Source: a virus
DNA length: 55,135 nt
IMG/VR virus record: IMGVR_UViG_3300034198_012209
Span: 1 to 55,135 of that record
Direction: 5' to 3' (one strand)
Position 1 is the stretch's first letter. Every line of letters begins with the position of its first letter. The notes under the pieces are model-generated. The model ran no database searches. It saw only the letters and a program-made list of their open reading frames with translations, and was not told where the DNA came from. This document shows, one piece after another, positions 1-55,135 of this stretch. The position numbers and the translations under genes are program-made.

Positions 1-87
1 CCGCCTCCGTTTAGGACATTTCCAGAAGCTCGGATATACCAGTTTGTTGTTGCGTTAATGGCCATTTACAGCACCGGATCTTCGTCG
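1..87. repeat. 87-bp terminal direct repeat, left copy
   Basis: Bases 1-87 are identical to 55049-55135. The genes on either side join correctly when the ends are overlapped: the gene starting at 55113 has its start codon at 63-65 in this copy, directly abutting the stop codon of the gene at 66-566. The simplest reading is a circular or circularly permuted genome with an assembly overlap; a true short terminal repeat of the virion DNA is the alternative. Confidence 0.97.
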
Positions 88-566
88 TCAAACGTAAGCC
101 TATCAACCGCCGCCGCGTAAGCATTCCATCGAGATGCACCAGTTATACGGAGATTATTCTGACGTTCTTCATGTAATAACTCTGCTTTTGCATCTACAAT
201 TTCTAATTCGTTTGAGTCGATCCCAGCTTGCTCTAGAATTGAAATCATTCGGTTAGTATGATTTGCTAAAGCTATTGCAATTGGGTGATTTAATGCTCTT
301 AGTCTAGAATTAACTGAAGGGTCTCCTAAATAAACACCGCTTGCTGCCTCAGTAATCATCCATTCATAACCAGCTTGTTTTACTAAAGTTAGAAAGGCTG
401 ACATATTATCACCACCAATAAACTTAGCAATTTCAGTAAGTCGGTACATTTTTGGATCAATGTAATGTATGTTTTTTTCTTTCAATATATTAAATAATTG
501 TACGGGAGTAAGGATTTGCCAATCTGAAATTGCTTTAATCAGTTGTTTTAGTTCTAGCTTGGTCAT
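66..566 (-). CDS. Unknown 166-aa protein upstream of the tail spike gene
   Basis: A soluble, mostly helical protein with no motif I recognise; a stretch near residues 60-95 (WMITEAASGVYLGDP) may form a small folded core. Its stop codon TAA directly abuts the ATG of the tail-spike gene (position 65, equal to 55113), so the two are probably translationally coupled. It follows a run of small genes downstream of the terminase block and could be a virion accessory or assembly protein, but this rests on position only. Confidence 0.8.
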   Translation of the reverse strand: MTKLELKQLIKAISDWQILTPVQLFNILKEKNIHYIDPKMYRLTEIAKFIGGDNMSAFLTLVKQAGYEWMITEAASGVYLGDPSVNSRLRALNHPIAIALANHTNRMISILEQAGIDSNELEIVDAKAELLHEERQNNLRITGASRWNAYAAAVDRLTFDDEDPVL

Positions 567-618
567 TTTGTCCTCGATTTTATATCGACCAGTTCTTTTA
601 GACGCATAGTATATCTGA

Positions 619-882
619 CTACTTTAGCTTAGATAAAATTTCATCATCATCTAGTAGAATAGCATTTACTGGCTTTTTCTTTTCTCGCCATTTTTGAATC
701 AATTCAATAACCATTTGGATTAGTTGAATAAGTGCCATGATTTGAGCCGGATCAATTCCAACTAATTCTTTGTCTTGTTTCAAGACTTCTATCAGTTGTT
801 CTTTAGTACCTTTAAAGTCTTGGTACTTCCTAGCTATTCTAACAGCTAGCAACTTGTTCAATACAGGTTTTCGTTTTGGCAT
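619..882 (-). CDS. Small 87-aa protein with a hydrophobic helix
   Basis: The N-terminus is basic (MPKRKP), residues 45-65 are a hydrophobic or amphipathic helix rich in Ile, Leu and Gln followed by a Lys/Arg/Glu cluster, and the C-terminus is acidic. It is 4 nt downstream of the gene at 887-1222 in the same leftward unit. The helix could be membrane-associated, so a minor lysis role is possible, but no family is recognised. Confidence 0.7.
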   Translation of the reverse strand: MPKRKPVLNKLLAVRIARKYQDFKGTKEQLIEVLKQDKELVGIDPAQIMALIQLIQMVIELIQKWREKKKPVNAILLDDDEILSKLK

Positions 883-886
883 GGTA

Positions 887-1222
887 CTATGAGTAGAAAA
901 ATAGGTAAAGGATTCGATCTGCTGCTACGTTACTTGGCGAACCAGCTACATTGCTGATAATCTTTAAGTAGTTTACGCCACTGAATAGGTCTGGTTTGTC
1001 GAGTACTATGTAACGATTAGCACCTGAAGGTACTGAGTACTCGGTATTGGAATTGTATAGCCGTGAGCCTGGGCTAGAAAACCCTGTATCAAAAGTAATG
1101 GTAGTACCTTCGAATGAAGCAGGAGTCTGAATAGCTTTAAGTCCCATACCTGCTGGAGGTGTAACTGCAACCGAGTTAGCACCAGACGGGATAGTTACTT
1201 GTACTGGATTGAATATGGCCAT
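887..1222 (-). CDS. Beta-rich 111-aa probable virion protein
   Basis: The protein has alternating hydrophobic residues with many Ser, Gly, Pro and Asn, no signal peptide and no Cys, the usual look of a small beta-sandwich. Pairs such as IPSGANS and VPSGANR occur near residues 11 and 65, suggesting an internal half-repeat. It sits between a membrane protein and small genes that lead into the tail spike, so a tail-tip or decoration role is plausible. Function is not recognised. Confidence 0.75.
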   Translation of the reverse strand: MAIFNPVQVTIPSGANSVAVTPPAGMGLKAIQTPASFEGTTITFDTGFSSPGSRLYNSNTEYSVPSGANRYIVLDKPDLFSGVNYLKIISNVAGSPSNVAADRILYLFFYS

Positions 1223-1231
1223 AAGATCCTC

Positions 1232-1636
1232 TTAACGAGTTTTACTTGAAAATTTGCTGTCTGAAGTGTTCAGATGTTCGTCGATAACTTCAACCTTGTG
1301 TCCAAGAGTATCTACTTTTTTTTCAATTCTGTCTAGCCTTTCAGGAACTTCGGTCAATCTACCTAGATTAGTAGAAATGTTGTCCAGTGTAGTCCCTACC
1401 CTGTCTAAATGTCCAAAAAATTTATCTTTTACTTGATCTGCTATGATGAAAAATCTATCCCTACCTGGGACAATTATTTCTTTAGCAATCCAAGAACTAA
1501 GTTTCCAACCACCAAGTAGTACAATCGCAAAACCTACCACAAGAATACCTATCGTAGTGTAATCTTGGGTAGTTAAAGCTTTATGTACTTGTTCTGGTGT
1601 TATTGACATTTGACTAAGTAAGTAATAGCAATTCAT
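1232..1636 (-). CDS. Membrane protein with coiled-coil tail (holin or spanin candidate)
   Basis: One clear transmembrane segment (about residues 28-50, IGILVVGFAIVLLGGWKL) is followed by a long heptad-rich region (residues 80-125) consistent with a coiled coil. This single-span plus coiled-coil design is seen in phage lysis or membrane-anchored proteins, but no family signature is visible. A second in-frame ATG at 1609 gives MSITPEQ; neither start has a good ribosome site. It lies 14 nt after the papain-like gene, so the pair could be a lysis module; this is inference. Confidence 0.75.
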   Translation of the reverse strand: MNCYYLLSQMSITPEQVHKALTTQDYTTIGILVVGFAIVLLGGWKLSSWIAKEIIVPGRDRFFIIADQVKDKFFGHLDRVGTTLDNISTNLGRLTEVPERLDRIEKKVDTLGHKVEVIDEHLNTSDSKFSSKTR

Positions 1637-1650
1637 TTATGTAATTGTTT

Positions 1651-2700
1651 CTACAAAAGTGGAACAGAATCAGGTAAATCAATTTCACCAATTGTTTGTA
1701 CAGTGATTGCTTTTCGTGAGTACCATCTATCTACTTCTTCAACAGGTACGTTATAGATAATATTAGGTCCCCAAGACTCGTTTGATAAACGAATGTAAAC
1801 TTTACTATCTGAAGCAGTAAAGTACCCTTGAAAACTCATACAATGTCCCCATGAGTCTCTAGGATTTTGAGCATGAATATCAAAACCGTCTTTATGCTTA
1901 CCTATTCTTTGAATAGCAATACCAGAGCAAACAGACATTGGCTTGAATTGCTTATGCAAGTCGATATGCTGCTGTATGTTAGTTACTTTTGGAGATTCTA
2001 AGAGTCTAAAATCCGCAAATGGTAAAAGCGTATCTAGAAACTCCCAGTTTTGAAATCTTCTATAAACAGAGTTATCTTGTGGTTCTGGAAAATCTTGATC
2101 TTTACTTGAACCTAACTTAGCAAGTATTTCAAGAAGCTTTCCGTTGTTACAAAGTACTACACCGTCTTTGATAAACGATTCGTACTGAACTTCGCAGTAG
2201 CTACCATCATCACGTTCAGTACTTCCACGCATGTTTCCTCTGCGACGACCACAACCATAACTAAATGGTGCATAGAAAACTAAGTTGTTAGTAGTAAATT
2301 CGTTACGACCAATTAGTTCTTCTGAGTCACCTCGTACACAAACTTCAAATAGCATTCTTCTAGACCAAGGACGCATAGAATTAGATATTACGCATGATCC
2401 AGTTTTTTGAGGTAGCCAAGATATCCTACGATTAAAGACTAGTTCATCGATAAGTGTTAAATCATAAGAATCTGATCCGTAGTTCTTAGAATCATGAAGT
2501 TTGCGAAACTTGTCCATGATAGGATTATCAGCTATAAGCGTATTGCGTGCTTTAAACGCTACAGGCATATCAGCAGATAACTTATCGTAGAGTTTACTTT
2601 CACGATCATGTCGTTGATCGATACTCATGCTGGAGTCATCGCCCCACCCCATAGGACCACGAACTTCAGCAATGTTGTAATCTGAATTTAGATTAGTCAT
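1651..2700 (-). CDS. Papain-like cysteine peptidase homologue
   Basis: The order of motifs matches the papain (C1) fold: a Cys in KTGSCVISNS near residue 100, a His in SWGHCMSFQGYF near residue 290, and an Asn-containing LSNESWGP about 20 residues later, equivalent to the NSWG signature. Family knowledge assigns these to the catalytic Cys-His-Asn triad. The start at 2700 is chosen because GGAG lies just upstream, at the stop codon of the previous gene; a longer frame to 2730 exists. No signal peptide is visible. It could be a virion maturation protease or part of lysis; target unknown. Confidence 0.75.
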   Translation of the reverse strand: MTNLNSDYNIAEVRGPMGWGDDSSMSIDQRHDRESKLYDKLSADMPVAFKARNTLIADNPIMDKFRKLHDSKNYGSDSYDLTLIDELVFNRRISWLPQKTGSCVISNSMRPWSRRMLFEVCVRGDSEELIGRNEFTTNNLVFYAPFSYGCGRRRGNMRGSTERDDGSYCEVQYESFIKDGVVLCNNGKLLEILAKLGSSKDQDFPEPQDNSVYRRFQNWEFLDTLLPFADFRLLESPKVTNIQQHIDLHKQFKPMSVCSGIAIQRIGKHKDGFDIHAQNPRDSWGHCMSFQGYFTASDSKVYIRLSNESWGPNIIYNVPVEEVDRWYSRKAITVQTIGEIDLPDSVPLL

Positions 2701-2702
2701 TT

Positions 2703-3452
2703 TTAGTTCTCCAATCCTACAGCTACACAAGTCATATAAAGAGCTAAATCACCTTTAGATAAAGGCCATCTAGTCCGTAAATCTGAGTTCAAATTTTCAA
2801 AAAATACGTTGTACTTCATAGCATCAGAGCCTAGCAACTTGTTTTTAGAATCAGCAATGAACAAAGTTGCGTCATTGATAGTTATTATTGGAGATTCTGT
2901 CAATAATTTTGCTGCTTGGCGGTATACATCTCCTAATTCTTTACGTTTAGGTAGACTTTTTGACCATTCTTGAGTCTTTCTACCCAAATTGTTAAATTGG
3001 TCATCTGGAACGGCATTTGGTGTAGGCTTTGGATCTGGTTCCGGTTCTGGTTGCGGCTTTGGATCAGGCATGTACCCTAAGTCTACGCTAACAGTTTGTT
3101 CATCGATACCTGATTCTGGATCAAATGTAGTTACTTCTATTGCATACTTACCTGTACCAAGTACCATGTACTGATATTCACTAACTTTGATAGCTACAGT
3201 AGTTTCGAAAAGACTTTTTCTAGCTTTTATCTTAACAAACTTAGCTTGCGTTTTTACATCGATCAAAGCTGCGGGAGTAAATTGAGGTTTACTACCTTCT
3301 GTATCGAACAGAATGAACGAATTGATAGTTCTAGCGTTTTGTGCTCCTACAAGTACTTCTACTTTAGTTACAACTACTTCTAATTGTGCTATAGCTGATA
3401 AATGTAGTACTACAAAAAGTAACAATGAACTAGGTAATGAATACTTAAACAT
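2703..3452 (-). CDS. Secreted protein with Pro/Glu/Lys linker
   Basis: The start at 3452 has a strong AGGAG upstream and gives a classical signal peptide (MFKYSLPSSLLLFVVLHLSA, cleavage probably after AIA). A beta-type domain (residues 25-125) is followed by a PxP-rich linker (PDPKPQPEPEPDPKPTP) and a helical C-terminal domain. The protein should be exported. Such linkers are common in planctomycete and phage cell-surface proteins. Its stop codon overlaps the ribosome site of the papain-like gene downstream, suggesting co-expression. Function unknown. Confidence 0.8.
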   Translation of the reverse strand: MFKYSLPSSLLLFVVLHLSAIAQLEVVVTKVEVLVGAQNARTINSFILFDTEGSKPQFTPAALIDVKTQAKFVKIKARKSLFETTVAIKVSEYQYMVLGTGKYAIEVTTFDPESGIDEQTVSVDLGYMPDPKPQPEPEPDPKPTPNAVPDDQFNNLGRKTQEWSKSLPKRKELGDVYRQAAKLLTESPIITINDATLFIADSKNKLLGSDAMKYNVFFENLNSDLRTRWPLSKGDLALYMTCVAVGLEN

Positions 3453-3478
3453 GTAAACTCTCCTGATTAGCAAATAGT

Positions 3479-5114
3479 TTAGAACTGGAAACCTTGATTG
3501 TAGCCTTTGGGAAAACTTAGATCAACTGGGAGACATTGAGGAACGTATCTATCTAGTACTGATGCGTGTATGGAATTGTTTTTAAACATAGGATCATAAC
3601 CTTGTCCTTCCCAAGTAACATCATTGCAAGCATCTGATAAAGTATCTACTATGTCATCCGTCATACCCGTATGTCCTGTCCAAGTAAACACTTCATCTAG
3701 ACATTCTTTAAGCCACGGTGCTTCTTCAGGAAAGTAGATACGATGATTACGCATACGTAACTGAGCATTACTTGAGTTTTGAATTTTATCTTTAGTCTTA
3801 GGATTAGAAACTACGTTTAAACCATAGTTAGCAGCTAACTGTGCTGGACCGATACCTAGTCCATTTGTTTCCATCTTAACGTAGCTTGGTCCCCAAACAC
3901 GATATATGTCAACTAATGCTTTTACGCATTCAGGAATCTCGTCACGCATACGTTTCATGTACAACCACAGTAATTTGTAGTCGTGAGTAAGACCCCATAC
4001 TGAATAGACTGTATAGGAAGCACCATTACGAGTAGTAGATTGATCGATAATTCCTTCCTTTACTGTTGCTGCTGAATCAGCAGTCATAAAAACTTTTTTC
4101 AAGTCTTTATAATGAAGTCCTATCTCGTTAATTACGAAATACTCACCTTTAGATTTATAGAACCTAGCGTCTTGAATACGAAATCTAGAATCTGGTGAAG
4201 CGTCCCAATCACCATGTTCTAGTTGAAGTTTACGTACTTCGTCTAGTTCTTGTAGAGCTTGACGATATGATCGTTGATCTATGTACTCGTTATCTCGTAA
4301 AGAAGATGGAACAAACGGTTTGTTAGGATTGCGACCTACCCATCTTACTTTTTTGATAGGAGCTTTAGTTTGATAGTCAGTAGAATCGTATAGTTCTTTT
4401 TCTATTTGATACCTGTTCTTAATCCATAAATGCCCTGGACCGCCTGGATTACAAGACATTCGAAAACGGATAGGAATTGATTTGTACATTTGACAAATAG
4501 CACATTTGTCTATGTAGTTAGGTATCATTTCTCCAGTTTGAATATCTTTTTTAAGTTTATGAGTAGGACAAACTTTTTTTCGCAATCGTGAAAATAAGTA
4601 CCTAGGAGCTTGATCGTTTTCAAAATGTCCAGCTTCATCGATCGCAGCAAATTGAAATTCAGCACCTTGATATCGTTCTTCTACTCGGTAATCTCCTAAG
4701 TAACCGAATTGAAGCTTTGCATAAGGCCCTGGTGAACCGTCAGGCCAAGTTGTGTCAAAATAGTACGTATGTTCATCTGCTGCGAAGTGTGCTGTTTTAA
4801 CACCGCGTAACCATTGAGAAGCTCTATCTAACAAAGCTTCGTTTTGTTTTAGTTCTACAAGAGTTCGACGAAGTATCAAAGCTGAGTACCCAGGGATATC
4901 AGCGTACTGTAGACCCGCCATAAGAAGAACGTCAGATTTACCATTTGCCCCCTACTACCCTACCCTCTTTCTGGAGGGAAGAAGAAGTAAGGGGCTAAAC
5001 GCCTCCCCCTGCTGCCCCACCAAACATTGCGTCGAGGTGAGGAAGCAGGAGGAACTGCAATTGAGTAGGGAATGGCTTGTGAGGAATATACTGGCTACAC
5101 CAAGGTATTTTCAT
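3479..5114 (-). CDS. terL: Terminase large subunit, interrupted within Walker A
   Basis: This is the ATPase-nuclease that packages phage DNA. The first 38 codons (5114-5001) read MKIPWC...YIPHKPFPTQ and end at the Walker A start FGGAAGGG, followed by GTT and the stop TAG. The continuation GKSDVLLMAGLQYADIPGY lies in another frame from 4942. Joined at Gly, the product is about 524 aa, normal for the family. Downstream are Walker B (FAAIDEAGH), SCNPGGPGH, and nuclease acidic residues in FMTADSAA, VKMETNG and DDIVDTLSDA. A CPTH...CAIC insertion may bind zinc. A conventional gene call would begin at ATG 4921 and lack the ATP-binding loop. The options are translational bypass, RNA removal, a sequence error or a true break. 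A 19-bp repeat element lies 15 nt upstream of the start. Confidence 0.9.
4940..5000 (-). other. 58-61 nt intervening segment inside terL
   Basis: The segment lies between codon GGC (5001-5003) and codon GGT (4940-4942). It is not a multiple of three and starts, in the upstream frame, with GTT TAG. It contains a pyrimidine tract ending CTCCAGAAA, a hairpin CCCTC-cagaaa-GAGGG, and a G-rich stretch with GGGGG just before the GGT. Resuming after GGT gives an exact consensus Walker A. Both Gly codons can be read by tRNA-Gly(GCC). Stop next to take-off, hairpin and G-rich sequence before landing parallel the T4 gene 60 hop; that it works this way is inference. Confidence 0.75.
4968..4987 (-). repeat. 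Pyrimidine-CCAGRAA motif, copy in terL segment
   Basis: The sense strand reads CTTCTTCTTCCCTCCAGAAA, inside the segment that splits terL. It is the only copy that lies in a segment out of frame with the gene. Confidence 0.7.
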
Positions 5115-5128
5115 CGGGTATACCGCTA

Positions 5129-5147
5129 TGCAATGAGGAATTTATTG
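5129..5147 (-). promoter_or_regulatory. 19-bp dispersed element before terL
   Basis: The minus strand reads CAATAAATTCCTCATTGCA, then ATAGCGG and the terL ATG at 5114, 14 nt after the element. It supports 5114 as the terL start. It covers the stop of the RuvC-like gene. Confidence 0.65.
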
Positions 5148-5618
5148 GAAGTGAAGACGACATGCTTCGCAAATAAGTACTGAGTCTGCTGTAACCGGAC
5201 TAAGGTTTGGTGCTTTAGTAATCCTAGAAGCTAGGACTAACATTTTGTTTTTGTCTTTTCCTGGTGCGTTTGCAATTTTTTTCCATTGCATTGGAGTTGG
5301 GAACCAAAAAGAAGTTATGCCTAGTCCTATCAGCATACCTTTCATAAGACCGAAGTTCTCGAATAGTACGCTTATAGCTTTTTTACCGTTACCTGGAATC
5401 ATCATTGGACGTTCAATAGTTACATAGCACTCAGAACGTAACACTAATGACTTTAGTAAGGTGTATTGTTCACTATCAGTTATGGTTCGTTGTCTGGTTT
5501 CTTCTCCGTGTCTCACGAAGAATGGATGGATGGACCAAGTAGCTTTAGCACCTGGGAGTTTTGATTGAACTGTGATCGAGCCTTTTTGCCCTAAGTCTAT
5601 TCCAATGTAGCTAATCAT
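5142..5618 (-). CDS. RuvC-like Holliday junction resolvase
   Basis: The 158-aa protein has the RNase H fold pattern of phage RuvC-like resolvases: IGIDLGQKG with Asp8, VTIERPM with Glu69, and a C-terminal TADSVLICEACR with Asp145 and Glu151. The length suits RuvC. Such enzymes cut branched DNA before packaging, fitting its position directly before terL (its stop is 28 nt from the terL start). Catalysis needs the acidic set, which is intact. Confidence 0.85.
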   Translation of the reverse strand: MISYIGIDLGQKGSITVQSKLPGAKATWSIHPFFVRHGEETRQRTITDSEQYTLLKSLVLRSECYVTIERPMMIPGNGKKAISVLFENFGLMKGMLIGLGITSFWFPTPMQWKKIANAPGKDKNKMLVLASRITKAPNLSPVTADSVLICEACRLHFQ

Positions 5619-5812
5619 GGAAATTTTATACCATACTTTTCGAAAGTTGCTTTGTGTCTACGTACTACATAACTTTGGTAGTAGCCATCAAACCATGCTT
5701 TGCGTAGTTCTGGCTTATTATCGTAACGGCTTGGGCATATAGATGGTAACTGTTTGGTATCTGCTAACTGTCCTTCTTCATAAGCTTGTTTGACTTGTCT
5801 TGGACTTGTCAT
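5615..5812 (-). CDS. 65-aa protein resembling ribosome modulation factor
   Basis: The sequence AYEEGQLADTK...CPSR...RKAWFDGYYQ follows the order of the Rmf/CrpP-type small domain (AYxxG, a CP pair, and RxxWxxGY). Host Rmf dimerises stationary-phase ribosomes; what a phage copy would do is unknown. Its stop overlaps the start of the RuvC-like gene by 4 nt and its ATG abuts the stop of the preceding gene. Assignment rests on a short pattern and is tentative. Confidence 0.75.
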   Translation of the reverse strand: MTSPRQVKQAYEEGQLADTKQLPSICPSRYDNKPELRKAWFDGYYQSYVVRRHKATFEKYGIKFP

Positions 5813-6112
5813 TTATTGACCTGGTTTATCTAGGATAGCATCGTAAGAATCACCAACCATTTTGGTAAGTACTAATGCGTTATCAATTTCAACTTGAGAT
5901 AGTTGAGATTTTCTCGCCATGATAGTTACGTTACCGTGAGTATCTAAGATTTTGGTAATGAATACTTGAAATGCTTGTAGCATGAACAGGTCTTTCATTG
6001 AACGGTTATTTGGAGAGTAGCTTCTAGATTCGATTTCAGGCTTAGAGTCTAAGGTAGAATCATTTAGCATTTGAGAAATCGGTTTTACAGTGGGTGTACT
6101 AGCTTTGGTCAT
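5813..6112 (-). CDS. Unknown 99-aa protein between TerS and the Rmf-like gene
   Basis: A polar N-terminal half precedes a helical segment (residues 38-60, MKDLFMLQAFQVFITKILD) and a likely helical C-terminus. No motif is recognised. It overlaps the TerS-like gene by 14 nt and abuts the next gene (TAAATG), so it is part of the packaging operon. Confidence 0.75.
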   Translation of the reverse strand: MTKASTPTVKPISQMLNDSTLDSKPEIESRSYSPNNRSMKDLFMLQAFQVFITKILDTHGNVTIMARKSQLSQVEIDNALVLTKMVGDSYDAILDKPGQ

Positions 6113-6764
6113 CGAATGTCCTTTGTATTTTGAGAATCTCGTCTAAGGCTATGGTTTGCTTTGCCAGGGGACCGGGTAAAGCTGGTGCAATATGAGTGAT
6201 ACCATGCTTTTCTAGTAAGTCAACTGGTTTTTCTTGCCTGTCTACCTTAATTGTCATCAGTCCATTATCAATGATTTCATTGAGATCATGCCCACGTTCA
6301 CGCAAAGCTTTGAGAGCAGTAATGAAATCTTCACCAACATCTAGACTTTCTTTCTTGTGCTGAGCACCACTTGAAGCGTCGTCGTCCCAGTCATTACCAA
6401 GTAGTTTTGCTGGTCCACGTGTTAGAAAGAACTTAGGATCTACTTGGGCTAGTTTGCTTTCAGATAATCCTTTAGCAACTGCCCATGCTTTAGCTAAGTG
6501 TTTCCATAATTTGACTTCTGGAAGATTCGGAGAGTGTTCTTCGTTATCTTTTCCCTTACGTATCCATCCAATGAACTGAGATGCAGGGATTTCTAATGCT
6601 GCTGCTATAGACGACATAGAGAATCCGACTGAGGCCATCTCTTCAGCTTTTTGCATTGATATAAAATCTTGCAAAAGTAGTTCTATTCTAGTTGGTTCTG
6701 AAATGATAGCTTCTAAAGTTTCATCGATGGGAATGTCGATTTTTTTCGTTCGTTTTTTGGTCAT
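6099..6764 (-). CDS. Putative small terminase subunit (TerS-like)
   Basis: Residues 38-70 (AEEMASVGFSMSSIAAALEI then FIGWIRKG) form a helix-turn-helix of the kind found at the start of small terminases, followed by a helical region with KLAQVDPKFFLTRGPAKLLGNDW, the pattern often seen in phage TerS and terS-linked proteins. The gene is first in the leftward packaging operon and precedes terL. TerS recognises the packaging site; recognition here is by fold pattern and position. Confidence 0.65.
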   Translation of the reverse strand: MTKKRTKKIDIPIDETLEAIISEPTRIELLLQDFISMQKAEEMASVGFSMSSIAAALEIPASQFIGWIRKGKDNEEHSPNLPEVKLWKHLAKAWAVAKGLSESKLAQVDPKFFLTRGPAKLLGNDWDDDASSGAQHKKESLDVGEDFITALKALRERGHDLNEIIDNGLMTIKVDRQEKPVDLLEKHGITHIAPALPGPLAKQTIALDEILKIQRTFDDQS

Positions 6765-6768
6765 GGGC

Positions 6769-6787
6769 TAATAAATTCCGCATTGCA
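6769..6787 (+). promoter_or_regulatory. 19-bp dispersed element, copy pointing right
   Basis: The sequence TAATAAATTCCGCATTGCA matches the family described at 30008-30026. Here it lies between the TerS start and the rightward operon and points right, about 220 nt before csrA. Confidence 0.6.
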
Positions 6788-6831
6788 AAAGTGGGTATCG
6801 GCAGGGGTTAAAAATTTTTTCAAATAGCCTA

Positions 6832-6859
6832 TTGCATATCTAGTTTTCTAGGTTATACT
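6832..6859 (+). promoter_or_regulatory. Candidate sigma70-like promoter for the csrA operon
   Basis: TTGCAT and TATACT are separated by 16 bp and read toward csrA. The -10 box is a near-consensus match. Transcription would give a leader of about 140 nt that contains the GGA cluster before csrA. Confidence 0.5.
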
Positions 6860-6876
6860 TAGTAAATACTTACTAC

Positions 6877-6907
6877 TAGGTTACGACCGTATTATAGGTA
6901 ACGACCG
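6877..6907. promoter_or_regulatory. 13-bp near-direct repeat, operator candidate
   Basis: TAGGTTACGACCG (6877-6889) is followed by TAGGTAACGACCG (6895-6907), one base different and 18 bp apart. The repeats cover the -10 box of the leftward promoter and lie just downstream of the rightward one, where a repressor could control both. Confidence 0.45.
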
Positions 6908-6920
6908 ATAGTATAGTCAA
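6891..6920 (-). promoter_or_regulatory. Candidate sigma70-like promoter for the packaging operon
   Basis: On the minus strand TTGACT (6920-6915) and TATAAT (6896-6891) are 18 bp apart and read toward TerS, about 120 nt away. The match to consensus is good. Confidence 0.5.
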
Positions 6921-6939
6921 TGCAATGTAGAATTTATTA
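6921..6939 (-). promoter_or_regulatory. 19-bp dispersed element, copy pointing left
   Basis: The minus strand reads TAATAAATTCTACATTGCA, directly adjoining the -35 box of the leftward sigma70-like promoter. With the copy at 6769-6787 it makes a convergent pair whose arms point across the control region at the two divergent operons. Confidence 0.6.
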
Positions 6940-6968
6940 AAACTACTTCTTAGTAGTATAATTTGTTA

Positions 6969-6997
6969 GGAATCTTTGGAAGGAATCTAAATAAGGA
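6969..6997 (+). promoter_or_regulatory. GGA-rich csrA leader, possible CsrA autoregulation site
   Basis: Four GGA triplets (6969, 6978, 6982, 6995) lie in the 37 nt before the csrA ATG, including two AGGAATCT copies and the ribosome site AAGGAA itself. CsrA family proteins bind GGA in exposed loops and often repress their own mRNA. Binding is inferred. Confidence 0.5.
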
Positions 6998-7005
6998 ATA
7001 GTTTC

Positions 7006-7197
7006 ATGTTAATGCTATCTAGATACGCAAATGAAAAGATTATGATTGGTAATGACATTACAATCATAGTTACAGAAGTAGATTGCAAAACTGGTAAAGT
7101 AAAAATTGGTATCCAAGCACCTCCTAATGTAGCTGTACATAGGATGGAAGTTTACAAAGCAATTAAACGTAGAGAAGAGAATGGAAACAGAACATAG
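7006..7197 (+). CDS. csrA: CsrA-type post-transcriptional regulator
   Basis: The 63-aa protein aligns with CsrA over its full length: MLMLSR (Leu4, Arg6), [21 protein letters not shown] and the RNA-binding VAVHRMEVY with Arg46. Host CsrA homodimers bind GGA motifs at ribosome sites and block translation or alter stability. A phage copy could redirect host carbon or motility programs, or control phage messages. It is the first gene of the rightward operon; AAGGAA lies 8 nt before the ATG. Its end overlaps the next gene by 17 nt. Confidence 0.95.
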
Positions 7198-7390
7198 ATA
7201 TGCTACTTGTAAAATTTGTAGCAAACCTATCAAGTACAATAGAACAGTTGGATACATCTGTTGGAAGTGCAAACGAGAAAGAGAAGAATCTAGAGCTATG
7301 AAAAAGCCAGTACGTTGTAAAACTTGTGGACACTTGATAACTATTGTTCCCTGTGTTGGGTGTAAAATGCAAGGAATGCAGCGTGGCTAA
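7181..7390 (+). CDS. 69-aa zinc-ribbon-like protein
   Basis: Four CxxC pairs (CKIC, CWKC, CKTC, CVGC) are spaced as two zinc ribbons. It is rich in Lys and Arg and probably binds nucleic acid or protein. It overlaps csrA at its start and the next gene at its end, showing tight coupling. Function unknown. Confidence 0.8.
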
Positions 7391-7574
7391 GAAGAAAGCT
7401 AAATCTAAATTACTTTCTCCCCCTCCAGGAACCAAAGGGGGTGTGGGGGAAAATAAGCTAAAAGTTAAACGCAAAACTGTTAGTACCGATATTTGTGTAG
7501 CTTGTAAAGGTACAGGTGAATCGTCATCAGGTTCACGTTGCTACCCTTGTTCTGGAAAAGGAAAGAAGAAATGA
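7383..7574 (+). CDS. 63-aa DnaJ-type zinc-finger protein
   Basis: A GTG start at 7383 is preferred, with AAGGA upstream and overlap with the stop of the previous gene; a longer ATG frame from 7344 exists. Residues 38-59 hold CVACKGTG and CYPCSGKG, the CxxCxGxG repeat of DnaJ zinc fingers, here without a J domain. Residues 9-22 (LLSPPPGTKGGVGE) are encoded by a copy of the pyrimidine-CCAG repeat plus G-runs, which looks like an in-frame insertion in an otherwise Lys-rich stretch. Confidence 0.8.
   Translation: MAKKKAKSKLLSPPPGTKGGVGENKLKVKRKTVSTDICVACKGTGESSSGSRCYPCSGKGKKK
7414..7431 (+). repeat. Pyrimidine-CCAGRAA motif, copy in DnaJ-like gene
   Basis: The sense strand reads TTTCTCCCCCTCCAGGAA, followed by GGGGG and a second GGGGG run that can pair with the C-run. 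It is the rightward copy, so the motif again follows the direction of transcription. It is read in frame as SPPPGT. Confidence 0.65.
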
Positions 7575-8308
7575 GTAATTCAAAGAAATTTAAAGTAGGT
7601 TCTCTAGTTAAGATAGTAGGTACAGTACATGACAGTGTACAAGGTAAAATTATTAGAGTACTACCTGTTGGGCGTAATAAATACGTTGTAGCATCCACAA
7701 AAGATGGTAGTACTGAAATGCAGTACGTAGGTACATTCGATGCGTCGAATTTAAAGCATCGCCCTCTACCTTGTAAGTTTGATGAAGAAGTAATTGCTTC
7801 ACTAAACAAAGAATTTACACCTGTAAAGAATCTAAGTAAAAATGCGATCTACAGTGAAGATGCGTTTTACGATGTTTGGGACGAAATGCCACCAAAGGCA
7901 CCTTGGATGACTAAGACTGATGCAGTAAAGCCTTGTGGAACGCACAACGTACCGATCAAAGATGCAGGGCTACAAACGCATATAGAAGCTAGGTTCGATT
8001 GTATACCACCAGAAGTATTATTGTTATTAGCTCAATGCTTAGGATTTGGTGCTCGTAAGTACGGTAAAGACAATTGGAAGAAGATTGAACCGTGGCATCA
8101 CCTTAATCACGCTATGAACCATATCAACGAATGGAATCGTGGTAATAGAGACGAACCCCACCTAGTTAATGCAATGGCTAGACTTACATTTGCTTTATGG
8201 CACGCTGTACGTAGTCAAGAACAACCAGATACGTACATTCATCCAGACGAAAAACATAACTCATACAACACTATTTCTGGAGGTAAGAAAGATAATGATA
8301 ACATTTAA
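7571..8308 (+). CDS. SH3-like domain fused to dATP/dGTP pyrophosphohydrolase-like domain
   Basis: The ATG at 7571 overlaps the previous stop (ATGA); an upstream frame from 7538 is unlikely. Residues 8-60 (KVGSLVKIVGTV...GKIIRVLP) resemble a KOW/SH3-like module. Residues 130-215 match the phage MazG-related DUF5664 type seen in MazZ-like enzymes: ARFDCIPPEVL, FGARKYGKDNWKK, HHLNHAMNHINEW and DEPHLVNAMARL. MazZ-like enzymes hydrolyse dGTP/dATP in phages with modified purines, though here no PurZ or other base-modification gene is visible, so general nucleotide clean-up is more cautious. Confidence 0.8.
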   Translation: MSNSKKFKVGSLVKIVGTVHDSVQGKIIRVLPVGRNKYVVASTKDGSTEMQYVGTFDASNLKHRPLPCKFDEEVIASLNKEFTPVKNLSKNAIYSEDAFYDVWDEMPPKAPWMTKTDAVKPCGTHNVPIKDAGLQTHIEARFDCIPPEVLLLLAQCLGFGARKYGKDNWKKIEPWHHLNHAMNHINEWNRGNRDEPHLVNAMARLTFALWHAVRSQEQPDTYIHPDEKHNSYNTISGGKKDNDNI

Positions 8309-8834
8309 ACAGTTAGTAATAGGTTTTCTGAAATCAATTGGTGGTATGATTGTTGGAGCTACGTTAGTTACTTTATGGTTACGTATTATGTGTTTTGACT
8401 TCACTATGAAAGATTTATACATAGTACTTGCCATAGTACTAGCTTGGCCTGCACTAGAATATTGTGCTCATAGGTATCTGATGCATGAATGGGTTTGGAC
8501 TCCATTCAAGTTTACTCACACTAGACATCATAGTAACCCAGTTCCATCTACTGGATTGCCTGATGCATGGATAGTCTTTACGTACTGGGTACTGTCATGG
8601 ATACTACTGTATACTACTAGTGGTATCTATACAGCATATACTACAATACTATGCATGTTACTATGGTACGAGTTTGCTCATTACGCATGTCACACTAGTT
8701 ACAAGCCTAAAACTTGGTGGGGTTATGCAATCAAAGCTAACCATTTACAACATCATAAAGAGCTACCTAGTAGGTATGCTTTACTATTTCCCATCATAAA
8801 AGTAGTTTCTACTGAGGTTAAAAATGAAATTTGA
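8295..8834 (+). CDS. Fatty acid hydroxylase / sterol desaturase superfamily protein
   Basis: The 179-aa integral membrane protein carries the full histidine set of the di-iron FA hydroxylase superfamily: HRYLMH (59-64), HTRHH (75-79), HYACH (129-133) and HLQHH (150-154), with four hydrophobic spans around them. Family members (for example carotenoid hydroxylases and sterol desaturase-like enzymes) oxidise lipids at the membrane. The start at 8295 follows GGAGGTAAG at the end of the preceding gene. Substrate unknown; it would be an auxiliary metabolic gene that changes host lipids or pigments. The chain is compact, like CrtZ/BKT-type hydroxylases. Confidence 0.88.
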   Translation: MITFKQLVIGFLKSIGGMIVGATLVTLWLRIMCFDFTMKDLYIVLAIVLAWPALEYCAHRYLMHEWVWTPFKFTHTRHHSNPVPSTGLPDAWIVFTYWVLSWILLYTTSGIYTAYTTILCMLLWYEFAHYACHTSYKPKTWWGYAIKANHLQHHKELPSRYALLFPIIKVVSTEVKNEI

Positions 8835-8982
8835 TAAGGATAATTGGTTTGATTATTTAACTGATGTATTGTTTTGTTTGTTCGTAGTTTGTTGTTTATT
8901 CCTTATTTTACTTTTGATAGGATATTCTATACAAGAGATAATAAAGATATGGACAACTATAAGTTATGGAGGTGCAAGGTGA
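8824..8982 (+). CDS. 52-aa single-span membrane protein
   Basis: The frame starts MKFDKDNWFDYLTD, followed by a strongly hydrophobic segment (VLFCLFVVCCLFLILLLIGY) and a short charged tail. It overlaps the hydroxylase gene by 11 nt and the next gene's GTG by 4 nt. Tight overlaps on both sides support it being real. It may partner the hydroxylase in the membrane; function unknown. Confidence 0.75.
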   Translation: MKFDKDNWFDYLTDVLFCLFVVCCLFLILLLIGYSIQEIIKIWTTISYGGAR

Positions 8983-9266
8983 GTAATTTCAAAGTTGGCG
9001 ACAAAGTTTGGGTACAGTGCGAGGTGAAGGAAACTACGCATCACAGCGTGCGTATTTGCTTTGACGGTGTTAATTGGTTTTGGGCTGGTAAAGAGGACTG
9101 CCGATCCGTCGAGCCAGGACCAGTTGTAAAGGAATCCTTGACGACTGAACTCAACGATCCGTCTAATGGATGGGAACCTACAAAGGATGAAGTTGAATAC
9201 GCAATGGATCGTTGCGGTGTACCAGTTAATAAAGAAATTGACAACTTTAAAGAAGAATTAGAGTAG
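8979..9266 (+). CDS. 95-aa SH3-like protein
   Basis: The GTG start at 8979 is preferred because GGAGG lies 7 nt upstream; the frame extends further up but into the preceding gene. Residues 4-12 (FKVGDKVWV) begin an SH3-like barrel as in the KOW-type gene upstream. Base composition shifts to more GC-rich codons from here to about 9688. Function unknown. Confidence 0.75.
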   Translation: MSNFKVGDKVWVQCEVKETTHHSVRICFDGVNWFWAGKEDCRSVEPGPVVKESLTTELNDPSNGWEPTKDEVEYAMDRCGVPVNKEIDNFKEELE

Positions 9267-9313
9267 TTTGTTGCTACTCAAGGTACGTACTCAAGAACTC
9301 AAAAGGTGAGATA

Positions 9314-9688
9314 ATGACTAATCCTAAATGGAAGATAGGTCCAGTCAAACTGGCCAATGGCGATGATGCGTTTATTGACGCGATCAATTATGGGCAAAAG
9401 GATTCGGTGTACACAGGAAGGATTCGTAATCACACAGGCGAATGGGTTGCTGGTGGATGGCATAATAACGGGCGGTTTATGTATGCTGGAAAGGATCATG
9501 AATGCAACCTAGCCCCACCGCCCAAGAAAACGGTGCGTGTGGAAGAGATGTGGGTTGTCGTTCTTCACAAAGGCGAGGCTTACTATTATTACAGTGAGGA
9601 AGCGGCAAAAAAAGCTGCTCGCGCATTAACGGTATTTGCAATCAGAAAGCTCGAACCGTTTGAAGTCACGGAAGGGGAGGGGCTATGA
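9314..9688 (+). CDS. Unknown 124-aa protein in a GC-richer cassette
   Basis: The N-terminal half has Gly/Trp turns (GEWVAGGWHNNGRFMYAG), suggesting a beta fold; residues 75-115 contain YYYYSEEAAKKAARALT. The ATG follows GGTGAG. Codon use (GCG, CGG, GAT) is unlike the AT-rich neighbours after 9690, suggesting recent acquisition along with the preceding gene. No function recognised. Confidence 0.75.
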   Translation: MTNPKWKIGPVKLANGDDAFIDAINYGQKDSVYTGRIRNHTGEWVAGGWHNNGRFMYAGKDHECNLAPPPKKTVRVEEMWVVVLHKGEAYYYYSEEAAKKAARALTVFAIRKLEPFEVTEGEGL

Positions 9689-9945
9689 GTAAGCTAACAG
9701 CAACGTTATGGTTACACCAAGATAAGTGTAGAATACTTCTAAAGGAAGTTACAGAAACAGGTACTAAGGTACTAGGCGTAGATGATTCTTGGAATAATCG
9801 AGCATCAGCAGAAATAGCTGCGATGTCAGTTACACTAGATATAACTTTTGTAAGGAGTGATAGTCAACCAGAACAGATTGTACTTTTAAATAAAGAGTTT
9901 GAAGATTTTAAATTTGCCTCAATGAAAGGATCGAATAATGGTTAA
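9685..9945 (+). CDS. Unknown 86-aa protein
   Basis: The ATG overlaps the previous stop by 4 nt after a GGGGAGGG ribosome site. The protein reads as a beta-hairpin pair followed by helices (ASAEIAAMSVTLD). Codon use returns to the AT-rich, GTAC/CTAG-rich style of the main genome. Function unknown. Confidence 0.75.
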   Translation: MSKLTATLWLHQDKCRILLKEVTETGTKVLGVDDSWNNRASAEIAAMSVTLDITFVRSDSQPEQIVLLNKEFEDFKFASMKGSNNG

Positions 9946-10498
9946 TGCAATACACTCAATCAGAGTCATAGATGGAGATACAGTAGAAGCTATGGTAGCT
10001 GGTACTGAGTTCTTTAAGAATGACTACAAGTTACTTAGTATTAGACTCTACGGTATAGATACACCAGAGAAGAATACTGTAGCTGGTAAGCTAGTCAAAC
10101 AAGTAGTAATACAAGTTTTGAGTACTTACAAAGAACCACTAGTACAGTATCGTACTGAAGACAAGTTTTCTGGTCGTGGAGTAGGAGATGTAGAAGATGG
10201 TAGCCAAGTAGACGTTGTTACTCTTTCCGAATTCCTATTGTTAAATAGATTAGCTAAACGTTACTATGGTGATAAGAAGAAACCTTGGACTGACCAAGAA
10301 CTCTATGATGTAGAAAACAACTGTAACAAGTTACTGCCTACATACCATGCAGAGCATATAGTAGCTAAGTATCAAGATAATGCTGAGCAGTATAATCAAG
10401 AAGAAGAACGTCTCAGTATAGTCTACTACTCCAAAGGCTACGTAGAAAGTACTTTGATCTTTGATAAGTTTATTCATCCTACTCCAGAAAATGCGTAG
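9938..10498 (+). CDS. Staphylococcal-nuclease-like (SNase) protein
   Basis: Residues 6-50 (HSIRVIDGDTVEA, then IRLYGIDTPEKN) are the SNase/thermonuclease signature, with Arg36 and Glu44 in the positions of the catalytic Arg and Glu, and a later YRTEDKFSGRGVG matching the second conserved region. The OB-fold nucleases cleave DNA and RNA with calcium. No signal peptide is seen, so it acts in the cytoplasm, perhaps in host DNA degradation. It is the last gene of the rightward operon; ATG overlaps the previous gene by 8 nt. Confidence 0.85.
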   Translation: MVNAIHSIRVIDGDTVEAMVAGTEFFKNDYKLLSIRLYGIDTPEKNTVAGKLVKQVVIQVLSTYKEPLVQYRTEDKFSGRGVGDVEDGSQVDVVTLSEFLLLNRLAKRYYGDKKKPWTDQELYDVENNCNKLLPTYHAEHIVAKYQDNAEQYNQEEERLSIVYYSKGYVESTLIFDKFIHPTPENA

Positions 10499-10937
10499 GA
10501 CTATAGACTTACTAACTAAGTCTAATGATTGTTGACACAATCATTAGCGGTAAGGAGATGTACATAGTGTACCTTAGCTAGTCACTAGTAGAGCTAGTGG
10601 CTAGTAATAGATAGATGATATAGCTATAGAGTATCAATTAAATGACGTACCCAGTAATCTATATGAAGTATAGTTGTACCCCATTTCTAGTAGTCTCTAA
10701 CTACATAAGGTAAGCAGTAATAAAATAGTTACTGTATAGTCAAAATAGGTGAAAAGGGATGTAACGGGTCCCATAAGGCCCCCGGTACTACTACATCAGC
10801 ATGTATTAGCTAGGTATCTCGTAACTATAAATTTTATTAGCTAGGCTAGATGTATCACCGACCAAGTACCTAGATTGTGCATCTAATCCGATTTTAGAAT
10901 CGGGGACACAACCTAGGTATATTGGAGTCTTTATTGT

Positions 10938-10967
10938 TTGATTGCTTGAACAATCAAGGGCAGTTTT
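10938..10967 (+). terminator. Candidate terminator of the rightward operon
   Basis: TTGATTG-cttgaa-CAATCAA forms a 7-bp hairpin, followed after GGGCAG by TTTTT. It lies 440 nt after the SNase gene and fits a moderate intrinsic terminator. Confidence 0.45.
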
Positions 10968-10975
10968 TATCCTCT

Positions 10976-11014
10976 GAATCTAGGCCGATTGCCTATCATT
11001 GTTGGCCTAGATTC
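10976..11014. terminator. Large inverted repeat, possible bidirectional terminator
   Basis: GAATCTAGGCC and GGCCTAGATTC form a perfect 11-bp stem with a 17-nt loop, 31 nt from the stop of the leftward gene at 11046. No clear T-run follows on either side, so its terminator role is uncertain. Confidence 0.4.
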
Positions 11015-11045
11015 TTAGATATATGGTGGATTACTGGGCTAGGTG

Positions 11046-12227
11046 TTACACTCCAGATAAGATCGTTTTCAAAGCTTCTTCGCGTTCTGCTTTGAGCTTC
11101 TTAGCGATTTTCTGGATTCCATCTGGATAGGAGTCGTCGTTGTGTTCGCTGATGGTTTCTGCTTTTGGGGCATGGTTTGCTCTCAGGGTTTTCCACAATG
11201 CCACCATCCAAAAGTATTTTTCCTCAGCGGTTCTTTTGAAGGTTTGGAAAGGTTGGTAAGCGTTTCCGATCAAGCTCAACTGAGTTTCGAAGCGGTCCAA
11301 AAGTTTTCGAACTAGTGCAAAGTCTTCAAAACATTCTGGACATGCGTCTACCATTGCTATAAGCAGCAAATCAATTCTGCATTTTTGCAGGTCTTTTCCG
11401 CCATTGGTGTAAAGCTCGGTTTCTTGCACGATCTCGACAAGGGTTCTGCCTGTGCTCGATGTCGGATTCTCTGATGGTGTAGATGGGTCCTTACTGGTGA
11501 GATTCCACAAGCCCAAGTAGAGGGGGTCGTAGTCCCAACAACGGGTTTCTTGAATTGAGGTCAACGTGTGCCCTCCTTGCTTGTGGGCAGATTGTCCTCC
11601 CCCTTCGATGTTCAGCCCTTGCAGTCTCAACCTAACGACATTTCCGGCTTGTTGCATGAATGACGAATAGAATGAAGCGGCTTCGTCTGTCATGTCGGCA
11701 AGCTTCAGAGCGGTCTTACTTTGGTCCGCTACAGTCCACTTTGCCTGGGTTCCGTCAAAACCATCTGCTGTTGCGGTTGTGAATCGGAGCGCAATAATAA
11801 CGGGATTGTCTGGGTTTTTCGTCTTGTGTTCGTCCAAGATGCGGAACCTATGGCCGTGATCGATCAGGTTCATCGTTTCTACGTTTATCGATGCTTGGCC
11901 TCTTCGATAATCGTAAGCTTCGAGGCTAGGAATATCTTTTTCTCTGAGTGTTTTTGCGTGTCCTGGTTTCTCGTCTCGGTTTCCAGGTATGGTTCTTTTT
12001 TTACGATCATAACCGATGAGAACACAGAATTCACTCCAGTCTTGGCCGGTTTCAAAGTTCACCAGATACCTCGTTTCTAGGTCTAAAAATTGAATTTCTA
12101 GAAACTCGGTCCAAGTGAGGACTTGCGGCGATACGATTTCTTTGCCGAGAAACAATTCTCGGATCGTCAATACTGGGCTTGCTGCTGCTGCTGGTGCTAG
12201 CTTGGCGGTCGTCTTGGTCTTGGTCAT
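11046..12227 (-). CDS. Unknown 393-aa protein in a GC-richer cassette
   Basis: The N-terminus is low-complexity (Thr/Lys/Ala-rich to residue 18), followed by a mixed alpha/beta body and a Lys/Glu-rich end. No motif is recognised. The codon use (CTC, GCC, AAG) differs visibly from the AT-rich genes at both sides. It ends a three-gene leftward unit with its own promoter at 12795-12822, so it may be a recently acquired or independently expressed cassette; a host-takeover or defence role is possible but unsupported. Confidence 0.8.
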   Translation of the reverse strand: MTKTKTTAKLAPAAAASPVLTIRELFLGKEIVSPQVLTWTEFLEIQFLDLETRYLVNFETGQDWSEFCVLIGYDRKKRTIPGNRDEKPGHAKTLREKDIPSLEAYDYRRGQASINVETMNLIDHGHRFRILDEHKTKNPDNPVIIALRFTTATADGFDGTQAKWTVADQSKTALKLADMTDEAASFYSSFMQQAGNVVRLRLQGLNIEGGGQSAHKQGGHTLTSIQETRCWDYDPLYLGLWNLTSKDPSTPSENPTSSTGRTLVEIVQETELYTNGGKDLQKCRIDLLLIAMVDACPECFEDFALVRKLLDRFETQLSLIGNAYQPFQTFKRTAEEKYFWMVALWKTLRANHAPKAETISEHNDDSYPDGIQKIAKKLKAEREEALKTILSGV

Positions 12228-12233
12228 GGTCTT

Positions 12234-12416
12234 CTATCCTTTGGCATTGCTGCCGATGGTTTGCATCCTTTGGATTCGTCTGGATGCTTCGACGATTTGC
12301 CGATAGTGGCAAAGAATCGGGGTTAGAGTCGAACTAACCTTGGACCTCTCCGATTCGGTTGATTTATCGAATTTGGTTTGCCAGTGTTTCGTGATAGACT
12401 CGCACATCGTTGGCAA
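12234..12416 (-). CDS. Possible 60-aa protein between the two cassette genes
   Basis: The frame fills the gap between the coiled-coil gene and the 393-aa gene, overlaps the former by 53 nt and stops 6 nt before the next start. It is Ser/Arg-rich with no motif. A competing frame covers the same bases, and no ribosome site is convincing. Confidence 0.45.
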   Translation of the reverse strand: MPTMCESITKHWQTKFDKSTESERSKVSSTLTPILCHYRQIVEASRRIQRMQTIGSNAKG

Positions 12417-12717
12417 GTTGTTCGTTCTCTTTCCGTAAGTTGTTCAAAGCGTTTTCCAGTGTAGCTACCTGGACCACAAGATTGTTTCTCTTCAATTCGT
12501 TTTCTCTTTCGACTGTCGCCAAGTCTGCTTGGTAGGTTTCCTTAAACGCATCGTATGAGACTCGGACAGTTTCTAGGTCTCGTTTATAATCGTCAAGGGC
12601 GATCATGTACATCTCGTGGTAGTCTGCGTTGTTTCGGTGTATCTGGGCTTTTAGCTTGGCGATGGTCAGATCCTTCTTGGCGATGGTAACCAAGAGGTCC
12701 ATATAACTTTTTGACAT
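12364..12717 (-). CDS. Coiled-coil protein, 117 aa
   Basis: Almost the whole chain is heptad-like with Glu, Lys, Leu and Asn, for example residues 65-110 (ERENELKRNN, then ATLENALNNLRKENEQ), so an elongated coiled coil is expected. It begins the cassette downstream of a sigma70-like promoter. It may scaffold or partner the 393-aa protein. Function unknown. Confidence 0.75.
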   Translation of the reverse strand: MSKSYMDLLVTIAKKDLTIAKLKAQIHRNNADYHEMYMIALDDYKRDLETVRVSYDAFKETYQADLATVERENELKRNNLVVQVATLENALNNLRKENEQLANDVRVYHETLANQIR

Positions 12718-13271
12718 TTTCTCGAATCCTCTAGTCTGTTTTGCCGGTCCTGAGCGGGGGACCGTTTCCCGAGTTGGTTTTCCAACTACGCAATACTATA
12801 CCACTTATCGGATAGTTGGCAAGTCCAAGTAAAGGATATTTGAAAAGAATTTTCAAAATACTTTTTTGGTCGATCTAGGTCCCAAGGTCCTACGGGCCAG
12901 CTTTGAGTAGTTTTATCTAGTCAATGGGAAGGGCTCTAAAATCGGTTCTAAAGCGTTTCGTTTGGGCTAGGTACTTTGGGTGGTCCGGGGTTTGGGATGC
13001 GTTTTGAGGCAATCTAGAGGGCTTGGCGGGGACGGCTACACCCCCTAACACCTCCTACACTCTTAGTACCAAAATGAGCCGGGCCAGGCCGGAATTCACG
13101 CGCGTATCCGTGGGCGTATACGTGGAAAACAATTGGATAATTGATAAATAGGTCAATTCTGGACGCGCCCTTAACTGGTCAAGAGAAGACTAGCCTATAC
13201 AACTAGGGAACTAGTCTTCTAACATACTACTTGCAAAATCTAGAGCTAGCACGCACTTGAGCGTACAAGCA
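12718..13271. other. 554-bp intergenic region
   Basis: No gene is supported. It holds a promoter (12795-12822), a GGTCC/GGACC-type hairpin (about 12749-12766), AGTTGG-tttt-CCAACT (12773-12788), and an inverted repeat AGAAGACTAG (13184-13193) / CTAGTCTTCT (13211-13220) downstream of the gene ending at 13272. The stretch 12880-13130 is GC-richer, matching the cassette genes, and 13150 onward returns to the main composition. Confidence 0.5.
12795..12822 (-). promoter_or_regulatory. Candidate sigma70-like promoter of the 11046-12717 cassette
   Basis: On the minus strand TTGCCA (12822-12817) and TATAGT (12800-12795) are 16 bp apart, about 75 nt before the coiled-coil gene. An AGTTGG/CCAACT hairpin lies just downstream. 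Confidence 0.45.
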
Positions 13272-13679
13272 CTAGCCTTGATTGCCGGATACTGAGTCTT
13301 TATCAATTATATCTGCAAGGTGTAAGCTTTCAGTCCATTTGGATTTGTAGTGCTCAGCTAGTTCTTCCCAGTTTATTGTATCAAAGAAGTAAGCTAGTAT
13401 ACTTTTAGCCAGTTCAACCTTTACTTTGAGGCTAAGTAACTTTGCATAGTGTAGTTGTTTAGGATTAACAGATCGTGATTGAACTAAAGTGCTCAAGTAA
13501 TTAAATGTATTTTCCATACTAAGATTTTCTTTTAGTATTTCTGGCATAACAACTTCTAAGTTTAGAATCATGTTGCTAGCAACAAGTTCTAAAACAAAGT
13601 CTAGTAAATCTTTATCGTTGTCAATTATAGTTGATACCATGAATGTCTCGATGTTTGACCAACCTTCGTATTGTGTCAT
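13272..13679 (-). CDS. Unknown 135-aa helical protein
   Basis: The chain is helical and acidic with hydrophobic heptads; no motif is recognised. Its start lies 16 nt after a copy of the 19-bp element whose first TAA is the stop codon of the gene upstream, and AAAGG provides the ribosome site. It is therefore probably the first gene from that element. Confidence 0.75.
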   Translation of the reverse strand: MTQYEGWSNIETFMVSTIIDNDKDLLDFVLELVASNMILNLEVVMPEILKENLSMENTFNYLSTLVQSRSVNPKQLHYAKLLSLKVKVELAKSILAYFFDTINWEELAEHYKSKWTESLHLADIIDKDSVSGNQG

Positions 13680-13694
13680 GATGATATACCTTTC

Positions 13695-13713
13695 TGCAAT
13701 GTGGAATTTATTA
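13695..13713 (-). promoter_or_regulatory. 19-bp dispersed element before the 135-aa gene
   Basis: The minus strand reads TAATAAATTCCACATTGCA then GAAAGG and, after 9 nt, ATG. Spacing to the ribosome site matches other copies. Confidence 0.65.
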
Positions 13714-13992
13714 AGCTACTACTCTAACTACTAGTGAATCTGTAAGGCTTTGAATTTGTTCAAGTGTAACTGCTTTGGAGAATACTTGCCACCTAATACT
13801 AACAGGACCAAATTTTGATATGTTGTAATCAATGCCCATGAGTTCTACTGTATCATTGATTACTAGTTGGCATTTCCCAAAGTCAAATACTACTGCTGCT
13901 CTTACCATTTCCTGGAGAGGAAGAAGAGATAGTACACTCTCTTCTGTTAGTATTGCTTTGAAAGGCCATTCTTTACTAGTTGCAGTTGGCAT
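13711..13992 (-). CDS. Unknown 93-aa protein
   Basis: A small alpha/beta protein with no known motif. Residues 20-30 (LSLLPLQEMV) are encoded by a copy of the pyrimidine-CCAG repeat. Its ATG overlaps the upstream gene by 17 nt and its stop codon is part of the 19-bp element. Confidence 0.7.
   Translation of the reverse strand: MPTATSKEWPFKAILTEESVLSLLPLQEMVRAAVVFDFGKCQLVINDTVELMGIDYNISKFGPVSIRWQVFSKAVTLEQIQSLTDSLVVRVVA
13909..13929 (-). repeat. Pyrimidine-CCAGRAA motif in 93-aa gene
   Basis: Sense strand TCTCTTCTTCCTCTCCAGGA; read as LSLLPLQE, with the CAG as a codon. Confidence 0.55.
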
Positions 13993-14512
13993 TGCTATAA
14001 TGTTCGATCAAGTAGTCAATGCGTCTAAGTGCTTCGTTGTAGCCTTGCTCTTTGGTACATACACGGTAATCAATGAATGATTCGTCATACTTGTACTTGG
14101 CTAAGTAATCTACATATTTTTCAGAGATGAATCTACATTCTTCTTCGTCCCATTCTTTGTAGGTTATTCCTTCTGGTTCGAATAACCAAGTAGATTCTTC
14201 TCTAGTAAGCTCTAGCCATTCAGTGGCAAATTCAAATTCGTCTAAGTTATCACGGATTGATTGTATAACTTCTGGGGTTTGGATAGCAAGAGTGAAACCT
14301 ACAATGCAGGCATTGGTTCCGCACACGTTATCTGTGTCTTTATGATGGGTTGTTAGGTCGTATATGTCATCAGCAGTAATGCTGGAATAAGTAACCATCT
14401 TTGTATCGTATTTTTGTATAACTTCTTTTGAGTATACGTACTTGTAGTTGAAGTTCTCTTCGAAGTTGACGATTGCCATACGCACTTGTTTGAGTCGATT
14501 TACGTTAGCCAT
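13976..14512 (-). CDS. Unknown 178-aa protein with CGTNACIVGF motif
   Basis: Residues 62-72 (NVCGTNACIVG) followed by an amphipathic helix and WLELTREESTWLFEPEGI match a pattern I have seen in many phage-encoded proteins of unknown function (Cys-Gly-Thr-x-x-Cys-x-x-Gly then an LF pair). The two Cys could bind metal or form part of a fold core. The gene is in a row of small leftward genes likely expressed early. Confidence 0.75.
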   Translation of the reverse strand: MANVNRLKQVRMAIVNFEENFNYKYVYSKEVIQKYDTKMVTYSSITADDIYDLTTHHKDTDNVCGTNACIVGFTLAIQTPEVIQSIRDNLDEFEFATEWLELTREESTWLFEPEGITYKEWDEEECRFISEKYVDYLAKYKYDESFIDYRVCTKEQGYNEALRRIDYLIEHYSNANCN

Positions 14513-14523
14513 GATTGAATGCC

Positions 14524-14808
14524 TTATTTGAAACGAGATAGGAAACCTATTACTTCAGAACTATTAACGATTTGTTCGATTGTAAATGCTGTACTAAAGC
14601 ACGAGCTAAGTTTGAATGGATTGCCTACGAACAATGGATTGTGGTACTCAACATAGTAAGAGTTGTTTTTTAGAGTGATATGTAGTTCACCATTTGGTAC
14701 TTCGTACATAACAGTTTTCTTTACTGGTACTACAACATTACTTGGTAGTAGCCTTGGTTTTTTGAATGAACCGTTTGGATCTTCTTCTGGTAGGTCTTGA
14801 ATGTTCAT
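14524..14808 (-). CDS. Unknown 94-aa protein
   Basis: The start at 14808 is chosen because GGAAGGAG lies 11 nt upstream at the end of the preceding gene; another ATG at 14829 would add seven residues. It is beta-rich in the middle with a helical end. No motif recognised. Confidence 0.7.
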   Translation of the reverse strand: MNIQDLPEEDPNGSFKKPRLLPSNVVVPVKKTVMYEVPNGELHITLKNNSYYVEYHNPLFVGNPFKLSSCFSTAFTIEQIVNSSEVIGFLSRFK

Positions 14809-14816
14809 GATTTGGT

Positions 14817-15197
14817 TTACTCCTTCCATCCTTGTATGAATTTGTGTCTATGTTCTTTCATGTAGTCTTTAAACCACTGTGGTTGTTCATCGTTATCAAT
14901 GATTGTCTCTGAGGATTTTCCGTATGCTCTTGCAGTGTCATTTAAGAGTAAAGACGGTGAGAGAATACTACCGTCTACGAACTTAATGTGGTAACGCCCA
15001 TCACTGTCTAAGTATAGACATTGCTCAGTAGAGATAGTTGGTTCACCAATGTTAATGATACCTTCAGATACCATTTTAACAACATCCTTTCTTGCATAGT
15101 TTAGGTTTGCGTAATACTTGAAAGCAGACGCCCAAGTATCAAAGTGATTAGTTCCGTGTCTTGTTGTCACGATCTGTAAACTCCACTGAGTATTCAA
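14817..15197 (-). CDS. Unknown 126-aa protein
   Basis: A mixed alpha/beta protein with TRHGTNHFDTWASAFKYYAN near the N-terminus and a Trp/Lys-rich end. Its first 50 nt overlap the small lipoprotein-like gene upstream. No function recognised. Confidence 0.7.
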   Translation of the reverse strand: MNTQWSLQIVTTRHGTNHFDTWASAFKYYANLNYARKDVVKMVSEGIINIGEPTISTEQCLYLDSDGRYHIKFVDGSILSPSLLLNDTARAYGKSSETIIDNDEQPQWFKDYMKEHRHKFIQGWKE

Positions 15198-15300
15198 AAC
15201 GGGATGGGTCTAACTTGTTTGGTGTTGCTTTGAATGTTATTCCAATTGATTGACAACCTATTGAAGTTGTCAGTATGAGTAGTAGTAGCATCCTTGCCAT
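15148..15300 (-). CDS. 50-aa lipoprotein-like peptide
   Basis: The frame starts MARMLLLLILTTSIGCQSIG, a short signal sequence ending in a Cys that could be lipidated; the box (SIGC) is weaker than LAGC. An AGGA precedes the ATG. It overlaps the next gene by 50 nt in another frame, an arrangement like spanin lipoproteins, although a partner spanin is not evident. If real it would be exported to the envelope. Confidence 0.6.
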   Translation of the reverse strand: MARMLLLLILTTSIGCQSIGITFKATPNKLDPSRFEYSVEFTDRDNKTRN

Positions 15301-15311
15301 GATTGGTTATC

Positions 15312-15710
15312 CTATAAGTGTTTGAGACATGCTAGAGCTATGATCTTGGCTTGATTCCAAGTTGTTTTGTTTGCTTTCTTATCCAGTATCACTTTGATTC
15401 GATCTTGGATTTCATGCGGTGTGTATACATTATTTTCCAATAGAACTTTAAGTGGTGCTGGGTAGTTTTCAAAGAGTAATACTGCTGCTTCAATTGCAGA
15501 CTTACGTGTTACTCTGCCACACTTTAGGATGCCCCATCCAGTGTGTTTGTGTGTGATTGTATACTCAGGATTATCATCACTTTCGTATCCTGGAGTGATG
15601 TTTACGATGAACGGTGTTTTTGGTACTGACCAAGTTGTTGCTTGGTATTTGTCTATCTTACCAGTTCTAGTATTTACTGTTGGAATTGTTAGGTTTTTGC
15701 TACTTGGCAT
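15312..15710 (-). CDS. Unknown 132-aa basic protein
   Basis: The N-terminal half is polar and Thr-rich, then a GWGILKCGRVTRKSAIEAA segment and a helical, basic end. It overlaps the upstream gene by 11 nt. No motif recognised. Confidence 0.7.
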   Translation of the reverse strand: MPSSKNLTIPTVNTRTGKIDKYQATTWSVPKTPFIVNITPGYESDDNPEYTITHKHTGWGILKCGRVTRKSAIEAAVLLFENYPAPLKVLLENNVYTPHEIQDRIKVILDKKANKTTWNQAKIIALACLKHL

Positions 15711-16080
15711 GTTTGATACTCTTTAGACTAGAGAATGGAACTTTGGTTACTGTGAGTTTAACTGGGTGTGTTTTTGCGTACTTCATATGGCGTTCTAGGT
15801 TACGATTGCATTGAGCATTGTAGCTAGCTCTAGCTTTGGCGTATCCTGGAGTCTTTACTTGGTCTTGGCAGCTTCTATGAGCAAAGTCACCAGATAGAAG
15901 TAGTTGTATTGAAGAAGGATTTGCAAAGCGTATACCGTCTTTAATAAGTACTACATCGCAGTACCAGCACTTGCATTCTCCGACATGATTTCCCAACTTA
16001 GGTAGATGGTCTTCTAAGTAAAAAGGTTGTAGGACTTTGAATGGTGCTGGTACTTCAATTTTGGGATTGCGTTTAGGCAT
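15700..16080 (-). CDS. 126-aa protein with a possible zinc site
   Basis: CKCWYC near residue 37 and HRSC near residue 68 could form a zinc site like that of HNH-type or treble-clef proteins, but no HNH catalytic pattern follows. The tail is Lys/Arg-rich, suggesting nucleic-acid contact. It overlaps both neighbours by a few bases. Confidence 0.7.
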   Translation of the reverse strand: MPKRNPKIEVPAPFKVLQPFYLEDHLPKLGNHVGECKCWYCDVVLIKDGIRFANPSSIQLLLSGDFAHRSCQDQVKTPGYAKARASYNAQCNRNLERHMKYAKTHPVKLTVTKVPFSSLKSIKHAK

Positions 16081-16567
16081 TGTTAGTTTCTTTCTTTAAC
16101 CAGTGAGCAGGCATAGTGATTTGCATGTTAGGACGATCTACACTTGTGTAGATTCGTACTTTACGTTCTAGGTCTACTTTGTACTCGTATCTAGACTGTA
16201 GAGCGTAGTTGAAAGTATCGTACAAGTAGTCATGGAAGTACGTTGTTTGGTGACGTTCTTTGGACGGGTGTTGTCCGATAATCTTCATAGTGAAGTCTTC
16301 AAAAGCAGGTGTAACTATTAGCTTGTGATTGGACCAACCACAGTAATATCCATGCTGGTCCATATGATGGTAGTCGAATGTAAACACTAGCTTAGTGCCA
16401 GTAGACTTAACAATGTCAAGTTGAGTACCACAATCGATACCGCTACCACGAGGCATCCATTGTTTAACTAGAGCATCTAAGTCGCATTCGTACTCGTACT
16501 CTGATCTGAACTTAATTTGGATCATTGAAGCTGCAATGAATTGAACAACAGATTTGACGTATGACAT
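16073..16567 (-). CDS. Unknown 164-aa protein
   Basis: An alpha/beta protein with YEYECDLDALVKQW and, later, SRYEYKVDLERKV, two similar segments that may indicate an internal repeat. No motif known. It belongs to the chain of small leftward genes. Confidence 0.7.
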   Translation of the reverse strand: MSYVKSVVQFIAASMIQIKFRSEYEYECDLDALVKQWMPRGSGIDCGTQLDIVKSTGTKLVFTFDYHHMDQHGYYCGWSNHKLIVTPAFEDFTMKIIGQHPSKERHQTTYFHDYLYDTFNYALQSRYEYKVDLERKVRIYTSVDRPNMQITMPAHWLKKETNNA

Positions 16568-16601
16568 AGTGAACTCCTAGTCTTGAGTGGAATCAGAATG
16601 A

Positions 16602-17075
16602 TTAAGCAAACACTAACATGATTGGTTGTAACCTATAGTACTGAAGAGACTGGGTATCCATTGGACGACCATTATCGTCATAGGTAATAGTCTCTTCGTC
16701 ATAGTCTTTCAAATCTGGTTCTTCAATAAGGCAAGAATCGGTATTTGATAAGAACCCCGCATAAGCATCTTCTGAATTATCAGCAAAGACTATGTAGTGT
16801 GGTGGGAATGCACAATCACAGTTGACAAACAAGTAAGCGTACTCCTCCATATCCCCACAGTCATTAACTACGAATGACATTGGAATATGTACGTATTGTT
16901 TGTCTTTGATGTAATCTTTGATAGTTGGTTCATCTTCCATATCACGTGTTGTCTTGTGATCTGATACAATGTAGTAAGTATCATATTCTTTTCTTTTGAA
17001 GATAACGATACGTACTCGTTCTTTGAACCAATTTGGTACGGATAAGTCTTTGCGGTCTTTACGATCTGATGTCAT
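16602..17075 (-). CDS. Unknown 157-aa acidic protein
   Basis: The start at 17075 (MTSDRKDRKD) has AGGA upstream inside a pyrimidine-CCAG repeat copy; an earlier in-frame ATG at 17123 would add 16 residues encoded mainly by that repeat. The chain is acidic in the middle (FADNSEDAYAGF) with no motif recognised. Confidence 0.7.
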   Translation of the reverse strand: MTSDRKDRKDLSVPNWFKERVRIVIFKRKEYDTYYIVSDHKTTRDMEDEPTIKDYIKDKQYVHIPMSFVVNDCGDMEEYAYLFVNCDCAFPPHYIVFADNSEDAYAGFLSNTDSCLIEEPDLKDYDEETITYDDNGRPMDTQSLQYYRLQPIMLVFA

Positions 17076-17082
17076 GGTAATT

Positions 17083-17105
17083 ATTCCTGGAAGGAGGGAG
17101 AAAAA
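17083..17105 (-). repeat. Pyrimidine-CCAGRAA motif before the 157-aa gene
   Basis: Sense strand TTTTTCTCCCTCCTTCCAGG followed by AAT; supplies AGGA as ribosome site. Confidence 0.55.
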
Positions 17106-17109
17106 TAGA

Positions 17110-17232
17110 TTACTCGTCTTCATTGTCAGAAGACAATAGTGGAAATATGTAAGTGTGGACTCCGATTACTGACCAGTAAAGTACTACGAGTCCTAGGATA
17201 CATAGTACTGTATTGTCTATCAATTCTAGCAT
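17110..17232 (-). CDS. 40-aa membrane peptide
   Basis: MLELIDNTVLCILGLVVLYW leads a single hydrophobic span, followed by a short acidic tail. The ATG is 2 nt after the stop of the previous gene and the end overlaps the alternative start at 17123. Supported by context and hydrophobicity only. Confidence 0.55.
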   Translation of the reverse strand: MLELIDNTVLCILGLVVLYWSVIGVHTYIFPLLSSDNEDE

Positions 17233-17234
17233 GA

Positions 17235-17570
17235 TTAGTTGCTTTCTTTTTGCTTGTCTAGAATGCCTTGAAGAACACTTTCAATAGCTAGTGCGATTAT
17301 ATGCGTGGTTATTTTTTCTTCTATCATGAGATAAAGGTTTATCTCTGGTACATTAGACAACTTTAGCTTTTCTGGTACGAATAAATCTCCGATACGCACC
17401 ATGCTTTTCATAAGTGATGTTTGCAGTCCTTGAATCACTGCTAAAGTCATGTATGGGCATTTAGCATTTTCTTTGAGAGCATCTATTAAACGTTGCATTT
17501 CTACATTACAGGTTTCTGAAGCTTTTTTAGCTGCTAGTTCTAGCATTGGATTTTGTTTATTGAAGTCCAT
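17235..17570 (-). CDS. Unknown 111-aa helical protein
   Basis: The start at 17570 (MDFNKQNPM) directly follows the stop codon of the upstream gene; a longer frame to 17645 would overlap that gene. It is helical, with no motif recognised. Confidence 0.7.
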   Translation of the reverse strand: MDFNKQNPMLELAAKKASETCNVEMQRLIDALKENAKCPYMTLAVIQGLQTSLMKSMVRIGDLFVPEKLKLSNVPEINLYLMIEEKITTHIIALAIESVLQGILDKQKESN

Positions 17571-17572
17571 TA

Positions 17573-17845
17573 TCAAGTCTTTCTTGGAGTAGGATTGGTT
17601 TTGTAATTCCAGTTTGAAGCGTCTACTACTTGAACGTAGTTCCATTGCTTTTCTACAGCATAGCCAAGTAGTCCTAGTTCATATTCTAACATTTTAAAAT
17701 TGTGTACGTCTTGGTACGATTCGTAAAGTCTTGGAATAACTTCATCGAATGTACACTCAAGGATTACTTCGAAGTTTTCGTAGATTCCAGATGCACCTAG
17801 TCTTCTACCTTTAAAAGTGCATTTGAACGTTTTAACTTCTAGCAT
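17573..17845 (-). CDS. Unknown 90-aa protein
   Basis: A small alpha/beta protein (LEVKTFKCTFKGRRLG near the start) located 2 nt after the helicase gene. No motif recognised. Confidence 0.7.
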   Translation of the reverse strand: MLEVKTFKCTFKGRRLGASGIYENFEVILECTFDEVIPRLYESYQDVHNFKMLEYELGLLGYAVEKQWNYVQVVDASNWNYKTNPTPRKT

Positions 17846-17847
17846 TA

Positions 17848-19338
17848 TTAGTAGTACTCTGCGATAAGAGTTAGGGATTGCTTGCCACGTGTCAAGCCTA
17901 CGTATTCGAGATTAGATTCTTGTTGCTTTTCCCAGTCCATTGTAGCCATTGGGTGAGGTAGCATTGAAGTACCGTACAGTACAGCGTGATTGTGTTCGAG
18001 TCCTTTGGATGAATGGATTGAAGATAACTTGATTGCGTTTGGTTCAATGTCTTTAAAGTCTGGTCGTTTGAATTCTTCAACTGTGAATTTGTGAAGTTCT
18101 TCAACATTTGAGAATTCACCTGAGTTCACGAGTTCATCGATAATCTCTCTGTAATCAGCGTACACTGATCGCATGATTGGAGATTTTGTATTCTGTACCT
18201 TGGCGTCCATCTTGGTATTGAATGTAGTTTGCCACTTTGAATCAAAAGTGTTGGACTTGTCGTATCCAACTAGGTTGTTGATAGTTAATGCGATGCCATC
18301 ACTTGCAAAGAATACAGTTTGTTGTTCTTTGTTTTTACGAAGTGTTAGGTAGTGACGAATCAATGGAGCATTGGTACGAGACATAACAAGTACTCCTTCA
18401 TCTTTGTACTGATCGTACTCAATACAGTCTGTCTCAATCAGTTCACCAACTGGACAGTTTGGACGATCTTGGATATCAGGTACGATACGTCTTGCCATAT
18501 CCAAGTGACTAGAAGGACATCTCCAACATACAGTTAATGGTAAGGCTACTGCATCCGTCTTTTTCTGGAAGAGGGAAAGAGAATCAGACATTGAACCGTT
18601 GAAAGCATAGATAGCTTGCCTATCATCGCCAACAGCAATGGTACGTTGTCCCCATTGTAGGGATAGGGCCATACGAATAGGATTCAAGTCTTGTGCTTCG
18701 TCAATGAATAGTGTTTCTACACTGTCTTTGCCGAGTCCGAGTACGTAAGGTAGCCATTGCATATCATCGAAGTTGTAGGCGTATCCAGAGTTACCGAATT
18801 TGCCTTTTACTTTTTGAGCACAACGTTGAAAGACTTCTAGTGCTGGTTCTACAGTTTCGTCAACACTTGTGTTGAACTCTAACCTGTCATCAGTGAGAAC
18901 CTTCTTGGCAGACTCAAGATCAATGTTTGGTAGGCAAGCCTGAGTCTTGAGCCATGATACCGCATTCTCAACGTCTTGAAGTTTAGACCAGTCTTCCTTA
19001 CCGCTTGCACTACGACCACCAAACAAAATTGTCTTCGCATGTTCTTTCAGGTTGTAGCTAGTCTTGTCTAGCCATGAACCTTTGGGAAGCATAGTCATTC
19101 CGTATTTGTGGAATGTAGAAGCTGTACGACCAGAGCCAAGACGTTCAGCCATTTCATCAGCGGGTCCCTTGTTAAAGCATAGGACTACAGAGCCTCTTGG
19201 TGCAATTGATTCAATAGTGCTGGACTTGCCAGTACCAGCACGTGCAACAACGATCATGTTCGACTTTGTATTCTTGAGTGTATCTTTAATATCGGATTGT
19301 TCTGGAGTTAGCTTGAGTTTTTTCGTTTTGGTTGACAT
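17848..19338 (-). CDS. UvrD/Rep-type superfamily 1A DNA helicase
   Basis: The start at 19338 (MSTKTKKLKL) has AAGGA upstream. In order: Q-motif TPEQ (11-14), Walker A ARAGTGKSS (33-41), motif Ia VLCFNKGPADEM, Walker B FIDEAQDL, motif III VGDDRQAIYAFNG, motif IV PLTVCWRCP, then SSIHSSKGLEHN and VGLTRGKQSL (motifs V and VI). At about 496 aa it is a compact SF1A helicase, shorter than host UvrD and like phage Dda-type or UvrD-like enzymes. It unwinds DNA 3'-5' in family members and likely serves replication or recombination. Confidence 0.93.
   Translation of the reverse strand: MSTKTKKLKLTPEQSDIKDTLKNTKSNMIVVARAGTGKSSTIESIAPRGSVVLCFNKGPADEMAERLGSGRTASTFHKYGMTMLPKGSWLDKTSYNLKEHAKTILFGGRSASGKEDWSKLQDVENAVSWLKTQACLPNIDLESAKKVLTDDRLEFNTSVDETVEPALEVFQRCAQKVKGKFGNSGYAYNFDDMQWLPYVLGLGKDSVETLFIDEAQDLNPIRMALSLQWGQRTIAVGDDRQAIYAFNGSMSDSLSLFQKKTDAVALPLTVCWRCPSSHLDMARRIVPDIQDRPNCPVGELIETDCIEYDQYKDEGVLVMSRTNAPLIRHYLTLRKNKEQQTVFFASDGIALTINNLVGYDKSNTFDSKWQTTFNTKMDAKVQNTKSPIMRSVYADYREIIDELVNSGEFSNVEELHKFTVEEFKRPDFKDIEPNAIKLSSIHSSKGLEHNHAVLYGTSMLPHPMATMDWEKQQESNLEYVGLTRGKQSLTLIAEYY
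18562..18581 (-). repeat. Pyrimidine-CCAGRAA motif in the helicase gene
   Basis: Sense strand CTCTTTCCCTCTTCCAGAAA; read as LSLFQK next to the motif III region. Confidence 0.55.
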
Positions 19339-19408
19339 GTTTTGAAGTCCTTTGAGGAAGATATGAAATTGTGTAACTTTGAAAAGAGAATTGTTAGCTA
19401 GGAAACTG

Positions 19409-19744
19409 TTAGTCACCTAATTCAATTGAATGCATTTTGAAAGTGAAGACGTACTGACATGAATCAAGACGAGTCATAATGAAGTCGGATGGTTTCCACT
19501 GTAGTCCTAGTTCTCTGTTTATGTATTCGATGAACTGTTCGAATTTGTAAAGCATTGTTTTTTCGTCTCTCAATAGAGACGTAATGTATTTGGTTCTTTT
19601 GAATGGTATTGTAAAGTCTTCTGGAGCATCTTCATGGTATGAGAATTCTTTGCGGCGTTCTTTTTTACAGTTGTCAACTAAAGAGAACTGAATACGTGAT
19701 CCTTTGGTATTAGTTGGTCCTAGGAACGTGGTTGTGATGTACAT
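19409..19744 (-). CDS. Unknown 111-aa protein
   Basis: A mixed protein with a Lys/Arg/Glu-rich segment (NCKKERRKEFSYHED) and a helical middle. Its stop overlaps the extended frame upstream of the helicase. No motif recognised. Confidence 0.7.
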   Translation of the reverse strand: MYITTTFLGPTNTKGSRIQFSLVDNCKKERRKEFSYHEDAPEDFTIPFKRTKYITSLLRDEKTMLYKFEQFIEYINRELGLQWKPSDFIMTRLDSCQYVFTFKMHSIELGD

Positions 19745-19758
19745 TGTAAAGCCTTTGA

Positions 19759-20121
19759 CTAAGCGTATTGAAGTGAAGGTGGATTGTAAAAAGGTACTTT
19801 TTGATTTACTTGACCTGGTTCGACAAGTGGATACTGTTCTAAGAATTGCATGATTGCACGCTTAGAAGCTACTTTGGTATAGCCATAAGCAACTATGTAG
19901 TTGCTGTTAGGTTCTTTTGGATTGAAGTAGCAACGTACTAGTACACCGTTTACAGATGTTTCTGATGGCGCATCCCGATTCCATTCTGAGTAGTGAAGTC
20001 TAACTACTAGAGTTGTTTTAGTAGTGTTTTGAACCAAACATTTGTGTTGGTCAATTCGTTTTACAGGGTTGTGCTGTCCTTCAATCCTGCAAGCATAAAA
20101 AGCTGGCATCATTACCGCCAT
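19759..20121 (-). CDS. Unknown 120-aa protein with structured leader
   Basis: A beta-rich protein with VNGVLVRCYFNPKEPNS and a helix KRAIMQFLEQY. It is the first gene of the leftward unit 13272-20121: a sigma70-like promoter lies at 20264-20292 and a pseudoknot-like leader at 20150-20201, 30 nt before its ATG. AAGGAAAG forms the ribosome site. Function unknown, but the leader makes it interesting. Confidence 0.75.
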   Translation of the reverse strand: MAVMMPAFYACRIEGQHNPVKRIDQHKCLVQNTTKTTLVVRLHYSEWNRDAPSETSVNGVLVRCYFNPKEPNSNYIVAYGYTKVASKRAIMQFLEQYPLVEPGQVNQKVPFYNPPSLQYA

Positions 20122-20149
20122 GATTTACGATTTCTTTCCTTGTCTTATT

Positions 20150-20201
20150 CGTTTCAATTTTAAAATCGATGCAAGCTTGAAACGATTAAACTTGCATCGA
20201 T
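20150..20201 (-). promoter_or_regulatory. Pseudoknot-like leader RNA
   Basis: Two inverted repeats interlock: CGTTTCAA (20150-20157) with TTGAAACG (20177-20184), and ATCGATGCAAG (20165-20175) with CTTGCATCGAT (20191-20201). Both stems are perfect. Spacers of 7, 1 and 6 nt would allow an H-type pseudoknot or two exclusive hairpins. Two further hairpins (20204-20218 and GTCTCAATTTGAGAC at 20230-20244) precede it in the transcript. Confidence 0.6.
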
Positions 20202-20263
20202 GTCCATTTGTAAAATGGAAATCGGCGTTGTCTCAATTTGAGACGTTTTCCGCCCGTCAATCA

Positions 20264-20292
20264 AGTATACCATCGTTCGTCCAGCTATGCAA
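20264..20292 (-). promoter_or_regulatory. Candidate sigma70-like promoter for 13272-20121
   Basis: On the minus strand TTGCAT (20292-20287) and TATACT (20269-20264) are 17 bp apart. The same two boxes occur in the rightward promoter before csrA. Transcription would enter the structured leader before the 120-aa gene. Confidence 0.55.
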
Positions 20293-20476
20293 TATATGTC
20301 CAATTATTTTGGAGTTTTTTTTCGGACGATTCTAGCAAGATAGGAACCGTGAGCGAGTGAGCGTGTATACGTACGTGTACGCGAGAAGGGTAGTTACTAC
20401 TAATGACGTTGGCAATTACGCATTATGTAAGTACAGGTACGCTTGAGCGTTCAAGCGTTAGAAGCATATACATCTA

Positions 20477-20495
20477 TGCAATGTAGAATTTATTA
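20477..20495 (-). promoter_or_regulatory. 19-bp dispersed element in the 20122-20833 intergenic region
   Basis: The minus strand reads TAATAAATTCTACATTGCA. No gene starts right after it; it points toward the 120-aa gene about 350 nt away. Inverted repeats ACGCTTGA/TCAAGCGT (20439-20458) and TTAGCTTGA/TCAAGCTAA (20493-20525) flank it. Confidence 0.6.
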
Positions 20496-20546
20496 GCTTG
20501 ATATTCGCTTGAGCAGTCAAGCTAACTATGTGTACATAAAGAATAA

Positions 20547-20634
20547 CCCTTGCAGTACTAACTCGCATCATTTACACACTTTAGTTGGTTTAGTGTAAGT
20601 ATAAATGAATTGAACGAAGTTACTACTACAAGGG
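20547..20634 (-). ncRNA. Candidate structured RNA, long imperfect hairpin
   Basis: CCCTTG (20547-20552) pairs with CAAGGG (20629-20634), then AGTA with TACT and TAACT with AGTTA, each step separated by a single 1x1 mismatch, giving 15 pairs. A second stem CATTTA/TAAATG plus ACAC/GTGT closes the apical part. It lies next to two tRNA-like elements. Strand is chosen from neighbours; the fold is nearly symmetric. Confidence 0.45.
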
Positions 20635-20651
20635 CTATACTCGTATTTAAA

Positions 20652-20741
20652 AGGACCGGGCAGGATTTGCACCTGCTTGGCCGCATATCACGCTCGGCCC
20701 GAAATAGATACTCGTCGCGGTTCTCGCCGCGATGCCGATCC
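20652..20741 (-). tRNA. tRNA-like element, 90 nt, anticodon unresolved
   Basis: The acceptor GGATCGG pairs with CCGGTCC (one G-T), and a T-arm GCAGG-TGCAAAT-CCTGC sits just before it. A GGCCG/CGGCC hairpin could be a long variable arm and TCGCGG/CCGCGA a D-side arm. I cannot place a canonical anticodon loop with T at position 33; TCT is the nearest reading. It is a divergent type II tRNA or a tRNA mimic. No CCA is encoded. Confidence 0.5.
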
Positions 20742-20743
20742 AA

Positions 20744-20803
20744 AGAGTAGTGTGGGATTCGAACCCACCATGAATTAAATCACTGGCCTATCGTCGCTAC
20801 TCT
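20744..20803 (-). tRNA. Short tRNA-like element, 60 nt, D-arm apparently missing
   Basis: AGAGTAG pairs with CTACTCT over 7 bp and a canonical T-arm GTGGG-TTCGAAT-CCCAC is present. Between them only about 29 nt remain, enough for one arm (CC-a-GTG...ATGG with a TTTAAT loop), so a normal D-arm cannot form. It lies 2 nt from the other tRNA-like element. It is a degenerate tRNA, a D-arm-less tRNA or a mimic. The hairpin ACAACTA-aag-TAGTTGT (20804-20820) separates it from the secreted-protein gene. Confidence 0.4.
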
Positions 20804-20833
20804 ACAACTAAAGTAGTTGTCACTTAGTAAGGA

Positions 20834-21262
20834 TTAGTCGCACAAGATTGTAGCGAACCATCCGTAAGTACGTAGTCTATGGTTGTAGCCATACTGTACT
20901 GATTGTTCTAGTCTAGGTCGATTTGAGTAACAGCACCTATTCAACGCATCTTCTGGAGAGTAGGTAGAGAAACCTACACCTTCGTACCGAGCACCACCTA
21001 AAGTACCTCCTACGTGTCGCATAGTACCTTGAGCTACTTGAGTAGCTGTCTTTACCGATGCAACTGAAGCTTGAACTACAGTACTTCGAACTGGTTGAAC
21101 AGATTGAAAGAATTCAACAACTTGTACAGTTGGTTGAACTACAATTTCGGATACTACAGTTCGAACTGGAGTTCGATTGCATGTACCGGTTTTACAATCT
21201 TGTCCGTAACTGATAAGACTTGTGATGACGAGTAGAATTGTAGCTAGTAGTCGATTCTTCAT
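20834..21262 (-). CDS. Small secreted protein of planctomycete type
   Basis: A signal peptide (MKNRLLATILLVITSLISYG, cleavage about residue 20) is followed by a Val/Thr/Gln-rich linker and a C-terminal domain: HVGGTLGGARYEGVGFS, then ALNRCCY and GWFATI. I know this pattern (GGxRYEGVGFS, NRCCYW, RGWYACV) from small exported proteins of planctomycetes; I cannot confirm by search. Function unknown; in a phage it may be a host-derived surface protein. Residues YSPEDA are encoded by a pyrimidine-CCAG copy. Confidence 0.85.
   Translation of the reverse strand: MKNRLLATILLVITSLISYGQDCKTGTCNRTPVRTVVSEIVVQPTVQVVEFFQSVQPVRSTVVQASVASVKTATQVAQGTMRHVGGTLGGARYEGVGFSTYSPEDALNRCCYSNRPRLEQSVQYGYNHRLRTYGWFATILCD
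20951..20972 (-). repeat. Pyrimidine-CCAGRAA motif in the secreted-protein gene
   Basis: Sense strand TTTCTCTACCTACTCTCCAG then AA; read as YSPED. Confidence 0.5.
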
Positions 21263-21283
21263 TACGAGTTTCCTTACTGGAAG

Positions 21284-21300
21284 TTTTCTGGAGTAAAAAA
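21284..21300 (-). repeat. Pyrimidine-CCAGRAA motif before the secreted-protein gene
   Basis: Sense strand TTTTTTACTCCAGAAAA, intergenic, 22 nt before the ATG; a second CCAG follows. Confidence 0.5.
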
Positions 21301-21606
21301 TTATGCTTGTTTGGGTACAAACTTGTCGTAGAGTTTTGATGCTTGGCTAAGGATCAAAGACTCAAGCAATGGATCGAGAATCGAATCGGGTCCTGGTAAG
21401 TCTAGAGGAAGTATGTATTTGTCGTATGCATCTCCTACTAGCTTTAGGAATTCTGTCTTACTGACTTTGGACAAGTCAGAATTCTTCATAGCTTCTTGTA
21501 CTTGTTGCATGAACAGTTCAGCAAGTTTCCAAATACTAGTAAATACAGTTGAATTAGCTTTTACTATCTCAAACTGTTTGTTCAATTCAGCTTCGAAATC
21601 AGACAT
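21301..21606 (-). CDS. Unknown 101-aa helical protein
   Basis: A helical protein (MSDFEAELNKQFEIVKAN at the start) with no motif. It is followed on its upstream side by a strong terminator, so it may have its own promoter. Function unknown. Confidence 0.75.
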   Translation of the reverse strand: MSDFEAELNKQFEIVKANSTVFTSIWKLAELFMQQVQEAMKNSDLSKVSKTEFLKLVGDAYDKYILPLDLPGPDSILDPLLESLILSQASKLYDKFVPKQA

Positions 21607-21656
21607 TGTTATAACCTTTCTTGGTAATAACTAGAATAGGGGTATTACTTGGTAAG

Positions 21657-21690
21657 AAAAAACCCACTACAGATGTTACTCTGTAGTGGG
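21657..21690 (-). terminator. Intrinsic terminator downstream of 21776-22153
   Basis: On the minus strand CCCACTACAG and CTGTAGTGGG form a perfect 10-bp stem with an 8-nt loop, followed directly by TTTTTT. This is a textbook rho-independent terminator. Confidence 0.9.
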
Positions 21691-21775
21691 CCTCTCCCTC
21701 TTCTCAGTACGATGTATCCGTTCCATCGTACTGACCTCGTTAAAGTAGCATAATTCGGATTAGTATGCTACTAGA

Positions 21776-22153
21776 TTAACTTGCAACTGCTTCAGTTTCA
21801 ACAGTCTTAATCTTAGGCTTACTAGGTTTCTTAGTAGCCTTAACAGTCTTAACAGTCTTGGCAGGTTTCGTAGCTTCTTCTACTTGCTTCGATTCCTTGT
21901 TCCTGTTTCGCTTAAATGCTGAAAACTTGAATTCTGGATTAGCTTTTTCAAACTTGGCTACCAAGTCTTTAGCTTCAGTCTTCAAAGTCTTGGACAAAGG
22001 ACCACGACCTTCAAGAGCTTCAGCTACTAGGGATAGCTCTGCTGACTCTTGAAGAGTATCACCTTTGACTACTAGGGACTGGAACTTGATTGTTGTTCCT
22101 TTGAGGAACTTACGTGCTTTAGGGTGTCCGAATGGACGAGTTAAAATCGACAT
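21776..22153 (-). CDS. 125-aa protein with Lys-rich tail
   Basis: The first 80 residues are mixed helical; the end is Lys/Thr/Val-rich (VKTVKATKKPSKPKIKTV). Such histone-H1-like tails bind DNA. It is the last gene before the terminator, following two other very basic proteins. Possibly DNA-binding or compacting; inferred from composition only. Confidence 0.75.
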   Translation of the reverse strand: MSILTRPFGHPKARKFLKGTTIKFQSLVVKGDTLQESAELSLVAEALEGRGPLSKTLKTEAKDLVAKFEKANPEFKFSAFKRNRNKESKQVEEATKPAKTVKTVKATKKPSKPKIKTVETEAVAS

Positions 22154-22155
22154 AG

Positions 22156-22395
22156 CTAGGGGGTTCTCCGTTTAGCTTGGTACATGGTGTTGGACTTGCC
22201 TCGTCCAGTGTTTACAGCAATATCTTTTTTAGCGTATTTGGTATTTCTAGCTACAGCACCTTTGCTTGCAATCTCTGAACGTCTTTGTGCTGAGAGTACT
22301 TTAGCACGTGCTGGACCACCTTTCTTACCACCTGAACTACCTAGGATAGCTGCTGCTTTGTTAAGAGGCTTTGACTGTAACGGTTTTTTGGCCAT
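22156..22395 (-). CDS. 79-aa very basic protein
   Basis: Rich in Lys, Arg, Ala and Gly (GGKKGGPARAKVLSAQRRSE) with no acidic patches. The KGGxARAxxLSxxRRSEIASKGAxARN pattern resembles small basic proteins widely found in phages and bacteria (often a predicted nucleic-acid-binding repeat). Located 2 nt upstream of the previous gene, in the same operon. Confidence 0.75.
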   Translation of the reverse strand: MAKKPLQSKPLNKAAAILGSSGGKKGGPARAKVLSAQRRSEIASKGAVARNTKYAKKDIAVNTGRGKSNTMYQAKRRTP

Positions 22396-22418
22396 TGGAT
22401 ATGCTCCGTAAATGGTTG

Positions 22419-22910
22419 TTATTTACGCTTTGGACGGCTACGTTTGATAGGTCGCTGTGCCATGCCTTCCCGAATCAAGGCTTGTGCTTGTGCTTCCTGA
22501 TCTTGTTTAGCTCGTCTTTCGCGGGATCGAACTGCTTGTGCATTAGTACTATAGCTGCGAGGTTTCTTTTTTGCAACTACTTTTTTAGTAGTTTTAGAAG
22601 ATTTTTTTCTATTCGATTTTCCAAATAACGAACGGCTAGATCCGCCTTTCTTGATCTTGGCTCCGGTAGATGCCGGTTTACCTTTAGGTTTAGTTGCTTT
22701 AGGTTTGCCTGCGATTCGTTTCTGTTCTTCTACGGATACCCCTTGTTTTTTAGCATTTGCTTCAGCTAGTTCACGTGCTGATTTAGTTTCTTCAACTGCT
22801 TGTTCTGTTTTGTCTTTCTCTTTTACACCTCTACCTTTTTTCTTCTTATCTTTTACTTTCGGAATTCCAGGTGTGGTAAGCAGTATCTTAGCATTGAATT
22901 TTTTAGCCAT
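22419..22910 (-). CDS. 163-aa Lys/Arg-rich protein
   Basis: A disordered, strongly basic chain: KDKKKKGRGVKEKDK near the start, a Glu/Lys/Ala helix, then RKKSSKTTKKVVAKKKPRSY and PIKRSRPKRK at the end. It likely binds DNA or RNA. It lies 10 nt after the ParB-like gene. Function not recognised. Confidence 0.75.
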   Translation of the reverse strand: MAKKFNAKILLTTPGIPKVKDKKKKGRGVKEKDKTEQAVEETKSARELAEANAKKQGVSVEEQKRIAGKPKATKPKGKPASTGAKIKKGGSSRSLFGKSNRKKSSKTTKKVVAKKKPRSYSTNAQAVRSRERRAKQDQEAQAQALIREGMAQRPIKRSRPKRK

Positions 22911-22920
22911 TAACTAACTC

Positions 22921-24228
22921 CTATTTGTAACGTTTACGTTTTACAGTGATGATTTGAGGAAGAAAGATTAGTCTGGTTTTACGTTTCTTCAGGTCGCCTA
23001 GCATGTACTTCTGCTTTTCTTCTCCAGCATATAATACTAGGCATTCTGGCTTGCATACTTCAATTATTTTATTGATCCATTGGACTACACTTTCTGCTGA
23101 CCTAGCTTCCTGTGTTCGGCATTGTATAGCTAGCGTAGCATAGGTTGGTAGAGTTTCTAATGAATACTTGATAGACAGTTTGAAAGGTGCTGCGTCTAGG
23201 ATAGGTACATTTGGAATTACTTTCAATCCTGCTTCTTGCCATAGTCTAGTACACCATCTAGCTTTGTACAGATTCCAGATATTTTTTGCAAGAGGCCAAT
23301 GGGTATAGCAACTAAAGTCGGGACCTATAATTGTTGTAGGATTTACGTCTAGTGCCCAGTCAATGAAGTCATTAGGTTGATTATAAGTACATTCAAACTT
23401 ATGGTCTTCAGTATAGAAACCTATGCAGCCTGGATTGTACTCTCCTGAGAAAGATTGACTGTAACAATGGTATGCTTTATCTAATGGTTCTTCTGGGTAA
23501 GTACAAGTAGGTGCTAAGTCTGGAGTAGCTAAATTATCTTTAGATAGCTGTGGAATACCTAAATCAGTAAGCCCATCATAGAGTACGTTTGGATTGATGA
23601 ATGTTTGTACAGCTCCATCTTTCCAAGCTGATTCGTAATGGTCAGGTGGTTCAGGCTGTTCCGTACTTTCTTCTGGAGAAGAAGAAGAAGAATTATCTAC
23701 AGGTCTTAGTCGAGTCTTAGATTGTTTTAGAATTGGTTTTGTTCCAAAGTTCGTGTCTAAGAGATCCTTACGTAGTTGTTTTAGCTTGCGTTCATTTTCT
23801 GTTTTGACTTTAGTTATTGAACTGTCTACGCTTTTAGTAAGACTTTGAAGTGCTTCGTTATTTGTAATTGCTAGTAGTCCAACAGTGTCTAGAGTAGCTA
23901 GTACTTCGTTCTCTGCTTCTTCAGCTAAGTCAGTTACTAGAATAGGTATCTTTGGACTAGATGCTTTAATAGCTTCATCTACCCTCATATGCCCATCTAA
24001 TAGTTTATTGGTTTTTACGTTAAAGAGTGCTAGCCCAAGGAACCCATACTTTTCATGGAATGCTTTGTACGTAGATCGTTGACGCTGAGAATGGATACGC
24101 CAGTTCTTTGGGTTAGGTGGAAGAAACGTAGGATCTACTTCGCCTACGTAACAGTCAGTACCCTTCAAGTGTGTGAAAGACTTCAACCAAGGGTACTGAC
24201 TTTTATACTTATCGATTAGTGTTTGCAT
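22921..24228 (-). CDS. ParB-like domain fused to DUF4417-like domain
   Basis: Residues 25-110 match the ParB/sulfiredoxin N-terminal domain: FLPPNPKNWRIHSQRQRS, LLDGHMRVDEAI with the conserved GHxR, then a helical segment. After a Ser/Pro/Glu linker (residues 175-195, encoded by a pyrimidine-CCAG copy) the C-terminal half (IIGPDFSCYTHWPLAKNIWN, VIPNVPILDA) matches DUF4417 as I know it from phages. Such fusions are usually next to replication genes; ParB-type domains can bind CTP or act as nucleases. The exact activity is not deducible. Confidence 0.75.
   Translation of the reverse strand: MQTLIDKYKSQYPWLKSFTHLKGTDCYVGEVDPTFLPPNPKNWRIHSQRQRSTYKAFHEKYGFLGLALFNVKTNKLLDGHMRVDEAIKASSPKIPILVTDLAEEAENEVLATLDTVGLLAITNNEALQSLTKSVDSSITKVKTENERKLKQLRKDLLDTNFGTKPILKQSKTRLRPVDNSSSSSPEESTEQPEPPDHYESAWKDGAVQTFINPNVLYDGLTDLGIPQLSKDNLATPDLAPTCTYPEEPLDKAYHCYSQSFSGEYNPGCIGFYTEDHKFECTYNQPNDFIDWALDVNPTTIIGPDFSCYTHWPLAKNIWNLYKARWCTRLWQEAGLKVIPNVPILDAAPFKLSIKYSLETLPTYATLAIQCRTQEARSAESVVQWINKIIEVCKPECLVLYAGEEKQKYMLGDLKKRKTRLIFLPQIITVKRKRYK
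23671..23692 (-). repeat. Pyrimidine-CCAGRAA motif in the ParB-like gene
   Basis: Sense strand TTCTTCTTCTTCTTCTCCAG then AA; read as SSSSPEE in the linker between the two domains. Confidence 0.55.
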
Positions 24229-24242
24229 GTTGCAAGTTTTAG

Positions 24243-24638
24243 TTACGTAGTTACGGGTTTGATTTCTACTAGTACTTTTATAGTACCAGAAGAGTCTGTA
24301 ACTTTGTTGATTGAAAAGGTGTAATATTTGTCGGTATTGCTAAGTTTTGAAATTTCTTCGACTAGTTGTTCCAAAGATTGCTCTTTGGTTTGATAGGGTT
24401 CTTGAATGAGTTGATTGTTGTTTGATGCAATACTTAAAAGCTTTTCAATTTGACCATCAATACCTATTCTAGTTCCTTCACTTAGGAGTTTGCTTTCTTT
24501 TATTTGTAGATCGCTTACTGTTATCCCTAGTTGTGGGTCTTCTACTCGTTCCAGTTTTGTTATTAGTCTTAACACGTGCTGTTTCCAAACATAGTAAGAG
24601 TTCATCGGATAAGTTGTAAGTATAAACGTCTCGGCCAC
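24243..24638 (-). CDS. Possible 131-aa protein overlapping the primase end
   Basis: The frame overlaps the 3' end of the primase gene by 160 nt; an internal ATG at 24605 is an alternative and still overlaps. The unique part (residues 55-131) is helical, then beta-rich at the end. Either a long overlap or a later non-ATG start is true. No motif recognised. Confidence 0.6.
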   Translation of the reverse strand: MAETFILTTYPMNSYYVWKQHVLRLITKLERVEDPQLGITVSDLQIKESKLLSEGTRIGIDGQIEKLLSIASNNNQLIQEPYQTKEQSLEQLVEEISKLSNTDKYYTFSINKVTDSSGTIKVLVEIKPVTT

Positions 24639-26670
24639 GATTACCAGAGTCGTTTGATTCTTTATCTTGAACTAGGATTCCAAGCTGTTCAAGGTCTGTA
24701 ACAATTTGATGAATTCTAGTACTTGGAATCTTTAGACCGCTAATCAAAGATTTCCTAGTAGCTGATCCATGCTTACGAATGTAGTCAATTACTTCAAAGT
24801 TTAGTCCTGGACAGGAATCGAAACCTACCTTACGAACTATGTCGTAGGTAGCTTCGCTTACTACTTTTTCGCCTCTAACGTGAGCTAGAGATAGTATAAG
24901 GTTTTTAAATTGTAGTTGAAGACGGGTAGCTACTGCTGACCTAGGACGATAGATCATACCTTCGTTACGATCTTTTTCAACCTGTGTCTGTAGGCGTGCT
25001 GTAAGTTTAGCTAGTGCTTTAACTTTGTCTCGAATAGGCTGAGGGACTTCAGCAGTATTCTCTGGATCAAATGTTTCGAGTACATGTTTATAGTACCCTA
25101 GCATTGTGTGCTGTAACTTGGTTTTATTTTCTTTCTTGGTGGCTGCACCGTCCCATGCTAAGTCCATATGTTCATCTTCGTCGAATTCTGTCCCAAGGAA
25201 ATCGATACGTAAAAATCGTTCACCTTTGGAAGCGTCATTGTGTTTGTAGATAATTGGAGTTACACCGGCAATGATATTGAATTTGAAGTCGGTAGCTTCA
25301 AAGGTCTTACCATTACCCCACTGTACCTTAATGTATCCGTCATAGGCATCTCGTAACAGGTCCCATAGTTGTTGCTGTACTCCGTCAGGCATACCTAGTA
25401 GAACAGTCATATCTTTGACGAACATGGTTCGTTGATTCATCTTGTGTAAAGATGATGCGTCTGATCCATCTGGATTACGCCAACCAGATACTAATGATGT
25501 AGCTGTAAGTTTGGAAGTGTAATCGAAGTACTTGTTATGTCCTCCGAATGCTTCGATTACAGTAGACTTACCGCAAGAAGCTGGACCTACTACGAATAAC
25601 CATAAAGGTTCCCCAGGCATCTTAACTGATAAGCATACTGCTAACATTGCATCGATTGTTTGAAGAATGGACTTGCTTGTGTACAAGCTTTCTTTAATAT
25701 TCTTTTGGAATGTAGAGTGTGACGTAATCTTAGTTATCGAGTCTATATCAACACTAAATGATTTACGAACTTCATCTCCTTCTTCGACAACAGTATCTTC
25801 GCTACTATCTTCTTTGGTTGTAGCTGCCATATCAAAAAGTGCTGTAAGTACTTCTGATTTAGTTTTAGCTTTAGTCCAAATGTCTCTAACATCTTTCAAG
25901 TCAGCAGTCTTTGCCTTAGACAGTTTTAGTTTAGCTAGTGCTGGAGATTCCCAATTAGCTATACTATACCTAAGTCCAGTAGATCGTTTACGGAGTACTT
26001 CTATACCTTGTTCTCCACCTTGGTCTTTGTCGAAGAAGAAAGTCAAGGACTTACCTTTGAATCGAGTATTCCAGTCTTGTTTCCAAGAGGTAGCTCCTGG
26101 TAATCCCAAAATAGTAGGTGCATCTTTCCGTAAAGCTCTGAAAGCTGCGTAGAATGCAAGAGCGTCCCATTCTCCTTCAGTGACAATAACTTCTTCTTCG
26201 AAACGTTTTGTATTGAATACGTTGAATAACTGCAAGTCCATTCCTGGTGACTTAAATATTCGAAACCTATTTTTTGGGTTAAAGCTTCCAGGATCGAATG
26301 CTCCAAGATTGACGAGTCCAGTTCCGCCATAATATGGAACATACCAACGTCCAGTGGTTGGATTACGATACCAATTTGCAAGCTCGAAAATATCACTGGG
26401 TATACCTCTTTCAGTCTCAAGAAATTTATAATCTTCTGAAGTAGTGACAGTTTTGAGATTTTGGTGAAAGAAACTAATAAACGAATAATAGTTTCCTGTT
26501 CTTCCACACTTTTTACAGTTGAAGAGTCCTGATTGCTTGTTAAAGTAAAAGTGACTTGGCTTTTGGCAATCCATGAAGGGACAGGTAGCGACATAGTTAT
26601 CTTTGACTTCTTTGGTTGGAGTGATTGCGAAGAATTTGTAGAAAGCAATTGGATCTTGAGTACTTAGCAT
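24478..26670 (-). CDS. Primase-helicase (zinc finger, TOPRIM, D5-like AAA+)
   Basis: The N-terminal zinc finger has CPFMDC, HFYF and CKKCG (about residues 30-55). A TOPRIM-like segment EEVIVTEGEWDALAFY comes near residue 160, with FFFDKDQGG later. A AAA+ helicase follows: Walker A VVGPASCGKST near residue 365 and a RIDFLG arginine-containing strand. The C-terminus is a winged helix (SATRKSLISGLKIPSTRIHQ). At 730 aa this fits the D5/gp4-type phage replication primase-helicase, which opens the fork and lays down primers for the polymerase encoded next door. Confidence 0.9.
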   Translation of the reverse strand: MLSTQDPIAFYKFFAITPTKEVKDNYVATCPFMDCQKPSHFYFNKQSGLFNCKKCGRTGNYYSFISFFHQNLKTVTTSEDYKFLETERGIPSDIFELANWYRNPTTGRWYVPYYGGTGLVNLGAFDPGSFNPKNRFRIFKSPGMDLQLFNVFNTKRFEEEVIVTEGEWDALAFYAAFRALRKDAPTILGLPGATSWKQDWNTRFKGKSLTFFFDKDQGGEQGIEVLRKRSTGLRYSIANWESPALAKLKLSKAKTADLKDVRDIWTKAKTKSEVLTALFDMAATTKEDSSEDTVVEEGDEVRKSFSVDIDSITKITSHSTFQKNIKESLYTSKSILQTIDAMLAVCLSVKMPGEPLWLFVVGPASCGKSTVIEAFGGHNKYFDYTSKLTATSLVSGWRNPDGSDASSLHKMNQRTMFVKDMTVLLGMPDGVQQQLWDLLRDAYDGYIKVQWGNGKTFEATDFKFNIIAGVTPIIYKHNDASKGERFLRIDFLGTEFDEDEHMDLAWDGAATKKENKTKLQHTMLGYYKHVLETFDPENTAEVPQPIRDKVKALAKLTARLQTQVEKDRNEGMIYRPRSAVATRLQLQFKNLILSLAHVRGEKVVSEATYDIVRKVGFDSCPGLNFEVIDYIRKHGSATRKSLISGLKIPSTRIHQIVTDLEQLGILVQDKESNDSGNRGRDVYTYNLSDELLLCLETARVKTNNKTGTSRRPTTRDNSKRSTNKRKQTPK

Positions 26671-26975
26671 TTGTTTGTTGTGATGATTATGAGTTCTTTA
26701 GGGACCATGCGTAATGCTTCAGCTACTAATGCTTCAGCTACATCGTAAATGTTTGAAGAATCTTTAAATTCAATTAAAGAATCGAATGTAATTGGAATGT
26801 CGTGTATAAATTTTTTGTGCCCTTTTTTTCGTATCGTCCATCTAATGTTTAGTTTAGTACGTTCTACAAAAATAGACGTATGCCCAAAGTTTAAATCTCG
26901 ATGAAATACTCGTAGTATGATACTGAAATTAGTAAATACTAATCTGTAGTAATCTAGCGAATGCTCTTTTGTCAT
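26664..26975 (-). CDS. Unknown 103-aa protein between polA and primase
   Basis: The ATG at 26975 overlaps the polA stop as ATGA; an in-frame ATG at 26990 adds five residues. It is an alpha/beta protein with no motif, overlapping the primase start by 7 nt. Translational coupling suggests a replication accessory role. Confidence 0.75.
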   Translation of the reverse strand: MTKEHSLDYYRLVFTNFSIILRVFHRDLNFGHTSIFVERTKLNIRWTIRKKGHKKFIHDIPITFDSLIEFKDSSNIYDVAEALVAEALRMVPKELIIITTNKC

Positions 26976-28960
26976 GCTGAAGTTGTCCATTCATTTAGTT
27001 TCTTTGCTTCTGCCCAATTGTCTTCAATGATTTCAGGTTTACAAATACAAGGTACGCCAAACTCTTTACCTGCATTCTCCATTATGGACGATAATGCATT
27101 TAAAGTTGTAACAATCTTTTTCCGCCCTAAACTTTTCTGGAGAGAGAAAAGTAATTCATCATGTACTTGAAGTATTAACTTACATTTACTTAGGGTGGTG
27201 TCTTCTACATAACGAGTTGTTTTTCCTACTTTTTCAAGTAAGAAATTGTTGAGTATGTAACTATCGCAGTTAGTTAGTGCATGTTTAACTATGTCACCTT
27301 CAGTTCCTTGCACTATGTAGTTTACTCCTGCGTAGGCTTTGTTACGTGGGACACGCAATCGGTAGCCTGAAGCCGTTTCGACGTATCCGTTACGTTTAAC
27401 AAAGGACACGGTTCTATTGATCGATTCCGTAACACAAGGAAATAGTGCTTGTACTCTTCGAAAGATTCCCGGCATTCCGCATGTCGCGTCGATCTTTCGT
27501 TCTCCTGCCCCGAAGATGTATCCGAAGTTGACATTTTTTGCAATTCTCCGTTGTAGCTTAGTTGGTTCATTAGTTTCAAAGATTTGCATAGCCATGTAGT
27601 TATGAAAATCAAAACCATCTTCAAATGCCTTAATTAGTTTAGGGTCTTTTGACCAATAAGCAAATATTCTAAGCTGTAACTGATCGTAGTCAATAGATGC
27701 CCATAGTTGGTTTCGTAAAGGTCCGAAAGCTTTACGAATTGAGTAAACGACTATAGGATTACCGTTCTCGTCAAATGCTTCTTTACCTTTACTAATGTTT
27801 TGTCCGTTAGGGTCAGACATAGCCATACGAGTAGTTGATGTACCGCATTGTTTGGTGGACGGATATAGCTTCCAATCTAAGTGGAAGCGTTTGTAAGAGT
27901 TTAGATAAGATACTGCTGAATTGACTGCACGATAGTCTAGTAAAGCATCTAAGAATTTTATAGCTATCTTAGAATTCTTTTGAAGTTTCAATGCTGGCAA
28001 GACTTGCTTATCAGTTGATGCATTACCGTTTTTTGTTAATTTTTCTGGTTTGAAGTTAAAGTAGTCATACAAAGTTGACTTGAGTTGAGGACCACTGTTA
28101 GGGTTAAAGTCTTCATTGTTTAGTATTTGATGCATACTATCTAAAGCGTTTTGTCTATCTTTAGATGCGTTAATTATTAACTTGTTGAAATTAGTTCTAT
28201 GTACGGTTAGACCATTCCTAGCCATTCTGTAAATAGGCATCAGAAGATTTTGTTGAATTGCAAATGGACGCTCTAAATGGTTACTGTCTTCAAAAGTTAC
28301 TTGTTGACGTATGAAGAGTGCTGCTGTACGTATCGCATCTTTTATTGCATAAGTACGACATACAGTATTGTAGAAGTGATCTTTAGGAAACGAGTAATGC
28401 TCTCCGTATGCTTTTGGCAACCAAAAGTCGCATTTATGAAATTTATCTTTTTGTCCAGCTAAATGAGGGTGTCCTTCTGTTGCTAATTGCCAACCCATAT
28501 CTTTTAGTTCAGATTTTCTACGAAGTGACTTTACACAGTCATCTAATTCTTTTTCATCGTCATCAAGCATGTCACAATTAAGTAATGCTTGGTCTTTGAG
28601 TCCTAATGGTTGGCTTGAGTCAATTACGTGTGCTCTAATAAGAGTATCGTAGTATCTAAAGTTGCCTTGCGTGTAGAATTGTGGTAACGCTTCTAACTTT
28701 CTGGAAGGTAGAAGAGATAACATGAATAAGTCAAAATTCATGTTATGGTATACGTGGGTATTGAATGAGTAGAGTAGGTCGCAGAAGCTAGTTAGTGTTC
28801 TGCTAGACCACTTTGGATTGCGTGTTAGTGGATCTACTGGTGCTTCGAAGTAGTTGGTAGTACCGTCTTGATCGCATGTAGAAATTGCAAATACTCTACA
28901 ACCATGATTACCAAAAAGTCCAGTTGCTTCAGTGTCAATTGCTAGAAATTCGTTTATCAT
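26972..28960 (-). CDS. Family A DNA polymerase with 3'-5' exonuclease
   Basis: The exonuclease domain starts FLAIDTEATGL (Asp9, Glu11) with a later NFDLFMLSL. Polymerase motif A is WASIDYDQLQLRIFAYWS; the position of the usual Glu (Glu710 of E. coli Pol I, the sugar gate) is Gln. Motif B RRIAKNVNFGYIFGAG has Phe at the position of Phe762, and the Tyr766 position is also Phe. Motif C is QVHDELLFS. At 662 aa there is no 5'-3' exonuclease domain, typical of phage enzymes. It replicates phage DNA. A pyrimidine-CCAG copy follows motif C and another lies in the exonuclease part. Confidence 0.95.
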   Translation of the reverse strand: MINEFLAIDTEATGLFGNHGCRVFAISTCDQDGTTNYFEAPVDPLTRNPKWSSRTLTSFCDLLYSFNTHVYHNMNFDLFMLSLLPSRKLEALPQFYTQGNFRYYDTLIRAHVIDSSQPLGLKDQALLNCDMLDDDEKELDDCVKSLRRKSELKDMGWQLATEGHPHLAGQKDKFHKCDFWLPKAYGEHYSFPKDHFYNTVCRTYAIKDAIRTAALFIRQQVTFEDSNHLERPFAIQQNLLMPIYRMARNGLTVHRTNFNKLIINASKDRQNALDSMHQILNNEDFNPNSGPQLKSTLYDYFNFKPEKLTKNGNASTDKQVLPALKLQKNSKIAIKFLDALLDYRAVNSAVSYLNSYKRFHLDWKLYPSTKQCGTSTTRMAMSDPNGQNISKGKEAFDENGNPIVVYSIRKAFGPLRNQLWASIDYDQLQLRIFAYWSKDPKLIKAFEDGFDFHNYMAMQIFETNEPTKLQRRIAKNVNFGYIFGAGERKIDATCGMPGIFRRVQALFPCVTESINRTVSFVKRNGYVETASGYRLRVPRNKAYAGVNYIVQGTEGDIVKHALTNCDSYILNNFLLEKVGKTTRYVEDTTLSKCKLILQVHDELLFSLQKSLGRKKIVTTLNALSSIMENAGKEFGVPCICKPEIIEDNWAEAKKLNEWTTSA
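27133..27151 (-). repeat. Pyrimidine-CCAGRAA motif in polA, after motif C
   Basis: Sense strand CTTTTCTCTCTCCAGAAAA; read as FSLQKS, with extra residues compared with E. coli Pol I after HDEL. Confidence 0.55.
28698..28717 (-). repeat. Pyrimidine-CCAGRAA motif in polA exonuclease part
   Basis: Sense strand TCTCTTCTACCTTCCAGAAA; read as LPSRK, in the third reading frame. Confidence 0.55.
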
Positions 28961-29000
28961 TGTTGTACCCAGTTATGGGATAGTTACTCAGTCAGTAGAT

Positions 29001-29042
29001 AAAAAAACCAACCGCACCAGGGAGTAATTCTGATGCGGTTGG
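29001..29042 (-). terminator. Intrinsic terminator between SSB-like gene and polA
   Basis: On the minus strand CCAACCGCA and TGCGGTTGG form a perfect 9-bp stem with a 17-nt loop, followed by TTTTTTT. It should cut transcription leaving the SSB-like gene before polA. Confidence 0.88.
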
Positions 29043-29052
29043 ATAAGTCATT

Positions 29053-29105
29053 CCTATTCGGACTTTCTTGTTAAACACTGGGTCCGAATAGGAGTGTTTG
29101 ACAAG
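29053..29105 (-). promoter_or_regulatory. Interlocked inverted repeats, possible attenuator
   Basis: CCTATTCGGAC (29053-29063) pairs with GTCCGAATAGG (29082-29092); CTTGTTAAACACT (29067-29079) pairs with AGTGTTTGACAAG (29093-29105) except one position. The two stems interlock with no spacer between the right arms, so they should be mutually exclusive. They precede the terminator at 29001-29042 in the transcript. Confidence 0.55.
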
Positions 29106-29169
29106 AAGCTGGAACGGTATCAGACTTTTACAGTACGTCAACTAGTTGGTACCTAGATAGGGTAGTATA

Positions 29170-29991
29170 CTAAGCTTCAAGTACTTCGTCAACCTTGACT
29201 GTGAAAGATTCTCCCTTAGCGTTCTTAGCTTTGAAAGTGCCTTTCTTAGAGTCGTAAGATAGTAGAGTAACTGTTGCTGCTTTTGGCATCTTAGCTGTCT
29301 TAACTTTGGCTTTATTACCAACCCAGTCAGCAGGATTTTCTAAAAGATCGTTTTCCTCTTCCTCTTCTTCGTCTTCGCTTTCTTCAGCAGCTTCGTCTTC
29401 CGATTCCTCTTCTTCTTCGTCGGAGTCTGAATCGTCTTCTTCATCTTCAGATTCAGAGTCTTCTTCGTCGATTACTCGGTTGACTTGGGTATCGATACCG
29501 CTTTCACCGTACCGAGAAATTGTAATAGATACGCTTGGGCGATCTTCTTTGATCTGATCCAAGATACTCTTCAGAGCATCAGAACCAAGATCGTCAGTCT
29601 CGTATCCCATACGCTGAAGCGTGAATGCTAAGTCTTTGTAGGCTTGTTCCTCAGTACGCTTTCCTTGTTCTACCAAAGAGATGTACTTGCCTGGAGTCTG
29701 ACCAGCACCTACAGAGCCAGTGCATACGAAGTTGAAACTAACGTAAGGATTTCCGTTCTTGTCAACACCGCAACGAGCTGCTGTACACTTAGCAGTTGTT
29801 GTAGTTTTACCTCCAATCCTTAGCTTGAAGGCTTCGATAATTTCTTCAGTTGTAGTGTAAGAGTTAGGAGCCTTTTCAGCACCAGCTTTCTTTAGGATTG
29901 ATCCTTTGGCTTTGAGTGCTTTGAAGAATTGATCCGATGTATCGTTGCCTTGTGCCGGTTTGCCAGTGGAAGGTTTCTTAGCTGTAGCCAT
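29170..29991 (-). CDS. Acidic SSB-like replication protein
   Basis: The start at 29991 (MATAKKPSTG) is chosen because the 19-bp element lies at 30008-30026 with AAAGG before the ATG; a frame upstream to 30012 crosses the element. The first 160 residues (KLRIGGKTTTTAKCTAARC and following) resemble phage single-strand DNA-binding or DUF669-like proteins. Residues 175-225 are almost all Glu, Asp and Ser, then a KOW-like beta domain ends the chain. An acidic tail is typical of SSB proteins that recruit replication partners. Strong terminator downstream suggests high expression. Confidence 0.7.
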   Translation of the reverse strand: MATAKKPSTGKPAQGNDTSDQFFKALKAKGSILKKAGAEKAPNSYTTTEEIIEAFKLRIGGKTTTTAKCTAARCGVDKNGNPYVSFNFVCTGSVGAGQTPGKYISLVEQGKRTEEQAYKDLAFTLQRMGYETDDLGSDALKSILDQIKEDRPSVSITISRYGESGIDTQVNRVIDEEDSESEDEEDDSDSDEEEEESEDEAAEESEDEEEEEENDLLENPADWVGNKAKVKTAKMPKAATVTLLSYDSKKGTFKAKNAKGESFTVKVDEVLEA

Positions 29992-30007
29992 AGTAGTAGT
30001 ACCTTTA

Positions 30008-30026
30008 TGCAATGCAGAATTTATTA
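30008..30026 (-). promoter_or_regulatory. 19-bp dispersed element before the SSB-like gene
   Basis: The minus strand reads TAATAAATTCTGCATTGCA, then TAAAGG and 11 nt later ATG. This is the clearest copy: the element, ribosome site and start codon are packed into about 40 nt, as expected if transcription starts near the CATTGCA end. Confidence 0.7.
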
Positions 30027-30048
30027 AACGAAACGGACTGTGATTTAA

Positions 30049-30909
30049 CTATTCTTCAGAATCAAGAACAATTCCTGTCTTGATTTTGTTATCCCAAGCT
30101 AGCTCAATTGTTTGATAGCCTTTAGTTGGGTCTTGTGGTAAAAAGAATGCATTGAGTTGTTTATTTTTGATGTTGCAGAATCGATTAGCAATTCCGCATT
30201 TAGTCCAAATGGTGTCCCATCTACAATGAATGGCACGCTTCTTGTCATGGTATCCAAGGAAGAATGCAAAGTCCATTGCTTTTTTTAACCATTCAAAAAC
30301 TGCTGAAGGGCATGATGGACTGTACATCGATTCTGTTGTACCCGTATTTAATTCACCTTCTCTCTCTTTTGTGTGTGACGTAAAAATTACTCCTAGTCGA
30401 GAATCGAATTTAAGTCCATTCAATACTCGTTCAAACTCTTTATTGATTTGCCCACGCGAAGCACCGTAATCGTTTTTCGGTACGTTTTCCATTTGGTTAT
30501 CTAAGCACCAATTGTTTTCGCAAGCTTTGTAACATTCTGCGATGTTGTCTATTCCTATAACTTTGATTGTTTTGTCTTCTTCTGCTTGCTCTAGAAGATT
30601 GACAAACTTACTCCAAGGGTTTTCAGATCCACGTTCCATTTCTGGAATAGTTGAAATCTTAAAATCAATTTGTCTTGCACGAATGTTGCGTCGTGCCGGT
30701 TCAAACTGAAAAATTACTGATCCAGGTATAGAGGCGATAAGTGATGATTTACCTACGCCTGCTGTACCGTGAATAAGTGTATAGTAATCGAAGAAATCGT
30801 CCGATGGTTTGTTGAACTCTTCTGGACCTGGGATTCTCCATTCTTTTACAGATGACTTTGTAACAACTTTACTTGCGGTCGGATTGACTCGCCTTACTTT
30901 TGCAACCAT
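30049..30909 (-). CDS. Sak4-like / RecA-fold recombination ATPase
   Basis: Walker A HGTAGVGKSSLIAS (residues 47-60) in a phage AAA/RecA-type core is followed by Walker B KVIGIDNIAE near residue 115 and a sensor VIFTSHTKE near residue 175. The 286-aa size and its place between SSB-like and nuclease genes match Sak4-type single-strand annealing/recombination ATPases. It probably supports recombination-dependent replication. Start: ATG after GAAGGAG. Confidence 0.85.
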   Translation of the reverse strand: MVAKVRRVNPTASKVVTKSSVKEWRIPGPEEFNKPSDDFFDYYTLIHGTAGVGKSSLIASIPGSVIFQFEPARRNIRARQIDFKISTIPEMERGSENPWSKFVNLLEQAEEDKTIKVIGIDNIAECYKACENNWCLDNQMENVPKNDYGASRGQINKEFERVLNGLKFDSRLGVIFTSHTKEREGELNTGTTESMYSPSCPSAVFEWLKKAMDFAFFLGYHDKKRAIHCRWDTIWTKCGIANRFCNIKNKQLNAFFLPQDPTKGYQTIELAWDNKIKTGIVLDSEE

Positions 30910-31002
30910 GACTTTTACTCCTTCGTTCGTTGTTTCGGTCAGGGAGTAGAAGTCTATGTCAGCGATAGTTGAATGTCAACGGGTTAGATAAAATTTTTTC
31001 AA

Positions 31003-32025
31003 CTATTTTTTAGCTATCTTTTTTGCGGTTCCTTGTTCTCCTTGGAGTTCTGGGAAGCATGTTGTTATTCTTTCTAACCCCATTTCTGATCCGCTGGTTA
31101 CGTAGTCGAAGTAGTCGCCTACGCCGATAGTCATTGGATCGTAAATTCCGAACGGATTTTGGTAGTGGTGAGGATTTGGATTGCCCTGCTCGTCCATCCA
31201 GGGTTCGAACGGGTTTAGTTTGATAGACTCCCACCAGATAACTACGTTCTCTAGTAGAGGTACTAGTATACGGTTATAGAAGTTTGATATATCGGTCGAT
31301 GATAGTTCAACTTCATAACGTTTAAAGTAGTGAGACATTTGATTATTTTGTAATGAAATATCTACATCTTTAGCTACTTCGTCATTTATACGTTGCAAGA
31401 ATTCATTATCTGATTCTTTAGCTCTTTGCTGTAGTCCTGGTCTACGTATTACATTGTAAAGAACTCCACCAATCTTTTTACCTTTGTAGTCATGAGTCAT
31501 AGACCATGTATAAATCATAGTTTGTAGATCGTATGGCAAAGTTTGGATGATCTTGTCTTCGTCTATACGAGTTTTTGTTTTGTTCTCTTGAAGCCATAGA
31601 GCACCATTACGTAAAAACATTTCATCGCGTCTACCACGTATACGGATAATTTTTCCAGTAGTAGTAGACTTGTAAGGAACGTCAAACACTTCTTCTTGTG
31701 CTACGTACTTGTACTTTTCATTTATGTAGTACCTATTATAATGAGGTACAAGAATACAAGCTTGTTTAACAAGTACAGGATCTATTGAACTATTTTTGTA
31801 AAATTTTAATAAATTAGTTATTACTTGAGAAGTAGTTTTTCCTTGTGCTGTGAACTCTAAAGCTTTATGGAAAATAGTACCAAACTCCATAGCTTCTCTA
31901 CGTTCACTTGGGCGAAGTCCTTCTACAGTAGAAATACGGAATCGTTCTCTACAATTTCTAAACTTGCATAGAAGAGAGTATGAGATGCCATCTCTATACA
32001 AGTCCCATGTCGGTTTTCGTTTCAT
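31003..32025 (-). CDS. PD-(D/E)XK exonuclease (Cas4/RecB-like)
   Basis: Key residues appear in order: GTIFHKAL with His53, RGRRDEMF with Asp134, and LWLQENKTKT with Glu147 and Lys149, then a YDLQTMIYTW helix (QxxxY motif). This is the RecB/Cas4 nuclease fold. Two early Cys (20 and 25) are present but not the three C-terminal Cys of an Fe-S Cas4. It probably works with the neighbouring Sak4-like ATPase as a phage recombination exonuclease. There is no CRISPR array nearby. Confidence 0.85.
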   Translation of the reverse strand: MKRKPTWDLYRDGISYSLLCKFRNCRERFRISTVEGLRPSERREAMEFGTIFHKALEFTAQGKTTSQVITNLLKFYKNSSIDPVLVKQACILVPHYNRYYINEKYKYVAQEEVFDVPYKSTTTGKIIRIRGRRDEMFLRNGALWLQENKTKTRIDEDKIIQTLPYDLQTMIYTWSMTHDYKGKKIGGVLYNVIRRPGLQQRAKESDNEFLQRINDEVAKDVDISLQNNQMSHYFKRYEVELSSTDISNFYNRILVPLLENVVIWWESIKLNPFEPWMDEQGNPNPHHYQNPFGIYDPMTIGVGDYFDYVTSGSEMGLERITTCFPELQGEQGTAKKIAKK

Positions 32026-32597
32026 TAGTAATTTCCTTGCAATTCTAGATTCTTTGTAAGAAGCAGCCTGAACCTTTGTTTTTGTAAGTCACTAGCAAAA
32101 ACTGCATCTTGACTGGGAAGTTCAACAAATGGGATAGCTAATTTTTTTAGAAGTTTAGCTGGTAGTTTACCTAAGCTAAAAATTGTTGTAGGTTTAAGAG
32201 TTTTTATGTAGTCCAATAAGTTACAACTACAAGTTAGTTGTTGTTCAAGTGTGGGAGTAACTACGTCAAGCTTTCCATTGTAAGGAGTACAAATGACGGA
32301 ATTAACCACTAAATACTTTTCTGGAGGGAGGTAAGAAGAAATGATGTCCCGCAGTACTCTTCCTTCTTTATCAGCTAAGGGTTTGATAACGATATCTTCT
32401 ATCATTGTAGGATAGTCCCCAACAAATAAATAGAAAATACTGTCTAAGCTTGGAAGTATGTCTAAAGGTTTATGGTTTTGAGAAAAACTACATTTAGAAC
32501 AAGTAGCTACTATAGAGTTGATTACTTCTAATGCTTTAGTATTGCAGGATGGTTTACCAAGTGAGGGGCGAGTAGGATGCCGGGTCGTAGACTTCAT
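32025..32597 (-). CDS. Uracil-DNA glycosylase, family 4-type
   Basis: Motif order fits UDG families 4/5: CSKC near the N-terminus, LFVGDYPTMIED in the place of motif GEAPG, PLADKEGRVLRDI, VVNSVICTP and, later, TIFSLGKLPAKLL. The start at 32597 (MKSTTRHPTR) overlaps the upstream gene by 44 nt; an earlier ATG is possible. It removes uracil from DNA in the family; the Asp in place of Glu-Ala and missing C-terminal His motif should be checked for activity. A pyrimidine-CCAG copy encodes YLPPEKY. Confidence 0.75.
   Translation of the reverse strand: MKSTTRHPTRPSLGKPSCNTKALEVINSIVATCSKCSFSQNHKPLDILPSLDSIFYLFVGDYPTMIEDIVIKPLADKEGRVLRDIISSYLPPEKYLVVNSVICTPYNGKLDVVTPTLEQQLTCSCNLLDYIKTLKPTTIFSLGKLPAKLLKKLAIPFVELPSQDAVFASDLQKQRFRLLLTKNLELQGNY
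32317..32341 (-). repeat. Pyrimidine-CCAGRAA motif in UDG gene
   Basis: Sense strand CTTCTTACCTCCCTCCAGAA; read as YLPPEK. Confidence 0.55.
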
Positions 32598-33234
32598 TGT
32601 AGATTTTGTACCTTCCAAAAATGCCACCTGGAACTGCGTCATTAAGTTCATCCCATTGAGACTTAGACGGTATGCCCCAATTGTTACGGTCATTAGTTTT
32701 GTCTGCGTAAGCTTTGATATCTGCTATTTCTTTTGGATTGAAGAATCTAGGATCTGCAATTTTACAAGTCATGCAGAGTTCTCTAATTTCGTCTAGAGAC
32801 AATGGAATAACTGCTTTAGTTTTTTCTTTACAAGGATACTTTTGAGCACAGTATTTAAGCGATATTAGAACAGGCTTTACTTGGGTGTTGTAAAGTCTAG
32901 CTACTCTATGCTTGTTACGGTACATTCCAATACTGACTTTTCCAGAAGTTATAGCACCACCTATAGGTCTTCCAGTTAAAGTATTGAAGCCTTTACCCTC
33001 GTACTCTTTAGCCCAGTTAGCTAAGATTATTGAATCAGGCAGTACTTTATCGAATCTGCCTAGGATCGCATTTTTTTCATTGAGTTCAAATAAAGCATCG
33101 AACCATACGCTTTGAGTGAGATTTGTTACTCTACCACCTGTACCATGTTTTGGTCTAGGTAGTCTACGATTTAAAATCGGCATATCTGGATCAATTGCTT
33201 CGGACATCATGTGAATAGCTTGTTGTCTATCCAT
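32554..33234 (-). CDS. Unknown 226-aa protein
   Basis: A mixed protein with two possible zinc pairs in its middle (KYCAQKYPC and ELCMTC) and a GNNWGIPS-like turn near the end. No family recognised. It is co-transcribed with the UDG and PD-(D/E)XK genes, so a DNA-metabolism role is likely. Confidence 0.75.
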   Translation of the reverse strand: MDRQQAIHMMSEAIDPDMPILNRRLPRPKHGTGGRVTNLTQSVWFDALFELNEKNAILGRFDKVLPDSIILANWAKEYEGKGFNTLTGRPIGGAITSGKVSIGMYRNKHRVARLYNTQVKPVLISLKYCAQKYPCKEKTKAVIPLSLDEIRELCMTCKIADPRFFNPKEIADIKAYADKTNDRNNWGIPSKSQWDELNDAVPGGIFGRYKIYNEVYDPASYSPLTW

Positions 33235-33236
33235 TA

Positions 33237-33530
33237 CTACGATTCTCCATTAGCTACTAGGTTTCCTGCGTCATCGCGTACCTTACCTGACAGTACACCA
33301 TTCAAATGTTCTACCAGATTAACGTGGTCTATTTTAAGATTTTTTTCTGTAAGTACTAAGTAAGGTACATTTGCTTTGTTTAACCGGCATCGCATAAGTA
33401 CTTCTGAAATTTTAAGAACCGTTGTAGATTGGCTCATATCAATAAATTCTATTCTGTACCAAGGTAGAATTTCTTTAATGAGTACATTTACAATGATTGC
33501 TGCGTTTGTTCTTCCGGTATATGCTGTCAT
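33237..33530 (-). CDS. Unknown 97-aa alpha/beta protein
   Basis: The chain (TGRTNAAIIVNVLIKEILPW) alternates strands and helices, like a small nuclease or thioredoxin-like fold, but no catalytic motif is convincing. It stops 2 nt before the next start, so it is coupled to the 226-aa gene. Confidence 0.7.
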   Translation of the reverse strand: MTAYTGRTNAAIIVNVLIKEILPWYRIEFIDMSQSTTVLKISEVLMRCRLNKANVPYLVLTEKNLKIDHVNLVEHLNGVLSGKVRDDAGNLVANGES

Positions 33531-33560
33531 GATTGAAAGAGATTGGAGGGATGGAGGTAA

Positions 33561-33839
33561 TTAGCAATCCCAAGCACGTAGAGATTTATTGATTCTACTA
33601 TTTGGGTCATTTGCGGTCTTAGATGAAGTTAGTTTTTTCTTCATACCAGACATTCTAGAGCAAAACGATTTTCGTCTAGCTGCACTTTTACTAGATTTTT
33701 TAGCTTCTGCTTTTTTGACTGGAGGTTTTAAATTAGATCCAGGATTAGCACGTTCATAAGAACGCCTACCTTTTTCGTTTAATCCTCCCTTTGCATTCTT
33801 CCCTTCTTTACGCTGCCAAGCTTCTGATTTTTTTGCCAT
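33561..33839 (-). CDS. DUF6321-like small basic protein
   Basis: The pattern AWQRKEGKNAKGGLNEKGR, followed by LKPPVKKAE and RRKSFCSRMSGMKKKL and ending RAWDC, matches a family of small phage proteins (DUF6321) as I remember it. Very basic, probably nucleic-acid-binding. The gene upstream overlaps it. Confidence 0.8.
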   Translation of the reverse strand: MAKKSEAWQRKEGKNAKGGLNEKGRRSYERANPGSNLKPPVKKAEAKKSSKSAARRKSFCSRMSGMKKKLTSSKTANDPNSRINKSLRAWDC

Positions 33840-33955
33840 GATGATTTGCTAACTTTCTTTGATTGTTTGGACGAAGACTTTTTGCAACTATTATCGCTAT
33901 AAGGTGCTTTACCTTTTACGGGTTCGTAACCTTTCCAACATCTAGATTTTTTCAT
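33779..33955 (-). CDS. 58-aa basic protein (CWKGYEPVKGKAPY type)
   Basis: MKKSRCWKGYEPVKGKAPYS followed by a Cys and Lys/Ser-rich tail matches a small protein common in phages. Its ATG overlaps the upstream stop (ATGA) and its end overlaps the next gene by 61 nt in another frame; the conserved part lies before that overlap. Confidence 0.6.
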   Translation of the reverse strand: MKKSRCWKGYEPVKGKAPYSDNSCKKSSSKQSKKVSKSSWQKNQKLGSVKKGRMQRED

Positions 33956-34110
33956 CGAGACTTGCCTTTCTTTGCTTTTGAACTTCCTTTAGACATTCCT
34001 GCTTTGCTCATAGAAATTGCTATCGCTTGTTTCTGTGGCTTACCTGCTTTCATTTCCTTTCGAATGTTTTTTGAAATCATCTGTCGATCATTGCATTTTT
34101 TCGCTCGCAT
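33952..34110 (-). CDS. 52-aa DUF6496-like basic protein
   Basis: MRAKKCNDRQMISKNIRKEM then KAGKPQKQAIAISMSKAGMS match the small family with the KxGKPxKQAxAIAxxxAG pattern. It sits in a run of three overlapping basic proteins. AAAAAGGA provides the ribosome site. Confidence 0.7.
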   Translation of the reverse strand: MRAKKCNDRQMISKNIRKEMKAGKPQKQAIAISMSKAGMSKGSSKAKKGKSR

Positions 34111-34163
34111 TGTTCTGTTCCTTTTTAGGAGGTAGTGATAGATCCGGCAGTAGTAAGTAAAGT

Positions 34164-34445
34164 TTAGCTGATTGTGCTTCTAGTGTCAAGTAGGGATTTT
34201 CTAATAGCTTTTTTGACAAATAGAAACAGTAACCTATCGATGTTTCTTTGTTCGAACGGTTTGTACTCTGGTTGCATTTTCATTATTTGAATGATACTGG
34301 ATACGTGCCGTTTGGCTAAGTACGGTCCCCAAGCGTTCAAAACAGTTACTAAGTTACAGCAAAGACTACCTTGGCTTGTTACGGCAATATGCTTATTGAT
34401 AATACCTAGGAGTATGTCACCAAGTTGAGGCTTTGGAGTATTCAT
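34164..34445 (-). CDS. Unknown 93-aa helical protein
   Basis: A helical, basic protein (HVSSIIQIMKMQ, then DRLLFLFVKKAIRKSL) with no motif. It is the first gene downstream of the structural block. Function unknown. Confidence 0.7.
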   Translation of the reverse strand: MNTPKPQLGDILLGIINKHIAVTSQGSLCCNLVTVLNAWGPYLAKRHVSSIIQIMKMQPEYKPFEQRNIDRLLFLFVKKAIRKSLLDTRSTIS

Positions 34446-34460
34446 AAAGTACTGTTGATT

Positions 34461-34871
34461 TTAGTAAGGATGTAATTGTAATTGATCGGTCGATAAAATA
34501 ATGTCAGTTCTATTCCATAAGTGTATTGCTTCTTCTATAGTGACTAAAGGCTTATTTAACTTTACATTTATTAAGTTGTGTATTTTATGTCCCCACAAAA
34601 AATATTTTTCTGGAGAAGAAAAATCAGGAGGATTTTCTTTTTTTAGTTGAAGGTAGTCAATAGTACAAGAGCAACCATTGTTCGGAATAGTTAGCTCCCA
34701 AAGTTCATGCCAATTAGGATCGCATCCTAAGTACTTGTGTTTTAATTCCCAAGACGCTCTGCCTTTTGCTATATTAGGATCTACGTAAAGTGTTAAAGGT
34801 ATTTCAGGTGGAGTATAATTAGAAGTAGCTTCTACGTACACTAATTTGAACAAAGGATGTTCAGGGACCAT
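34461..34871 (-). CDS. Unknown 136-aa protein in the structural block
   Basis: An acidic beta-rich protein containing CSC and Trp-rich segments. SSPEKYF is encoded by a pyrimidine-CCAG copy. It overlaps the Cys-rich 416-aa gene by 31 nt. Possibly a tail-tip component by position. Confidence 0.7.
   Translation of the reverse strand: MVPEHPLFKLVYVEATSNYTPPEIPLTLYVDPNIAKGRASWELKHKYLGCDPNWHELWELTIPNNGCSCTIDYLQLKKENPPDFSSPEKYFLWGHKIHNLINVKLNKPLVTIEEAIHLWNRTDIILSTDQLQLHPY
34605..34623 (-). repeat. Pyrimidine-CCAGRAA motif in 136-aa gene
   Basis: Sense strand TTTTTCTTCTCCAGAAAAA; read as FSSPEK. Confidence 0.55.
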
Positions 34872-36091
34872 TGATCGTTTGCCTCTCCAAATAGTAGTGT
34901 ATTGTTAGGTACAGGTCGAATAATATTATCGCCTCTATTGCGAAAAGTTATTTCACAATTAGAGCATCTAGGTATTAGCGGTGCATTATTATTATCTTGA
35001 TTGGTACAGTTTAGTCTAGAACCTGTTAAATCTCCAAAACCTGGATAACCGGAACCAGAGCTAACACCTATCCAATTACCGTATTCAAAACCTTTATTAA
35101 AAGTACCTCTACAGTTTGTGAATGATCCACAATCAAAGTTACTTAATTGTTGATAGGAGTAGTAGACATCTGAAGGAGCATTTCTTGAGTTACCACAACA
35201 ACTAGAAGTTGCTAATAAATTGTCTTGTGGACCTAAAGATGTTATAAACGGTTCTTGTTTGCATGATACACTTGATATATTTGGTACAAATTTAGCTCTC
35301 CATATGCAGTATATGTTATCTGGTATATTACTGTTTATACCGCTATCAGGGTTGTTATCTCCCCAACTAGGGGTAGGACAATTAGGTACTGTTGGAAATG
35401 GTTGCGTAGAATAGTCTGTATTAGGAGTAAAGGAGTTCCCACCAGGAAGACAAAAAGAGCAAGCTCTTTCTTTTGGAGTAAGATCCGGTGTAGGAAAGAC
35501 TGTTATGCAAGGAACTTCAAAAGGTGTAATTTTTGCGTACCTGTATTCGCATACATTTTCTGCGTATTCAAAATATCTTTTAAAAGTTAATTTAGCTAGT
35601 ACATCTACTCCACAAACACTTTCTCCGTTAATAGTTCGCCTTCCTTGTTTAATTGCTACTTCAAGATTCATGTATCGTATCATAGCTTTGTAGCATCTTG
35701 AAGCTACTCGTATTCCATTACCTTCTATTTTACTTTGTAAGTAAGGAACTTCAGTTCCAAAATCATCTACAAATTCAGGACAGCAAAAATAACAGTTAGC
35801 TTTTATAGAATCCCATAATCGTTCTTGTTCTGTCCATTCTTTAGTAAAAGTATGCCCTGTAGACGTACTTCTATCTACAGCAGAACAACCCGCTATTCCA
35901 CAAAAGTCTGTTCCACCAAAATTATCGTTTGGATTTCTTGCATAACTGATTGGAAATTTAAGAATTGCTGGATGATTACCATTTATTGTTAGTGTAGTAG
36001 CACAAGGATTTTTACCAACACACAAACAATCACAATTTATTTTCGAGTCTTTACAGCAAGAACCGCAGCACTCGCAAGGATACCAACCCAT
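34841..36091 (-). CDS. Cysteine-rich virion protein (31 Cys in 416 aa)
   Basis: Nine Cys lie in the first 30 residues (PCECCGSCCKDSK...), and pairs such as CCPEF, CSFC, SCC and CSNC recur along the chain. No signal peptide. The density of Cys suggests metal clusters or disulfide-stabilised surface domains, unusual for phage structural proteins. It follows the 502-aa protein with 26 nt spacing. A receptor-binding or tail-tip role is plausible; unproven. Confidence 0.8.
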   Translation of the reverse strand: MGWYPCECCGSCCKDSKINCDCLCVGKNPCATTLTINGNHPAILKFPISYARNPNDNFGGTDFCGIAGCSAVDRSTSTGHTFTKEWTEQERLWDSIKANCYFCCPEFVDDFGTEVPYLQSKIEGNGIRVASRCYKAMIRYMNLEVAIKQGRRTINGESVCGVDVLAKLTFKRYFEYAENVCEYRYAKITPFEVPCITVFPTPDLTPKERACSFCLPGGNSFTPNTDYSTQPFPTVPNCPTPSWGDNNPDSGINSNIPDNIYCIWRAKFVPNISSVSCKQEPFITSLGPQDNLLATSSCCGNSRNAPSDVYYSYQQLSNFDCGSFTNCRGTFNKGFEYGNWIGVSSGSGYPGFGDLTGSRLNCTNQDNNNAPLIPRCSNCEITFRNRGDNIIRPVPNNTLLFGEANDQWSLNILCSN

Positions 36092-36117
36092 AGTTATTAA
36101 CTTTCAAAAATATTGTT

Positions 36118-37626
36118 TTAGCAAGTTCCGCCAGAAGTCCAAGTACCGCCTAGCTTTTGACAGGTTACTTGAATAGTTTGTAAGCAATGATTTGTGTCAG
36201 GGCCATTTTCAATTTGAAACGAAAAGTTGCAACGACCTAATTGAGTAGATACAGTATCAGGTATGCACTCTGATTGAATTACGTGAAACCTACAGTTTGA
36301 TTTATCTCTAGAAAGTAGAACCGTCATTCCAGCTTTTAATCCTGCAAATATCCCAGTACTATCAAATACTTCTTTTTCTAGTTCTATCATCTTTCCTTGC
36401 ATGTTCAAAATTATAGCTGTAGCTTTATTGCCTAACTCACCGCCACTTCCAATAGTCATACTTGTTAGTAAATAACCTTTGTATACTGAATCTGTTGCAA
36501 CAGGATTACGTATCCATGATTGAGAACTAGGCATTTCCCAAGGTATGGATTTTAGTCTAGTTCTAAGTCCGTACTCTTTATTTTGGAAGTAATAAGTAAT
36601 TGATTGAATATCATTCGTTATACTTCCAGGAACTAAACCTTGATACGTAACATCTATTACTCGTAGAAGCCTAGTTCTAGCGTTAGGTTCGATATCAGTT
36701 GCAAACGCATTTACTTCTACATCTCCGTTTCCAGACGTTATATCTTCAGATATATGATTTACAAGTGCGTACGGAATTACTACTTCGATATTTTGAATTT
36801 CGCTATTTGCATTGATTGAAGACTTGTAGATATTGTCTGATAAAGTTATTTCTTTAAATGAAGATTCGTAATACTTTGTTGAACACGCACCTAAACTAGT
36901 AGCAGTATTCATTGCTTCACAATCTCTATCATCTTTAAGTACTACTTTGTACTTTAAAGCTTTAGCTAAGCTAAATGACTTATTATAGAGTAGTTGAACA
37001 GTACTTGGAAATGTAAACTTAGAGTCAGTAAGCTTAGGCAACGATTCTCCTGGAGGGAGGAATACGGTAAAGAAATTGGAGGCTGCTATGTAGGCTAAGT
37101 ACTCGATCAATGGAACATCTGAAATTACGTGCTGATTGAATACTTGAGGTATACGTAGCTGTGGATTTTCATTTTTGAACTCGCTTGCTATATCAGTGTA
37201 TGTTTGGTACTGCTTGTATACTCGATTGTGCTTGTGATACTTACTTGCTGTATGCTCTACTTCAAGAACAAGTATTCTAGAACCGTCTTGTCCTGTAATT
37301 CCAGTTGGGTAGATTGGTGACATAATAGCAGCAGTACTAACTATATCTAAGTTAGTAAATTCTTTACTATTATCAGCGTCTTCTATTACAAGTTTAGCTT
37401 TGCGATTATCTGAATTAGGCGTTCCAATAATTTGAATCCATTCTAACTCGGATACTAGAAATTTACCGTAGCTACGATTTGGAAATGCTTGCCAAGTAAA
37501 GAAGTTTATTTCTTCAAGAGCTATTCCAATATTTTCTAAATGGTTAGCTAAATAGCTATGGTCTTTAACTTGGATGAATTTAGTTGCTTGGCCTGATCTT
37601 GTATCGGTTATAGCTATCTTGAACAC
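36118..37626 (-). CDS. Probable structural protein, 502 aa
   Basis: GTG start at 37626 with AGAGG upstream, 13 nt after a 19-bp element. A beta-rich N-terminal half with a baseplate-hub-like feel is followed by Cys-rich end (RDCEAMNTATSLGACS, CIPDTVSTQLGRC). FLPPGESLP is encoded by a pyrimidine-CCAG copy. No family recognised; portal and tail genes around it suggest a tail or neck protein. Confidence 0.75.
   Translation of the reverse strand: MFKIAITDTRSGQATKFIQVKDHSYLANHLENIGIALEEINFFTWQAFPNRSYGKFLVSELEWIQIIGTPNSDNRKAKLVIEDADNSKEFTNLDIVSTAAIMSPIYPTGITGQDGSRILVLEVEHTASKYHKHNRVYKQYQTYTDIASEFKNENPQLRIPQVFNQHVISDVPLIEYLAYIAASNFFTVFLPPGESLPKLTDSKFTFPSTVQLLYNKSFSLAKALKYKVVLKDDRDCEAMNTATSLGACSTKYYESSFKEITLSDNIYKSSINANSEIQNIEVVIPYALVNHISEDITSGNGDVEVNAFATDIEPNARTRLLRVIDVTYQGLVPGSITNDIQSITYYFQNKEYGLRTRLKSIPWEMPSSQSWIRNPVATDSVYKGYLLTSMTIGSGGELGNKATAIILNMQGKMIELEKEVFDSTGIFAGLKAGMTVLLSRDKSNCRFHVIQSECIPDTVSTQLGRCNFSFQIENGPDTNHCLQTIQVTCQKLGGTWTSGGTC
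37045..37062 (-). repeat. Pyrimidine-CCAGRAA motif in 502-aa gene
   Basis: Sense strand TTCCTCCCTCCAGGAGAA; read as LPPGES. Confidence 0.5.
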
Positions 37627-37638
37627 GATATACCTCTG

Positions 37639-37657
37639 TGCAATGTGGAATTTATTA
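37639..37657 (-). promoter_or_regulatory. 19-bp dispersed element before the 502-aa gene
   Basis: The minus strand reads TAATAAATTCCACATTGCA, then CAGAGG and GTG 9 nt later. Its first TAA is the portal stop codon, as at 13695-13713. Confidence 0.65.
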
Positions 37658-38929
37658 GATTGTCAATCCTGTGTTTTCTTCAGTTTGACTAACTAAATCT
37701 TGAGTACCACCTTTTCGAATACTGTTTATTTCAGAAGATATTTCTGCATCTTCTAAGGATACACGTTCTACTTTGTATCTTTTAGTTTTGAAATTTACAA
37801 GTACTAGATAGTTGAGTACTTGCATAGTAAAGTCATAGATAACTTGGTCTGATAAGTGAGCTAGGGTACTGTAGTAAAGCATCATAGGGACTTTACGACC
37901 AGTTGCAGAACCCATAGTGTTATCACCTTGAGATTCAGCAACTTCAGGTGGAATGCCTAGTGCTTCTAGAATTTCGTAACGTAGTTCTCGTGGGTACTCC
38001 ATAAGTCCGTTTGGAGTAATGTTTGCTGCTGGTGGAGTGTATCCCCATTTTTGTTGGCCTGATGCAGCGTTGATATCGTCTGGAAATACTCTGTAACCAC
38101 CAGTACGCATGTTAGACATCATTTGTACTGCTAAGGTTAGGTTGTCTATCTCTTGCTCTCCAACTTTGGTTTTACCGATGGGGTATCGCATTTCTCCACC
38201 ATCAAATGCATTCTTGATGAACCAAGTACGTCTAATGTCACGTGCTCCATAGCATACGTAAGATTCGTGCCAAGGAATAGAACACCATTCTAGTCGAGAT
38301 TGTCCAAATACAGAATTGTGTTTACGATTATGAATATGCCATAGCACTTTAGGAAATAGTAGGTCTACTCCATTAGGGTAGTTGGGAACGCCTTTTATTC
38401 TAGATCCTACAAGTTGGCTATCAAGAAAAAGTGGATTTACCGATTCAGTGTTGTAGTTCTTTAAGTAGTCATACTGGACCATTCCATCTTCATCTTTTTT
38501 GTACACTACTTGATTGCAGGAGAATCCCCATTCAATAGCAGTCAATGCTTCGTCTAATCCTAGAGTCCAAAAACGTTTTAGAGTTTGAAGTACGAACTCT
38601 TCAATTCTAGGATCAGTAGCAGTTACTTTATACATAAAGTTTGCACCATTAGCTTTTAGCAAGTCAATAAGTGCTGGACTTTTACTTTTTTCTGCTGACA
38701 TAAAAACTGTGTTGTACTGGATCGGTCCTTTTAGCATTTGAAGACCGAATCGAATACGACCATCCCGCATCATTACGGGAATGGTCGTTCTATTAAACAT
38801 TGGAATGTTATGACCGTACTGAGGATCGTACAGCGGTAACGGTGAAGTATTGGCAAGCGTATGTATAGGACTACTAGCATAACTAGTAAGCATTTCTTCT
38901 ACAGAAGATACTGGTTTGGTATGAGTCAC
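37655..38929 (-). CDS. Portal protein (DUF935/Mu gp29-like)
   Basis: The 424-aa protein shows portal hallmarks: an N-terminal helical wing, SVFGQSRLEW and PWHESY, a stem helix, and LEALGIPPEVAES near residue 325. Portals form the dodecameric head vertex through which TerL packages DNA. The GTG start overlaps the stop codon of the frameshifted chaperone by one base (TAGTG). Its stop TAA is part of the downstream 19-bp element. Confidence 0.85.
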   Translation of the reverse strand: MTHTKPVSSVEEMLTSYASSPIHTLANTSPLPLYDPQYGHNIPMFNRTTIPVMMRDGRIRFGLQMLKGPIQYNTVFMSAEKSKSPALIDLLKANGANFMYKVTATDPRIEEFVLQTLKRFWTLGLDEALTAIEWGFSCNQVVYKKDEDGMVQYDYLKNYNTESVNPLFLDSQLVGSRIKGVPNYPNGVDLLFPKVLWHIHNRKHNSVFGQSRLEWCSIPWHESYVCYGARDIRRTWFIKNAFDGGEMRYPIGKTKVGEQEIDNLTLAVQMMSNMRTGGYRVFPDDINAASGQQKWGYTPPAANITPNGLMEYPRELRYEILEALGIPPEVAESQGDNTMGSATGRKVPMMLYYSTLAHLSDQVIYDFTMQVLNYLVLVNFKTKRYKVERVSLEDAEISSEINSIRKGGTQDLVSQTEENTGLTI

Positions 38930-39452
38930 TATTTCAATCTCCTACTTTGTTCTTCACTGTCTTGCATTAACCAATTATTTTGCAACTTATTAGCTAACTC
39001 TTCGTCGCCAAATGCTTGGAAGTGTAATTGACCAATGTTGCTTGCGTTATAACTGTATAGACTTTCTAGTTTTTCTCTAGCCTGTACTACTGGTATAGCT
39101 AGAGATAAAAGGCTTAGCTCTCGGACTCCCCATCCGTTTGGGAGGCCATAGAATCTAACTGCCTCAGCAATGGGGATGATTTTTTTTTAATTTCCATGAG
39201 CATATCATTAGCTTCTGAATACAAAGCTAATAAAATTGCTTTATGAGTGATACCAAGACCGTATTTAGCTTCAAACTTATCAAGCATGATTTCCCAGAAG
39301 TCATCCATACCTAGTTTGTCAGCGTCTTGGATAGCTTGTTCCCGCAGTCTTACAACGTCTAGACAGTCTACGGTACAGATTACCTTACCGTCTTTAGGAT
39401 CGGTAATTTCGAGTTCACATTCTTCTGGTGTTGGAAGTTGGAAGGTGGCCAT
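38929..39452 (-). CDS. Tail assembly chaperone pair made by -1 frameshift
   Basis: The zero-frame product (39114-39452, 112 aa, starting MATFQLPTPE) runs to QTDGESES. At 39180-39188 the coding strand has nine A, reading AAA AAA AAA, a perfect A AAA AAA slippery site. A -1 shift continues as IIPIAEAVRFYGLPNGWGV for 83 residues to a TAG that touches the portal GTG, giving a 174-aa fusion. This matches the G/GT chaperone scheme of many tailed phages, although the position here is next to portal. A pyrimidine-CCAG copy lies just before the ATG. Confidence 0.8.
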
Positions 39453-39460
39453 GTTAGTTC

Positions 39461-39482
39461 TTTCTGGAAAGGAGGAATAAAA
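39461..39482 (-). repeat. Pyrimidine-CCAGRAA motif before the frameshifted chaperone
   Basis: Sense strand TTTTATTCCTCCTTTCCAGA then AA; just before the chaperone ATG, as at 17083. Confidence 0.5.
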
Positions 39483-39483
39483 G

Positions 39484-41907
39484 TTAAGCAAATCTATTGG
39501 AACGGTTAGCTTCGAATCCAATGCTTTGACAAGACGGATCACCTTTCAATGCGTACATGACATTCCAAGATGCTTGGAAGATCGGCATATCTGATGATTT
39601 GTTTGCTTGGTAACAAGTGAATTGGGAGCGTCCTACCCGGAAAGCAGGAACGATAGTACTGCCTTCAGGATTTTTACATCCTACCAGAACTGGGCAAGGA
39701 ATGCTATATCCTGCTCGCATAGCTCTACCGGTAAATTGGATGTACGTAACAGGTTGTCCAAACGCTTGGATACCGCTGTATTCATAGCCTGAAAGCGTTG
39801 CTTCTGGATTAGTAGCACCATTTATAGAGTACCCTTTCCAGTCTTTCTGAGTACTGTAAGGTATCTCTGTGTTTTGGCGTGTACTTGCTAGCTGAGGTTG
39901 GATTGATGGAAACATGACGGAGTTTTCTTCACGATGTATTATGAACTTTGTATCGTAAGATAACCATGTATCTTTTGGATCTATGTCTTTAAGGTAAGAG
40001 GTATCTTGTGATGGATTGTGAGACTTGTATTGATTAGCTGGTGTATTGTTACGATTACCGTTTCCAACAGCTTCTTTTACAGGGGATGGTCCGCCAAAAG
40101 TTTCTAAGTTGTTTGGATTAGGAAAAGATAGCCCGTCATAAGTTGAGTAATGAGCATTTCTTCTACGTTCTGCAAAAGTATGTACGTTTGCTGAATCTTG
40201 CACAAAGTTTACAGTAGAGTCTGGGCTTACTATTCTACGTTCTGGGTTATTAAGTGCTAGAGAGTTTTTAAAACGGTTAGGATCTTCTCCGTCATAAGGA
40301 TTGAATAGTATGTCGTATCCTGGTAGTAATGGACCTCTGTACCCAAACACGTTTTGAGTGTTTGCCATAAACTCTCTAGATATACCCCATTGCTGGTTGT
40401 AGTCTAAAGTTTGGTATAGAGCATCACCTTTAGGAACATCTCCTATGTTAGTTCTGTTAGTTTCGTTCCATGCAATATGTACTGGGAAGAAAAGACCGGT
40501 ATACAAAAATAAAGAGTTCAAGTTGTGAATGGTCATGTAGCTTAAACTAAAGTTTACTTCACGTGTGTATATGTCTTCTTTAATAGATATCTTATGCAGT
40601 AAGTGCCTAGGTTTTACTTGAGCATCTCCGTTACCTAAAACATCAGTGACTATTCCACTTATAGAATCTTTCAAAGAAGCAAAGTCTTCGCCTTGGAATG
40701 CTTGAGTACGTTGCATACGTTGTCGTACAATGCACATCATAGCGATCCATGCCCAACCTTTCCATACACCAGGACGTACTGTTATGTCCCCTTCAAAAGT
40801 ATTGTTCCAAGTAGTGAAACCCATACCTTCAAATGGATCGCTTCCAAGTAGATTAGAGTTTACAGTATGGCTTACAGATGCCTTTACAATGTTTGGAAGT
40901 ATTGGGTTATCGCTTTTTATTTCACGATCAACTATGGTGTACTCAATTTCTCGTCTAGTCTTTTTGTATTTGTATTTTTGAGTACGAGTAAATCCTGTTG
41001 GATGCAAAGGTTCAAAATAATGGTTTAGAAATTGGAGTAGTCTTGGAATAGCTGTTGGAGATTCTTTAAGCTTATTGAACATAGAACCGCTACCAGAAAA
41101 CTCTAGGTTTCCTGTAAGCGTAACTACTGCTGTACCGTCTTCGTCTATTTCGCATTCTTGTTCTTCAGTGTGTGAGACTAAAAAAGACGCTGAGTACGTT
41201 TCTTGAATAGCATTTATTTCAGGTATCCCAGGTGAAAACAATGTCTTTAAGTAGTTATCAACTAACTCAGCCATTGACTTATGTCCAGCATAAGTTCTAG
41301 CGTAATCTCTAATTTCTCTTGAGCCTATGTAATCACCTCCTAGGTATCCAGTTTGTACGTTAGTATCTTCTAGGTTTGATGTTAGAGGTACTTTTACAGG
41401 TCCTACAGGAATGTTAAATACGCACCGCCATTTACATCTAGCTGCGTTGTTAGCTCCTAACGGTTCCCAAGTTAGTACTTCAGGATAAGGTCCTTCAAAA
41501 GTATTGAAAACTACTGCTAAAGGATTTTTAGATTGTCCTTGATTTATTCCTGTAATAGATGTAACTGTGTTGTTTATAGCACGACCAGCAATATTTAACT
41601 TGGTTCCTGCACCATGATAGTACAAGATAAGTTCTTTGTTAGGTGAGAGTAACTGTTCACGGATATAGTCTACTTCTAGATCGATACCTCTTGTAAGTGT
41701 GTTGTTGAATACATTTTCTGTGTACTGGATTGTTTCGTTTGTAATAATGAAGTCTACTTCGAGAGTACACCTAACATGTTTTACAAACATGTTATCTTCT
41801 GTATAGACGTTCTGGTGGTTCAATGTTACTTTGTTGAAACTGTTGAACGTTAGGTTTCCATACTTTACAGCTTCGTACTTGCAAGTAATTGTTGGTTGAT
41901 CTGGCAT
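39484..41907 (-). CDS. Large tail protein, 807 aa
   Basis: Beta-rich throughout with Asn/Thr repeats; the N-terminal 250 residues hold NITGINQG- and WEPLGANNAARC-like segments and a RCKWRCVF patch. The gene lies between the tape measure and the frameshifted chaperone. A minor tail or baseplate role is expected by position and composition. No family recognised. A predicted internal repeat pairs residues 1-300 with 250-500, but I cannot verify it by eye. Confidence 0.75.
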   Translation of the reverse strand: MPDQPTITCKYEAVKYGNLTFNSFNKVTLNHQNVYTEDNMFVKHVRCTLEVDFIITNETIQYTENVFNNTLTRGIDLEVDYIREQLLSPNKELILYYHGAGTKLNIAGRAINNTVTSITGINQGQSKNPLAVVFNTFEGPYPEVLTWEPLGANNAARCKWRCVFNIPVGPVKVPLTSNLEDTNVQTGYLGGDYIGSREIRDYARTYAGHKSMAELVDNYLKTLFSPGIPEINAIQETYSASFLVSHTEEQECEIDEDGTAVVTLTGNLEFSGSGSMFNKLKESPTAIPRLLQFLNHYFEPLHPTGFTRTQKYKYKKTRREIEYTIVDREIKSDNPILPNIVKASVSHTVNSNLLGSDPFEGMGFTTWNNTFEGDITVRPGVWKGWAWIAMMCIVRQRMQRTQAFQGEDFASLKDSISGIVTDVLGNGDAQVKPRHLLHKISIKEDIYTREVNFSLSYMTIHNLNSLFLYTGLFFPVHIAWNETNRTNIGDVPKGDALYQTLDYNQQWGISREFMANTQNVFGYRGPLLPGYDILFNPYDGEDPNRFKNSLALNNPERRIVSPDSTVNFVQDSANVHTFAERRRNAHYSTYDGLSFPNPNNLETFGGPSPVKEAVGNGNRNNTPANQYKSHNPSQDTSYLKDIDPKDTWLSYDTKFIIHREENSVMFPSIQPQLASTRQNTEIPYSTQKDWKGYSINGATNPEATLSGYEYSGIQAFGQPVTYIQFTGRAMRAGYSIPCPVLVGCKNPEGSTIVPAFRVGRSQFTCYQANKSSDMPIFQASWNVMYALKGDPSCQSIGFEANRSNRFA

Positions 41908-41924
41908 AATTAGTACCTTTAGTA

Positions 41925-44804
41925 TTATGGGTTGTTTTTGTTTCTTGGATCGTTTGACATAAAATCTTCAGTGTAGTTCTTTACTCCACTACCTTTACTC
42001 CAACCAGTTAGTAAGTTCATAAGCATTTGAGAACCTAGAACTAATTGTTTAACTAAAGCATATAAAGGCCATAAGATTATTTCTAGTAGACTCCAAATAG
42101 AAGATAATAGCAATACCGACATTCTTATCATGGCTACTACGAATGTCAAAATGTCTATGAGGAAAATAGCTAGACCGTCTATTACTCCCCATATATCTAC
42201 ACCTAATTGGTATAGTTGATTGCTCATTGCACTTGAAGATTTTTGGTAGTTAGCTAAATCTTTTCCGTACTGGTTAGCTAAAGACATATTCACAGACAAT
42301 CTATTCAAAGTTTGTTCTACTTTAGCTAGCACTAGTTCTGGCGAAAACCCTGCAACTTCTTCACTAGTGTTTTCGGCTATTTCAGCAAGTATACCTGTCA
42401 TTTGAGTGATACCTACAGCTACTGTAGCTAGTGGACCGCCTATTATTCCTAACGCTAAAGCTCCACCGCCTACAGTAGCAGCATTGCCAAATACTTGAGA
42501 TCCTTGAGTTCCTTTAGGCGTTGACGCTTGAACCATTGGGCCGGTTGCTTGTTGAATCAATGCCCATCTAGCAAAGTTTTGACGAACTTTGTCCATGTCT
42601 ACTTTTGACGAAGGTAGTAGTAAAGATAGGTTTTCTCTTTTAGGAGGAATATCATCAGGACCTTCCGAAGCTGCTGAAGGTACTCCGGTGTTTCCTCCAC
42701 CACCGCCCATACCACCAGCATTACTTGCTAATTTTGCATTGTATTGTGGCGATGCTCCTTTGGCTCTAAAGGATTCTGGTAAAAACTTACCTTGTCCTGC
42801 TTTATGGGCTTCAAGTATTTCATCTCTAGTTAATTCGGTTTCTGTAGGTACAGAGTTCATTACTCTGGTAAATTCTTTATCGTAAGCTATTTTAACTTTC
42901 TTTAATAGTTCAGAAGACCTTACTGTATCTTTGTTGGCTTCCATTGTTTGTATACCAACTTCAAACGCTTGTTCTTCAGCAATTTGTTTATAAGTACCTT
43001 TTACATACTTACCAAATTGTTTCATGTAAGTATCGATTATCTTATCTTCTTCTTTTCCTTGTACTTCCATTTGACGAATATCGCGTTCAATTTTTCCTTG
43101 AACAAAACCAGCAGTTGCACGTTCAGAAAGTTTGCTAGTTATGTCGGCTTCAATTTTTGCAAATTCAGCTTCAATTTTGTTTCTAGAATCACTAACTTCT
43201 TTTAACCGATCCATTAACCAGTTAATATTTTCTATTGACTGATTTTCTTCTGGTTTGTTTACTTCTTTACGAATCTTTTCAATTAAAGTAGCTTCTAAAG
43301 AATTGCGAGCATTTTCATTACGAGTTTCAAAAGCTAGAAGCAACTTCATCTGTGCTCTAACTTCTTCTTCAATATTCTGTTGTACAATATCTAAATTTTC
43401 AGACCTACGACCTTTATCAAAAGTTTTCTGGAGAGAAGAAAATAAATTGGATTCTTTTTCTCCATAAAGAGACGACTCGAATGAACGAGTGACGTTTTCT
43501 ATTCTTGCTCGTAGTACTGGAAAGGGATCGTCTTCTTTTCCCATATCTTCGTCGTCAAAGTTTTCTCCTTCGAATCCTGCTGGTGCTTTAGGACCTTTAC
43601 CCTTACCGCCACCACCAGAACCCGTTCCTATTTTAGAAATACCATAAGCAATATCCTTCAAAGCATCGTTGACTGGAAGGATAGCATTAGAAACCATTTT
43701 TTTGGCTTCTTCATTAGCTTGCTTTTTTTTGCTAGCCTGTTCTTGCTTACGCTTAGATTTTTCTTCTTCGTACTTTGTAGCGTTTTCTTCTTTGCTATAG
43801 TCAAATATGTTTTCTTGTTTTTTAGTAGGTGGAACTACAGACTGACTACCAACGGTTTTTGAAGCAGATTGCTTAGGTGTTTTTTTAGACTTTTCTAAAA
43901 CACTAGAAGTATTGGTAGCTTTTTGAACATCAATATTTTTTTCAGCGTTTACTACAAATACTGTAACTAGTTCATCGCCTGATGGCGTTTTACGAATATT
44001 GATTACTGAGTCATATCCTTCTTTTTTTACTTTTTCAACAATTTGATCTATTGGATTAAATTGATTATTTGCGTAATTGTTCCAGTCTTCATTTGAGACT
44101 ACTAATGGATTAGATACTTGTATAGAATGTTGCGACGTTTCTCCGTAAGTTTTTGCAAATACTTCAGAACTGCTAAAATATTGTGGACCTTTAGGTTCAG
44201 TAGTACTTTTACCTCTAATTCCACGAAACATTGGTATAGTAGCTATTTTATTTACAATACTTTGCTCAACTTCAAAACTAGTATTGCTTTGTGATTGTAT
44301 AGGCTTATCTACATCTTTAGATGATGATTTAAGTGTAGGATTAGACATCTCTTGAGATAGAGCACTTGGTTGTTGTCCAAGTACAGACTGCTGCATTAGC
44401 TTGTCAGACGCTTTAGACATGGCAGCAGTTATTTGGCTCTTTAAACGATTCTTTTTTTCATTTGGATGCCCTCTACGTTCTTCTATTTGAGATAGAGGTT
44501 TTCCACGAATAATTTGTTCACCACCTACTAGAGTATTTTTCTTAGTAAGTAAGTCTTTAAGTCCTGTTCCTATTTGTGTCTTAGTTAAAGCAAGGAACTC
44601 TTTTATTTCAGGACCAGTGGCACTACCGTCTAGATATTTAGCTTGTATCTCTTTTACACGAGATAGTTGTTGTTCTGTAAGTGGTTCAGGCGTTTTCTTT
44701 TTAGTTGCAGGTTTCTTAGCACTAGTTTCAGAATCTACATCAGACTTTTTGTTCTTATCGTTTGATTCGTCGTAGGTTATGCCTACATTGATTCCGCTAG
44801 TCAT
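41925..44804 (-). CDS. Tape-measure protein with ADP-ribosyltransferase-like insertion
   Basis: At 959 aa, helical, with long Lys/Glu coiled-coil regions (residues 340-700) and hydrophobic C-terminal spans (about 780-800 and 880-930), it fits a tape measure. Residues 190-290 instead show MFRGIRGKS, PQYFSSSEVFAKTYGE, VSNPLVV and GYDSVINI then VTVFVV, the order seen in ART/PolyVal-type ADP-ribosyltransferase-like domains. The protein would be injected with the DNA, so an enzymatic domain could act in the host. This is a pattern match; the catalytic residues should be modelled. One pyrimidine-CCAG copy encodes LFSSLQKTF. Confidence 0.75.
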   Translation of the reverse strand: MTSGINVGITYDESNDKNKKSDVDSETSAKKPATKKKTPEPLTEQQLSRVKEIQAKYLDGSATGPEIKEFLALTKTQIGTGLKDLLTKKNTLVGGEQIIRGKPLSQIEERRGHPNEKKNRLKSQITAAMSKASDKLMQQSVLGQQPSALSQEMSNPTLKSSSKDVDKPIQSQSNTSFEVEQSIVNKIATIPMFRGIRGKSTTEPKGPQYFSSSEVFAKTYGETSQHSIQVSNPLVVSNEDWNNYANNQFNPIDQIVEKVKKEGYDSVINIRKTPSGDELVTVFVVNAEKNIDVQKATNTSSVLEKSKKTPKQSASKTVGSQSVVPPTKKQENIFDYSKEENATKYEEEKSKRKQEQASKKKQANEEAKKMVSNAILPVNDALKDIAYGISKIGTGSGGGGKGKGPKAPAGFEGENFDDEDMGKEDDPFPVLRARIENVTRSFESSLYGEKESNLFSSLQKTFDKGRRSENLDIVQQNIEEEVRAQMKLLLAFETRNENARNSLEATLIEKIRKEVNKPEENQSIENINWLMDRLKEVSDSRNKIEAEFAKIEADITSKLSERATAGFVQGKIERDIRQMEVQGKEEDKIIDTYMKQFGKYVKGTYKQIAEEQAFEVGIQTMEANKDTVRSSELLKKVKIAYDKEFTRVMNSVPTETELTRDEILEAHKAGQGKFLPESFRAKGASPQYNAKLASNAGGMGGGGGNTGVPSAASEGPDDIPPKRENLSLLLPSSKVDMDKVRQNFARWALIQQATGPMVQASTPKGTQGSQVFGNAATVGGGALALGIIGGPLATVAVGITQMTGILAEIAENTSEEVAGFSPELVLAKVEQTLNRLSVNMSLANQYGKDLANYQKSSSAMSNQLYQLGVDIWGVIDGLAIFLIDILTFVVAMIRMSVLLLSSIWSLLEIILWPLYALVKQLVLGSQMLMNLLTGWSKGSGVKNYTEDFMSNDPRNKNNP
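43424..43443 (-). repeat. Pyrimidine-CCAGRAA motif in tape-measure gene
   Basis: Sense strand TTTTCTTCTCTCCAGAAAAC; read as FSSLQKT. Confidence 0.55.
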
Positions 44805-44842
44805 GATTGCTACTTAGTTGGATATGGACTTTTAAAACGACT

Positions 44843-44867
44843 ATAGCCTAGCACTACGCTAGGCTAT
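44843..44867 (-). terminator. Hairpin terminator after the tail tube gene
   Basis: ATAGCCTAGC and GCTAGGCTAT form a perfect 10-bp stem with a 5-nt loop. On the minus strand it is followed by GTCGTTTTAAAAG, a weak T-run, so termination is probably partial and lets the tape measure be expressed at lower level. Confidence 0.65.
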
Positions 44868-44908
44868 TGTCTCATTTTTAGTGTAGACTTGCAATAAGCA
44901 ATCCTAGA

Positions 44909-45541
44909 CTACGCTGCTCGCACAAAATAGTTAAGCTGATTGCCGCAAACAGACCCAAAGGATGCCGCTGGTTGTCCAGTTGCGAGTGCTCCAGAACTCC
45001 AATCGGGAAGGATATGAAATGCAATAGGTATTTTACGTAGACTAGCAGCGTACTTAATAGATACTGGATCTGCTGTAAGTACTGCTTTAGCAAAAGTAAT
45101 TGATCCTAGAGCTGTTGCTTGAGCACCTGCACCTACTAAGTCTAGAAGTTTTGCTGTAGTGCCGCCACAAGGAGTTAGAACTAATGGACGAGCCATTTTG
45201 CTAAGCAATTGTCCAGTACTGTTCGGTACAGTTCCTTGAAACCTAAAAATGTCACCGTCCCATGCAGTAGCAGGTGGTACAGCAAGTCCTGTGAAAATAG
45301 TACCGTCTTGATCGTTGTCAAATGCTAATAGAATATCCGTGATTACTTCGTGGTCTGCTTCCATTAGAACGGTTCGAAGTGTCATGTCAATTCCTTGAAA
45401 GACCCCATCTACCATACCACGGTATTGGTCAACGCGAATTTCTTCGTAGATCCTATTGAAGGTAAGCTCGAAACCGTCTTCAGTGGTTCCCATAGGCTTA
45501 CCGTTGAATGTTGCGTTAAAGGCCCCTGCAATAAAACTCAT
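44909..45541 (-). CDS. Tail tube protein
   Basis: The 210-aa protein starts MSFIAGAFNATFNGKPMG and has a TLRTVLMEADHEVITDILLAF segment typical of major tail tube proteins, with a beta-sandwich composition and position between the tail connectors and the tape measure. A partial terminator directly downstream is consistent with high expression. Recognition is by fold pattern and position. Confidence 0.75.
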   Translation of the reverse strand: MSFIAGAFNATFNGKPMGTTEDGFELTFNRIYEEIRVDQYRGMVDGVFQGIDMTLRTVLMEADHEVITDILLAFDNDQDGTIFTGLAVPPATAWDGDIFRFQGTVPNSTGQLLSKMARPLVLTPCGGTTAKLLDLVGAGAQATALGSITFAKAVLTADPVSIKYAASLRKIPIAFHILPDWSSGALATGQPAASFGSVCGNQLNYFVRAA

Positions 45542-46101
45542 AGCTTTTTAAGCTCCTGTGCTAACTTGATTTGATTTGTAACTATTTTCCGTTCACGTAG
45601 CATTCTACTTGCATTTTCGATTTTTGTCAAAACTGCATCAAGTTCTTCAATACTAGGAATTTTATTGGTTGTCGATAAATCTTGACGTATTTCTTCGACT
45701 TTTCCTACTACTGAATTTTCTGGGTTGTCTTCATCTTCAATATCAACAGTTTGCATAAACTCGTCAAGAGATGCCATTTCTTTTTTAGCTAACTCTAACT
45801 TTTCTTTACTTTCTATCCATTTTCTACAACGAAAACAGGTAGCTGCTTTAGGTACTGCTGTTGTAACTTGAGGCAATGTTACTGCGTTACAAGCAGTTGC
45901 CCATTTTTGACCAGAAGCAACCATGAGCACGCCATTACCTGTTGAGGTATGCACCACTCTATTTTTTGGTATTTCTTCAACTGGTATGATTAAGCAGATA
46001 TTTACTAACTGAGTTTGTTTTGCTCCTTCGCAACATTTGGCTAACCGTTGAGAAGGATGGAAAGTTCTTCTGCGACATCTTTGGCATTCAAAAGCAAACA
46101 T
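45538..46101 (-). CDS. 187-aa protein with two zinc-ribbon-like pairs
   Basis: MFAFECQRCRRRTF...CCEG and later CFRCRKW suggest two zinc sites, then a heptad-like helical half. ATG overlaps the tail tube gene by 4 nt and follows a 19-bp element with GAAGGAAG as ribosome site. No known function; position suggests a tail or neck factor or a regulator of the tail genes. Confidence 0.7.
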   Translation of the reverse strand: MFAFECQRCRRRTFHPSQRLAKCCEGAKQTQLVNICLIIPVEEIPKNRVVHTSTGNGVLMVASGQKWATACNAVTLPQVTTAVPKAATCFRCRKWIESKEKLELAKKEMASLDEFMQTVDIEDEDNPENSVVGKVEEIRQDLSTTNKIPSIEELDAVLTKIENASRMLRERKIVTNQIKLAQELKKL

Positions 46102-46115
46102 AGGATACTTCCTTC

Positions 46116-46134
46116 TGCAATGCAGAATTTATTA
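46116..46134 (-). promoter_or_regulatory. 19-bp dispersed element before the 187-aa gene
   Basis: The minus strand reads TAATAAATTCTGCATTGCA, then GAAGGAAG and ATG. It is the right-hand half of a near-perfect inverted pair with 46147-46165. Confidence 0.65.
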
Positions 46135-46146
46135 GCGAAAGGTGTC

Positions 46147-46165
46147 TAATAAATTCAGCATTGCA
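46147..46165 (+). promoter_or_regulatory. 19-bp dispersed element, inverted partner copy
   Basis: TAATAAATTCAGCATTGCA reads rightward; with the copy at 46116-46134 (plus one base on each inner side) it forms a 20-bp stem with a single mismatch and a 10-nt loop. It overlaps the stop codon of the gene at 46155-46766. No rightward gene follows, so if it is active it would make antisense RNA or act as a terminator. Confidence 0.55.
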
Positions 46166-46766
46166 CACCGTAAATTCTGGAGGGGGAAAGAAAACGACAG
46201 GTGTAAGTATGGCCTGCCGGACGTTCTGATAAAGTTTCTTTACCGTCACTAGCAGAAAAGTAATCTGCTAATCTTGGTATTGGTTGTGCATCTGCTCCAG
46301 TATACTCAAAACCATCTACTATGTCTACACTATTTGTAAGATAGTCATATACATCTTTAGGATACGCTTTTAAGTTACGTTTTAAGTACTCTAATAAGAT
46401 CATATTATTACTACTGTTTGTTTTACTTATAGTAGTAATAACTATATCTTTAATAAGATTTAAAGACGTATACTCTTCATTCATATACGCAGCTAAACGA
46501 TCAGTAGGTGCTAATCTAGTTCTAGCTCCGCATACAATGTCAAAACCTATTCTATCATATACGTAGTTCTTAGGACCTTCACTACGTTGTTCTGCATAGT
46601 TGACTCTAGACTCTGGATAAATGAGAATGAAGAACTGTCCTACTGTTGGTGGAGGTTGGTCGTAAGCTGTTACGTGAATGCAGTCAGTGTTGATCTTAGG
46701 AACCTTGGTAAGTACTGATTCATTGAGTACAGATTGTACAAGTTCTAGAATAGTCTTTTCAAACAT
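46155..46766 (-). CDS. Putative tail terminator or neck protein
   Basis: The 203-aa protein has an alpha/beta pattern with VGQFFILIYPESRVNYAEQ near residue 45 and DIVCGARTRLAPT near residue 75, typical of phage tail terminator or head-tail proteins. It lies between connector genes and the tail tube. Function inferred by order. Its last codons lie within a 19-bp element and a pyrimidine-CCAG copy encodes SPSRI. Confidence 0.65.
   Translation of the reverse strand: MFEKTILELVQSVLNESVLTKVPKINTDCIHVTAYDQPPPTVGQFFILIYPESRVNYAEQRSEGPKNYVYDRIGFDIVCGARTRLAPTDRLAAYMNEEYTSLNLIKDIVITTISKTNSSNNMILLEYLKRNLKAYPKDVYDYLTNSVDIVDGFEYTGADAQPIPRLADYFSASDGKETLSERPAGHTYTCRFLSPSRIYGVQC
46173..46194 (-). repeat. 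Pyrimidine-CCAGRAA motif at the end of the tail-terminator gene
   Basis: Sense strand TTTTCTTTCCCCCTCCAGAA then TT; read as LSPSRI, five codons from the stop. Confidence 0.55.
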
Positions 46767-46786
46767 TTTATTTTCTACTCCAGAAG

Positions 46787-47398
46787 CTATTGGGGTGCAG
46801 GGGGATTAGGTCTAAGCTTTGATCTAGCTTTTTCTATCATTTGTAGTCTACGTTTAGCTCTGTTCATTTTACGAAGTACGTCTCGTCTTTTCCAGTAGTT
46901 ACGTAGAATTGGTAACGATTTTTTTACTGCATCTCGAATCAACCTACTATCTTGTATAAAGATAGGACGCTTTGCATCTACGTAGCCTGCATAGGGTACA
47001 TTTACTGCAAAGAAGATATTGTCTAAAGTAATTCGTACTACTTGTTCTGCTCTTGGCACGTAGTAACCATTTCTAAAGTAGCCTGGTTTTAGTGCTTCTA
47101 ATAAACGTCTAGTACGAATGTTAATTGCAATAACACCAGCATATCGATAATTAAGACGTTTCTTTATGGCTATGGTCCTACTGCTTAGCGGGTCCCATGA
47201 TATACCATATTGATCTACGCCTTTAAGTTTTCGATATGCTGGTACTACTGCTTTTTGTAAAAAAGCTGTGTAGTTCAACTTAATTACATTGTACAGGATT
47301 AAGTTCAAAGCAAAGTACTTGAACTCGTCATCCATCTGTTCTTCAGTGAATCCAGTTTCTCTGACTAGATCAAGATATATTTGACCATTTACAGCCAT
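46787..47398 (-). CDS. Putative head-tail joining protein
   Basis: The basic 203-aa protein (RKMNRAKRRLQMIEKARSKL end) has an HK97-gp10-like appearance with an alpha/beta middle. It overlaps the next upstream gene by 10 nt. In head-gene order after the connector, it probably closes or completes the head-tail joint. Confidence 0.65.
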   Translation of the reverse strand: MAVNGQIYLDLVRETGFTEEQMDDEFKYFALNLILYNVIKLNYTAFLQKAVVPAYRKLKGVDQYGISWDPLSSRTIAIKKRLNYRYAGVIAINIRTRRLLEALKPGYFRNGYYVPRAEQVVRITLDNIFFAVNVPYAGYVDAKRPIFIQDSRLIRDAVKKSLPILRNYWKRRDVLRKMNRAKRRLQMIEKARSKLRPNPPAPQ

Positions 47399-47889
47399 AG
47401 AAATGGAATCATCCTATTTAGGAACTGTCCACTTACAGTACGGTTAGAAGTTATAGCGTCAACTCGAACAGGACTAAATGGGAATCTGTTATCTGATGAT
47501 ACGTTCTGGTAAACTACTAAGGTATTTCCAGAACGAGGAAGTTCGGACAGGTACAATTCGCCATTAGCTATTTGTTCAAGGTCTGCTAGAGCTTCTACAT
47601 ATTGCTCTGCGTATAGTGAAGGATTACCTCTACGAATTGACAAGAGATAACAACCTATTATGGTTGCTATCTCTCTAATTCTTGGAGATGCCATTAGGTT
47701 TATGTCATCGAAACTTTTATTCAAAATTTGTTTGACTCTACCAGTAGCTCTTTCAACTATCTCGTAAATGACTTCATCATTGTCAGCAACATCGTCTGTA
47801 TGGAGTAATGTCCCATCTTCTGAAAACAGACGTAGCATCTCGTCTTCAGAAGTAAACAGATATGCGTATCTCTGACCTGATAGAGTCAT
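47389..47889 (-). CDS. Putative head-tail connector (adaptor)
   Basis: A helical 166-aa protein (AYLFTSEDEMLRLFSEDG, then VIYEIVERATGRVKQIL) with the compact helical-bundle look and position of phage adaptor proteins (HK97 gp6 type), directly after the major capsid gene. Assigned from order. Confidence 0.65.
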   Translation of the reverse strand: MTLSGQRYAYLFTSEDEMLRLFSEDGTLLHTDDVADNDEVIYEIVERATGRVKQILNKSFDDINLMASPRIREIATIIGCYLLSIRRGNPSLYAEQYVEALADLEQIANGELYLSELPRSGNTLVVYQNVSSDNRFPFSPVRVDAITSNRTVSGQFLNRMIPFLWL

Positions 47890-47892
47890 TGA

Positions 47893-49065
47893 TTACAGTC
47901 CAGTTCTCCATACGTTGGCATAGATGACTGCTTGAGGCTGTGGAAGGATTGGTACGTAGTTCAACAGCATCTTGACATCGAATCGTGGAGGATCGATTTC
48001 ACGTGTACGCCATTGGTAAAGTCCTGTAACCGTCTTAACGTCAGCCATGACGTTCTCAGCAACAGGTTCCATACAAGTACCAAACCCTACCCAATCTCCT
48101 GGAGGTGGGACAATAAGGGCATAACCATCTGGAATCAAAGTAGTCCAGTTGTTTGCATTTACTTGATTAGCGTAATCAGGAATTACGTTGTTCAAGATCA
48201 AGCCTTCGTTGTACACGTGGAAGTTGTATTGCGGAAGTGCTCGGAATTGAACAGTGTATGGACCACTAGTAGGTGGTTCTTCGCTACGTACTTCTCGATT
48301 AGTTAGTGAGTCGAAAATTCGGTAAGCAGTACCACCAACTTTAGCTAGTTGAGTGTTATTGAACAAGAACTTTGCTGTATTACCGTTAAGGATAATATCA
48401 GTTGGCTGATAACCACTTACACGAGCAGCAAGAACACTCATTTCATTCAAGTGATCTAGCACAGGTGCAGCAGCATCATTCCAAGCTTCTCCAGCACCGA
48501 TAATACCGCTTACGTCTCCTTTGTTACTTGAAGGAATCAAGTAAGTATTGGCGTGCAAAACGTTACTATCAGTTAGTTCACACAAACGGAATCCTTCTCC
48601 GTCTGCTTTGATACCGAATCCGCCTTGAAACATCTTAGCAACCATCCACTCTACAGAGTTGGTAACTTGAGTTTTCAAATGCTTGATTTGAGTAGCAATG
48701 TACTTAGCTCCAGTTGCATCTACTTTGGTGTTCAAACCAAAGCTACCAAGTTGACGAGTCTGGAATACCTTCTCGTCTGCAATGGTAGTTTTGATGTGAG
48801 TCCTGAATACTGATGCAGTAGCCGTAGCAATTGGCTTTTGACCAACCGAGACTGGCGGGGCCATCGGTGCAGTCATAGGAGCCAATGTACGGGTATTGGC
48901 AATGATGTCGTAACCGAATACCCTTGTGGTTGCAACAGCAACAGGAGTATCAGTAGGACTTAGCTTAAAGTAGCGTTGAAAAAACGATGATGGAGTGTGC
49001 AACTGTTCGTATAATCGAACAATTTGTGGTACTTTCATCAACTGTTCGTATGACAATCCTGGCAT
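47893..49065 (-). CDS. Major capsid protein
   Basis: The 390-aa protein is first in the head block after the decoration protein, with an elongated N-terminal region, a long middle helix (MSVLAARVSGYQPTDIILNG), a beta-rich peripheral domain, and a C-terminal segment ending VIYANVWRTGL. This agrees with the HK97-fold capsid family (gpE-like) by length and order. No scaffold domain is fused. Confidence 0.8.
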   Translation of the reverse strand: MPGLSYEQLMKVPQIVRLYEQLHTPSSFFQRYFKLSPTDTPVAVATTRVFGYDIIANTRTLAPMTAPMAPPVSVGQKPIATATASVFRTHIKTTIADEKVFQTRQLGSFGLNTKVDATGAKYIATQIKHLKTQVTNSVEWMVAKMFQGGFGIKADGEGFRLCELTDSNVLHANTYLIPSSNKGDVSGIIGAGEAWNDAAAPVLDHLNEMSVLAARVSGYQPTDIILNGNTAKFLFNNTQLAKVGGTAYRIFDSLTNREVRSEEPPTSGPYTVQFRALPQYNFHVYNEGLILNNVIPDYANQVNANNWTTLIPDGYALIVPPPGDWVGFGTCMEPVAENVMADVKTVTGLYQWRTREIDPPRFDVKMLLNYVPILPQPQAVIYANVWRTGL

Positions 49066-49123
49066 TGTAATGTTCTTTCTTGAGTGTTACTAAGTTTGTG
49101 TGACGTTAAAGGTTAGCTACTTA

Positions 49124-49951
49124 TTAGGTAGCAATGGTTGGAGTTTGAGTTTCCCAAAGATTAGGAATTACGAGCCACCTGGTTCCAGTTCCGATAACTC
49201 GGAAATGCCCACCAACTTTTTCACTTGCAGTACTTAACGCAACTGAGTCAGCAGCAATGTCGTTAAGGACTACAAGAATGTCAGTTGTTGCACAAGTAAT
49301 AAGCATGTTTTGGTCAACTGCATTATAAAATGAGTATTCCAAACCACGTTTAGGAGAAGGCAGAGTAAAGGTCAAAGCTGCTGAACCATTAGTTACGAAC
49401 AGTCCGCCTGCTTGAGACTCGTTAAGTGTAGTATCAGCAGTAACAGTAGTTACTAGCTGTCCAGGAATGTATCCAGCAGGATCATCGTCGAATCGAAATG
49501 CCATAGCCATTTGACGACGAACTACGTATTCAGAAGCATTTCCTACGATACCGTCACTGGTTGAAGATGCAATGACAAGGCCCGAAGCTTTTACGCAACC
49601 ACCGTAGAGGACATAACCAATGTAACGGTCACGGTCAGTACCCATGAGTTGCATTTTCTGAGCACTCATAAGAACACCGATGATCTTTTGAGAACCATCA
49701 GTAGCATCAGGATTCCATTGCTTAAACTTACCGGCACTTGCTCCTGAAGTAACCTTACCAAGTAGAAGACCTGGACGAAGTACGTCAGTAAAGTTGGTAT
49801 TGCCAGCATCGCGAGCACTACCGTCAATTACTGTGGCTAGATAAAGTTGCTGATCTAGACGACCCCAAGTAATGTTGGTCGAGTTGACCACTTCTTGGAA
49901 GGGTGTCATGTAATGTCCAGGTGCTACACCGAACATATCAAATGAAAACAT
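49124..49951 (-). CDS. Head decoration or capsid-associated protein
   Basis: A 275-aa Gly/Ala/Thr-rich beta protein. The N-terminal region FTDVLRPGLLLGKV resembles lambda gpD-like decoration proteins and the chain has a repeated VTA/TTL pattern. It lies upstream of the major capsid gene in transcription order. Function inferred. Confidence 0.7.
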   Translation of the reverse strand: MFSFDMFGVAPGHYMTPFQEVVNSTNITWGRLDQQLYLATVIDGSARDAGNTNFTDVLRPGLLLGKVTSGASAGKFKQWNPDATDGSQKIIGVLMSAQKMQLMGTDRDRYIGYVLYGGCVKASGLVIASSTSDGIVGNASEYVVRRQMAMAFRFDDDPAGYIPGQLVTTVTADTTLNESQAGGLFVTNGSAALTFTLPSPKRGLEYSFYNAVDQNMLITCATTDILVVLNDIAADSVALSTASEKVGGHFRVIGTGTRWLVIPNLWETQTPTIAT

Positions 49952-50009
49952 AAAAATTAGTCCTTGTGGTTAGATTGAGTAACTTGGTTTCAAAGTTTAA
50001 AGTGTTTTA

Positions 50010-51260
50010 TTAGATCAAACGAGCCATATACTTGGCGTAGTCTTCGAGTTCAGCAACGTCAGTATTGTCACCGTCTGAATCTGTAACGCCACTACCCATA
50101 ACTAGGGTATGGCTAGTTCGTTCTGGAGCAGGGATAGACTCTAGTGACATAATCAAAGATTCTATCATAGGAGTAGAAACAGAACCGTCTTTAAATTCGA
50201 TGTTGTAGGTATCAGCTTGTGGATACAAGTTGGTATCTGCAAAAGCTTTAGTAGTACGTCCAGAGCTTACAAGATGTTCGATTCTTGTACGGTATCCTTT
50301 ACGTCGATCAGCTTGCATAGAGTTCTGCATAGCAGACATTACAAGTTGAGTATGGGTATCGGGTTGTTGAGGATTAGAATTGAAGTCTTCTTTAGCGTAT
50401 GCTTTACCAGTCTTTGGATTGATGACTTTAGCTTGAATAAGGGCTTCGACTTGACTTGAATCTAAATGCGACATTAGTAGTGGCTCCACTTGGAAAGAAT
50501 CGGTTTTCACTCCTGAACCATCTTCAGAAGAGTTCATAAGCTTGTATTGCCCGACTGCAATAGACAAATTTTCAGCAAGGTTGTCAATACTTGTATTGGC
50601 AGGTAGAAACAATTTGCATACATTTTTTAAGTCGTCAATCAGTTGAGGCAGTAGAGAAAGACCATTTTCTGAGTCTTCTTCAGATTCGGTTTGTTCTGAT
50701 GGTTCATCATCAGATACCATATTTGACATTACTAGATGTAGGTCATTGTCTTTTAAAAGCTTGAAGTTTTCTTGACCTAGCTCAATTGGATGGGTAACTA
50801 GAGCTATATGCATTACCCCTTCATCTAAGAACTCTTCTTTGTCTACTCCAGAAGTAATTGGCAAATTTCTTCGGGTATAGATAGAAGTATCTTTTACGGA
50901 AGTTCCTATCTTGCCAGCAGGTGTTTCAGGATCTTTTGGATCACCTGGAACGTCGATTACACCTACTAAACCTTGCTTACCGCTTTTAGGTAGGGTTTTT
51001 ATTTCTAGAGTTTCCCAGAATCCAGCATTTGCTGTTGAGTCATCTAGAAGTCCATTTTCACCAGTAGATAGGGTAGTGATGTTAAAGTCATGCTTCCAAG
51101 GTGCTGGAATCTTCATTCCAAGACCTAGTTGTTTTTGAAAGTTGTCTCTAAGCTTTTTAAGACGTTCTGGAGTTACTTCTACCATTTCAAATTGTTTCAA
51201 GTGCTCGTTCCATTGACGAAACTTGCCTTCTTGTACAATTACTTTTTCGAACTTAACCAT
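50010..51260 (-). CDS. Putative prohead protease/scaffold protein
   Basis: The N-terminal 180 residues hold APWKHDF and MHIALVTHPIELGQENFK, resembling phage capsid maturation protease (Mu gpI/I-like) patterns; the rest is acidic and Gln/Ser-rich like a scaffold, with MSAMQNSMQADRRKGYRTR near residue 300. Protease plus scaffold fusions are common before a capsid gene. The catalytic Ser/His assignment is uncertain. Confidence 0.6.
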   Translation of the reverse strand: MVKFEKVIVQEGKFRQWNEHLKQFEMVEVTPERLKKLRDNFQKQLGLGMKIPAPWKHDFNITTLSTGENGLLDDSTANAGFWETLEIKTLPKSGKQGLVGVIDVPGDPKDPETPAGKIGTSVKDTSIYTRRNLPITSGVDKEEFLDEGVMHIALVTHPIELGQENFKLLKDNDLHLVMSNMVSDDEPSEQTESEEDSENGLSLLPQLIDDLKNVCKLFLPANTSIDNLAENLSIAVGQYKLMNSSEDGSGVKTDSFQVEPLLMSHLDSSQVEALIQAKVINPKTGKAYAKEDFNSNPQQPDTHTQLVMSAMQNSMQADRRKGYRTRIEHLVSSGRTTKAFADTNLYPQADTYNIEFKDGSVSTPMIESLIMSLESIPAPERTSHTLVMGSGVTDSDGDNTDVAELEDYAKYMARLI

Positions 51261-53668
51261 TAGCTAATTCTCCTTGTTACGTCTCGTTTGACTATGAACT
51301 TGTCTGATTCATGTAACATAATTGTTTGATTAGCAACATTACGACCTTTTATGTCGTAGTCATAATTGTTACTTGGTTCTATAAATTGAGTTACTGCCTG
51401 TTTAACTTGAATTGTTACATTTTGTCCTGATACTGTCAATGATCCATCTGTTGGAGTAACTGAGGTAAATTTGTTTGCAATTAACAATCCTTGAGTAAAT
51501 GATATTTGTAGAGCACTTTCAGCATCTTTATCATTTTGACGTTTTCTAAGTGTGAACCAGATTTCAGTGTATCCGGCTAGGTCGCCAAGGTTTTGTACTT
51601 GGAAAGCCCAATGACAGCCACGGTATACAACTATTTCGTCTAATTCAAAAGCTGTTTGTTCTAGTAATTGTGGTACTGCAACTACTGCTGTAATAGTTTG
51701 TCCACCACCACCTGATGGAGCTAAACTTAAAGCTTGTACGGTCCATCTTACTAAAGCTGTACCGGAACCAACTAGCATAAGAGCTAGATCAGTTACTAAT
51801 TGTGCTGTTGCTGCTGGTATTCGAGTTATCAAAGTAGATAAGCTGGTGTTGGTATCTGTGAGTGTCTTGCCTACTGTTCCTGGGGTGGTGTAGCTAGAGT
51901 GTGAAGTAGCTAACAAGTTAGCAGTGATTGTGTCGTATACTGCTGTTGTAAAAGTTGTTGGTTGAAACACTCCTGTTTGTGTAGCATGAATATCAGCTTG
52001 AACATGGCCAGAACCAGAACCAGTAACTCCAATTGTTCGATTGGAATTATTGCTGATGATCCATCTGTCTCCAAATGATCCACTAGTCCAGCCACCACTA
52101 GGCATCGAGTTCATCACTAGATTTCTAGTTGTGTTTGGTAAAGCATCAACACTTGTCTGAGTAGCTCGTTGAGCAATACTTGCGTCTAAGAAGTTGAGTC
52201 TACTATCGTTAGTTAGTAGTGGATTGGTTGGAATAGCATTGAGTGGTGCATTCAGATTGTTGAGTCTTGAGTCTGTAGTCAACAATGGATTTGTTGGTAT
52301 TAGACTTAGACTTGAACTGATTTGAGAAAGAATTGTAGATTGATCGAAGTCAACTACTGCTCCTGCCCATATAGCGTATCTAGCTTCGGTACTGATTGTT
52401 CCACTAGCTTCGATCCGCAGCCCTTCCCTGGGGTGGGTAGATGATACAGTGTAAGTGAATCTGTATCGTCCAACACTTGGGTTGGTAACTGCTGACAAGT
52501 TTGCTGAACGGTTTGTGCCTGAGGAATTCGTAGCTGTGATTGTCGGTGTTGTGTCCAGATTGACCAGCTTGCCTTCATCATCATTGACAACAAGCGTAAA
52601 CTCATAGATTGATGATCCGGTTTCTGGTGATTCAAGAACTGCTACTCCAAACAAGTTAGCTTTGGCTGAAAGGTTGTTAAGCCCTGTGATTGCTCCAAGT
52701 ATTGAACTGGTGCTGGTTGCGATACTTGCGTCAAGGAAGTTAAGTCTAGTATCAGTTGTAAGTAATGGATTTGTAGGAATAGAACCTATCGGAGCATTCA
52801 AGTTATTTAATCGACTATCTGTTGTCAATAGCGGATTAGTTGGAATTGATCCAATCGGTGCATTGAGATTGTTGAGTCTACTATCAGTAGTCAATAACGG
52901 ATTGGTTGGAATACTACCAATTGGTGCATTCAGGTTATTGAGCCTAGTGTCACCTGTTAGCAATGGAGTAGTGGGAATAGAACCTACTGCTGCATTTAAA
53001 TTGTCAACAATCAATTTACCAATACTACCAACTGTTGTAAGTGTGTTGGTAAGTGTAGCAAATATAGCAGTAATACCAGCACTAGATAAACTGTATCCAG
53101 ATTTGGTAGTTATATCACTAACGGTTGGAATCACCGCCCCTGTATGAGTCACCGCTGCCAGCGTAACACCGCTAGCCTGAGTGATATTCGTCGGACTTGC
53201 AACCGCCTCTGGAAACGTCGCTCCAAGGAAGCCTGTTGGCTGCGTATAAGATGCCATTCGCGATGTTATCGTGTCATTGAGCCTCGACAATCCAAACGAT
53301 GTCGCATCCTGATAATCAACCGCATCAAGTTCTATTTCGATCAGCACAGGAAGCATATTAGTCACGCCGCGAATCCGACAAAGCACCATCCGGGAACCGG
53401 ACGCAAAAGCCGCATCGGGAAAATCAATTTCATACGCGCCCGCTAGTGATCCATCGGCGACGATGCCTCCTGATACATAAATACCAAGCGTCTTGGTTAC
53501 AGCCGTAACGCTTGTCCAAGTTGATTGTCCGGCCCTTCGATACTCAAGCACTAGCCCGCTTGATGAGCTTGTCACGCCACTAAGCCCTCCGCCCGTTGTG
53601 CTCGATGTGTCGGCAACGAAGATAGGCAACGATACTGAAGTTAGGCCACCTTTGAATTTACGCTTCAC
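51260..53668 (-). CDS. Tail fibre protein with 22-residue tandem repeats
   Basis: The 802-aa protein carries four near-identical 22-residue repeats (unit LTTDSRLNNLNAPIGSIPTN plus PL) around residues 230-315, and two weaker copies near 465-510. At DNA level the copies differ at synonymous sites, so they are old and kept by selection on protein. The first 180 codons (53130-53668) are GC-richer than the rest. Its stop overlaps the scaffold gene by one base. It probably binds the host surface. Confidence 0.8.
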   Translation of the reverse strand: MKRKFKGGLTSVSLPIFVADTSSTTGGGLSGVTSSSSGLVLEYRRAGQSTWTSVTAVTKTLGIYVSGGIVADGSLAGAYEIDFPDAAFASGSRMVLCRIRGVTNMLPVLIEIELDAVDYQDATSFGLSRLNDTITSRMASYTQPTGFLGATFPEAVASPTNITQASGVTLAAVTHTGAVIPTVSDITTKSGYSLSSAGITAIFATLTNTLTTVGSIGKLIVDNLNAAVGSIPTTPLLTGDTRLNNLNAPIGSIPTNPLLTTDSRLNNLNAPIGSIPTNPLLTTDSRLNNLNAPIGSIPTNPLLTTDTRLNFLDASIATSTSSILGAITGLNNLSAKANLFGVAVLESPETGSSIYEFTLVVNDDEGKLVNLDTTPTITATNSSGTNRSANLSAVTNPSVGRYRFTYTVSSTHPREGLRIEASGTISTEARYAIWAGAVVDFDQSTILSQISSSLSLIPTNPLLTTDSRLNNLNAPLNAIPTNPLLTNDSRLNFLDASIAQRATQTSVDALPNTTRNLVMNSMPSGGWTSGSFGDRWIISNNSNRTIGVTGSGSGHVQADIHATQTGVFQPTTFTTAVYDTITANLLATSHSSYTTPGTVGKTLTDTNTSLSTLITRIPAATAQLVTDLALMLVGSGTALVRWTVQALSLAPSGGGGQTITAVVAVPQLLEQTAFELDEIVVYRGCHWAFQVQNLGDLAGYTEIWFTLRKRQNDKDAESALQISFTQGLLIANKFTSVTPTDGSLTVSGQNVTIQVKQAVTQFIEPSNNYDYDIKGRNVANQTIMLHESDKFIVKRDVTRRIS

Positions 53669-55113
53669 GCTGAATAGCCTCCATTCATTGGCCTGGGCAA
53701 AATTAAACTACCGCCGCCGCTAGCAATCGCTTGCACTGCCCCGCCGTCAGGGTAGCTTGTCCCTGCTACACCAGGAAACACGATCTGAGCGGATCGAACG
53801 GAAGCACCGCCGCCTGCTGTGTTGTTGAGCGTAAAATCACCAGAAGCTGCATTTGTAAAAGCCGATCCGCTCAAAGTAACGTCGCTTGCCCCGGCTGATT
53901 TGTTTTGCTGGTTTCCAGATGTGTTATTAAAAAAGAAATTACGCAACATGTTTGTTCGAATCAGCCGATCATTTAAGGCTGTTGCATTGACGGTGCAGTT
54001 TATCCCGAATCCTGTATTGGCTTCAATGATATTGTCGCGTAGGTAAGACTGCGAAATCGTGTTGGAATCTGACATTCGGATTCCGTCGCCAGTGTTACCG
54101 TAAATGGAATTGTGCTGAATGCTTAATCCGCGAAAATTATCACTAACAGATAAAACGATTCCGTGAGACTTGCAATTTGCGATTACATTGAAACAAACAC
54201 TTGGAATTCCCGTTGCGGTCATTCCTCCACCTCGCCAGCCCTCGATTACATTATAAGCAAGTGTTCCATTATAAGTGCTACCGGCTGTTGAAATCGCAAC
54301 TCTAGATGCTGTACCGGCTGTTGTTGTGCCAGTATTGAAAAGCCTACAAAACCTTGCTGACGTTGCATCCTGTATACCGGCTTGATCGATTCCATTCTGA
54401 TCTACCCAGACGTTGTGGCAATGTAGGTGTGAATTTCCGTCGATAAAACCCTCAAGAGGATTGCCGTTACCAGTAAATTTGCAGTGTATATTTTCAAACT
54501 GTTGAAAGTTACAATTATAAAAAGTCAGTCCGTTTCCATCATGTCTCGGCCTGCCGTTGTAACCGCGAAACACAATAGGTCCGCTCGTAAAATCACCTCC
54601 TGGAAATGTAAAATAGCCTGTGCTTGTGTAGTCAGCCGAAGCTGGATTTTCTCCACCTGACCCCCTGATGTTAACAACGTGGCCCGCTGCCAATGGGGTT
54701 GTGATCGTCGGCAGAGTAATCGTGCCGCCGCTATGCAGGCTAGCTAATGTTGCAAACGCTCCTCCAACCCTGCCAACTCCAGAGACTCCTGCTCCCGAGG
54801 GGGAGGCAGTTCGGTCAAGTGTTACTGTGTTCGTGTCTGTCCTACCTGTGATGAAATAATACCCTGCCGTGAAATTGGTCCCACTTGCGATCCGAATGCA
54901 GTTCCCAATCATGGCAGTCGTAAAACCGCCGCTTACGCTTGTCAACGTAGTGCTGCCCGCAGAAAGTGTTACTAGATCGCTAAGTGATAGCTGCGGAGCA
55001 TCTTGATCGGCAAAGTTTGTTCCAGCACCCGAAATAGCCGAGTCGAAACCGCCTCCGTTTAGGACATTTCCAGAAGCTCGGATATACCAGTTTGTTGTTG
55101 CGTTAATGGCCAT
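53665..55113 (-). CDS. Parallel beta-helix tail spike-like protein
   Basis: The 482-aa protein has the repeating turn pattern of a right-handed parallel beta-helix: NCNFQQFENIHCKF, LHCHNVWVDQNG, YNVIEGW, FNVIANCKSHGIV, LSIQHNSIYGNTGDGIRMSD and NIIEANTGFGINC. Pectin-lyase-like helices are common in phage spikes and polysaccharide depolymerases. The N-terminal 70 residues probably attach to the virion. It is GC-richer than most genes. The start codon lies in the terminal repeat, at position 65 on the circle. Confidence 0.85.
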   Translation of the reverse strand: MAINATTNWYIRASGNVLNGGGFDSAISGAGTNFADQDAPQLSLSDLVTLSAGSTTLTSVSGGFTTAMIGNCIRIASGTNFTAGYYFITGRTDTNTVTLDRTASPSGAGVSGVGRVGGAFATLASLHSGGTITLPTITTPLAAGHVVNIRGSGGENPASADYTSTGYFTFPGGDFTSGPIVFRGYNGRPRHDGNGLTFYNCNFQQFENIHCKFTGNGNPLEGFIDGNSHLHCHNVWVDQNGIDQAGIQDATSARFCRLFNTGTTTAGTASRVAISTAGSTYNGTLAYNVIEGWRGGGMTATGIPSVCFNVIANCKSHGIVLSVSDNFRGLSIQHNSIYGNTGDGIRMSDSNTISQSYLRDNIIEANTGFGINCTVNATALNDRLIRTNMLRNFFFNNTSGNQQNKSAGASDVTLSGSAFTNAASGDFTLNNTAGGGASVRSAQIVFPGVAGTSYPDGGAVQAIASGGGSLILPRPMNGGYSA

Positions 55114-55135
55114 TTACAGCACCGGATCTTCGTCG
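55049..55135. repeat. 87-bp terminal direct repeat, right copy
   Basis: Identical to bases 1-87. It includes the start of the tail spike gene and the last codons of the 166-aa gene, so overlap of the two copies restores continuous gene order. Confidence 0.97.

Follow-up and report, generated by a model that had tools for sequence, protein, structure and literature searches.

In a virus contig of 55,135 bases (the window, by which we mean the whole stretch of DNA that was analysed), two interlocking inverted repeats stand just ahead of a terminator that separates an ssb-like gene from the gene for a family A DNA polymerase. This arrangement raises the question of whether the choice between two mutually exclusive RNA hairpins governs termination at this point, and so the ratio of the two gene products, as an initial annotation had proposed in describing the site as attenuator-like. 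The contig carries tailed-phage genes encoding a terminase, a portal, a major head protein, a Sak4-like annealing protein, an exonuclease and a helicase. The main genes near the site all lie on the minus strand. On that strand the order is a promoter-like motif (30026-30003), the ssb-like gene (29991-29170), the crossing repeats (29107-29049), the terminator hairpin (29042-29008) and the polymerase gene (28960-26972), with the following features:

30003..30026, minus strand: TAATAAATTCTGCATTGCA(TAAAG), a promoter-like motif immediately before the ssb-like start in 7/7 loci
29170..29991, minus strand: ssb-like gene, 273 aa, ATG at 29991; open reading frame with homologues 56-66% identical in 5 further phages
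29113..29127, minus strand: candidate anti-terminator segment, able to pair with 29040-29026 in the 5' arm of the terminator, or with the RNA after B', which would extend stem A-A'
29093..29107, minus strand: arm A of stem A-A'
29082..29096, minus strand: arm B of stem B-B', with 29093-29096 common to arm A
29065..29079, minus strand: arm A', partner of A (7 bp, mismatch, 7 bp)
29049..29063, minus strand: arm B', partner of B (12 bp, mismatch, 2 bp)
29001..29042, minus strand: predicted intrinsic terminator, 13-bp stem 29042-29030 / 29020-29008, 9-nt loop, T7 at 29007-29001
26972..28960, minus strand: DNA polymerase family A gene, 662 aa (PF00476, E 6.4e-58; phrog_17, E 3.5e-86)

The terminator between the ssb-like and polymerase genes

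The polymerase assignment made in the initial annotation was borne out by the PF00476 match. The ssb-like gene, which has an alternative in-frame TTG at 30012 upstream of its ATG, encodes a protein consisting of an N-terminal part, an acidic stretch and a small C-terminal beta domain; the structural model is of low confidence (mean pLDDT 52.9), with the beta domain modelled confidently (pLDDT about 90). Profile, PDB and fold searches gave no confirmation of an SSB identity: Pfam and PDB searches returned weak matches alone, mostly within the acidic stretch, one of six homologues weakly matched the phrog_15004 'SSB' profile (E 0.057), and a BFVD fold search was without a match at E<=0.001. The gene lies in a neighbourhood of replication and recombination genes, and we treat it as a putative DNA-binding-protein gene.

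A strong terminator is indeed located between the two genes. It has the sequence characteristics of an intrinsic terminator, a stable, G+C-rich hairpin (29042-29008, dG -21.9 kcal/mol) followed directly by seven T on the coding strand and 3' of a gene. The terminator starts 127 nt past the ssb-like stop codon, and the polymerase gene begins about 40 nt beyond the T-tract. At the lambda tR2 terminator in E. coli, repression by the ribosome is gone beyond 30 bp and efficiency is then maximal, at about 0.9, according to PMC4824070. Given that limit, the distance of 127 nt makes ribosome-coupled attenuation unlikely in the window, and for the spacers of 49-127 nt found among its relatives efficient termination would be expected, if the lambda data are transferable. 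A scan of the window at -17 kcal/mol found one other strong terminator on the coding strand (21662-21690, minus strand; dG -21.7, T8), and a strong terminator-like hairpin followed by T6 lies at 44839-44880 on the plus strand, antisense to the surrounding genes.

Both the ssb-like protein and the polymerase were used to scan viral contigs for relatives, which, together with the window (G000), gave seven loci with the gene pair, G000-G005 and L083. These represent six distinct phages (G000, G001, G003, G004, G005 and L083), G002 being a near-identical contig; G003 and G004 are close to each other. The succession of ssb-like stop codon, spacer of 49-127 nt, strong terminator and polymerase gene is common to 6/6 distinct phages with the gene pair. 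Across the loci the terminators have dG values of -21.9 to -30.4 kcal/mol and T-rich tails, and their sequences differ among phages except in the close pair G003/G004. The comparison with relatives that the initial annotation had called for thus places a terminator at the same position in every one of these phages. That this group of uncultured phages has retained a terminator at this junction, even as its sequence was replaced, points to selection for unequal expression of the replication proteins. In L074, an eighth locus with a homologous polymerase (50% identical), another gene precedes the polymerase gene, and the 330 nt viewed there contain no such terminator. Searches of phage records returned no DNA match to the window, only distant polymerases and no ssb-like match, and genome contigs yielded no further relatives; four distant ssb-like matches (L085-L088) are 27-32% identical.

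A 19-nt motif, TAATAAATTCNRCATTGCA, is present directly ahead of the ssb-like gene in 7/7 loci (G000-G005 and L083). Copies in the window are found at 46134, 37657, 30026, 20495, 13713 and 6939 on the minus strand and at 6769 and 46147 on the plus strand, and G001, G003 and G004 each contain 9-11 copies at <=2 mismatches; the 24-mer form has four minus-strand copies at <=3 mismatches, with 0 expected. The motif also precedes other genes, where a purine run resembling a ribosome-binding site and a start codon often come next, and we infer that the motif is a phage promoter. At 46111-46165 two inverted copies form a 19-bp stem, and G001, G002, G003 and G004 likewise have an inverted pair. Large unassigned proteins tried as candidates for a phage RNA polymerase gave no Pfam match. 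The initial reading presupposes that polA has no separate promoter after 29000, and none was found: a scan of the window detected no sigma-70-like site on the minus strand at 29007-28960, and in all 7 loci the stretch from the ssb-like gene to polA is free of the conserved motif. With a terminator in 6/6 phages, a motif belonging to the ssb-like gene and none before polA, termination may well set the ratio of the two products.

Two crossing stems in the spacer

The inverted repeats had been described as 11 and 13 bp long and interlocking with no gap. Both exist, and their stems are slightly longer than stated, with 14/15 pairs each: A-A' consists of two 7-bp runs around a single C.A mismatch, and B-B' of 12 bp, one mismatch and 2 bp. 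The tight crossing also holds, although the arms do not merely abut, as A and B overlap by 4 nt (29096-29093); 2 nt separate B from A' and 1 nt separates A' from B'. Because the stems are about one helical turn in length and the linkers 0-2 nt, steric considerations would exclude the coexistence of A-A' and B-B' at full length, in keeping with the claim that only one can form at a time. Likewise, as an H-type pseudoknot 29049-29107 would have linkers of -4, 2 and 1 nt, too short to cross stems of the full 14 pairs.

We defined tight crossing stems as pairs of stems with at least 10 pairs each and linkers of -5 to 8 nt. Two such elements occur in the window (29049-29107 and 20145-20201), compared with none in 300 first-order Markov shuffles of it; at a threshold of at least 9 pairs the shuffles contained 0.02 per window. 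Forty distant polymerase loci (L010-L049, 22-24% identity), used only as a background for crossing stems, contained one tight crossing pair (10+10, in L042). Looser crossing pairs of at least 8 pairs in G001-G004 were set aside, their number being at or slightly above chance (about 0.8 per 55 kb). The 209-nt intergenic RNA has a predicted energy of -60.3 kcal/mol (z -4.44), and 0/200 shuffles were equally stable. No report of interlocked hairpins ahead of a phage terminator was found in the open-access literature searched, judged at the level of search listings.

The stems alone have predicted energies of -11.9 (A-A') and -17.9 kcal/mol (B-B'), and the best folds of the respective segments reach -13.9 and -19.8 kcal/mol. 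In a 169-nt RNA, the sequence from 29127 onward pairs with the bases directly after B' and extends A-A' into a long rod of -52.0 kcal/mol, compared with -51.8 kcal/mol for the B-B' state in the predicted ensemble. With the two states within about 0.2 kcal/mol of each other, the mutual exclusion is real and, on paper, bistable. Predicted folding of the nascent transcript has A-A' alone until about 29055 and B-B' taking over at 29052-29049, after which both are populated.

Comparison with the relatives lent the interlock no wider distribution. It was found only in the window and G002, and was absent from G001, G003, G004, G005 and L083. The spacers of these other phages have helices of their own, of 14 pairs in G003/G004 and 12 pairs in L083, with several shorter stems in G005 and weak ones in G001, and the helix sequence changes from phage to phage. 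Measured against 200 shuffles, the segment with the upstream helix had z values of -1.6 (G000), -5.1 (G003), -3.5 (G004), -1.5 (G001), -2.9 (G005) and -2.4 (L083), the weak values of G000 and G001 corresponding to 12/200 and 17/200 shuffles as good. Of the 14 pairs of the upstream stem in G003 and G004, 9 are unchanged and 1 is broken; of the others, 2 differ at both bases and 2 at one base. Slid controls gave 0 covariation; the column-shuffle control (135/500) is not decisive, and the covariation comes from one pair of related sequences. Between the window and G002, the block 29127-29000 differs at 1/128 positions (29111) compared with 9/81 in the remaining spacer (Fisher p 0.001), and the interlock at 29107-29049 differs at 0/59 compared with 10/101 (p 0.014). 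The coding differences between the two contigs are 13/822 and 26/1989, and against that rate 0/59 is unremarkable (Poisson 0.46). From the sequences of this one close pair, the interlocked element looks constrained within the G000/G002 lineage.

We consider it probable, though well short of certain, that the ssb-like gene forms a terminated unit, that the polymerase gene is reached by read-through, and that the hairpins serve as a spacer, guard or 3'-end structure. Transcription would start at the conserved motif ahead of the ssb-like gene, and the transcript would mostly end at the predicted intrinsic terminator (29042-29001). The polymerase gene would then be expressed only through read-through or from transcripts that escape termination, the outcome being far more ssb-like protein than polymerase. 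The spacer helices would likely hold the ribosome and the terminator apart and likely engage the upstream RNA in pairing, leaving the terminator arm free to fold unopposed; perhaps they also protect or mark the 3' end of the ssb-like mRNA. In the G000 lineage, the spacer helix would adopt two exclusive, near-isoenergetic forms, the long A-A' rod or the B-B' hairpin. The idea of a guard rests on folding predictions for G003, G004, G005 and G001, in which the upstream RNA traps the nascent terminator arm less than shuffled sequences do; this effect was not seen in G000, G002 or L083, where 0.43, 0.33 and 0.47 of 300 shuffles were as good. The feature is real and its core is ordinary, a conserved intrinsic terminator and a preceding hairpin, whereas the lineage-specific bistable helix is unusual. 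The interlocked hairpins, though striking, are a trait of one lineage and not the common feature of the group.

Alternative roles for the crossing stems

An alternative that we regard as possible but unlikely is that the rod and the hairpin differ as targets of RNase III, RNase E or exonucleases, in which case the bistable element would tune the decay of the ssb-like mRNA or the cutting of an ssb-polA read-through RNA. The near-equal predicted energies of the two states, about 0.2 kcal/mol apart, would suit such a role, and a helix is found at this place in 6/6 distinct phages, with the weak z values of G000 and G001 noted above. Furthermore, RNase E cleaves the T4 gene 32 (SSB) mRNA at +831, close to the stop codon, and does so in several T4-type phages, according to PMC3014915. 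The restriction of the interlock to the G000/G002 lineage argues against a role that depends on two states.

The attenuator reading, in a form in which the choice between A-A' and B-B' would act on the terminator through the anti-terminator segment 29127-29113 and set polymerase expression, appears improbable. Mutually exclusive helices are present upstream of a terminator, as in an attenuator. The candidate segment pairs at 12/15 positions with 29040-29026, and it is unchanged in G002, while 29169-29128 has 7/42 changes. Nascent folds ending at 29026-29020 predict this pairing at 0.92-0.95 together with B-B', the state with which the candidate anti-terminator goes; it is transiently favoured before the terminator 3' arm emerges, at which stage the terminator 5' arm of G000 is predicted to be 63% paired upstream. 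However, neither A-A' nor B-B' overlaps a terminator arm, and the predicted probability of the terminator is 1.0 with either stem forced. When half of the terminator 3' arm is exposed, this probability is already 0.75-0.99 across the 7 loci and 0.99 in G000; a score of only 0.2 for the nascent fold at prefix 29015 arises because eight outer pairs are scored that are mostly untranscribed there. Once the terminator is complete, forcing the anti-terminator pairing 29127-29113/29040-29026 yields -39.8 compared with -52.0 kcal/mol, about 12 kcal/mol worse.

Shuffled sequences lead to the same view of the attenuator. The gain from anti-terminator pairing in its folded context was equalled by 0.43 (G000) and 0.33 (G002) of 300 shuffles, and the same test gave 0.97 for G003, 0.99 for G004, 0.82 for G001, 0.93 for G005 and 0.47 for L083; upstream RNA thus paired with the terminator 5' arm at above-chance strength in 0/7 loci (300 shuffles each). 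In G003, 7 nt of upstream sequence are complementary to the terminator arm of that phage, a match partly kept in G004 as judged by eye; it was equalled by 0.044 of shuffles in bare duplex energies, but gave no gain in the folded context. Stems that contain no terminator arm, a terminator predicted at 1.0 in both states and an anti-terminator at chance level do not support attenuation, and nascent-prefix folding, forced-state folding and shuffling all lent the anti-terminator no support; the absence of the interlock beyond G002 points the same way. Within these folding models, the choice between A-A' and B-B' does not appear to gate the terminator. Of the original suggestion that the ratio of SSB to polymerase is set here, the part that concerns termination may hold, whereas control by hairpin switching is not supported.

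It is quite improbable that the repeats act as DNA, as a replication origin, protein operator or recombination site, and not as an RNA element. The crossing inverted repeats adjoin replication genes and the block is conserved in G002, but in the other phages the arms and the crossing pair are absent from this position while an RNA helix is present, and the exact sequence of arms A-B was matched only by G002 among the viral contigs. We give even less credence to a bistable 3'-UTR switch, in which the ssb-like or another replication protein would bind the exposed arms and alter read-through or RNase cutting; were it true, polymerase expression would track the amount of free ssb-like protein, and the element would be the 3' feedback equivalent of the pseudoknot in the T4 gene 32 leader. 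Most improbable is a small RNA comprising the hairpin and terminator and transcribed from a sigma-70-like site in the end of the ssb-like gene (29192-29164, 10/12 matches), since the number of promoter-like sites does not exceed chance (4 compared with 5.5 expected), the -10-like hexamer is altered in G002, a properly spaced match was not seen by eye in G003 or G001, and the B-B' hairpin plus terminator matches the Rfam sRNA Hrs13 weakly (19.7 bits, E 0.009 for 251 nt), far under the gathering cut-off of 52.

A pseudoknot-like leader and comparison with known systems

The other tight crossing pair in the window, at 20201-20145 on the minus strand, lies 24 nt ahead of a small gene (20121-19759) that is followed by another small gene and then a helicase gene. 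It comprises S1 of 11 bp, L1 of 6 nt, S2 of 8 bp, L2 of 1 nt and L3 of 7 nt. These linkers suit an H-type pseudoknot, and compensatory changes are present in both crossing stems. Homologues of the small gene were found in 4/6 other records (G001, G003, G004 and G005), and not in the short fragments G002 and G006. Counting the window, the small gene was thus located in five phages, and in 5/5 a crossing pair occupies this leader; its positions in the relatives are as follows:

G003, 45244-45298: pseudoknot-like leader
G004, 38929-38983: pseudoknot-like leader
G001, 8932-8984: pseudoknot-like leader
G005, upstream of 52227: pseudoknot-like leader

Counted from the aligned pairs, the leader elements lie 21-28 nt ahead of a start codon, which in G003 and G004 is that of small ORFs of their own, about 530 nt ahead of the homologue. 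Among the four alignable phages, 3 S1 pairs and 2 S2 pairs have changed on both sides; 2/11 S1 pairs are broken in G005, and the leader of G001 has the same layout in unrelated sequence. No Rfam family matched the leader at its cut-off. On sequence evidence, 20201-20145 is a plausible H-type pseudoknot, a pseudoknot-like mRNA leader. Being both shared and covarying, it is a better regulatory-RNA candidate, and a more promising lead, than the interlocked hairpins.

Two tRNA-like remnants lie nearby on the minus strand, at 20803-20744 and, by eye only, at about 20741-20655. They have a T-arm and acceptor-like pairs, score 23 bits with the tRNA-Sec model, which is below the cut-off, and were not called by ARAGORN. 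In G001 a tRNA-Ser lies some 1 kb ahead of the pseudoknot, and in G005 a tRNA-Arg precedes the same small gene.

In leader-type transcription attenuators such as those of trp and pyrBI, alternative and mutually exclusive RNA helices precede a terminator. The site between the ssb-like gene and polA resembles them in having exclusive helices ahead of a terminator, but its helices include no terminator arm, have no supported anti-terminator and lie 3' of a gene. Control of T4 gene 32 (SSB), described in PMC3014915, is similar in that an RNA structure is associated with a phage SSB gene, the ssb-like gene of the present site being putative. The T4 pseudoknot, however, is located 67 nt upstream of its gene, whereas the structure described here follows the ssb-like gene on its 3' side, and the window's pseudoknot-like leader (20201-20145) is part of another operon. 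Partial intra-operon terminators that set expression ratios, as discussed in PMC4824070, stand between genes that are perhaps needed unequally, as does the predicted terminator of the phage site. Finally, the hairpin-cluster terminators described in PMC8355165 share with the phage site a G+C-rich hairpin and T-tract past a stop codon and a second hairpin within about 15 nt before it; the phage site differs from them in that the helix before its terminator exists in two interlocked, mutually exclusive forms, and in its position inside a replication gene cluster.
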